This document shows, piece after piece, positions 1-31,532 of a DNA stretch of 31,532 nt. The number at the start of each line of letters is the position of its first letter. Position 1 is the first letter of the stretch. A program made the translations under genes and the position numbers. The notes under the pieces are model-generated. The model was not told where the DNA came from. It ran no database searches and saw nothing but the letters and a program-made list of their open reading frames with translations. Source of the DNA: a virus; the IMG/VR virus record IMGVR_UViG_3300009149_000165, positions 1-31,532 of that record. The stretch is one strand, 5' to 3'.

Positions 1-1386
1 CGCATTGTTAATCCAGAGGCATTTTCAGACGACCCATTGAGGATGTTACGTGCTGTTCAGTTCGCAAGTCGTTTTGGTTTTACAATTGAACCCAAAACTA
101 TGCAAATGATAATTGATAATGCTGATAAGATTAAAGAAATTGCACCTGAGAGAATATTAATTGAACTCGATAAAATTGTCACAAAAGGTAATCCTTTAAT
201 TGGTATTCAATTACTTTCATCAACAGGTTTATTTAAGCAGATATTTGGAAATGAAATTAAAGAATCTCAAATAGATCGTAGAGATTTCACCAGTGTTAGA
301 ACAATGGCTGAATTCTTATTTCTAATGATGAATGGTGTTGTACAGAATCCAGCAGAATTCTATCTAAATAGATTTGCTACCGAAGATGCTAAAAGAGATA
401 AAACATATAAAGAACTACAGGCATTGGATATTGCATTTAATTCAGATTTAATTGACCAGCAATTAACCCCAGTTAAAGCGAGATCAATAGCACATAATAT
501 GTTTAAAATTGCACCACAGACACTTGAAAGTCAAATTCTTCCTCAGATAATTAAGAATGCTGGTCAGGAATTATTGCAAGGTAAATACCCAAAAACAGTT
601 AATGAATTAGCTGTTAATGGTAATGATATTATGCAAAGAGGATTAAAGGGTAAAGCTGTTGGTGATATGCAAAAATCAATGTTAATTAGGATTTATGCTG
701 ATAAAATTAGGAATGATAAGGAAGAATTACTATCTTTAATTTCTCAAAAAAACGATGTTATGAAAGAAAGCACTTCTAATGCTTCAACATGGGATATTAA
801 TGGTGAAAGTCAACCAATTACTTTTTTTGTTGAAAAATATGATGAATGGAATAATCAAGGTAGTGGTGGGTATAGTGATGCTTCACGTGAATCGGTATTA
901 GAGTTTCTTCAGAACAATTACGAAGATTTCTCAAATGATGAAAAATTGAAGAGAGAATTATATTGGGCATTAACAGATAGAGATTTATTGGGTGAAGAAG
1001 CTAAAAGAGTGAGTTATAGTGCTGTTGTTCTTGACGAATCATCAAAAATAAAATTAATTAATTTATTTAAACCAATGATTCCTGAAGGTTGGGAAATTAT
1101 TGCACATCACATGACAATAAAAATGGGTGCGCTTGATAAAGATACCCAAGAAAAACAAGATATGGAAGATGGTAAATTAATTGAATTAAAAGTTATCGAT
1201 TATGCCATTGATAATTTAGTAATGGCTGTTGGTGTCGAAGGATACCCAACGACTAACACTAAACCACATATTACACTTGCTGTAAATCGTGCTGATGGTG
1301 GTAAACCATTCTTTTCAAATAAATTAACTGAGTGGAGACCATTAGGGTTTCCATTAACCTTAACTGGAAAAGTAACTGAAGTATGA
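1..1386 (+). CDS. CCA-adding enzyme-like nucleotidyltransferase C-terminal part fused to a 2H phosphoesterase domain (5' end outside window)
   Basis: The frame is open from base 1 and the first visible residues, with DPLRMLRAVQFASRFGF followed by ERILIELDKI, are typical of the region after the catalytic domain in tRNA CCA-adding enzymes and poly(A) polymerases. The catalytic head itself lies upstream, so a start at the internal ATG (37) would be an artefact. After a helical middle part, the last ~125 residues carry two H-x-T motifs, HMT at 1108-1116 and HIT at 1267-1275, 53 residues apart, the signature of 2H phosphoesterases (LigT/cyclic phosphodiesterase type). Known members act on 2',3'-cyclic phosphate or 2'-5' linked RNA ends. 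I infer a two-activity tRNA end-repair protein: one part removes damaged ends, the other rebuilds CCA. It overlaps the next gene by 4 bases (ATGA), so translation is probably coupled. The CCA call is fairly strong, the 2H call good, the joint role inferred. Confidence 0.75.
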   Translation, partial: RIVNPEAFSDDPLRMLRAVQFASRFGFTIEPKTMQMIIDNADKIKEIAPERILIELDKIVTKGNPLIGIQLLSSTGLFKQIFGNEIKESQIDRRDFTSVRTMAEFLFLMMNGVVQNPAEFYLNRFATEDAKRDKTYKELQALDIAFNSDLIDQQLTPVKARSIAHNMFKIAPQTLESQILPQIIKNAGQELLQGKYPKTVNELAVNGNDIMQRGLKGKAVGDMQKSMLIRIYADKIRNDKEELLSLISQKNDVMKESTSNASTWDINGESQPITFFVEKYDEWNNQGSGGYSDASRESVLEFLQNNYEDFSNDEKLKRELYWALTDRDLLGEEAKRVSYSAVVLDESSKIKLINLFKPMIPEGWEIIAHHMTIKMGALDKDTQEKQDMEDGKLIELKVIDYAIDNLVMAVGVEGYPTTNTKPHITLAVNRADGGKPFFSNKLTEWRPLGFPLTLTGKVTEV

Positions 1387-2030
1387 GAAAAGTAAGATTT
1401 CTTAAAGAAGAGCAACGTAATAAATTACTTGAAAATTCAGGTGTTAATTCTGTTGGTGGTGTTGATTTAATATCTGTTGATATTCAAGAAGCATATGAAA
1501 ATGCATTTACATTTGATATATATAGATTTACAGAATTTCTTAATAAGAATTATGATGCTATGAATTCTCTAACGTTCCTATTCAATGGACCTGATTTGGG
1601 TTTTCCTGATGAAAATGAATATAAATTTTGGCTTATTGAAAATGGTTTAGATGAGAATATTGCTTATTCAGCAAATTTTTATGATAAAGGATATGCTTTT
1701 TTTCGATACTGCATGGATGAAGGTATTAATGATGATGAACTTGTTGATTTCATCAAGTTTATGATACGTCATAATATTAATGATAGTAGTGAGATTGATG
1801 AAGAAATGTGGAGTGCATTTAAAGAAGAATATGGTTATGATGATATTCAAGATTTACTTGAACCTGCTGAAGATATGATTAATATACCAGATTTGATGGA
1901 ATATCTTCAAAGGTATCGTGGTAGAATAGTATTATGTGGTGGTGGAATTAATGAATGTTTTAAGGAAGTAGAAATCGCATTAATGGCACTTGATAAAAAT
2001 TATAATGTATTAACTAAATACACATATTAA
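1383..2030 (+). CDS. conserved phage protein of unknown function
   Basis: I do not recognise a named family in this 215-residue protein. It is acidic, largely helical in appearance, and has no signal peptide or membrane segment. The most striking stretch is near the C-terminus, where a strand-like IVLCGGG is followed by INECFKEVEIALMALD; this looks like a small Rossmann-like beta-glycine loop-helix unit and is probably the conserved core. The start ATG overlaps the stop of the preceding RNA-repair fusion by 4 bases, and the gene is followed 14 bases later by a PD-(D/E)XK-like gene. This places it within the same transcription unit and suggests, without proving, that it serves the same repair or conflict function. 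Confidence 0.7.
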   Translation: MRKVRFLKEEQRNKLLENSGVNSVGGVDLISVDIQEAYENAFTFDIYRFTEFLNKNYDAMNSLTFLFNGPDLGFPDENEYKFWLIENGLDENIAYSANFYDKGYAFFRYCMDEGINDDELVDFIKFMIRHNINDSSEIDEEMWSAFKEEYGYDDIQDLLEPAEDMINIPDLMEYLQRYRGRIVLCGGGINECFKEVEIALMALDKNYNVLTKYTY

Positions 2031-2044
2031 TAAAAAATTAAATT

Positions 2045-2548
2045 ATGTCAACGATTAATGAATTGCAAGAACAAATGTATGCTGATGGTTTAAAAGTTGA
2101 AGAATATTTTATTAAATTAGCTGAACGAGATGGTTATGATTGTATAAGACCAACAAGGTATCAAGATAGACATGAACATTGGGATGTTAAGATGACTAAA
2201 GATAAAAAATCTGCCCTTGTTGATGTTAAAGGATATAAGGAAAGTCATAAGTATGGATTAACTTGGATTGAATTTAAAAATGTTGAAGGTAAAAGAGGTT
2301 GGATTAATGGTAAAGCACATGCAATTGCTTTTGAAAGAGAAGATAGATTTGATTTAATTCATAGAGCGAAATTAAAAAAATTCGTTAAGAGTAAAATAGT
2401 TAACCCTAATGGTTATGTGTTTATTAAACCAGATGATTTAGTTGAGATAGCATACCATCGATACCGAAGAATGGGTCGAAGGGATATGGTAGTTATAGTA
2501 CCTTTTGCTGATATTGAACAATTTATAATGACAACAATATATAAGTAA
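2045..2548 (+). CDS. putative PD-(D/E)XK nuclease-like protein
   Basis: This 167-residue protein has the layout of a minimal PD-(D/E)XK nuclease fold: Glu20 in a first helix, Asp47 in a strand (HWDVKM), then a strand carrying VDVKG with Asp60 and Lys62, and a following IEFKN unit. The D...D-x-K spacing fits the restriction-endonuclease-like active site. The remaining C-terminal part (FVKSKIVNP, then an arginine-rich HRYRRMGRRD) could bind nucleic acid. No DNA-recognition domain is visible, so it may be a stand-alone nuclease or a structural relative acting on RNA or damaged ends. It lies 2 bases ahead of the HAD phosphatase gene and shares its operon. The family assignment is by motif only; I cannot name a substrate. 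Confidence 0.55.
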   Translation: MSTINELQEQMYADGLKVEEYFIKLAERDGYDCIRPTRYQDRHEHWDVKMTKDKKSALVDVKGYKESHKYGLTWIEFKNVEGKRGWINGKAHAIAFEREDRFDLIHRAKLKKFVKSKIVNPNGYVFIKPDDLVEIAYHRYRRMGRRDMVVIVPFADIEQFIMTTIYK

Positions 2549-2550
2549 TA

Positions 2551-3120
2551 ATGAAAAGATTAGTGATTTTTGACCTTGATGGTACGTTAATGAATACATT
2601 TAGTCCAGAAATAGGAAGACCAATGTGGGAAAAGCATTATAATAAACCTTTTCCACATATAGGTTGGTGGGGTCGTAAAGAAAGTTTAGATACCGAAGCA
2701 TTTGATATCAAACCATTTCCAAATGTATTATCTCAATTAGAGAGAGAGAAAAATATTCCTGATACAAGTGTTATAATCTTAACATCAAGGATGGAAAAAT
2801 TACGTTCTGAAGTTGAGAATGTTCTTAATTTAAATAATATTGTTGTTGATGATATTATATTAAAAAAAGGTCGTGAGAGTAAAGGTGATGTTATTTTAAA
2901 AATTAAAAAATATAACCCAGAACTTAAAGAAATAATTGTGTATGATGATTTTATGGAAAAAGATGCCAGAAAGATTGCAGAATATACAAATATTAATGAT
3001 CAGTTACCTGATGATGTAGAATATACATTATATTTTGTTGATAATGATAAAATTAGTTTATTAGAATCGAATGATGTTTTATTAAAGATGGTTCATGAAG
3101 AATTCGGAAAATTAAATTAA
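2551..3120 (+). CDS. HAD-superfamily phosphatase resembling the Swiss-Army-Knife RNA-repair HAD family
   Basis: The N-terminus FDLDGTLMNT is the canonical HAD motif I with nucleophile Asp8 and acid/base Asp10. Motif II is the TSR at residues 79-81, Lys111 is a suitable motif III lysine, and YDDFMEKDAR (Asp132, Asp133) is motif IV. Between motifs I and II there is a short segment with GWWG and a following aspartate (SLDT), a layout I associate with the HAD domain found in Swiss-Army-Knife RNA repair proteins (HAD_SAK). In polynucleotide kinase/phosphatase-like systems a HAD domain removes 3' or 2' phosphates from RNA ends. The neighbouring CCA-enzyme/2H fusion strengthens an RNA-repair reading. 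Length (189 aa) fits a single-domain phosphatase. HAD is certain; the RNA-repair subfamily is likely but unproven here. Confidence 0.8.
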   Translation: MKRLVIFDLDGTLMNTFSPEIGRPMWEKHYNKPFPHIGWWGRKESLDTEAFDIKPFPNVLSQLEREKNIPDTSVIILTSRMEKLRSEVENVLNLNNIVVDDIILKKGRESKGDVILKIKKYNPELKEIIVYDDFMEKDARKIAEYTNINDQLPDDVEYTLYFVDNDKISLLESNDVLLKMVHEEFGKLN

Positions 3121-3122
3121 CA

Positions 3123-3136
3123 GTATTTATAATAAA
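3123..3136 (+). promoter_or_regulatory. GTATTTATAAT motif, probable phage late promoter
   Basis: This is one of five exact GTATTTATAAT copies found just upstream of + strand genes. It starts 28 bases before the GTG of the nuclease gene and 3 bases after the HAD gene stop, so the nuclease gene would have its own transcription start. Confidence 0.55.
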
Positions 3137-3150
3137 ATTTACTATTAATT

Positions 3151-3891
3151 GTGAGAAAATTAACAACAGATGATATTATAAGAAGAGCAATTGGTGTTCA
3201 TGGTAATGAATATGATTATTCATTAGTTAATTATATGAATTGTAGAACTAATATTAATATTATTTGTAAAAAACATGGTGTTTTCTCTCAGAATCCAAGA
3301 CACCATATAGAAAAAAAATCAAAATGTCCAAAATGTAGTAATGAAAAATTATCTAAACAATTTGCATTAACAACTAATGATTTTAAAAAAAGAGCATATA
3401 ATATTCATGGTGATAATTATGATTATTCAATGGTTAATTATATCAATAGTTTAACAAAAATAAAAATAATTTGTAATAAACATGGGATTTTTAGTCAAAG
3501 ACCTTTTAATCATTTAAATGGGGCAGGTTGCCCATCATGTAAAGAATCGTTAGGGGAAAGAAAGATTGCTGAATATTTAGAAAACAATAATATTAAATTT
3601 CAAAGACAAGTATCGTTTGATGGATTGATTGGGGATAAAAATCCACTATTTTATGATTTTTATCTTCCAAAGTATAAATTAATGATTGAATTTGATGGGA
3701 TTCAACATAGTAAACCAATTACTTTTTTTGGTGGTATGAAAAAGTTCATAAAACAAAAAAAATACGACAATAAAAAAATTCGTTTTGCCGTTGATGGTGG
3801 ATATAAATTATTAAAATTAACACATAATGTGTTATCATATATTGAAGAATCATTATTATGTGAACTAAAAAATAATGAAATATTATGTTAA
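3151..3891 (+). CDS. putative mobile (homing-type) endonuclease: two zinc-ribbon-like repeats plus Vsr/DUF559-like nuclease domain
   Basis: The first 130 residues contain two copies of a ~60-residue unit with the pattern A-x(2)-HG-x(2)-YDYS-x-VNY, then CxKHG-x-F-x-Q-x-P and a closing CPxC (Cys59/Cys62, Cys127/Cys130), as in small zinc-binding DNA-recognition repeats of phage endonucleases. The C-terminal part has a nuclease-like layout: GERKIAEYLE helix, then YDFYLP (Asp169) and IEFDGIQH (Glu180, Asp182, His186), matching very-short-patch-repair/DUF559-type PD-(D/E)XK enzymes. The start is GTG at 3151; no ATG fits the first repeat. It has its own promoter-like motif, and its last bases overlap the next gene start by 7. 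Such stand-alone nucleases behave as selfish elements in phages, which I infer here; the DNA target is unknown. Confidence 0.7.
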   Translation: MRKLTTDDIIRRAIGVHGNEYDYSLVNYMNCRTNINIICKKHGVFSQNPRHHIEKKSKCPKCSNEKLSKQFALTTNDFKKRAYNIHGDNYDYSMVNYINSLTKIKIICNKHGIFSQRPFNHLNGAGCPSCKESLGERKIAEYLENNNIKFQRQVSFDGLIGDKNPLFYDFYLPKYKLMIEFDGIQHSKPITFFGGMKKFIKQKKYDNKKIRFAVDGGYKLLKLTHNVLSYIEESLLCELKNNEILC

Positions 3892-4715
3892 AAAACGGAA
3901 GACCATATCATTTACCCCAAATAAATCAACAATATACAACAGTATTACAGAAATTGGATGAGGAAAATGTTGATTTTGAGATGGTTAAATTAGAACCAAG
4001 TGAAAATGATGGTATCGAACCATCTCAAAAAATTGTTTATTCGAATGAAATTAGTGGTGTAAATCTTGATGATAATAATCCAATTTGGATTGCAGGGGGG
4101 GGGGGATTAAATATTTGTGATGGACATCATCGATATTTTAAAGCAATGTTTGAAAATAAACCAATACTTGCTGTTAAATTAAATATTGATTTTATGGATG
4201 CTTGTCGAATCTTAAATAAAATACAAGATATTTACGAATATGAAGAATCACAAGGATTGGAAGAAGTTCAAGTACAGGATGCTATAAATTTTTATGGTGA
4301 AGATGAGAATCAGTTTTTAAATTCATTAGAAGAAGATAATCTTAATTCTGAAACTGAAGAAAAACCAAATAAAAACAAAAAAACTGTTATAGGTTATAGA
4401 AAAGAACCAATAAATGATAATTCAGTTGTTGGTAATTTCTTTACTGTTGAACCAGTTAGTGGTTGGAATAAATATGAAATTGACTTTGATAATTTATTGG
4501 ATACATCATCTATGGGTGTAACATATAAAGATGGTCAAGAACCTGTTGATATATTAGCTAAAAGTTGGTTTCCAAACGTAAATTTCGAAAAAATAAGTAA
4601 ACAATATGATGTTCCTTCAATTAACATAAAAAATAAAGCTGTTGCTGAAAAAGCAATGAAAATGGGTTATGATGGAATAATGTATGATAAAAAAATAATT
4701 CAAGGACTAAAATAA
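3885..4715 (+). CDS. ParB-like domain protein with possible ADP-ribosyltransferase-like C-terminus
   Basis: Residues ~30-105 resemble the ParB/sulfiredoxin-like fold: a helical start, a strand WIAGGGG, then ICDGHHRYFKA (DGHHR at 79-83, the ParB-family nucleotide-binding box) and a strand ILAVKLNI. A low-complexity acidic, Asn/Glu-rich linker (about 125-165) separates a C-terminal part that begins VVGNFFTVEP and ends KAMKMGYDGIMYD, a pattern seen in ADP-ribosyltransferase-like domains of phage polyvalent proteins. The glycine run is encoded by an 11-base G tract. An in-frame stop sits 6 bases upstream of the ATG, so the start is near 3885. The gene follows the nuclease gene with a 7-base overlap. 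The ParB-like call is solid by motif; the C-terminal assignment is tentative and I cannot identify catalytic residues there. Confidence 0.6.
   Translation: MLKNGRPYHLPQINQQYTTVLQKLDEENVDFEMVKLEPSENDGIEPSQKIVYSNEISGVNLDDNNPIWIAGGGGLNICDGHHRYFKAMFENKPILAVKLNIDFMDACRILNKIQDIYEYEESQGLEEVQVQDAINFYGEDENQFLNSLEEDNLNSETEEKPNKNKKTVIGYRKEPINDNSVVGNFFTVEPVSGWNKYEIDFDNLLDTSSMGVTYKDGQEPVDILAKSWFPNVNFEKISKQYDVPSINIKNKAVAEKAMKMGYDGIMYDKKIIQGLK
4095..4105 (+). repeat. G11 homopolymer tract inside the ParB-like gene
   Basis: Eleven consecutive G bases lie in a strongly AT-rich gene. Eleven keeps the frame (GCA GGG GGG GGG GGA). Ten would give GAT TAA immediately and twelve would reach TGA after four more codons; both cut the protein before the DGHHR box. 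Confidence 0.9.
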
Positions 4716-4721
4716 ATTACG

Positions 4722-5102
4722 ATGAATATATATAGAATTACTAATATTACAAATCTTCTTCCAAAACGTGATAGAAAATTTAATACTGCTGTTAATATTG
4801 AATATGTTGACAAAATGATAAAGAAAAGTATTTTGGTAAAACCAAAAGATGATGTATTTTTAAGTGTTCCGATATTACCTTTATCAGTACATAGATTGAG
4901 AATCAAAAATCTAATTACTGTTATGACAATTACCCCTCCCGAATTAGGTAGATCAACAAAAAAACCTAAAGTTTCTACCCCAATAAAAATGAAATCAACA
5001 AAAAAACCTGTTGTTGATAAAAAAGTAGAAACTGAAAAAGAAAAAGAATCAGATACTATAAAATCAAGCAGAAGAAAATCTTCAAGTTCAAATTCGGATT
5101 AG
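4722..5102 (+). CDS. small phage protein with basic Ser/Lys-rich tail
   Basis: This 126-residue protein is not one I can assign. The first ~75 residues look folded, with alternating hydrophobic strands (NLLPKRDRKF, VFLSVPILPLSVHRLRIKN). The last ~50 residues are low complexity, lysine- and serine-rich (TKKPKVSTPIKMK, then KSSRRKSSSSNSD), and probably disordered. Such a tail could bind nucleic acid or act as a flexible arm of a virion protein. It starts 7 bases after the preceding stop and is the last gene before a strong terminator at 5133, so it closes the left transcription unit. No membrane segment or signal peptide is visible. Confidence 0.65.
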   Translation: MNIYRITNITNLLPKRDRKFNTAVNIEYVDKMIKKSILVKPKDDVFLSVPILPLSVHRLRIKNLITVMTITPPELGRSTKKPKVSTPIKMKSTKKPVVDKKVETEKEKESDTIKSSRRKSSSSNSD

Positions 5103-5132
5103 TATGAAACCATATTAAACACACACAAATTG

Positions 5133-5163
5133 AATGTCGATAGAAATATTGACATTTTTTTTT
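5133..5163 (+). terminator. intrinsic terminator closing the accessory block
   Basis: A 9-bp stem (AATGTCGAT pairing with ATTGACATT, one G-T pair) with a 6-base loop is followed by a run of nine T. It ends the unit that includes the small basic-tailed gene. Confidence 0.75.
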
Positions 5164-5202
5164 AATTCCCTTTCATTTTTAAGAACTTTACTGTATTTTT
5201 AC

Positions 5203-5213
5203 GTATTTATAAT
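5203..5213 (+). promoter_or_regulatory. GTATTTATAAT motif, probable phage late promoter
   Basis: An exact copy of the shared motif lies after the terminator and 48 bases before the glycosyltransferase ATG, a longer spacing than the 23-28 bases seen elsewhere. The following leader is almost pure A/T. Confidence 0.5.
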
Positions 5214-5250
5214 TAATTACATAATATTATAATAATTTATAAATATAAAT

Positions 5251-6633
5251 ATGGACGGTAAAATCAGAATATTATTCTACAACCTTGACGGAGCAGGTGT
5301 TAATTATTTTAGAACATTAACACCAGCAATGGAACTCGAAAGAAATCATTCGGATGATTTCTTTATTGAAATAAATCCACAAATAGACTTCAATGACCCT
5401 AAATATGTTGACTATTTAAAAACATTTCATATAATACACTATCATCGACAGTTTTTGGGTGATACTCAACAAATGTTAAATTTAGCTGCTGAATTAAAGA
5501 AATCAGGAACAATTTTAATTGTTGATATTGATGATTATTGGAAATTGCACAAAGATCACCCCTTCTATACTATGGGTAAAGATAAACAAATGCACATCCC
5601 AATTTTAGATAATCTAAAACTCGCAGATTATGTTACAACGACAACAGATATTTTTGCTGATGAAATTCGTAAAGTAACTGCTAAAGATAATGTGGAGGTG
5701 TTCTACAATAGTATTGACCCTAAATGGATGAAGCAATTTCAAAACAATTGGAAACCAGACCCTGATGGTTTAGTTAGGATTTCGTATATGGCTGGGTCGT
5801 CACATATGGGTGATGTTCAACAGCTTCAAGGTGTTATGAATGTTTTATCAAATGACACTGATCTGAAAGGTAAGTTTAAAGTAATTATTGCTGGTTGGGA
5901 TACTGAAGGTAATACAACTGACATCACATTTAATCAAGATTTTAGAACTGAACTTGAGAAAAAAGGTTTATGGACTCATGATGTTGTGAAAGCAATAAAT
6001 AAATCTGGTGGTGATGTTGATCAAATACCAAGAATTTCACAAGAAATTAAAGACAAATACAGGGATAAAGTATTCGACAGTAAAAAACGTGATATTAAAT
6101 CAGAAGAAAGTGTTTATCTTATATATGAAAAGATTTTAACTGATAATCATAGAATGATTGAAAATGCTGATTATCTTCAATGGCTTATGAATTTTGAAAG
6201 AAATGTTAAGTATGATGATGAGGGTAATTTTGGTAGACGTTGGACACAAAAAGCAAACACATATGCACAGGTATTGGATGAAAGTGATATAGTGATTGCT
6301 CCACTTGCAGATAATGAGTTTAATAGAATGAAATCAAATCTAAAACAGGTTGAATGTTGGACAAGAAAACTTCCTATTGTATGTAGTGATATACCACCAT
6401 ATAATGTTCATGGTAAACACATGGAAAATTGTGTATTAATCCCATCAGTGAAAAATTCACATAAATATTGGAAAAAACATTTAAAAAAATTAATATTAGA
6501 TGCTGATTTACGTAAACGTTTAGGTGAACAATTATATGAAGATTTTAAAGTCGAATATAATCTTGCTGATGTTACGAAAAAACGTGCAGATTTTTATAAA
6601 GCTGTTGTTGGTGAAACATTAAAGGTTGATTAA
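5251..6633 (+). CDS. glycosyltransferase, GT-B fold (group 1 / GT4-like)
   Basis: The 460-residue protein has the two-lobe plan of GT-B glycosyltransferases. The N-lobe starts with a strand and glycine turn (ILFYNLDGAGVNYFR) and contains IVDIDDYW and a TTTTDIF unit followed by VEVFYNSID, typical of the region just before the inter-lobe linker. The C-lobe begins with ISYMAGSSHMGD, has KVIIAGWD, and near the end VIAPLADNEFN with ECWTRKLPIVCSDIPPY, matching the sugar-nucleotide-binding part. A ~60-residue charged insertion lies in the C-lobe. There is no signal peptide or membrane segment. It is the first gene of a block preceded by the late-type motif and is followed by virion-type genes, so it may glycosylate a virion protein or the host surface; donor and acceptor are unknown. 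Confidence 0.8.
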   Translation: MDGKIRILFYNLDGAGVNYFRTLTPAMELERNHSDDFFIEINPQIDFNDPKYVDYLKTFHIIHYHRQFLGDTQQMLNLAAELKKSGTILIVDIDDYWKLHKDHPFYTMGKDKQMHIPILDNLKLADYVTTTTDIFADEIRKVTAKDNVEVFYNSIDPKWMKQFQNNWKPDPDGLVRISYMAGSSHMGDVQQLQGVMNVLSNDTDLKGKFKVIIAGWDTEGNTTDITFNQDFRTELEKKGLWTHDVVKAINKSGGDVDQIPRISQEIKDKYRDKVFDSKKRDIKSEESVYLIYEKILTDNHRMIENADYLQWLMNFERNVKYDDEGNFGRRWTQKANTYAQVLDESDIVIAPLADNEFNRMKSNLKQVECWTRKLPIVCSDIPPYNVHGKHMENCVLIPSVKNSHKYWKKHLKKLILDADLRKRLGEQLYEDFKVEYNLADVTKKRADFYKAVVGETLKVD

Positions 6634-6636
6634 ATA

Positions 6637-7542
6637 ATGAAGAAATTTTTCAAAAATATAATTCTTTGGATTTATTTAAAATTACATAGTGTAATTTTTA
6701 AGATAAGTGTTGCATTATTTAATACTGAGGAAGAGATTCTTAAAGCTGACCCAAATAGTTTAGATGAAAGAAATAATCATACGCAAAGAATGCGTAGTCG
6801 TAATCAATTATTGGAAAAATTTTATGCTGGTGAAACCGATCAAAAATATGTTAAGGATTATTATGAGATTTTGAAAAAAGCAGATAATTTCATAAAAAAA
6901 GCAACACCACATCAAATGGCTATTGCTGCGGATAAATATGGGACGAGTTATGGAATGAAAGACCGTTATGGTAGAAGATATGAACATTATGGTTTCTTTG
7001 ATGAAAAACATAAACATTCTGGAAAAACTCTTGGTGAGGTAATTGCAAATGAATTTGAGGAAAGACGTACAAAGGATGATGATTTAGAGATTTTATATAT
7101 CTTTAATAATCACCCAATTGAAGTTGGATTAGCTAAAGTTATGGATGTTGTTAAGAAGAAGGAAGATGCTTCCGATGAGTATGAAGTGCTTGATATGCAA
7201 AATAAATCAAAACAATTTAAATTCCCAATAACTGGTGTACGTGATAATGATAAAGCTATAAATAAAATAGAGGAATTATGTGAATTTTTACATGTAAAAA
7301 AAATTGGTTTTGAGCATAGACAATTAGAATTTTTTATACCTTTACATTTTAAAACAAATGAACTTACGGATGATTCTGATATTTTTAATGAAATTATTAA
7401 TATTAAAGAAATTTTTATTCAGGATGATTATGGACAATTAATTGGGTTTGGTATTAATGAATATGTTAAAAGAATAAAATATAATAATACCCATGAAGTA
7501 TTAAAATTCACTGGAGTTGAAATGCAAATGATGGGACAATAA
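6637..7542 (+). CDS. phage protein of unknown function, possible structural or neck component
   Basis: I do not recognise this 301-residue protein. The N-terminal ~30 residues (KKFFKNIILWIYLKLHSVIFKISVALF) are strongly hydrophobic with scattered lysines and histidine and could be one membrane-associated or amphipathic helix. The rest is charged and apparently cytoplasmic or virion-exposed: a helical region with many lysines (residues 40-90), a mixed central segment with YGRRYEHYGFFDEKHKH, and a C-terminal alpha/beta part ending in KFTGVEMQMMGQ. It starts 3 bases after the glycosyltransferase stop and precedes two small genes in the same unit. Position before the baseplate genes suggests a virion or assembly role, by inference only. 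Confidence 0.65.
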   Translation: MKKFFKNIILWIYLKLHSVIFKISVALFNTEEEILKADPNSLDERNNHTQRMRSRNQLLEKFYAGETDQKYVKDYYEILKKADNFIKKATPHQMAIAADKYGTSYGMKDRYGRRYEHYGFFDEKHKHSGKTLGEVIANEFEERRTKDDDLEILYIFNNHPIEVGLAKVMDVVKKKEDASDEYEVLDMQNKSKQFKFPITGVRDNDKAINKIEELCEFLHVKKIGFEHRQLEFFIPLHFKTNELTDDSDIFNEIINIKEIFIQDDYGQLIGFGINEYVKRIKYNNTHEVLKFTGVEMQMMGQ

Positions 7543-7553
7543 AACGAAAAATT

Positions 7554-8006
7554 ATGAGCGAATTTTTAGAAAAATTAAAAAAAGCAGCAGATAATGGAGA
7601 ATTTAATTCTGAAGCTGCAAAAAAGATAACTGAGGTTACTGAACTAGCAGAAACCAAATTTATTGAAAGTGATGATGGTGTTTCATATGTTGACACAACA
7701 AATCTCGATAAATTAAAGGATGAGGTCAATAAGAATATTAAACCAGTAACTGAAGAAAAAGCACTTGAACTCAATACTGAGTATGAGGAAAAGATGAAGC
7801 AATTGAAAAAAATTGATTCTGCTAATAAACAATTAGCAACATTAATTGATATCGAAGATATGGTAAAAGCAAGTATTGAAGATATGATTGGTTTCACAGA
7901 TGAACTTGAAGGTAAATTTGAAAAAGAATTTAATGATGAAGACCCAATCTATGCTGATCTTTCCCAGAAAATTGAACAAATTAAATCGAAATATATTATT
8001 AATTAA
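7554..8006 (+). CDS. coiled-coil phage protein of unknown function
   Basis: The 150-residue protein is highly charged and helical, with heptad-like hydrophobic spacing over most of its length (for example ELNTEYEEKMKQLKKIDSAN and IEDMIGFTDELEGKFEKEFN). It has no cysteine, no membrane segment and no catalytic motif that I can see. It lies 11 bases after the preceding gene and 12 bases before the next, in the block that starts with the glycosyltransferase. A role as a chaperone, scaffold or small structural protein is plausible, but nothing in the sequence decides between these. Confidence 0.65.
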   Translation: MSEFLEKLKKAADNGEFNSEAAKKITEVTELAETKFIESDDGVSYVDTTNLDKLKDEVNKNIKPVTEEKALELNTEYEEKMKQLKKIDSANKQLATLIDIEDMVKASIEDMIGFTDELEGKFEKEFNDEDPIYADLSQKIEQIKSKYIIN

Positions 8007-8018
8007 AAACAATTATTT

Positions 8019-8471
8019 ATGTCAAAAATTCAAAAAGCGTCAGAAGATTTAGTAAATCTATTTGATGAGATTAGAGATCAAACAACAATCCCTCATTGGA
8101 TTATGTTTGAATTATTCAATAATAGTAAACAAAAGGAACTTTATAAAATTAGTAAAACAAATGATGTTACTGAAATTCTTACTGATGGTGTAAATTTTAC
8201 CGTAGTGTTTAATGAAGAAATATTTGATGGGTTGCCATTAGATATGCAGAAGATGGCAATTGTTGAATGTCTTGCAGGCGTTAGTGTAAGTGATAGTGAT
8301 GCAATTTCATTGAAAAAAACAAATGTTAATACACATACAGGTGTACTTCAAAAATATGGTCATGAACCAGTAATCATATTACATGAATCAATTAAAAGTC
8401 TTTTTGATCAGAAAAAACAAAAAGATGATGAAGAGAAAGCACAAACGAAAGCTAAACGACAAAAAAACTAA
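8019..8471 (+). CDS. conserved phage protein of unknown function
   Basis: This 150-residue protein has an N-terminal helical part with TIPHWIMFELFNNSKQ, a strand pair around NFTVVFNEEIFDGLP, a central MQKMAIVECLAGVSV, and a basic, lysine-rich tail after residue 130. The arrangement of a strand, an acidic turn and a helix is reminiscent of small phage proteins sometimes annotated as putative metallopeptidases, but the HExxH box is absent, so I do not assign peptidase activity. It is the last gene of its block; a strong terminator at 8496 follows 25 bases after the stop. Its function is open. Confidence 0.65.
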   Translation: MSKIQKASEDLVNLFDEIRDQTTIPHWIMFELFNNSKQKELYKISKTNDVTEILTDGVNFTVVFNEEIFDGLPLDMQKMAIVECLAGVSVSDSDAISLKKTNVNTHTGVLQKYGHEPVIILHESIKSLFDQKKQKDDEEKAQTKAKRQKN

Positions 8472-8495
8472 AATAATAGTAATTTGTAAACAATT

Positions 8496-8529
8496 AAAAA
8501 TCCCGATAAATTAATTATCGGGATTTTTT
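8496..8529 (+). terminator. strong intrinsic terminator
   Basis: A perfect 14-bp stem (AAAAATCCCGATAA with TTATCGGGATTTTT) closes on a 5-base loop and runs into T residues. The A-rich left arm would also allow function on the opposite strand. Confidence 0.9.
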
Positions 8530-8537
8530 CTTTATAA

Positions 8538-8551
8538 GTATTTATAATAAA
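8538..8551 (+). promoter_or_regulatory. GTATTTATAATAAA motif, probable phage late promoter
   Basis: An exact motif lies 9 bases after the terminator and begins 23 bases before the ATG of the gp25-like gene. Terminator followed at once by the motif is also seen at 12433-12484. Confidence 0.65.
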
Positions 8552-8560
8552 TCAAATATT

Positions 8561-8959
8561 ATGAATACTTATAATATCACTTTTCCTTTTGAGGATAATT
8601 ATGAAGAAAATAGTTTTTTACTAATGAATCAAACTAGTAAAACAGCTTATAGTAGTAATTTATTATTGTTGTTATTAACTGTAAAGGGTGAAAGATATAA
8701 TGACCCCGATTATGGGACTGATTTGATTAAATATATATTTGAACCTAATGATGATTTAACTAGTCAAGAGGTTGAGAATGAAATAAAAAACACAGTGTCA
8801 CTATATATTCCAGAAATTAAAATTAATTCAATATTGTTTAATTGGTTAACTGATGATAATGGGAATGAAATTAGCGAAAATCAATTAAGTGTTGATGTTA
8901 AATTTACTTATAACGATGATACACTTAGCGAAGAGGGTAGTCTTAATCTAGTTTTTTAA
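8561..8959 (+). CDS. baseplate wedge subunit, T4 gp25 / GPW-gp25 family
   Basis: The 132-residue protein matches the family's usual length. It shows the family core: a region leading to a helix (SKTAYSSNLLLLLLT), then the conserved box with an arginine-like start and tight turn, GERYNDPDYGTDLIKYIFEP, followed by the helix SQEVENEIKNTVSLYIP and the closing strands INSILFNW and LSVDVKFTYND. In T4 and contractile injection systems, gp25 joins the sheath initiator region to the wedge and is essential for baseplate assembly. The gene directly precedes the gp6-like wedge gene, the usual order in contractile-tail phages. It has no lytic active site, despite the lysozyme name sometimes given to this family. 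Confidence 0.87.
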   Translation: MNTYNITFPFEDNYEENSFLLMNQTSKTAYSSNLLLLLLTVKGERYNDPDYGTDLIKYIFEPNDDLTSQEVENEIKNTVSLYIPEIKINSILFNWLTDDNGNEISENQLSVDVKFTYNDDTLSEEGSLNLVF

Positions 8960-8989
8960 ATAAAAATAAAATATAAATAATACATTATA

Positions 8990-10834
8990 ATGGCAACAGA
9001 AACAACGAATATTATTCAATATGGAAGTAGAACTTTTGGGGAAATTAGAACAGATTTAATTTCATATATTAGACAAGCATATCCAGAAGTTCTTAGTGAT
9101 TTTATGGATTCTAGTGTTGGTGCAATGCTTATTGATTTAAATGCTGGAGTTACTAATAATCTTAGTATTAATACTGATAGGGCATTTCAAGAAACTCAAT
9201 TAGAGTATGCACAACAAAGAAGTTCAATATTAAATATTGCAAAAAATATGGGTTTCAACATCCCAGCAAAAAGACCAAGTGTTACTGTTGTTGATTTTAG
9301 TGTAACAATTCCAGTATTAGGTAATGCTCCAGATAGTAATTATTATCCAGTATTAAATGCTGGTGCACAAATAATTGGTGGGGGTAAAATATTTGAGACA
9401 CAAGAAAATATTGATTGGAATTCACCATTAAGTAATTTGGGTGACCCTAATCGAAGTATTATACCTGTTTTAGACCCTAATGGTATACCAGTCAGTTATA
9501 CTGTCACTAAAAGAGAAGTTGTTATAAATGGGAGTACAAGTATTTTTAAAAGGGTTATTAATACTAATGATGTTGTACCATTTTTTCAAATAACATTACC
9601 AGATGCAGATATTATTGAAATTGAAAGTGTAATTCTCATGGAAGGTACTTCAATAACAACACCAGAGTATAGTGATTTTTATGACATTACTAAACAATAT
9701 TTTGAGGTTGATTATTTAGCTCAACAGCGAGTTTTTATCGAAGACCCAAATAGTTCATCTGGAAGTACTAATACTAATAATTTGAAAGTAGGTAAGTGGT
9801 TAGATATTACAAAAAAATTCATAAAAGAATTTACACCAAATGGTTTTTGTAAATTAACTTTTGGTTCAGGTGATGCTAATATCGATGCATTTAGAGATGG
9901 TTTTTTAAAAGAGGGTGTTAATGATCGATATTTTCTTGAAAATTTTCTAAATGGTACTGCCCTTGGTGAAAAACTGAAAGCTAATTATACGTTATTTGTT
10001 AAATATAGAACTGGTGGTGGTATAGCATCTAACATTGGTTCAAACGTATTAACACAACTTGGGTCATATACTTTAAACGTTAATGGTTCACGTCAGGAAT
10101 ATAATCAAAACGTTTATAGGAGTTTAAGAACAACAAATCCAATTCCAGCTATTGGTGGAAATGACGGTTTAAATACTGAACAAATAAGACAATTAACTAA
10201 ATATAATTTTTCTAGTCAAAATAGAGATGTAATACTTACTGATTATTTAATGCAAACGTATAAGATGCCCGGTAAGTTCGGTTCACCATTTCGTACAAAT
10301 GTTTTTAAATTAAATAATAAGATTCTAATTTCAATCCTTGGAATTGGTGCTGATGGTAAATTATCAAATACAAGTAATTCTTTATTAAAAACAAACATTA
10401 GTGAATATTTATCACAACATAGAATGGTTAATGATTATGTTGAAATTAAAGATAGTAAAATTTATAATTTAGGGTTTGAGATTGATGCATATATCGAAAA
10501 CATTACCGATAATCAAATTGCAAATAATATAATTTCAGTAGTAAAGACTTATTTTAATATTAATAATAGTGATATGAATCAAGATGTTTTTCTTGGTAGA
10601 CTTCAGAAAAAAATACTTGATGTTAATGGTGTTGTAAATATAATTAGTATTAAAGTGTTTAATAAAGTTGGTGACCAATATTCAAACAATACTATTGGTC
10701 AACAAATTTCAAACACTACTACTGGTGAAATTAAAATTGAAAATAATACAATTTATTCAACAAAAGATTCAATGTTTGAAATTAAATATCCTGAAAAAGA
10801 TATTAAAGTGTTATTAAGGAAAAGTGTGGAATAA
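8990..10834 (+). CDS. baseplate wedge subunit, T4 gp6 / baseplate J-like
   Basis: This 614-residue protein starts with the typical J/gp6 entry region: YGSRTFGEIRTDLISYIRQ, then SDFMDSSVGAMLIDLNAGVTNNLS and a helix with REE-like content (AFQETQLEYAQQRSSILNIA), and KNMGFNIPAKRPS before the beta-rich middle. The C-terminal third carries the family's later core, with TEQIRQLTKYNFSSQNR, VILTDYLMQT, and after it YKMPGKFGSPFRT. In T4, gp6 forms the continuous ring of the baseplate by dimerisation. Its place after gp25 supports the call. A TATAAATA octamer at 8972-8979, 11 bases before the ATG, could be an extra promoter, but the leader is so A/T-rich that I give it little weight. Confidence 0.85.
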   Translation: MATETTNIIQYGSRTFGEIRTDLISYIRQAYPEVLSDFMDSSVGAMLIDLNAGVTNNLSINTDRAFQETQLEYAQQRSSILNIAKNMGFNIPAKRPSVTVVDFSVTIPVLGNAPDSNYYPVLNAGAQIIGGGKIFETQENIDWNSPLSNLGDPNRSIIPVLDPNGIPVSYTVTKREVVINGSTSIFKRVINTNDVVPFFQITLPDADIIEIESVILMEGTSITTPEYSDFYDITKQYFEVDYLAQQRVFIEDPNSSSGSTNTNNLKVGKWLDITKKFIKEFTPNGFCKLTFGSGDANIDAFRDGFLKEGVNDRYFLENFLNGTALGEKLKANYTLFVKYRTGGGIASNIGSNVLTQLGSYTLNVNGSRQEYNQNVYRSLRTTNPIPAIGGNDGLNTEQIRQLTKYNFSSQNRDVILTDYLMQTYKMPGKFGSPFRTNVFKLNNKILISILGIGADGKLSNTSNSLLKTNISEYLSQHRMVNDYVEIKDSKIYNLGFEIDAYIENITDNQIANNIISVVKTYFNINNSDMNQDVFLGRLQKKILDVNGVVNIISIKVFNKVGDQYSNNTIGQQISNTTTGEIKIENNTIYSTKDSMFEIKYPEKDIKVLLRKSVE

Positions 10835-11050
10835 ATGGAAATCATAAAAAAAACCATATTGCAAGCAGTTACTACTGGATTAACAGCATGTACTGGAACA
10901 ACAGGTATGTGTTATGTTATTATACCTAATTTAGATGCAGTATATTATATAAAAATTGGGTTGAAACAAGAAGGACGTGATTTTGGTTTTTTCGACCCGT
11001 ATGAGGAAACTATAACACCAATAGAAGAAGATGATATTGGTTTATTATAA
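10835..11050 (+). CDS. small structural-region protein of unknown function
   Basis: This 71-residue protein starts with the base right after the gp6-like stop, so it is probably translated by the same ribosomes. It has a Thr/Gly/Cys-containing N-terminal part (TTGLTACTGTTGMCYVIIP), a strand-like YYIKIGL, and a highly acidic C-terminal tail (ITPIEEDDIGLL). I know no family for it. The position between wedge proteins suggests a small virion component or assembly factor. The coding frame is well placed, with no competing reading frame. Confidence 0.65.
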   Translation: MEIIKKTILQAVTTGLTACTGTTGMCYVIIPNLDAVYYIKIGLKQEGRDFGFFDPYEETITPIEEDDIGLL

Positions 11051-11065
11051 TGGGAGTATAATCTT

Positions 11066-11500
11066 ATGATAACAGGTACAACAAATAATAGTAGATTACC
11101 CGAACTACGAAAATATACAACATCAACAATATTTGCGAACCAATATGTTAGTGGTGGTAATTGGGGTAATGATGGTGTTGATTATCCAAATTCTCCATCA
11201 ATAGAATATGTTGTATATTATATTGGTGGAATTCAATATATTGATGAAACATTAATAGACGGTGTTGAAACGACATTTACGTATACACCAAATAACACCA
11301 ATAATTTTATTGATTTACCATATATAAAAAATATGGATAAAGAAAAAATTGTTGCTAACCCTAAAATTTCTGATGACGTATTTATAGAAAGAACAGATTT
11401 ATCAGCATTTAATAAAAATTATAAGTTAGAATATATTAGGAATTTAGTGGATTTAACAACATATGCTGGTGGAAAATATTTTAATATAGTTAATAATTAA
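11066..11500 (+). CDS. putative baseplate or tail protein, unknown family
   Basis: The 144-residue protein is Asn/Thr/Tyr-rich with short alternating strands (YVVYYIGGIQYIDE, TTFTYTPNN) and an acidic helix near the C-terminus (NKNYKLEYIRNLVDL). This composition is that of virion beta proteins. The start is the first ATG after a GGAGT at 11052-11056, one of the few Shine-Dalgarno-like sequences in the window. It lies between the gp6-like gene and another structural gene, 4 bases ahead of the latter. I cannot match it to a T4 wedge or hub protein. Confidence 0.65.
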   Translation: MITGTTNNSRLPELRKYTTSTIFANQYVSGGNWGNDGVDYPNSPSIEYVVYYIGGIQYIDETLIDGVETTFTYTPNNTNNFIDLPYIKNMDKEKIVANPKISDDVFIERTDLSAFNKNYKLEYIRNLVDLTTYAGGKYFNIVNN

Positions 11501-11504
11501 ACGT

Positions 11505-12410
11505 ATGGCAACAGGAATTTATGGAATAACAAGACCCGCAGATGTAAGCATCGATGATATTGATGTTTATTATAATTTTACTCCTAGCAGAGAAACGTTA
11601 AATAATTTTATCTATAAATTAGATTCAACGGAAATATTATCATATAATTATTTACCTGAAGATGAACAAATTGTAGGTAATGAAAATCTTTTAGAAGGTC
11701 TTTATAATTTAAGATTACCTGCAAGCGTTTTTAATTCATTGGGATTATATACAATTTATATTAAACCTAAAAAAATTGATACAATTATTCTTGATTGTAG
11801 TGTATTATCCTCTTTGCCAAACGTTAAGGGGATTGTGGTTGATGCTAACGATTTATCTGAAAATTTACGTGCGAATAATGCATTACAGGGGTATCGTATT
11901 GAGTATATTGATTCAGACACTAATAATAAAATAAGAAATCTTGTTCGTTATGTAGTAACATCAAATAAAGTTGTTCCTGTTACTGAAAATATTGGTAACA
12001 CAACTCAGACAGCAACAAGATATAGATTTGATGATAGCGGAACATTAATGTTTCTACAATTAACCCCAAGTAGTGCATCTGATGTAAAACCAAATGTCTC
12101 ACCATTTATTGGAACTCCAGATCAAATGATTTTAATATCAAACACATTTTTTTCACCACTTGTTATTGAAGTGGATATGGTTGCAAACACAATTGATACT
12201 CTTACTGATATAGTTGCTGGTGAACAAGTTAAAGATGTCGATAATGGTATTATCACATATTATGATTCAAATAGAGTAATAACAAAACAATTCAATATAT
12301 TCGAAATAAAAGATGATGTTAATAATGTTCCATTATTTGAGGTTAAAGAAAGAAGAACAAATATTGATGAGAATCAAAATTTTGACCAAGTTATTGATGG
12401 GGTTGAATAA
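11505..12410 (+). CDS. putative baseplate or tail protein, unknown family
   Basis: This 301-residue protein starts MATGIYGITRPADVSIDDIDVYYNF and is rich in beta segments (TIILDCSVL, YRFDDSGTLMFLQLTP, SPLVIEVDMV), with few lysines in the core, as in virion proteins. A short conserved-looking unit, SNTFFSPLVIEVDMV, precedes a charged C-terminal part (KEVKERRTNIDENQN type). There is no signal peptide, membrane segment or catalytic motif. It is the last gene of the gp25-like block, with a terminator at 12433 shortly after the stop. It probably sits in the baseplate or connects baseplate and fibre, since the fibre-like gene follows. Confidence 0.65.
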   Translation: MATGIYGITRPADVSIDDIDVYYNFTPSRETLNNFIYKLDSTEILSYNYLPEDEQIVGNENLLEGLYNLRLPASVFNSLGLYTIYIKPKKIDTIILDCSVLSSLPNVKGIVVDANDLSENLRANNALQGYRIEYIDSDTNNKIRNLVRYVVTSNKVVPVTENIGNTTQTATRYRFDDSGTLMFLQLTPSSASDVKPNVSPFIGTPDQMILISNTFFSPLVIEVDMVANTIDTLTDIVAGEQVKDVDNGIITYYDSNRVITKQFNIFEIKDDVNNVPLFEVKERRTNIDENQNFDQVIDGVE

Positions 12411-12432
12411 TTCACATAAAACTAATTTAAAG

Positions 12433-12467
12433 AAATCCTAATTTAATTAATTAGGATTTTTCTTTTT
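12433..12467 (+). terminator. intrinsic terminator after the wedge block
   Basis: An 11-bp stem (AAATCCTAATT with AATTAGGATTT) with a 5-base loop is followed by TTTCTTTTT-like sequence. The late-type motif begins 4 bases later. Confidence 0.85.
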
Positions 12468-12470
12468 ATT

Positions 12471-12484
12471 GTATTTATAATAAA
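12471..12484 (+). promoter_or_regulatory. GTATTTATAATAAA motif, probable phage late promoter
   Basis: An exact motif copy lies directly behind the terminator and begins 25 bases before the GTG start of the giant tail gene. Confidence 0.65.
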
Positions 12485-12495
12485 TCGTAAAGACT

Positions 12496-15400
12496 GTGGG
12501 AAAAGTAAAAGTAGTAAATTCACAACTCAATGCAAATTTAAATGGGAGTTATTTTAATGACACACCATCTAATACAATATTTTCGTTTGGAAAGTTTTTT
12601 GTCACATCAAACTTCGATAATAAGGTAACTATTGATTATACAAACACTTTAAGTTCATTTGTTCAACCAATTTCTTTAGAATCTCTTAATGTTTCAACAA
12701 CACAGTCTGAAATAATTGAAGAATACTCAACAAACGCAACATTAAACTTAGATAAATCAAATTTAAATACTTTTGTTAGGTATGGTTCGGCTTATGAATT
12801 TTTAAGAGTAGCTATTCAGGAAATAATCCTTGCATATCCGGGAAGTCTATTTCTTAACTCACAAACCATATTAAGTAGTAATTACACATATAGTGGATTT
12901 AGTTATAATGAAATCAAAAACGTTTCAACAATTTATGTACCTACAGCATATATGGAGAATAAATTTGGTTTAATATATAACGATGGTAATGAAACTTTGC
13001 CAGATGATGTCGAATTGAAGAATTTAAATGTTTCATATGATAAATATGTAATCTGGTCATCGTTAGACCCAGAAACATTATACCCTATAATTGGTTATAC
13101 TGGTAATTCAACAAACACTAGTAATAATTTTATAAACACACACATAAAATTAGAAATTCAAGGAAACCCATTTACTTTTATGGGGACTGGTAGTACTGGT
13201 ATTCTCGATTATCATATTAGACCAAATAATGTTGTTTTCGAAGAATTTAGGGCGTTATTAAGTCCATATGAAAGGAACATTGTTTCTTTTAGAGATGGTA
13301 CTAATGGTTTTTCATTCACAATGAAAGACCCAAAACTACTCGATAGTGGTAAAATTATATATTCTAACACACAAATACTTTGGGTAACTAGTGATGGTTA
13401 TAATATAGAAATTGATACACCAAATTATCAAAAATTTTTGGAAATAATGTTGACTATTGGTGGGAAATATGATAGTGTGAAAACCGATTTAATTGCAAGA
13501 TTTTTAACACCATCCTCACTTAAAACATATGATTTTACTAGTGAAGGTAAAATACTTAAACTTCTAAGAATTTATGGTGAAGAATTTGATAAGATTAGGG
13601 AATTTATTGATTCTCTTGTACATATTAATAAAATAACATATGATAAAATTGATAATGTTCCTGATCAACTAATAAAAAATATGGCAAATACTTTTGGTTG
13701 GGATTATTTTTCATTAGTGAATGAAAGTGAATTAGTTGACGGATTCTTAACCATTGATGATGTTGAAAGGAATTTAAATGACAACACATTACCAGCAGAA
13801 ATTGATATTGAACTTTGGAGAAGAATTATTAACAACACTAGTTATTTTTGGAAATCAAAAGGTACTCGCCAAGCGATAAAATCAATGTTTTTATTAATTG
13901 GAATACCAGAACCATTCATCAATATAACAGAATATGTTTATACTGTTGAGGGTAAAATCGACCCAAATACAGTTCCATTAACTCAGGCAGATTTTCCATC
14001 CAACTCATTACCATATGATACTGATGGTTATCCAATTGCACCGTTAGAGACAAGCGATTTCTATTTTCAAATTAGTGGTGATTCTGATGGTGGTCAAGCA
14101 TATCTTGATGCGTTTCGTTTGGCTGGATTTAATTTGTCTGCAACAGTTGACAATAAAAAATCGTGGGTTCAATCTGGAGCAACAACAAGAATACATGATA
14201 CAACACCACAATATTATCAAGAAGACAGTAGGTTAGTTATTAACACTAAAGAAGTTGATGTTGCACTTGATACCGCACGTGGAATTGAATATGATGTTTA
14301 TGAATATATTCAAAAAGATTTTGCAGCAAATTCAAGTGGGTACACATTACCATATTCATATGTAAATATATCTTTATCATATAGTGGTGAAGAGAACACA
14401 TTTACATTACCTTATGATGTGAATGGACTTCAAGGGGATTTCGAAGTTAGATATAATGGTATTTTACTTAATGCACCTAAGAGTGGGTCAACTGAGGAAT
14501 TGACACGTGCAGATTATACTGTTTCAGGAAATAGTTTCACATTAGTTAGTGGGGTTGCAAGAAATTTGGGAACTAGAAGAGATGTGATTCAAGCAACATT
14601 TGTTAATTCTGGTACGACAAGTGCTATTAGTGGAATAACTGTTGAATATATAGTTACAAGACTTCAAGCATCGTATGGGAACATATATCTTGATCTACCA
14701 AGTTACCCACGTGGTGATCTACAAGTAACTATTAATGGTATTGCACTTACTAAAGGTACTCCACAATTTACAGCAGACTATATCTTAGACCCAGCAAATT
14801 CAAGTGGTGGGACTAATCGAATAATTATTCAGAATCCTGAAGTTATAACTTTTCTTAATTCAAATCCAGAAGTACAGGTTTCATATATGACTGTAACTGG
14901 TAGTGATGATATTAATTTAAGAAGTGAAGTTATTAGAGTTGATAGTTTTAATACAAATAAAATCTATTTCAATGCAAGTGCAAATAAATATGTATATAAA
15001 CTTAATTACAAAGCAACTAAAGCTAGTGACGTTAAGTTTTTAATTAACGGAATTGCGTTAGAACCAATTTTGGATTATAACATTAATGTGATGAATCAGT
15101 TTGAAATATTTTTACCAAGAGGTATAAAGTATGGTGATGTGATCACAGTATATTATCTTGTAGCAAATAGTAGTGCATTTACTCCTGTTGTTAATGATAG
15201 TTTTGGTCTTGGTGATATTAGTGAATTGTCGTTTCTTGAATTTATTGAATTGATTCAGAGAAAAATGATTAATGCCAGAAACAGACAAACAATAAGTGAT
15301 TTTAAAGGTGGGTGGTATCCAGCTTTATTAAGAATTTATGAAACATATTTAGAAAGGGCAACTCTTTCAGATGATAATCCATTACAATCAAATGGTTATA

Positions 15401-18021
15401 CATTTCAGAATCTATATCCGTTTTTAAGTAAATATAATGCATTCTTCCAAAGATTTGTTGATCAATTATTATCTTCAACAATAATTATTAAAAGAGGTGG
15501 GTTATTAATTAGAAATAGTGTTTTCACAAAACAAAAACATATGTATAAAAGAGGTGTTAGTTTTAATCAACTTAATCAATATTTTGGCGACGATGGTAGT
15601 TTGTTTCAAACAGTACAAACAATTGAACCACCACCAGAACCACCACCAGAAGACATTAATTTATATGTTGAAACAACTGAGGGTGTGCTTGGTAGTTTAA
15701 CAACAGGTGGGGAAAATATTTATAATTTTGCTCAAGTATGTGAATATGGTGTTGATTATAAAATAAATAATATTGGTTCTGAGTGGATAAGGGTGTCAGA
15801 AACAGGGACACTTTCAGTTGATAATTATAGTATGACGTTAAATGATATTGATGATGATACGACATATGATTATCGTGCATTTGTAATATCACCTTGGACA
15901 GCTACAACAGCTAATAATGTTAGAATAATAACGACACCACCGCCACCACCACCGCCACCATCAGTGGAAACTAGAGTTGCTCATCATGTGGAAACATATT
16001 CAACAGGTGGTATATATTATAATAGAATAGTAGATACTGGGTTAATTAATGTTGTCCAATACGGTAATATTGATTATTATGCAGTTCAATATAGAAAAGG
16101 TACTACTGGTGGTTGGTCAACAGCACCATCATCACCATTAAACGGACCGCTTTCGGTGGATTATTCTCAGAATATAACAATATCTGGTTTAGATAATGAC
16201 AGTGTTTATCAATATCGTGCATATATGTTAATGGCAGGAAGTGGTGATGAATATTATGGGAATATAATTGAAGTTACAACATTAGCTGAACCAATAATTG
16301 CTTCTTCACTTGATACTGGAACTGCTGGTTCAATAAGTGTTGATAGTTTTATCGTGAATAATAGTATCATTACAGATGGTGGAAACCCAATAACGATGAA
16401 TGAATGGGGAATATTATATACTGATTCTTCATTTTATGGACAAACTGCTTGTTTAAAATATGAAAATACTAATGTTTGTAAAGTTTCATCATGTAGTAAT
16501 CAAGATGTTGGACAAGAATGGCATAAATCATTAAGTGGTTTAGAATCAGATACAACAATATATTTTAGGTCATTCGCTAAAAATATTTGTGAGTGCGTTG
16601 GTTATGGTAGTGTGAAAAATACAACTACTTTACCAATAATAGCAGCAACACTTGCAACAGGAACTGCTGCTGCTATAACAATTAATAGTTTTAATATAAA
16701 TGATAGTAGAATAGATAGTGCTGCTACACCAGTATGTATTAATGAATATGGTATATTATATACTCAATGTTCAACATATGGTACTGATAAGAATTTAGTA
16801 TATGGTAGTGCTAGTTCATATGTTTGTTGTGTTTCAACATTAGGTAATCAAGATGTTGGACAAGAATGGCATAAATCATTAAGTGGTTTACTTCCAGAGT
16901 GTACAACATATTATAGAGCATTTGCTAAAAATTGTTGTGAATGTACTGGCTATGGTTCAATTTGTAGAACTGATACGTTACCACTAGTTGCTCCAACATT
17001 TTGTACAGGTACTGTTGGTTCAATAACTGTTGATAGTTTTGTTGTTAATGAAAGTGAATTGACTGTTTATGGTGACCCACCAACAATTAATGAATATGGA
17101 ATATTATATACTGACTGTGCAACATATGGTACTACAGCAAATTTGAAAAAGGGCAAAGTTTGTGTTAGTTGCATTTCTACTTTTGATAATGTAAGTGTTG
17201 GGGAATTATTTACTTGTACTTTATCTAGTCTTACATCAGACACTACATACTATTTTAGATCATTCGGTGAGAATCTTTGTAATTGTTTTGGTTATGGTGC
17301 TGTGTGTAATGCAACTACTTTAGCAATAGTTGCACCCACAGTGGATACTGGTACTGCTGGTTCAATAACAGTTGATAGTTTTGCTGTTAATGATAGTCAG
17401 ATGAGTATTTATGGTGTTCCTGAAGCAACTAATGAATATGGAATATTATATACCGACTGTTCATTTTATGGTCAACCAGAATATTTAGTGTATGATAGTC
17501 CAAATCCAGAAGTTTGTATGGTTTCATCATGTGCTCTTATTGATCAGGAAGAACTATTTACTAAAACATTATCTGGTCTTCCATCAAACACATCTATATA
17601 TCATAGAGCATTTGTTAAAAATACTTGTGATTGTGTTGGGTATGGTACTGTGAAAACAACAGCTACATTAGAAATAGTTGCACCTACAATGTGTACTGGT
17701 ACTGCTGGTACAATAACAACCAATAGTTTTAATGTGAATGATAGTGATATGACTGCTTATGGTGTTCCAACAACTATTAATGAATATGGAATATTATATA
17801 CTGAATGTTCAACCTATGGTGTTGATAAGAATTTAAAATATGGAAGTGCTAGTTCATATGTTTGTTGTGTTTCAACATGTGGTGTTATGAGTGTTGGTGA
17901 ACAATTTACTAAAACATTATCTGGTTTATCATCATCAACAACAGTATATTTTAGGTCATTCGCTAAAAATATTTGTGAGTGTGTTGGGTATGGTGTGGTG
18001 TGTAATGCAAGTACAACATAA
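12496..18021 (+). CDS. giant tail/fibre protein: tail-protein-I-like region, beta modules, FN3-like repeats
   Basis: At 1841 residues this is the largest protein here. Residues 1-300 are beta-rich. Residues ~310-480 are helical and resemble the tail protein I (P2 gpI-like) fold: FLEIMLTIGGKYDS, then WRRIINNTSYFWKSKGTRQA and IKSMFLLIGIP. Three beta modules follow, each with an NGI-x-L box (about 640-890). A helical stretch (YETYLERA, FQRFVDQLL) leads to a proline linker EPPPEPPPED, two divergent FN3-like domains split by a second linker of eight prolines, and five ~115-residue cysteine-rich repeats to the end. The repeat ends (TTYYFRSF-x-KN...GYG) recall FN3-like domains of Bacteroidota surface proteins. 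I infer a baseplate-anchored fibre whose C-terminal repeats project outward and bind the host. GTG start chosen because it follows the promoter motif and no ATG precedes the conserved N-terminal part. Confidence 0.75.
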   Translation: MGKVKVVNSQLNANLNGSYFNDTPSNTIFSFGKFFVTSNFDNKVTIDYTNTLSSFVQPISLESLNVSTTQSEIIEEYSTNATLNLDKSNLNTFVRYGSAYEFLRVAIQEIILAYPGSLFLNSQTILSSNYTYSGFSYNEIKNVSTIYVPTAYMENKFGLIYNDGNETLPDDVELKNLNVSYDKYVIWSSLDPETLYPIIGYTGNSTNTSNNFINTHIKLEIQGNPFTFMGTGSTGILDYHIRPNNVVFEEFRALLSPYERNIVSFRDGTNGFSFTMKDPKLLDSGKIIYSNTQILWVTSDGYNIEIDTPNYQKFLEIMLTIGGKYDSVKTDLIARFLTPSSLKTYDFTSEGKILKLLRIYGEEFDKIREFIDSLVHINKITYDKIDNVPDQLIKNMANTFGWDYFSLVNESELVDGFLTIDDVERNLNDNTLPAEIDIELWRRIINNTSYFWKSKGTRQAIKSMFLLIGIPEPFINITEYVYTVEGKIDPNTVPLTQADFPSNSLPYDTDGYPIAPLETSDFYFQISGDSDGGQAYLDAFRLAGFNLSATVDNKKSWVQSGATTRIHDTTPQYYQEDSRLVINTKEVDVALDTARGIEYDVYEYIQKDFAANSSGYTLPYSYVNISLSYSGEENTFTLPYDVNGLQGDFEVRYNGILLNAPKSGSTEELTRADYTVSGNSFTLVSGVARNLGTRRDVIQATFVNSGTTSAISGITVEYIVTRLQASYGNIYLDLPSYPRGDLQVTINGIALTKGTPQFTADYILDPANSSGGTNRIIIQNPEVITFLNSNPEVQVSYMTVTGSDDINLRSEVIRVDSFNTNKIYFNASANKYVYKLNYKATKASDVKFLINGIALEPILDYNINVMNQFEIFLPRGIKYGDVITVYYLVANSSAFTPVVNDSFGLGDISELSFLEFIELIQRKMINARNRQTISDFKGGWYPALLRIYETYLERATLSDDNPLQSNGYTFQNLYPFLSKYNAFFQRFVDQLLSSTIIIKRGGLLIRNSVFTKQKHMYKRGVSFNQLNQYFGDDGSLFQTVQTIEPPPEPPPEDINLYVETTEGVLGSLTTGGENIYNFAQVCEYGVDYKINNIGSEWIRVSETGTLSVDNYSMTLNDIDDDTTYDYRAFVISPWTATTANNVRIITTPPPPPPPPSVETRVAHHVETYSTGGIYYNRIVDTGLINVVQYGNIDYYAVQYRKGTTGGWSTAPSSPLNGPLSVDYSQNITISGLDNDSVYQYRAYMLMAGSGDEYYGNIIEVTTLAEPIIASSLDTGTAGSISVDSFIVNNSIITDGGNPITMNEWGILYTDSSFYGQTACLKYENTNVCKVSSCSNQDVGQEWHKSLSGLESDTTIYFRSFAKNICECVGYGSVKNTTTLPIIAATLATGTAAAITINSFNINDSRIDSAATPVCINEYGILYTQCSTYGTDKNLVYGSASSYVCCVSTLGNQDVGQEWHKSLSGLLPECTTYYRAFAKNCCECTGYGSICRTDTLPLVAPTFCTGTVGSITVDSFVVNESELTVYGDPPTINEYGILYTDCATYGTTANLKKGKVCVSCISTFDNVSVGELFTCTLSSLTSDTTYYFRSFGENLCNCFGYGAVCNATTLAIVAPTVDTGTAGSITVDSFAVNDSQMSIYGVPEATNEYGILYTDCSFYGQPEYLVYDSPNPEVCMVSSCALIDQEELFTKTLSGLPSNTSIYHRAFVKNTCDCVGYGTVKTTATLEIVAPTMCTGTAGTITTNSFNVNDSDMTAYGVPTTINEYGILYTECSTYGVDKNLKYGSASSYVCCVSTCGVMSVGEQFTKTLSGLSSSTTVYFRSFAKNICECVGYGVVCNASTT
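16300..18018 (+). repeat. five tandem cysteine-rich FN3-like repeats
   Basis: Repeat units begin at 16300, 16642, 16990, 17332 and 17680 (342, 348, 342, 348 and 339 bases). Each starts near TGTAGSI-x-V-x-SF and contains NE(Y/W)GILYT, a cysteine-rich middle, an SGL turn and a GYG end. Exact stretches are shared between non-adjacent units: 47 bases at 16496 and 16844, 34 bases at 16807 and 17845, 37 bases at 16559 and 17945. The five units hold 35 cysteines; the 1268 residues before them hold one. Confidence 0.9.
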
Positions 18022-18056
18022 TGAATAGTGAAATTTAATTTAAAAAATAAACATAA

Positions 18057-18070
18057 GTATTTATAATAAA
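18057..18070 (+). promoter_or_regulatory. GTATTTATAATAAA motif, probable phage late promoter
   Basis: An exact motif copy begins 23 bases before the ATG of the next structural gene. No hairpin terminator is visible between this gene and the giant tail gene, so some read-through is likely. Confidence 0.65.
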
Positions 18071-18079
18071 AATAAATAA

Positions 18080-19729
18080 ATGGGATTCATAGAGAAAAAA
18101 GACCCGATAGTATTAAATATCAAATTGACCTCAAAAGGTAGGGAACAACTATCTAAAGGTGAATTAGATTTTAAATATTATGCTCTTGGGGATAGTGAAA
18201 TTGATTATACTTTTAATGCTAATGTTCATGCTGAAGATAGTGAATATACAGCATTTAATGCATCAATATTAAAACCAGCTAACAAGAACCCAAATATAAT
18301 TTCATTTATTACGAAAAATTTAAGTGGTGATACACTTAATGAAATAACGAATGTACCTTCAACACCATATGTTGTTGAAAACGAAATAGAATCTCTAGGA
18401 TTTTTCACAAACAATAACACTGAATTTATTAGTGATAGTAATCATGTGAAACAACCAGATGCCATGATTGATATGAGTAATGTTGTTGGTGGAAATTCAA
18501 TAATATTAGAAAAATCACCAACATACGGGAGTAGTGGTGAAGAACCAGCAGTTGGTGATATTTTGTTTGTTAGGTGGACACAAGATGTTAGTACAACAGG
18601 AGTTAGTGTAACAAAAACATACCCAACACCAAATTTATTTTATAGAATAACTGGAATTACTAGTGGTTCGTTAGCTGGTGGTAGTGTGAATGTTGCTGTT
18701 GATAGAGAAATACCAGATTTTAGTCCACAAACATTTTCAAGTGTTTATGCTGGTGCAATGATATATTATAATGAGATTAATTTTAGTGGTGATACTGTGC
18801 TCAGTATGTCAGAAACTGATTATCTTGATGAAGCAGTTTTAACCTTTTTAGAAAATAGTCAATGTCCAACAATAGTATTTCCATATTGGAATATGTCAAT
18901 TATTTTTACTGAAGAAATTATTGGTGTACAAGCAGGTGATTTAAAATATACTGAATTTAAAAATAGAACAATGGGTGGTTTTGTATCATACATACAAAAT
19001 CAAGCACCAACATATAAAAAATTAGGTGTTATACATTATACAAATTCAAGTCCAGCAAATGTGTATGGGGAAGGGTTTCTAAATGATACACCAACCCTTG
19101 ATATCCCAACAATTATGTGGCATAAATCAACTACTAAAACATTAGGAACAACATTATCTCCGATTGGTGGTCAACAATTATTAAGTGGACTTAATATTTA
19201 TTATTATGATTTAGGCGACCCTGAAGGTTTTGTTGTTGGAAAAGTATTTCCTGATTTAAAAATATTTGTAATTGAAGATCAAGAATTACTATTTGCAATG
19301 TCATATAAATCAAACAGATCATGGACACTTCCAGATTATACAGCAGTTACTGCCGTATTACCCGATGTTCCAGCAGGTATTGCAGTTACTTGGCTTCAAC
19401 CAGTAGTTAATGCAACAAATGCATCACTTGTTTGTGCCCAATATTGTCATAGCACATCTGGTAGCTGGTTAAATTTTACTGGTAGTAAATCATTAATTGG
19501 TGTTGAAGATACTGGATATAGGGTTTATACTTGTAGAATAAGTGGAAGCACTTCAACATGTGTATCTGCAATTGATATTGGAACAGAAGTTAGTTTTGAT
19601 AACTCATGTGTTGTGGCACATAGTGGTGATATTTATGTTGCGACATTAAGTAATGTGACTGGTGCTACTAGCACAAGCAGTTATTATTTCAAAGGTGTTA
19701 TAGATACTGAAATAGCACCCGGAGCATAA
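18080..19729 (+). CDS. large phage structural protein, probably baseplate or fibre-associated
   Basis: The 549-residue protein opens with MGFIEKKDPIVLNIKLTSKG followed by REQLSKGELDFKYYALGDSEIDY, a start I associate with virion proteins in T4-like phages. The remainder is beta-rich and Gly/Ser/Thr/Asn-rich, with long strands such as YNEINFSGDTVLSMSE and TIVFPYWNMSIIFTEE. The C-terminal ~120 residues contain a compact group of six cysteines (VCAQYC, YTCRIS, STCVSA, NSCVVA), like the cysteine-rich repeats of the preceding gene but without clear sequence repetition. No enzyme motif is present. It sits between the fibre-like gene and another structural gene, so a connector or receptor-facing role is likely. 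The exact T4 equivalent cannot be told from the sequence. Confidence 0.7.
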   Translation: MGFIEKKDPIVLNIKLTSKGREQLSKGELDFKYYALGDSEIDYTFNANVHAEDSEYTAFNASILKPANKNPNIISFITKNLSGDTLNEITNVPSTPYVVENEIESLGFFTNNNTEFISDSNHVKQPDAMIDMSNVVGGNSIILEKSPTYGSSGEEPAVGDILFVRWTQDVSTTGVSVTKTYPTPNLFYRITGITSGSLAGGSVNVAVDREIPDFSPQTFSSVYAGAMIYYNEINFSGDTVLSMSETDYLDEAVLTFLENSQCPTIVFPYWNMSIIFTEEIIGVQAGDLKYTEFKNRTMGGFVSYIQNQAPTYKKLGVIHYTNSSPANVYGEGFLNDTPTLDIPTIMWHKSTTKTLGTTLSPIGGQQLLSGLNIYYYDLGDPEGFVVGKVFPDLKIFVIEDQELLFAMSYKSNRSWTLPDYTAVTAVLPDVPAGIAVTWLQPVVNATNASLVCAQYCHSTSGSWLNFTGSKSLIGVEDTGYRVYTCRISGSTSTCVSAIDIGTEVSFDNSCVVAHSGDIYVATLSNVTGATSTSSYYFKGVIDTEIAPGA

Positions 19730-19779
19730 TATAATATTAAAACTATTTATTAAATAAGGAAATTTAAAGTAAATAAATA

Positions 19780-20529
19780 ATGAACGGAAATACAGTATTC
19801 ATATCATATATTTTAATACCATCAGGACTTAGTACTGGTAGTTATAGTCAACCAATACATTGTAACTATATAAAGAAAATTAACTTAGGTACAAGTGACC
19901 CATTAATACAAGAAGTTAGTTTAAATTTTCCACATATTGATGATTTTAAGTTTTTAAATAATAGTGTTAGTGATAAAACAGGATATACTGTAAATAGAAT
20001 ATATGCTTTAGTACAAATTGTAAGTAACGATTCGTTTAATAGTTTTGATGAAGTTACACCTGATTCAACAGATTGGAGAAAACTTAATATAACAAATCAG
20101 GTAACAGGTTATTCAGCAAGTGATTCTTGGGTATTAAGTGGTGCTGAACTTACAAGTGTTGTATTTAAAATATCATTATTACAATACTATACAGCGACAA
20201 TATTTGAACCATATGATTTAACATATTTAAATTACCCATCTTCAGGTCAAGGAGATGAATTAGTTTTTGGAGATGCTACATATTTTTTTGGTAATGTTAA
20301 AACAACAATTAAAGCTGATGTATATACAACTGATCTTAACATTAATATATACCTCAATGAATTTAATTCAACAACAAATCCAACTTGGAGTGGTCTTGAA
20401 ACAGTATATATTACTGAAGTTGGAATATATGATAGTAATAAAAATTTAGTTGCTATTGGTAAATTAAATGACCCAGTAGCTAAAGATAGCACAATTGCCA
20501 GAACAATTCTTTTTAATTTAGATTTTTAA
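19780..20529 (+). CDS. tail fibre or baseplate protein with collar-like C-terminus
   Basis: This 249-residue protein is beta-rich and low in charge. Its C-terminal part, with an N-terminal strand TTIKADVYTTDLNINIYLNE and the segment VYITEVGIYDSNKNLVAIGK before a closing proline and strand, resembles the short phage fibre/collar domain in which an ITEVGIYD-type turn packs at a trimer interface. This supports a receptor-binding or fibre-network part. The ATG follows an A/T-rich leader containing AAATAAATA. The gene is the last before a probable weak terminator (an AT-rich hairpin with arms at 20541-20550 and 20568-20577) and the start of the replication region. Confidence 0.65.
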   Translation: MNGNTVFISYILIPSGLSTGSYSQPIHCNYIKKINLGTSDPLIQEVSLNFPHIDDFKFLNNSVSDKTGYTVNRIYALVQIVSNDSFNSFDEVTPDSTDWRKLNITNQVTGYSASDSWVLSGAELTSVVFKISLLQYYTATIFEPYDLTYLNYPSSGQGDELVFGDATYFFGNVKTTIKADVYTTDLNINIYLNEFNSTTNPTWSGLETVYITEVGIYDSNKNLVAIGKLNDPVAKDSTIARTILFNLDF

Positions 20530-20584
20530 ATTTTACTCTTTTATAAAAAAAATGCGGAAATCTATAATTTTTTATAATTTCTTA

Positions 20585-20598
20585 GTATTTATTATAAA
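20585..20598 (+). promoter_or_regulatory. GTATTTATTATAAA motif, variant of the late-type motif
   Basis: This is GTATTTAT followed by TATAAA rather than AATAAA. It begins 24 bases before the ATG of the ribbon-helix-helix-like gene, the same spacing as the exact copies. Confidence 0.5.
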
Positions 20599-20608
20599 AT
20601 TATAAAAG

Positions 20609-20821
20609 ATGAAAAACATAGAATTTACATCAACAAAACCAAAATCAGTTATTATTGACGGTGATTTACATAGTAAGTTTAAATTATTATGTAAGGGAAA
20701 AAGTTTAAAAATTGGTGGTGTAATTGAGGAACTAATTAAATTATACTTGGAAAATCCTAAAAAAATTCAAACATTAATTGAAGAAGTAAATGAAATTAAT
20801 TACGAACAATTACACAAATAA
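20609..20821 (+). CDS. small ribbon-helix-helix-like DNA-binding protein
   Basis: The 70-residue protein has a short basic N-terminus, a strand KSVIIDGDLHSKFKLLCKG of the kind that pairs across an RHH dimer, and then two helices (IGGVIEELIKLYLEN, KIQTLIEEVNE). Length and layout fit Arc/CopG-like regulators, which dimerise to insert a two-stranded sheet into the DNA major groove. It is preceded by a motif-type promoter and followed 2 bases later by the RuvC-like gene, so it may regulate this transition or partner with the replication machinery. The call is by pattern only; I see no operator copies that I would trust. Confidence 0.6.
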   Translation: MKNIEFTSTKPKSVIIDGDLHSKFKLLCKGKSLKIGGVIEELIKLYLENPKKIQTLIEEVNEINYEQLHK

Positions 20822-20823
20822 TT

Positions 20824-21435
20824 ATGGAAAAATACATTTGGTCATTAGATATTAGTACAACAAACATTGGAAGTGCGTTATGGGATGATAAGGGTAAACT
20901 TATTGAACTTAAACATCTTTCATTAAAAACTGATAGCAATATACCTATTGAAGACAGAGACATACATAAAGCTGAAACATTTAGAAAATATGTTGAAGAT
21001 TTTAAAGAACGAATATTACATGAACTTAATGGTGAAATTACTAATATAATTGTTGAGCAACCTCTTGGTGGAAGCAATAACTCTAATACTGTGTCGTTGT
21101 TATTTGGTTTCAATGGTATTTGTAGATATATATTATTTACTGTTTTTAACATATACCCTAGAAAAATTAGTGTTTATGATTCACGTAAATTATTTTGTGA
21201 TGAATTAGTTAAAGTTTCAACAGTAAAAGGGGAAAGAAAAGAAACATTATCATTTCCATTTGAATATCGAAAGAAAAAGAAGTTGTATATTTGGGAAAAA
21301 GTTAGTAAATTAGAACCCCAAATTGAGTGGTTTTATAAGAAAAACAGCAAAGACCCTAAAGATATGTGTTTTGATATGTCAGATAGTTATTGTGTTGGTT
21401 ATGCTGGCTTAAAACAATTGGGTATTATTAAATGA
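20824..21435 (+). CDS. RuvC-like Holliday-junction resolvase
   Basis: The 203-residue protein has the ribonuclease H-like layout of RuvC-type resolvases: first strand with WSLDIST (catalytic Asp9), a second acidic residue in IIVEQPLGG (Glu78), and a late acidic pair in CFDMSDSYC (Asp184, Asp187). The long basic stretch YRKKKKLYIWEKV (residues 148-160) could contact the junction. RuvC-type enzymes cut branched DNA symmetrically; in phages they clear recombination intermediates before packaging. It overlaps the following GIY-YIG gene by 4 bases (ATGA). Length is a little above bacterial RuvC (about 170 residues). The catalytic residues are present, so it is probably active. Confidence 0.8.
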   Translation: MEKYIWSLDISTTNIGSALWDDKGKLIELKHLSLKTDSNIPIEDRDIHKAETFRKYVEDFKERILHELNGEITNIIVEQPLGGSNNSNTVSLLFGFNGICRYILFTVFNIYPRKISVYDSRKLFCDELVKVSTVKGERKETLSFPFEYRKKKKLYIWEKVSKLEPQIEWFYKKNSKDPKDMCFDMSDSYCVGYAGLKQLGIIK

Positions 21436-21740
21436 AATATATATATTTAATTCAATCATTAGAAAACGGTTATTACAAAATAGGTGTATCCAAACACCCC
21501 CAGAAGAGAATTAAAGAATTACAAACAGGAAATTCATCTGAATTAAAGTTGATTCAATCATATATGTCCGAACATGCACATATGATTGAAAAATCATTAC
21601 AACGCCAATATCTTCATTTAAAAAAAGAAGGTGAGTGGTTTGATTTATCTATTAAAGAGGATGTTACGTTCAAATCAGATTGTAAGAAAATTGAAAATAG
21701 TATTAATATTTTGAGAAAAAATGGTAACGTATTTTTATAA
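21432..21740 (+). CDS. GIY-YIG-type nuclease-like protein (T5orf172/MUG113-like)
   Basis: The 102-residue protein has the fold signature YIYLIQS, then YYKIGVSKHPQKRIKELQTGN, with the arginine of KRIKEL at the position of the catalytic arginine, and a closing helix around EHAHMIEKSLQRQY with Glu in reach, followed by GEWFDL. This is the compact GIY-YIG variant typified by T5orf172 and MUG113. Family members cut DNA; small stand-alone ones can be selfish elements or part of phage nucleotide scavenging. It overlaps the resolvase gene by 4 bases, so it is co-translated with it. A host-type promoter begins 3 bases after its stop. Confidence 0.75.
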   Translation: MKYIYLIQSLENGYYKIGVSKHPQKRIKELQTGNSSELKLIQSYMSEHAHMIEKSLQRQYLHLKKEGEWFDLSIKEDVTFKSDCKKIENSINILRKNGNVFL

Positions 21741-21743
21741 ACC

Positions 21744-21774
21744 TTGTATTTTCAATATATTTATTATAAGTTTG
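21744..21774 (+). promoter_or_regulatory. Bacteroidota-type (host sigma) promoter
   Basis: TTG at 21744-21746, 20 bases, then TAAGTTTG at 21767-21774, matching the Bacteroidota -33/-7 consensus TTTG/TAnnTTTG. It lies 35 bases before the metallophosphoesterase ATG. Confidence 0.75.
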
Positions 21775-21809
21775 GAAAAAAATAAATTATTTTATAAAAT
21801 AAATAAATA

Positions 21810-23282
21810 ATGAAAAGACGAAGAATAGAAAATGCAGTAAAAGTAATTAATTTTGCAATCGATAATCAGATATCAGTAAAAGAGGCATCAGTAGCATTTG
21901 GACTTTCTGATACTTATGTTAAGAATGTAAAAGCCGATGTTTATCATAAACGTGACAAAGGGACAATAAGTGATGAATTTTTTAATATGTTTAATACTGC
22001 TTATGAAAGATATATTACAAACTTTGTTGGTAAAGCTGGAGCACCAGCACGAAAAGTAGATAAAGTAACTACCCAACTAGAATCAAATAGACCCAAAGAC
22101 ATACCTAAAACTGGTAATAGGGAAAGTTTTAAGGCGAATGGTGATAAAGCTGAATATGAGTGGGTTGGTGATAGTAATTATTCCTCAGATCATATTAGAA
22201 CATTAGACCAATTATTAGCTGCAACAAATGTTGATACTAATGAATGGAAAGTAAAAGATTATTTGATTAATAAATGGGATGTCACAAGTTGGAAAACTGG
22301 TGAAGCAGAGACTAAACAAAATTTTCAAGTTAAAGCACGATTAGAGAGAGACTTAAAATTTGTTAAAGAAAGAATAGCTGGGGAAGTCTTTCAAGAAATG
22401 GTAAAAAATTATACCCCACCATTATTATCAGTTAATCTCAGAGATAAATTTACTGATAGTGAAGATAATAATCTTTTAGAAGTTTCAATTTTTGATTTAC
22501 ATATTGGTAAATTAGCGTGGGGTGGTGAAACTTTCGAAAATTATGACGTGAAAATTGCCAGTCAAAGATTTATGACTGCAATTGAAAAATTACTTAAAGG
22601 TGCAAGTGGTTTTAACTATAATAGAATATTATTTCCTATTGGGAATGATTTCTTTAATAGTGATAATATGCTTAATACAACAACTAAAGGCACACCGCAG
22701 GATGAGGATTTAAGGTGGCAAAAAACATTTGATGTTGGTACTCGACTACTTATCGATGCAATTAATTTATTGAAACAAAGTGGTGTTCCTGTTGATGTGG
22801 TGGTAATCCCCGGTAATCATGATTTCGAACGTAGTTTTTATATGGGTAGTGTTCTTCAAGCATGGTTTACTCACGACATTAACGTTAATATAAATAATGG
22901 TGCATCACCAAGAAAATATTATAGATTTGGTAACTTATTGCTTGGATTAACTCATGGTAATGAAGAAAAAGAAGCATCACTTCCAATGTTAATGGCAACC
23001 GATATTGAATCTAAACCTATGTGGAGTGAAACTAAATTTCATGAATGGCATTTAGGTCACATACATAGAAAGAGAAATGTAAAATATACCGTTCTTGATA
23101 AATCAAGGACATTGGATGAAGAATTAGGTGTTACAATTAGATATTTATCAAGTTTAACTGGTACTGAAGAATGGCATCATAAAAAAGGTTTTGTTGGTTC
23201 AACTAAAGCTGCTGATGCGTTTATTTGGAATCATGAATTTGGTCTAGTAGCACATTTAAACACAAATTTAATAATTGAATAA
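21810..23282 (+). CDS. calcineurin-like metallophosphoesterase with N-terminal helix-turn-helix
   Basis: Residues 1-45 form a helix-turn-helix-like unit (VKEASVAFGLSDTYVKNVK). The metallophosphoesterase core begins at residue ~222 with FDLHIGK (Asp229, His231), continues with IGNDFFN (Asp280), PGNHD at 334-338 and GLTHGN (His382), and ends with HLGHIHR (His417, His419). All metal ligands of the family are present. The intervening charged region (about 100-210) is probably a linker or a phage-specific domain. Such proteins in phages are often Mre11/DNA-repair-like exonucleases, but the N-terminal HTH suggests DNA-binding specificity. A host-type promoter precedes the gene, and the next gene starts 1 base after its stop. 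The substrate, DNA or nucleotide, is not evident. Confidence 0.8.
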   Translation: MKRRRIENAVKVINFAIDNQISVKEASVAFGLSDTYVKNVKADVYHKRDKGTISDEFFNMFNTAYERYITNFVGKAGAPARKVDKVTTQLESNRPKDIPKTGNRESFKANGDKAEYEWVGDSNYSSDHIRTLDQLLAATNVDTNEWKVKDYLINKWDVTSWKTGEAETKQNFQVKARLERDLKFVKERIAGEVFQEMVKNYTPPLLSVNLRDKFTDSEDNNLLEVSIFDLHIGKLAWGGETFENYDVKIASQRFMTAIEKLLKGASGFNYNRILFPIGNDFFNSDNMLNTTTKGTPQDEDLRWQKTFDVGTRLLIDAINLLKQSGVPVDVVVIPGNHDFERSFYMGSVLQAWFTHDINVNINNGASPRKYYRFGNLLLGLTHGNEEKEASLPMLMATDIESKPMWSETKFHEWHLGHIHRKRNVKYTVLDKSRTLDEELGVTIRYLSSLTGTEEWHHKKGFVGSTKAADAFIWNHEFGLVAHLNTNLIIE

Positions 23283-23283
23283 T

Positions 23284-23808
23284 ATGGAAACAAAAAAAAA
23301 TGTGATTGGTTTAGCAAAAAGTAGTAAAACTGCTTCAAAAAAAACAACACCAAAAAAAACAACAAGAAAAACTGTAAGGACGAAAAAACCTACAGCGATA
23401 AAATTAACCCCTTCTGAGGAACGTGACTTAAAAGCTAAAGCTAAAGTTGATGAATTACTTCAAGGTGTCGATTTGGATTTGAATAAGAAAAAGGATTTAA
23501 TTGTACTCGATGAAACCCCCAAGAAAAATGATAGAACTCTTGCATGGCTTGAAGAACAAGTGGCATTACAAGCTAAAGAGATTGAAACCCTAAGAACTGA
23601 ATTAGCTAATACTAAAGCTAATGGTGGAAATGTTGATGAAAATCTCAAGGGAACAGTAATTGCATTATTTAATGAATTGCAAGACAATCATATTAAACTA
23701 GGAACTAATCATCAAACTGGTGTTGGTAATTTTAGAATATACACGCCCGGATTCTTAAATCGTTTGATTAAATTTTTCCCATTTTTAAATGAAGTGAAAA
23801 AATATTAA
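23284..23808 (+). CDS. lysine-rich phage protein with coiled coil
   Basis: The N-terminal ~45 residues are Lys/Thr-rich (KTASKKTTPKKTTRKTVRTKK), like a histone-H1-like tail. A helical acidic part follows, then a coiled-coil-like stretch (TLAWLEEQVALQAKEIETLR), and a C-terminal segment, HIKLGTNHQTGVGNFRIYTPG, that looks like a conserved strand-rich motif. No known catalytic family is visible. I placed the start at ATG 23284, 1 base after the metallophosphoesterase stop, rather than at TTG 23275, which would overlap it by 8 bases. The gene ends before a terminator that shares bases with the next promoter. A DNA-compacting or DNA-binding role is plausible, from the tail alone. Confidence 0.65.
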   Translation: METKKNVIGLAKSSKTASKKTTPKKTTRKTVRTKKPTAIKLTPSEERDLKAKAKVDELLQGVDLDLNKKKDLIVLDETPKKNDRTLAWLEEQVALQAKEIETLRTELANTKANGGNVDENLKGTVIALFNELQDNHIKLGTNHQTGVGNFRIYTPGFLNRLIKFFPFLNEVKKY

Positions 23809-23833
23809 AAAGTTGTTCTTTATAAAGTAAGGT

Positions 23834-23871
23834 AAATTCTCTTAAGACATTGTTTTAAGAGAATTTTTTTT
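23834..23871 (+). terminator. intrinsic terminator overlapping the next promoter
   Basis: A 12-bp stem (AAATTCTCTTAA with TTAAGAGAATTT) closes on a 9-base loop and is followed by a run of T. The -33 element of the primase promoter lies in the loop at 23850-23852. Confidence 0.9.
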
Positions 23872-23880
23872 GTATATTTA
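23850..23880 (+). promoter_or_regulatory. Bacteroidota-type (host sigma) promoter for the primase unit
   Basis: TTG at 23850-23852, 20 bases, then TATATTTA at 23873-23880 (one mismatch to TAnnTTTG in the last base). It sits 18 bases upstream of the primase ATG. The spacing equals that of the promoters at 21744 and 26070. Confidence 0.7.
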
Positions 23881-23898
23881 CCCCATAAAAAATAAATT

Positions 23899-24960
23899 AT
23901 GAGCATTAGAGGACAGGAATTTCATTCTATAATCCAAAACATTTTTAATGATGTTAACGGTTATTTAAGTTCTGAACAATTGCAGGTCAATTGCCCTCAT
24001 TGTCAAGAAAGAGATGGTCTTGAATATCCTGATGGTAAGTTTAACTTAGAAATCAATACTAATAAACGAATGTTCCGATGTTGGAAATGTGATGAACCTA
24101 AATTTAGTGGTTCATTAGGAAAACTTATTAGAATATTTGGTACTAAAATTGATTATGATGTTTATAAATCATATGCAGGGAATCTTCAAGATTATATTCA
24201 TGATGATGAAGAGAAGGAATATGTTCAGGTAAAATTACCTGAAGAAACAATATTTTTCTCTAATATGGAAGTTACTAATCCTGAACATTTTGAAGCATAT
24301 AATTACTTAGTGAATGAAAGAAAAATAAGCCGAGAAATTATTTTGAAATTCCGACTTGGTTTTTGTACTACTGGAAAATATGCAAAAAGAATAATTATCC
24401 CATCATATGATGCATACGGAGAAGTTAATTATTTTGTTAGTAGATATTATGGAAATGATTTAAAAACTAAAAAGAAAGCACCATATCTTAATCCTGATGC
24501 AGATAAAAGTACATTTATCTTTAATGAGGGTTTAATTAATTGGGACTCAACAGTATATCTTGTTGAAGGTGCTTTCGAAATGTTATCTTTCCCAGTAAAT
24601 ATAATTCCAATGTTAGGAAAAACACTTCATACTGCATTATTTATGAAGTTAAAAGAATTAAAACCTAATGTTGTTGTGTTATTAGACCCAGATGCATACA
24701 AAGATAGTATAAACATATTTTATATGTTACAAACTATTTATGTTGGTTGTGAAGAAAGGGTTAAGATTATCAAATTACCAAATAATGATGATTTGGATGA
24801 AATTAGAAAAAAACATGGAATAGATGAAGTTATTAAATGCTTATATACTGCAAGGGATTTGGTCGTCGATGATTTTTTCGTACAAAAGTTAAATAAACCA
24901 TATGATAGAGACTCAAACAGAAATAGAACTCATTCAAGATATTTTGAAGGGAAACGCTAA
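23899..24960 (+). CDS. DNA primase: zinc-finger plus TOPRIM
   Basis: The 353-residue protein starts with a zinc-binding domain having Cys32/Cys35 (NCPHC) and Cys61/Cys64 (CWKC), a four-cysteine variant of the primase zinc ribbon. The TOPRIM core has VYLVEGAFEM with Glu223 and LLDPDAYKD with Asp263 and Asp265, the metal ligands. There is no helicase region, so this is a stand-alone primase of the T4 gp61 or DnaG type rather than a T7-like primase-helicase. It makes RNA primers for lagging-strand synthesis. Its final 59 bases overlap the sigma factor gene in another frame. A host-type promoter and a terminator precede it, suggesting expression early by host polymerase. Confidence 0.85.
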   Translation: MSIRGQEFHSIIQNIFNDVNGYLSSEQLQVNCPHCQERDGLEYPDGKFNLEINTNKRMFRCWKCDEPKFSGSLGKLIRIFGTKIDYDVYKSYAGNLQDYIHDDEEKEYVQVKLPEETIFFSNMEVTNPEHFEAYNYLVNERKISREIILKFRLGFCTTGKYAKRIIIPSYDAYGEVNYFVSRYYGNDLKTKKKAPYLNPDADKSTFIFNEGLINWDSTVYLVEGAFEMLSFPVNIIPMLGKTLHTALFMKLKELKPNVVVLLDPDAYKDSINIFYMLQTIYVGCEERVKIIKLPNNDDLDEIRKKHGIDEVIKCLYTARDLVVDDFFVQKLNKPYDRDSNRNRTHSRYFEGKR

Positions 24961-25480
24961 AGCACAAGAAATACTTTATGAAAAATATAGTAAGTCTGTT
25001 AAAGATTTTTTAAAAAAGAAATATTCGGAATATCATGATATCGATGATGATGTATCTGAAATTATGGTTAAAGTTTTTATGAAGCTAGATACTTATAATA
25101 AAGATAAATCAAAATTTAGTTCATGGGTTTTTACTATTGCGAAATATCATGTTATTGATAAGTGGCGTTGTAACTCAAATAATATAACATTTAGTAATAA
25201 TTTAGTGTTTGATTCAGCATCAAATATGTCAAATAATAATTTAATGTTTAATACTACGAATACAATAAATACTGATTTTGAAAGTTGTAATTCTCTTAAT
25301 TATATATCAACACAGTTATCTCCAACAGACTATACTCTATTAGATATGAAATATGTTCAAGGATATAATTATAAGGAAATTGGGTTAGAATTTAATGTTA
25401 CTAGTTCAACAATTAGTAATAGAGTTAATTATATTAAAACAAAATTAAAGAAAGATAATCCTGAAATAATTTACGAATAA
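24902..25480 (+). CDS. phage-encoded ECF-like sigma factor
   Basis: The 192-residue protein has the two-domain plan of ECF sigma factors. The sigma2-like part (about residues 10-90) starts IELIQDILKGNAKAQEILYE, continues through DIDDDVSEIMVKVFMKLDTY and reaches SSWVFTIAKYHVIDKWR. A ~50-residue Asn/Ser-rich linker follows, then the sigma4-like helix-turn-helix LSPTDYTLLDMKYVQGYNYK and EIGLEFNVTSSTISNRVNYI. The conserved helix starts at residue 8, so the ATG at 24902 and the 59-base overlap with the primase are real. It is the best candidate for directing RNA polymerase to the GTATTTATAAT promoters, though this pairing is inferred. A bidirectional terminator follows at 25481. Confidence 0.82.
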   Translation: MIETQTEIELIQDILKGNAKAQEILYEKYSKSVKDFLKKKYSEYHDIDDDVSEIMVKVFMKLDTYNKDKSKFSSWVFTIAKYHVIDKWRCNSNNITFSNNLVFDSASNMSNNNLMFNTTNTINTDFESCNSLNYISTQLSPTDYTLLDMKYVQGYNYKEIGLEFNVTSSTISNRVNYIKTKLKKDNPEIIYE

Positions 25481-25508
25481 AAAAAGGTGTCGAATTCGAC
25501 ACCTTTTT
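25481..25508. terminator. bidirectional intrinsic terminator
   Basis: AAAAAGGTGTCG then AATT then CGACACCTTTTT is a perfect palindrome flanked by A and T runs. It lies between the + strand sigma gene and the - strand Hsp20 gene, so it can end transcription from both sides. Confidence 0.9.
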
Positions 25509-25526
25509 ATTTGGAACTTTTAATTG

Positions 25527-25934
25527 TTACGTAATTTCGATTGTTTTTTTTATTTTCTTCTTGTTAATTATTTTTGGGATAGTAACAATTAACATTCCTT
25601 CCTTCATCTTTCCTTCGATCTCATTGATATCAGCATTATTTGGAAGCGTAAATGATCTTTTATATTTGCCGAAATACAATTCTTTACGATTATACTTATG
25701 TTTGTTGTCTCTTTTACGTTCGGCTTCAATAATTAGAACATTATCTTTAGTATCAACACTAATATCTTCTTTTTTTACCCCAGCTAGTTCCATTTCGATA
25801 ATATATTCATTATCATTTTCAATAATATCATGTGCTGGACATTTTCTTGATGTAATATCAAGTGATTCATCAAAAAGAGTATCAAAAATATCCATAAATT
25901 GAATTGTTGGGTTTCTTAAACTTAAATTATACAT
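25527..25934 (-). CDS. small heat shock protein, Hsp20 family
   Basis: This is the only - strand gene found. The 135-residue protein has the alpha-crystallin plan: N-terminal arm with FDTLFDESLD, then DIIENDNEYIIEMELAGVKK, EDISVDTKDNVLIIEAERK, the FGKYKRSFTLPNNAD unit and the core IEGKMKEGMLIVTIP. The C-terminal extension has the family's I-x-I/V type anchor (IEIT end). Such holdases keep unfolding proteins soluble and are found in several T4-like phages, notably cyanophages, where they may help virion proteins fold. Its terminator is shared with the sigma gene; the upstream divergent region (25935-26115) holds no clear -33/-7 promoter on this strand. Confidence 0.87.
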   Translation of the reverse strand: MYNLSLRNPTIQFMDIFDTLFDESLDITSRKCPAHDIIENDNEYIIEMELAGVKKEDISVDTKDNVLIIEAERKRDNKHKYNRKELYFGKYKRSFTLPNNADINEIEGKMKEGMLIVTIPKIINKKKIKKTIEIT

Positions 25935-26046
25935 AATTCTTTAATTTTTATATGTTGTTATTATAATTAATTTCTATACCCATTACGAATATTATGCCAC
26001 TGAGAATTGTCTGACTTTTTGTCATGATTTCATTCCAAAAAATACA

Positions 26047-26061
26047 ATTTTTGACAAAAAT
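26047..26061. promoter_or_regulatory. 15-base odd palindrome upstream of a host-type promoter
   Basis: ATTTTTG, one base, CAAAAAT is a perfect palindrome around a central A, 8 bases before the -33 element of the SbcCD-like gene. A second smaller inverted repeat (TGAC TTTTT GTCA, 26012-26024) lies upstream. They could be operator sites in this 181-base divergent region, but short A/T palindromes are common in such DNA. Confidence 0.25.
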
Positions 26062-26069
26062 AAAATTCC

Positions 26070-26100
26070 TTGCATTTAATAGGTGTTTTCGATATATTTG
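26070..26100 (+). promoter_or_regulatory. Bacteroidota-type (host sigma) promoter
   Basis: TTG at 26070-26072, 20 bases, then TATATTTG at 26093-26100, an exact TAnnTTTG. The spacing equals the other two host-type promoters. It lies 15 bases before the ATG of the SbcD-SbcC fusion. Confidence 0.8.
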
Positions 26101-26115
26101 TGAAAAATTTTATAT

Positions 26116-29100
26116 ATGGTAAAAAAGATTGCTCACATTAGTGATATTCATATACGAAAAACACCTACCCGTAATAAAGAATATCAACAAGTATTTGATA
26201 ATTTAATGTTATCGTTAAAAAAAGAAAAACCAGACAGAATTGTTGTTGTTGGTGACCTTGTTCACGATTATCTTGATCTTCAAGGAGAACAATTAATAAT
26301 GGCAAGTAGTTTCCTTAATTCATTAAGTGAAATTGCACCTGTTCGCATAACTAGAGGTAATCATGATTGTTTAAGAAAGAATTTAAAACGTGTCGATAGT
26401 GTTAAAGCTATTGTGGAAACATTACATAACCCAAAAGTTGTTTATTATGATAAAACCGATGTGTTTTATGATGAAAATATTGCATGGTTTGTTTGGCATC
26501 ATGGTGAAAAAAATAATAATCCTTGGAAAACAAAAGAAGGTAAGATTTATGAAAAATTAAGAAAAACTTCTGTTACTAAAGATGAAAATGGTGAATGGGA
26601 GAAACCTATATATACTGCGATTGATCTTTTTCATGACCCTATTAGTGGTTGTAAATCTACCACAGGATTTGAAATGAAAAGTAAATCATATTATAAGGTT
26701 AGTGACTTTAAAGGTGATTTATCATTATTTGGTGATATTCATAAGGTGCAATTTCTTGATAAAAAACAAACTAAAGCATATTGTGGTTCATTAATAGCAC
26801 AAGACGTTACTGAAGGTGATGATAATTTTCATGGTTATCTTCTTTGGGATGTTGAGGAACAAGTAGCATCACTCATCCCAGTACCAAATGAATATTCATT
26901 CCATAATATAAAGATTACACCATATACTGATTTTGATGACTTGGATATTGATATTGATAACCCAACAAAATTTATGAAAATTAGATTTATTTGGGGTACA
27001 TTACCACAAACACGTAACAATGAAAACGAGAGAAAGTTAATTGAATATATTAAAGGTTATTTATTTAAAGAAGATATTGTTACAATTTCACATAAGAATG
27101 AATTTATTGAGAGCGAAAAAATTGATGTAAATGAAAACATTACATTAGAAAATGTTACTGATGATGCTGTTCAGCAAGAAATTTTTAAAGAATATCTAAC
27201 TAAAATTGGTGCTGATGAACAATTAATTAATGATGTTATTGCTCTTGATAATGAAATTATTAATGAAATTGATATTCCAGAAGATCAATGTGTTGAGTGG
27301 AATATTATTAAATTTGGTGGGAACAATTTCATGTCATATGAGAAATTGGATATTGATTGGAGACAAATGAACGGATTGTTTCAAATAAATGGTGTTAATA
27401 CTGGGGGTAAAACAACAATATTAAAAATTTTATCATATATATTGTTTGGTAAAACATTAGAAACAGAAAATCGGATAAAATTTGGTGATAAACGTTTTGT
27501 AAATAATAGAAATAATGCCACTTTTTGTGATGCTTATATGGTATTGGAAGCTAATGGTGAATATTATGGAATTAAGAAAAAAACAGAAATTAACACAAAT
27601 AAGTCGGGAGAAATCAGTGGTGCACCAACATCATTAAGCTATTATATTCTCAATACTCCTGATGATGACATGACTGATGATAAACTTCTTGAAAAACTTG
27701 ATGATGTTAGACGTGTTAAGACACAGAAGAAAATTGAAGGTATTATCGGTTCATATGAAAATTTCATGCGAATCGTAATGACAACATCAGATACATTAAA
27801 TAGAATATTGTCAAATGATATGGCAATTTTTATTGATTCATTATTATTTGATAGTGGTTTAGATATTTTCGATAAAAAACTTGAAGGTTTTAAAGCATAT
27901 CAGAAACGTGCTAATGAAAAATCACGAGTGGTTTGTAATGTTGAACTTAAATTACTTGATAATATTAGACTTACAGAAGAAATTGCTACTCTTAATGATG
28001 AAGTAACCGAGATTGAGTCAATTAAATTACCAACGATTAGTAATAGTATTGAAAAGGGTCGTGAGTATCTGGAAACATTAACAAAAAAATTATATAAAAT
28101 AGATAGTGAAATATACAATCTGGACGTAGATGATGCACGAGAGGATATAAGTAACCACAAAAGGAACATCGTTGAAATTAAAGCACGTAAAGCTATTCTA
28201 AATGAGAGTATTAATCAATTACAGGAATCATTTGATGAAAAGAAACTAAATGAACTTATTTTGAAACGTGATAATCATAAACAGATAATTTACGATAAGA
28301 AAATTGAAATAAAAGAAAAGGAAAGACTGAAAAGTGAGCATCAACATAAGATTGAAATTATTAATGGGAAGATTTTTAATTTAAAAAGGGATGGTAAAAC
28401 AAAAAAAGATGAAATTATTGTTTTAAAAAATAGTAAAGTTTGTACTCTTTGTGGACAAGTGATTGAAAAAAAGGAACATAAGGAACATATTAATACTAAA
28501 GTTAAGGAAAATGAAACTGAAATGTTTAGTATTGCTAAACAAATAGATGAATTTAAATCAGAAATAGAAACTGATTGGACTCCAAAAATTGAAATTATTG
28601 ATAAAAATATAGTTGAAATTAATAAGAAAATTGATGATCTTGGTTTAGAGATGGAGGAAGTTTTAAAAGATATTGGTGTTCTTAATAATGAGAAAAATGA
28701 TGTTGAGAAACGTAAGGAACTTCAAGTTGAATTCAATACAATTCCAACTCAGATTCAAAATGAAGAACTAATGATTGGAATATTAGAACAAAAAATTGTT
28801 AGTCATGAAAATAGTTTATTACATATTGAAGAAAATAAAAGAATTGGAAAAGGTATTGATGCAGCTAAATTGAAAATAATTGCATTGGAAACCGAAGAAG
28901 AAAATGAGAAGGAAAATGTTTTCATAAAAAAAACAAGTATTGGTGATAAGGGAATAACATTACAAGAGAATAAATTATTAATAGATGAATATAAATTGCA
29001 AGAATATCAAGATAGTGTTATGGCAACATATAAAAAGTGTGTTCATCGAGATGGTATTCCTAGACAAATGTTAAGTAGTTATATTATACCTAAAATTAAT

Positions 29101-29490
29101 TTAACGCTTGAAAAAATATTATCTGTGGCACAATTTAAGATTTGGCTTGATGTTGATGATCTTAGACCAAAACTAATTTATTATGATAGACCAACAGCAG
29201 TTATAGATTGTATTAGTGCGAGTGGAAAGGAAAGAACATTTAGTAGTGTTGTGTTGAAATTTGCATTAAATCAGATTAATGTAAAAGCTAAACCATCGAT
29301 ATTCTTATTAGATGAGGTTATGGGTAAATTGGATGAAAATAGTGTGGAAGAATTTATTGAAATCTTACAATTAATCAAATTGAAAATGAAAAAAATTCTT
29401 GTTATTGAGCATACAGTAAACTTAAATCCTGATTATCTAATTAATGTACAGTTAAATGATGATGGAATTTCATCATTAACAATTGAATAG
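26116..29490 (+). CDS. SbcD-SbcC (Mre11-Rad50, T4 gp47-gp46-like) fusion in one chain
   Basis: Residues 1-~260 form a Mre11/SbcD-like nuclease with SDIHI (Asp10, His12), GDLVHD (46-51), RGNHD (80-84), LFHDPISG (His173) and GDIHK (206-210). After a ~130-residue linker the SbcC/Rad50 part starts at EWNIIKFGGNNFMSYE, with Walker A GVNTGGKTT (426-434), long coiled coils, a CTLC zinc hook (776-779), a signature-like ISASGKERTF (about 1033-1042) and Walker B SIFLLDEVMGKLDE (Asp1066, Glu1067). In T4 and bacteria these two parts are separate proteins that form one complex processing DNA ends; here one chain carries both, at 1124 residues. All catalytic motifs are present. A perfect host-type promoter precedes it. 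Confidence 0.88.
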   Translation: MVKKIAHISDIHIRKTPTRNKEYQQVFDNLMLSLKKEKPDRIVVVGDLVHDYLDLQGEQLIMASSFLNSLSEIAPVRITRGNHDCLRKNLKRVDSVKAIVETLHNPKVVYYDKTDVFYDENIAWFVWHHGEKNNNPWKTKEGKIYEKLRKTSVTKDENGEWEKPIYTAIDLFHDPISGCKSTTGFEMKSKSYYKVSDFKGDLSLFGDIHKVQFLDKKQTKAYCGSLIAQDVTEGDDNFHGYLLWDVEEQVASLIPVPNEYSFHNIKITPYTDFDDLDIDIDNPTKFMKIRFIWGTLPQTRNNENERKLIEYIKGYLFKEDIVTISHKNEFIESEKIDVNENITLENVTDDAVQQEIFKEYLTKIGADEQLINDVIALDNEIINEIDIPEDQCVEWNIIKFGGNNFMSYEKLDIDWRQMNGLFQINGVNTGGKTTILKILSYILFGKTLETENRIKFGDKRFVNNRNNATFCDAYMVLEANGEYYGIKKKTEINTNKSGEISGAPTSLSYYILNTPDDDMTDDKLLEKLDDVRRVKTQKKIEGIIGSYENFMRIVMTTSDTLNRILSNDMAIFIDSLLFDSGLDIFDKKLEGFKAYQKRANEKSRVVCNVELKLLDNIRLTEEIATLNDEVTEIESIKLPTISNSIEKGREYLETLTKKLYKIDSEIYNLDVDDAREDISNHKRNIVEIKARKAILNESINQLQESFDEKKLNELILKRDNHKQIIYDKKIEIKEKERLKSEHQHKIEIINGKIFNLKRDGKTKKDEIIVLKNSKVCTLCGQVIEKKEHKEHINTKVKENETEMFSIAKQIDEFKSEIETDWTPKIEIIDKNIVEINKKIDDLGLEMEEVLKDIGVLNNEKNDVEKRKELQVEFNTIPTQIQNEELMIGILEQKIVSHENSLLHIEENKRIGKGIDAAKLKIIALETEEENEKENVFIKKTSIGDKGITLQENKLLIDEYKLQEYQDSVMATYKKCVHRDGIPRQMLSSYIIPKINLTLEKILSVAQFKIWLDVDDLRPKLIYYDRPTAVIDCISASGKERTFSSVVLKFALNQINVKAKPSIFLLDEVMGKLDENSVEEFIEILQLIKLKMKKILVIEHTVNLNPDYLINVQLNDDGISSLTIE

Positions 29491-29504
29491 AAAGTGATAT
29501 TCTA

Positions 29505-29515
29505 GTATTTATTGG
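29505..29515 (+). promoter_or_regulatory. GTATTTATTGG, weak variant of the late-type motif
   Basis: It begins 23 bases before the membrane protein ATG, the usual spacing, but only GTATTTAT is conserved. Confidence 0.35.
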
Positions 29516-29527
29516 AAATGATAAATC

Positions 29528-30679
29528 ATGGATGCTCAAAAATACGATAAACTCAGAACTAAGATAAAAACAAAAGATTTTGAGGGAAATAATAAGAATT
29601 TAGATAAATGGTTATTTATATTTTCAATCATTGGAAATATAGGTTCTGTGTTTTTTTCATATTTCTTAGTCTTCCCCGGTCTTAAGAAAGCAATAACAAT
29701 TAATCTTATTGAAGGTGGGTGGGCAATTTTCCTTTCGTTATTAGTTACAGTTGTTTTTCTTTCATCATTTGAGATAATCAAGAGATATTTTATTAAAAGT
29801 TTTTCTGCCGATTATGTTGCTAATGAAAAACGTTTTAAGTTAAAAAATCTTAGTTGGTTAGCAATTTCGATTGCAATAATTGTATTAAGTTTTTATTTAT
29901 CACTTGTTGGTTCAAAAAATTTAGCTTCTACTAGTGTGGTAAAAAATGAAATTGCGAAAACTGAGTTGGGTTCAATAGAGGATAGTGTTTCTTTAAAGTT
30001 TGAAGAAGAAAAAGAAATATATTTAAATGATAATGTTTCATTAAGAAAGATTAATATTGATTTAAGAAATAAATTAACTGAAACACCTTTAAATTATTTA
30101 ACTGCGAGAAGAGAGTATCAAACAAGTATAGATAAAAATATTGAAATTATTGAGAAAAATCGACTTGAGATTGAAAAAATAGAAAAAAAAATAAAAGAGA
30201 GGATAAAAGAATTTAAAAATGAATTAAATTCAACTAAGGCAGAAAATAAAGATGATGATTTAGGTAATATAATATTATTTCTAATTATTGCCATTGCTTG
30301 TGAGATTACAATCATCGGGGGTGTGTATTTCAGAGAGTATTATGAAAATCGTCTTTATGTTTTAAATCAAGAAAAGTATGAGTTTATATATCAGAAAAAA
30401 GATAGGTATCGTGCATTATTAACATATATCTATAATGGTGGTAATTTAAAAGTTGGTGAATTAGTAATTAGCGGTAAAGTATTAAAAGATATTGTAAAAG
30501 AAAAGTCTAAAATCCAAAATTCAAATAAAGTTATTGAAGAATTCTTGCATGAGATGGATAATTTAGGTATTTTTACAGTAATTGGTAAAAGACGACACAT
30601 TGGAATTAAATATGAAGATGCGTTAAATATAATTGAAAACTATGATGATACATTACGTATCATTGAAAACATGATATAA
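29528..30679 (+). CDS. four-helix membrane protein with coiled-coil loop
   Basis: Four hydrophobic segments stand out: about residues 28-50, 63-84, 108-127 and 247-267. The loop between the third and fourth is ~120 residues and contains a strong charged coiled coil (about 195-240, rich in Glu, Lys, Ile). The first 27 residues are basic and the C-terminal ~110 residues are soluble, with an EEFLHEMDNLGIFTVIGKRR segment that could be winged-helix-like. No known family comes to mind. It follows the SbcD-SbcC fusion, with a weak motif variant upstream, and precedes a tiny acidic gene. Possible roles are membrane anchoring of replication or a host-exclusion function, both unproven. Confidence 0.65.
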   Translation: MDAQKYDKLRTKIKTKDFEGNNKNLDKWLFIFSIIGNIGSVFFSYFLVFPGLKKAITINLIEGGWAIFLSLLVTVVFLSSFEIIKRYFIKSFSADYVANEKRFKLKNLSWLAISIAIIVLSFYLSLVGSKNLASTSVVKNEIAKTELGSIEDSVSLKFEEEKEIYLNDNVSLRKINIDLRNKLTETPLNYLTARREYQTSIDKNIEIIEKNRLEIEKIEKKIKERIKEFKNELNSTKAENKDDDLGNIILFLIIAIACEITIIGGVYFREYYENRLYVLNQEKYEFIYQKKDRYRALLTYIYNGGNLKVGELVISGKVLKDIVKEKSKIQNSNKVIEEFLHEMDNLGIFTVIGKRRHIGIKYEDALNIIENYDDTLRIIENMI

Positions 30680-30696
30680 TTTTAAATTAAAAAGAT

Positions 30697-30861
30697 ATGA
30701 GTGATTCAAAAGAAATTGGGGACATAATAAAAGAAGCATTAAAAATTGTAGATAAATTAGGTGATCTCGATATTGAGGATAATGAAGACATTGAGGATAT
30801 TGAAGAATTAATTGATAAAGCAAAAAAATTAAAAAAAAATAGATTATGGAAACTAAATTAG
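30697..30861 (+). CDS. 54-residue acidic protein
   Basis: An ATG-started frame of 54 codons runs to TAG, between the membrane protein gene and the deaminase gene. The protein is strongly acidic in the middle (IEDNEDIEDIEELIDKA), with a helical start (EIGDIIKEALKIVDKL) and a lysine-rich end. It overlaps the dCMP deaminase start by 16 bases, which is common in this genome. I know no family. Gap filling, the neighbours' spacing and the sequence character support a real gene, but size alone leaves doubt. Confidence 0.55.
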   Translation: MSDSKEIGDIIKEALKIVDKLGDLDIEDNEDIEDIEELIDKAKKLKKNRLWKLN

Positions 30862-31370
30862 TTGGAAAAGAAGCAAAAAGAGCAACTAAGATTATATATG
30901 GCTCTCCATATATAATAAACAAATGGGACTTACGTTTTATGAGAATTGCTGATTTAGAAATAGCACAATGGTCAAAAGATCGTTCAAGTAAAGTTGGTGC
31001 TGTTATTGTGAAAGACAGGGAAATTATAACGTCAGGATTTAATGGTATGCCTAGAGGTTGTGATGATGATGTTGAAGCAAGACATGAAAGACCAGAAAAA
31101 TATTTTTGGTTCAAACATGCAGAAGAAAATGCTATTGTGAATGCAGCCAGACAAGGTAAAAGTACATTAGATTGTGATATGTATCTTAATTGGTATCCAT
31201 GTGATGCATGTGCTGGGATTGTAGTTAATGCTGGGATTAAAAGAATATATTGTGATCAAGAACCAGAATGGGAACACGAGAAGTGGGGTGATGGATTCAA
31301 AAGAGCTAAAACTATTTTAGATGAAGGTGGTGTAGAAGTAATTTATATGAATTATAATGCGCATAGATAA
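30846..31370 (+). CDS. dCMP deaminase
   Basis: The 174-residue protein has the zinc site of the cytidine/deoxycytidylate deaminase family: HAEENAI with His91 and Glu93, then PCDAC with Cys119 and Cys122. The preceding core, RSSKVGAVIVKD and a following ITSGFNGMPRGCDDD, is typical of dCMP deaminases of T4 type. The enzyme turns dCMP into dUMP, the substrate of thymidylate synthase, to supply dTTP for DNA synthesis in an AT-rich phage. Length matches dCMP deaminases. It overlaps the acidic gene by 16 bases and the next gene by 14, so all are co-expressed. Confidence 0.9.
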   Translation: METKLVGKEAKRATKIIYGSPYIINKWDLRFMRIADLEIAQWSKDRSSKVGAVIVKDREIITSGFNGMPRGCDDDVEARHERPEKYFWFKHAEENAIVNAARQGKSTLDCDMYLNWYPCDACAGIVVNAGIKRIYCDQEPEWEHEKWGDGFKRAKTILDEGGVEVIYMNYNAHR

Positions 31371-31532
31371 GAAAACATATCAGGTATCAGAGATTAATCG
31401 TTATAAAAATAAAACAGTTAAGACTCAAATTGTAATTGGTTTTAGTTTAAGAAAAGATAATTACCATATACTAAGACTACAAAATAAAGATTATGGTAAA
31501 TCAAAAAGATGGAATACCTATACTATTAGTAG
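31357..31532 (+). CDS. start of a further gene, possibly an N-acetylmuramoyl-L-alanine amidase (3' end outside window)
   Basis: An ATG at 31357, overlapping the deaminase stop by 14 bases, opens a frame that remains open to the window edge for 58 codons. The visible part begins MRIDKKTYQVSEINRYKNKT and contains IVIGFSLRKDNYHILRLQNK with WNTYTIS at the end. A TQIV(I/L)G start with a basic core followed by KRWNTYTIS is reminiscent of phage peptidoglycan amidases, but the metal ligands would lie beyond the edge. The amidase idea is a guess; the gene itself is well supported. Confidence 0.5.
   Translation, partial: MRIDKKTYQVSEINRYKNKTVKTQIVIGFSLRKDNYHILRLQNKDYGKSKRWNTYTIS

Follow-up and report, generated by a model that had tools for sequence, protein, structure and literature searches.

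How could a phage mend damaged tRNAs with a set of RNA-processing genes that includes no RNA ligase? The question is raised by the start of a 31,532-nucleotide stretch of viral DNA (IMG/VR record IMGVR_UViG_3300009149_000165), referred to here as the window, in which an initial annotation had described four genes without gaps as a candidate RNA-repair set. Four tandem ORFs are indeed present, all on the + strand (1-1386, 1383-2030, 2045-2548 and 2551-3120), the first two overlapping by 4 bases and the others following after gaps of 14 and 2 bases. ORF1 is open at its 5' end: of a giant fusion protein, the window contains the last 461 residues only. ORF2 and the PD-(D/E)XK-like gene fall outside the conserved core. 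The features are:

1-735, +: CCA-adding tRNA nucleotidyltransferase, C-terminal RNA-binding/body part (PolyA_pol_RNAbd, PF12627, 4.7e-17; phrog_2244 tRNA nucleotidyltransferase, 1.6e-23; NCBIfam CCA profile, 3e-25)
760-768, +: MKE|S, a predicted prohead-protease site lying about 11 residues past the CCA core ([LIM]xE in 16/19 homologues)
784-978, +: mini-domain of about 65 residues between CCA and 2H, WDINGE...ITFFVEKYDEWN... (other modules occupy this place in relatives)
988-996, +: predicted protease site LGE|E immediately N-terminal of the 2H domain (LLNE, LLKE, LLTE, QLNE and LTE in other fusions)
1003-1383, +: 2H domain with two HxT motifs, predicted cyclic phosphodiesterase of tRNA-ligase CPDase type (17/19 members match tRNA_lig_CPD)
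1383-2030, +: ORF2, probable isochorismatase/nicotinamidase-like cysteine hydrolase, accessory (invariant D33, K102, C192; weak fold matches)
2045-2548, +: putative PD-(D/E)XK-like nuclease (HWDV...VDVK motif); the contents of this slot, which separates 2H from HAD, vary
2551-3120, +: ORF4, HAD phosphatase of the HAD_SAK_1 family, the Swiss-Army-Knife RNA-repair HADs (PF10307 in 17/17 homologues; hhalign; fold match)
3151-3891, +: free-standing homing endonuclease between HAD and the next gene (phrog_559, 7.5e-61; missing from many relatives)
3885-4715, +: ParB/Srx-like gene kept as a neighbour in all syntenic loci (DGHHRY motif seen by eye, no Pfam match)

The fusion of a CCA-adding enzyme to a 2H domain, as originally proposed, holds in ORF1 for the C-terminal part of the CCA enzyme and for the 2H. 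Profile searches identified this part, its best NCBIfam matches being CCA enzymes, and it is predicted to add C, C and A rather than poly(A). The catalytic head lies outside the window and is present in the near-identical contig L018 (6416-10141; PolyA_pol, 1.8e-22), where GGAVRD, DLD and RRDFTINA match the nucleotidyltransferase signature GG..RD, DxD, RRD.T.NA; L001 likewise has a complete fusion. L018 also supplies kinase-like domains absent from the window's part of the fusion; such domains, assigned on motifs with no Pfam match, occur together with CCA and 2H in single ORFs of 1,200-2,200 aa upstream of baseplate genes. L018 and the window overlap by 142 bases with 5 mismatches, the 47 residues encoded there being identical; L018 is thus a very close relative and need not be the same genome.

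The 2H domain at the C-terminus of ORF1 carries the motifs H-M-T and H-I-T, which are nearly invariant in its family (H36-M-T, H89-I-T). Its score against tRNA_lig_CPD (1.6e-4, 21.7 bits) is just below the curated cut-off of 23 bits; the same profile reaches 6.4e-7 with its best family member, and no match of the family to Acb1, LigT or 2_5_RNA_ligase profiles was found. We therefore predict a cyclic phosphodiesterase of the fungal tRNA-ligase type. A separate 2H, encoded in L016, matches Acb1. Window-type 2H domains are fused to polynucleotide kinase in 20 distinct loci, 18 of which adjoin a T4-type Rnl1 and none a HAD gene, and because the same 2H is kinase-fused and mostly beside Rnl1, we place it in RNA repair. 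Fusions with kinase, HAD and CCA thus tie this phage 2H family to RNA repair. A CPDase-type 2H, in many phages kinase-fused beside Rnl1, recalls the fungal and plant ligase-kinase-CPDase Trl1 and the T4 Pnkp/Rnl1 pair, whereas the window clade has it joined to, or neighbouring, CCA and HAD, in a module with neither kinase nor ligase.

ORF4 had been assigned to the Swiss-Army-Knife RNA-repair HADs on its GWWG layout, and the assignment is borne out. By itself it matches HAD_SAK_1 at 5e-4 (20.3 bits, below the curated cut-off of 25.6 bits), and the profile matches every one of its 17 homologues, at best with 6.1e-8; the match is to HAD_SAK_1, not to nucleotidases. The HAD catalytic set (D8, D10, T78, K111, D133) and the G38-W39-W40 insert are conserved, and the fold match is to Pnkp1/Rnl/Hen1. 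The window HAD profile also aligns with HAD-2H fusions of unrelated phages (hhalign E 1.8e-12), which themselves score 1e-34 and 1.5e-36 on HAD_SAK_1. When the HAD, 2H and ORF2 profiles were run against the sequences of solved structures, every match was spurious (e.g. interferon gamma, MYB).

ORF2, initially taken for a Rossmann-like protein of unknown function, is probably an isochorismatase-like cysteine hydrolase, judging from its conserved triad and its fold. The Asp-Lys-Cys triad D33, K102, C192 is invariant in 13 sequences, and weak fold matches were obtained to 8rkz, 6kua, 2b34 and 3eef (probability 0.69-0.89, E ~0.1, TM ~0.4). Triad positions and predicted overall fold resemble those of the isochorismatase/nicotinamidase superfamily; unlike its members, ORF2 has no sequence-profile match, and the fold E-value is only ~0.1. 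A viral structure library gave no informative match. We rejected ORF2 as an RNA ligase or kinase, given its fold and triad and the lack of a profile match. In the PD-(D/E)XK-like gene, which has no convincing profile match, D47 and K62 align across slot-mates, the place between 2H and HAD being taken by other, divergent nuclease-like genes in the loci L001, L002, L004, L005, L010, L012 and L082. Both genes are accessory to the CCA/2H/HAD core; the repair role first proposed for the set is retained for these three enzymes, with their identities.

CCA, 2H and HAD are found together throughout the window clade. Among 59 distinct 2H domains, 20 show CCA-2H-HAD synteny, fused or adjacent, with RNA ligase and PNK absent within 8 kb, and across all 59 the HAD and kinase/ligase contexts are never mixed within that distance. 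A second arrangement, a CCA gene followed by an HAD-2H fusion with no ligase nearby, occurs in the unrelated phages L178, L179 and L181. As the initial annotation had noted, profile searches found no classical RNA ligase or kinase in the window (PF09511 matched no control there, and matches G007 and G012); neither enzyme was found in G013, the 28-kb contig of L018, and RtcB was not found in 15 related records. The suggestion that the missing steps lie upstream or reside in ORF2 found no support, since the genes upstream of the module encode a DNA polymerase and Nudix, WYL-like and kinase-like proteins, and ORF2 is isochorismatase-like. Relatives do encode such enzymes far from the trio: G007 has an Rnl1 (1.9e-19) and a kinase without the HAD half (9.5e-18), and in G002 and G006 an Rnl2-type ligase adjoins Thg1.

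From domain identities, co-occurrence, fusions, boundary motifs and tRNA genes without CCA, all read from sequence, we infer substrates, reaction order, packaging and cleavage as follows. The 2H domain would open the 2',3'-cyclic phosphate on a truncated tRNA, the HAD would then take off the remaining phosphate to leave a 3'-OH, and the CCA enzyme would put CCA back, so that a ligase would be unnecessary. The same CCA enzyme would also complete the phage's own tRNAs, which mostly lack an encoded CCA: two 325-kb relatives have 39 and 33 tRNA genes, with CCA encoded in only 7 and 4. CCA and the fused 2H would be produced within one giant polyvalent-type polyprotein, as modules with prohead-protease-like sites at their junctions, and the HAD, being untagged, would be made after infection. 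We give a probability of about 0.52 to the reading that CCA, 2H and HAD_SAK form one ligase-independent module for healing and rebuilding tRNA 3' ends, with CCA and the fused 2H packaged in the capsid. In uncultured giant phages, such a module apparently undoes host attacks on tRNA.

The remote ligases, Thg1 and kinases of the relatives speak against a ligase-free reading, and because of them the trio may also serve in break repair. The trio would then be the healing half of a T4/Trl1-type pathway, with remote kinase and RNA ligase sealing anticodon-loop breaks and the CCA enzyme a bystander in tRNA upkeep. Such an arrangement would fit the kinase-fused 2H beside Rnl1 in other phages as well as the enzymes of G007, G002 and G006; we nevertheless consider it rather unlikely, as HAD and kinase/ligase neighbourhoods stay unmixed in the 59 2H contexts and CCA plus HAD-2H is seen again where no ligase lies close by. 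Also against the ligase-free reading, a RuvC-type tail cutter would leave a 3'-OH, for which the CCA enzyme alone would suffice, and CdiA-CT EC869, a known cyclic-phosphate acceptor cutter, takes away more than CCA (PMC9071432).

A role of the CCA enzyme in phage tRNA maturation alone, with 2H and HAD as unrelated genes kept by the operon, is improbable: most phage tRNA genes lack CCA, and several giant-phage groups have a CCA enzyme (PMC7824862), yet CCA-2H and HAD-2H fusions exist and CCA, HAD and 2H meet in two unrelated arrangements. Very improbable indeed is degradation of host immune signal nucleotides by the 2H, Acb1-like or acting on 2'-5' oligoadenylate. RNase or signal-degrading roles have been proposed for the 2H domains of polyvalent proteins (PMC5512222), and the separate 2H of L016 would suit them; the window family, however, matches the tRNA-ligase CPDase profile rather than Acb1, LigT or 2_5_RNA_ligase, and its fusion partners are kinase, CCA or HAD_SAK.

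Returning to the healing-and-rebuilding module, its packaging is suggested by motifs at the domain boundaries. The [LIM]xE site after the CCA core varies in position by no more than a 4-residue span, even though different modules come next (naive p 4e-16, which is optimistic since the homologues share ancestry), and a T4-prohead-protease-like motif precedes the CCA module in 10/12 homologues. The same genomes encode a gp21-like protease, and the major capsid protein retains the T4 gp23 cleavage glutamate (MINE|S). MTFVEFKENFLPE in L018 resembles a capsid targeting sequence, and clear sorting-tag-like N-termini occur in L016, L020, L017, L162 and XacN1 ORF170. The junction sites imply that CCA and 2H are probably excised as the head matures and then injected along with the DNA, and together with the tag-like N-termini the bracketing motifs suggest packaging and injection of the CCA module. 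Against packaging, the 2H bears no tag where it is a separate ORF. Genome-wide, [LIM]NE at N-termini was not clearly enriched, the only enriched tag families being specific ones, such as LFE in G007 and MIKLK in L016. Capsid-borne tRNA repair, in which a polyprotein of CCA enzyme and cyclic phosphodiesterase would be cut at prohead-protease sites, injected, and rebuild tails from the first minutes of infection, is a tentative proposal, with odds somewhat short of even. A T4 late promoter, TATAAATA, was considered in the window and rejected (13 observed vs 10.7 expected).

T4 internal head proteins and Alt carry a capsid targeting sequence and are cleaved by gp21 at ITE and LTE (PMC9026906, PMC5694885). 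The window clade shares short tag-like N-termini and the [IL]xE motif, and its genomes also encode a gp21-like protease and a gp23-like capsid protein; in contrast, its RNA-repair cargo is strung in one polyprotein, with packaging predicted from sequence. Polyvalent proteins (Iyer et al. 2017, PMC5512222) are likewise giant and multidomain, have kinase-like domains, lie near virion genes and are in some cases predicted to be packaged. They carry their own peptidase, whereas the giant fusion has junctions that look like prohead-protease sites, together with a tRNA-ligase-type 2H and a full CCA enzyme. In that study the 2H domains were never found with RNA ligases. The jumbo-phage RNA-repair repertoire (Iyer et al. 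2021, PMC7824862) already includes CCA enzyme, 2H, Swiss-Army-Knife HAD (also stand-alone), PNK and Rnl, among them in T4-type giants; it is a genome-wide list, and its available text does not describe CCA-2H or HAD-2H fusions or a ligase-free CCA+2H+HAD unit.

Bacterial immunity has tRNA among its main targets, and a dedicated module combining CCA addition with end healing would be a direct candidate counter-measure. Cleavage of tRNA tails by Cas12a3 was recently reported as a defence not easily evaded by means of phage tRNAs, and its authors held that phage resistance would require yet unknown means (PMC12851939); capsid-borne tRNA repair, if true, would be one answer to such tail-cutting defences. 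Should CCA and 2H be virion-borne, RNA repair would join the injected functions, an idea that the predicted cleavage sites make testable.

The phages carrying the module are T4-like giants that probably infect Bacteroidota. No match to the window 2H or ORF2 was found among 50,697 GenBank phages, and all that the Bacteroides phages DAC19, DAC20 and DAC22 share with the module is a distant 2H standing by itself.

The 31.5-kb virus-record fragment (G+C 28%) carries T4-like baseplate and tail genes downstream of positions 1-3120, which are occupied by four plus-strand ORFs with gaps of -4, 14 and 2 bases, the first being open at the window edge:

1-1386, + strand: ORF1; residues 1-245, CCA-adding enzyme, C-terminal part (PF12627, 4.7e-17; phrog_2244, 1.6e-23); residues 335-461, 2H (cyclic phosphodiesterase) domain
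1383-2030, + strand: ORF2
2045-2548, + strand: ORF3, PD-(D/E)XK-like
2551-3120, + strand: ORF4, HAD phosphatase

The initial annotation proposed a four-gene RNA-repair cassette, of which three enzymes proved conserved. Related contigs keep the order CCA, 2H, HAD and ParB-like, followed further on by glycosyltransferase and baseplate genes. ORF2 is found in only some of them, either 5' or 3' of 2H, and the slot between 2H and HAD is occupied by several PD-(D/E)XK-like genes, divergent from one another; we therefore distinguish a core of CCA, 2H and HAD from two accessory genes. CCA and 2H form one ORF in the window and in the related contigs L001-L003, L005, L012, L094 and L098, and two ORFs in others, in some of which homing endonucleases lie in between. 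Such endonucleases, of several types (treble-clef/DUF559, GIY-YIG, LAGLIDADG by eye), are repeatedly inserted around or within the core genes (window 3151-3891; L004, L008, L010, L012 and L013) and split ORFs. The ParB/Srx-like gene (window 3885-4715) has a terminal segment, K.M(G)YDGI.Y....QGLK, kept in all relatives.

The residues D33, K102 and C192, common to ORF2 homologues (n = 13), have the triad layout of isochorismatase/nicotinamidase-type hydrolases, and such enzymes were, weakly, the best of the sensible fold matches to the ORF2 model (pLDDT 83.9). A tie to NAD chemistry is possible, because in contig L088 an ORF2 homologue near a kinase-2H fusion has neighbours that by eye resemble NADAR and Nudix genes.

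A 2H profile scan recovered one contig from a Flavobacteriales MAG and at least 95 from viruses. Of 19 members, 17 matched the CPDase profile of fungal tRNA ligase, and no other 2H profile was matched by any of the 19. Genomic context was then tabulated for 59 distinct 2H domains within a radius of 8 kb. Twenty are fused to a polynucleotide kinase domain; 18 of these fusions have a T4-type RNA ligase 1 within 8 kb, five have a CCA gene nearby and none lies near HAD. Nine are CCA-2H fusions, eight of them adjoining HAD, while 13 are separate 2H ORFs adjoining HAD (CCA also present in 12) and three (L178, L179, L181) are fused to a HAD_SAK domain, each directly 3' of a CCA gene. CCA, 2H and HAD thus come together in two unrelated arrangements, and no ligase or kinase was found within 8 kb of the 25 CCA/HAD loci. 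By neighbourhood, the kinase/ligase context of 2H stands apart from the CCA/HAD context. This separation and the two arrangements are the main evidence that the trio may be a functional unit with no need of a local ligase.

A ligase or kinase had been thought possible upstream of the window. Contig L018, which matches the first 142 window bases at 137 positions and encodes the same 47 residues there, shows this upstream sequence in a near-identical phage: a single ORF, over 1,240 residues long, that holds the catalytic head of the CCA enzyme (PolyA_pol 1.8e-22; motifs GGAVRD, DLD, RRDFTINA) and, towards its N-terminus, kinase-like domains called from motifs and matching nothing in Pfam. Farther upstream lie DNA polymerase, Nudix and WYL-like genes, and neither a ligase nor a kinase gene was found among them.

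The window HAD by itself scored 5e-4 against HAD_SAK_1, the Swiss-Army-Knife RNA-repair family, under the cut-off. All 17 HAD homologues matched that profile (best 6.1e-8) and 16 of the 17 matched PHROG 415 'polynucleotide kinase'. Profile-profile comparison with the HAD-2H fusion proteins, which score 1e-34 on HAD_SAK_1, gave E 1.8e-12. Fold matches for the predicted structure of the window HAD (pLDDT 90.9) included Lem4 HAD from Legionella, at E 7.6e-5, and the bacterial RNA-repair complex Pnkp1/Rnl/Hen1, at E 1.4e-4. A grouping with nucleotidases, which would count against the proposed RNA-repair assignment, was not seen.

A role for the trio in break repair is still conceivable, since relatives encode sealing enzymes elsewhere in the genome. 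The 327-kb relative G007 has an RNA ligase 1 (1.9e-19) and, a short distance 3' of its gp23-like capsid gene, a kinase without the HAD half (9.5e-18); an Rnl2-type ligase adjoins Thg1 in G006 and in G002, the nearest relative holding all four genes. RtcB was absent from the 15 related records examined. In G005 (944-1875) and G003 (230280-231239), a kinase-like gene and one for an HD-domain phosphohydrolase stand together, possibly as a further end-healing pair.

We consider tail repair most likely: metal-independent RNases would leave shortened tRNAs ending in 2',3'-cyclic phosphate, which 2H would open, HAD would then take off the phosphate, and the CCA enzyme would rebuild the tail. RuvC chemistry is expected to leave a 3'-OH after a Cas12a3 cut, and for such a cutter the CCA enzyme would suffice alone. 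The Cas12a3 authors invoke unknown means needed for phage resistance to tail cleavage (PMC12851939). CdiA-CT EC869 leaves a cyclic phosphate in the acceptor stem but removes more than CCA (PMC9071432). Two 325-kb relatives have 39 and 33 tRNA genes, of which only 7 and 4 encode the 3' CCA; the phage CCA enzyme would therefore have routine work too. In G007, ARAGORN called a tRNA with a CUA anticodon (amber suppressor type) at 33976-34047.

The giant ORFs carry protease-like sites. Sixteen of 19 homologues have [LIM]xE within a 4-residue window that follows the CCA core, where about 7% would be expected; the naive binomial p of 4e-16 is optimistic, since the homologues are related. The motif is kept although downstream modules vary. 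Ten of 12 have a second motif of this kind, placed 26-27 residues ahead of the GG motif of CCA and again preceded by modules that are not homologous (VPMNE|AEIM in L018, NNLNE|AQLM, ENMNE|AQIM, KMIYE|GQIM); a third stands ahead of 2H (LLGE|E, LLNE|D, LLKE|D). Such motifs lie within 15 residues of 56% of homologous-block edges vs 27% at random. In T4, gp21 cleaves after a glutamate and Alt undergoes trimming at ITE and LTE (PMC5694885, PMC9026906). Proteases resembling gp21 are also encoded in G007 and G003, whose gp23-like capsid proteins retain the T4 cleavage glutamate as MINE|S. In distant relatives (L016, L020, L017), 2H and CCA genes sit within gene rows having a common N-terminal tag, alongside ART, Nudix, lysozyme and Acb1-like genes; the L016 tag pattern starts 12 of 25 ORFs and has no occurrence in interior stretches. 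In L162 a tagged CCA-2H fusion adjoins prohead protease and gp23 genes, and in the isolated phage XacN1 the kinase-like domain is a separate ORF starting MKQVRLSQFLSE|AP. From these site-like motifs, proteases, capsid site and tagged relatives we infer that CCA and 2H may be packaged in the virion; counting against this, no tag was found on HAD or on separate 2H ORFs, and a crude genome-wide motif count gave no clear enrichment.

Consecutive genes at L016 7001-16942 and L020 8454-12558 all begin MIKLK.LL.E and encode ART, Nudix-lysozyme, GNAT-like, Acb1-like 2H, CCA and KptA-like domains; the rows resemble an arsenal of injected effectors bearing a putative capsid-targeting tag. In G007, a common N-terminal tag, K.RLFEVM.K..P.FKP.LNE, occurs at 96570-98586 and on about eight other genes; the tagged genes are otherwise unrelated and include polynucleotide kinase and an ART just 3' of the capsid gene.

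Jumbo phages are already known to have these enzymes (PMC7824862), and polyvalent proteins have likewise been described (PMC5512222). No account of the CCA-2H or HAD-2H fusions, the ligase-free trio or its site-punctuated polyprotein setting was found in the papers examined, though the Swiss-Army-Knife repair literature may already cover some of this.

Elsewhere in the window, a 1,841-residue tail protein (12496-18021) has cysteine-rich tandem repeats in its C-terminal part (unit 348 bases, 116 residues; about 4.4 copies, 16472-18005), and an ECF-like sigma factor gene (24902-25480; Sigma70_r2 5.8e-12) adjoins a small heat-shock-like gene, assigned by eye, on the opposite strand (25527-25934).
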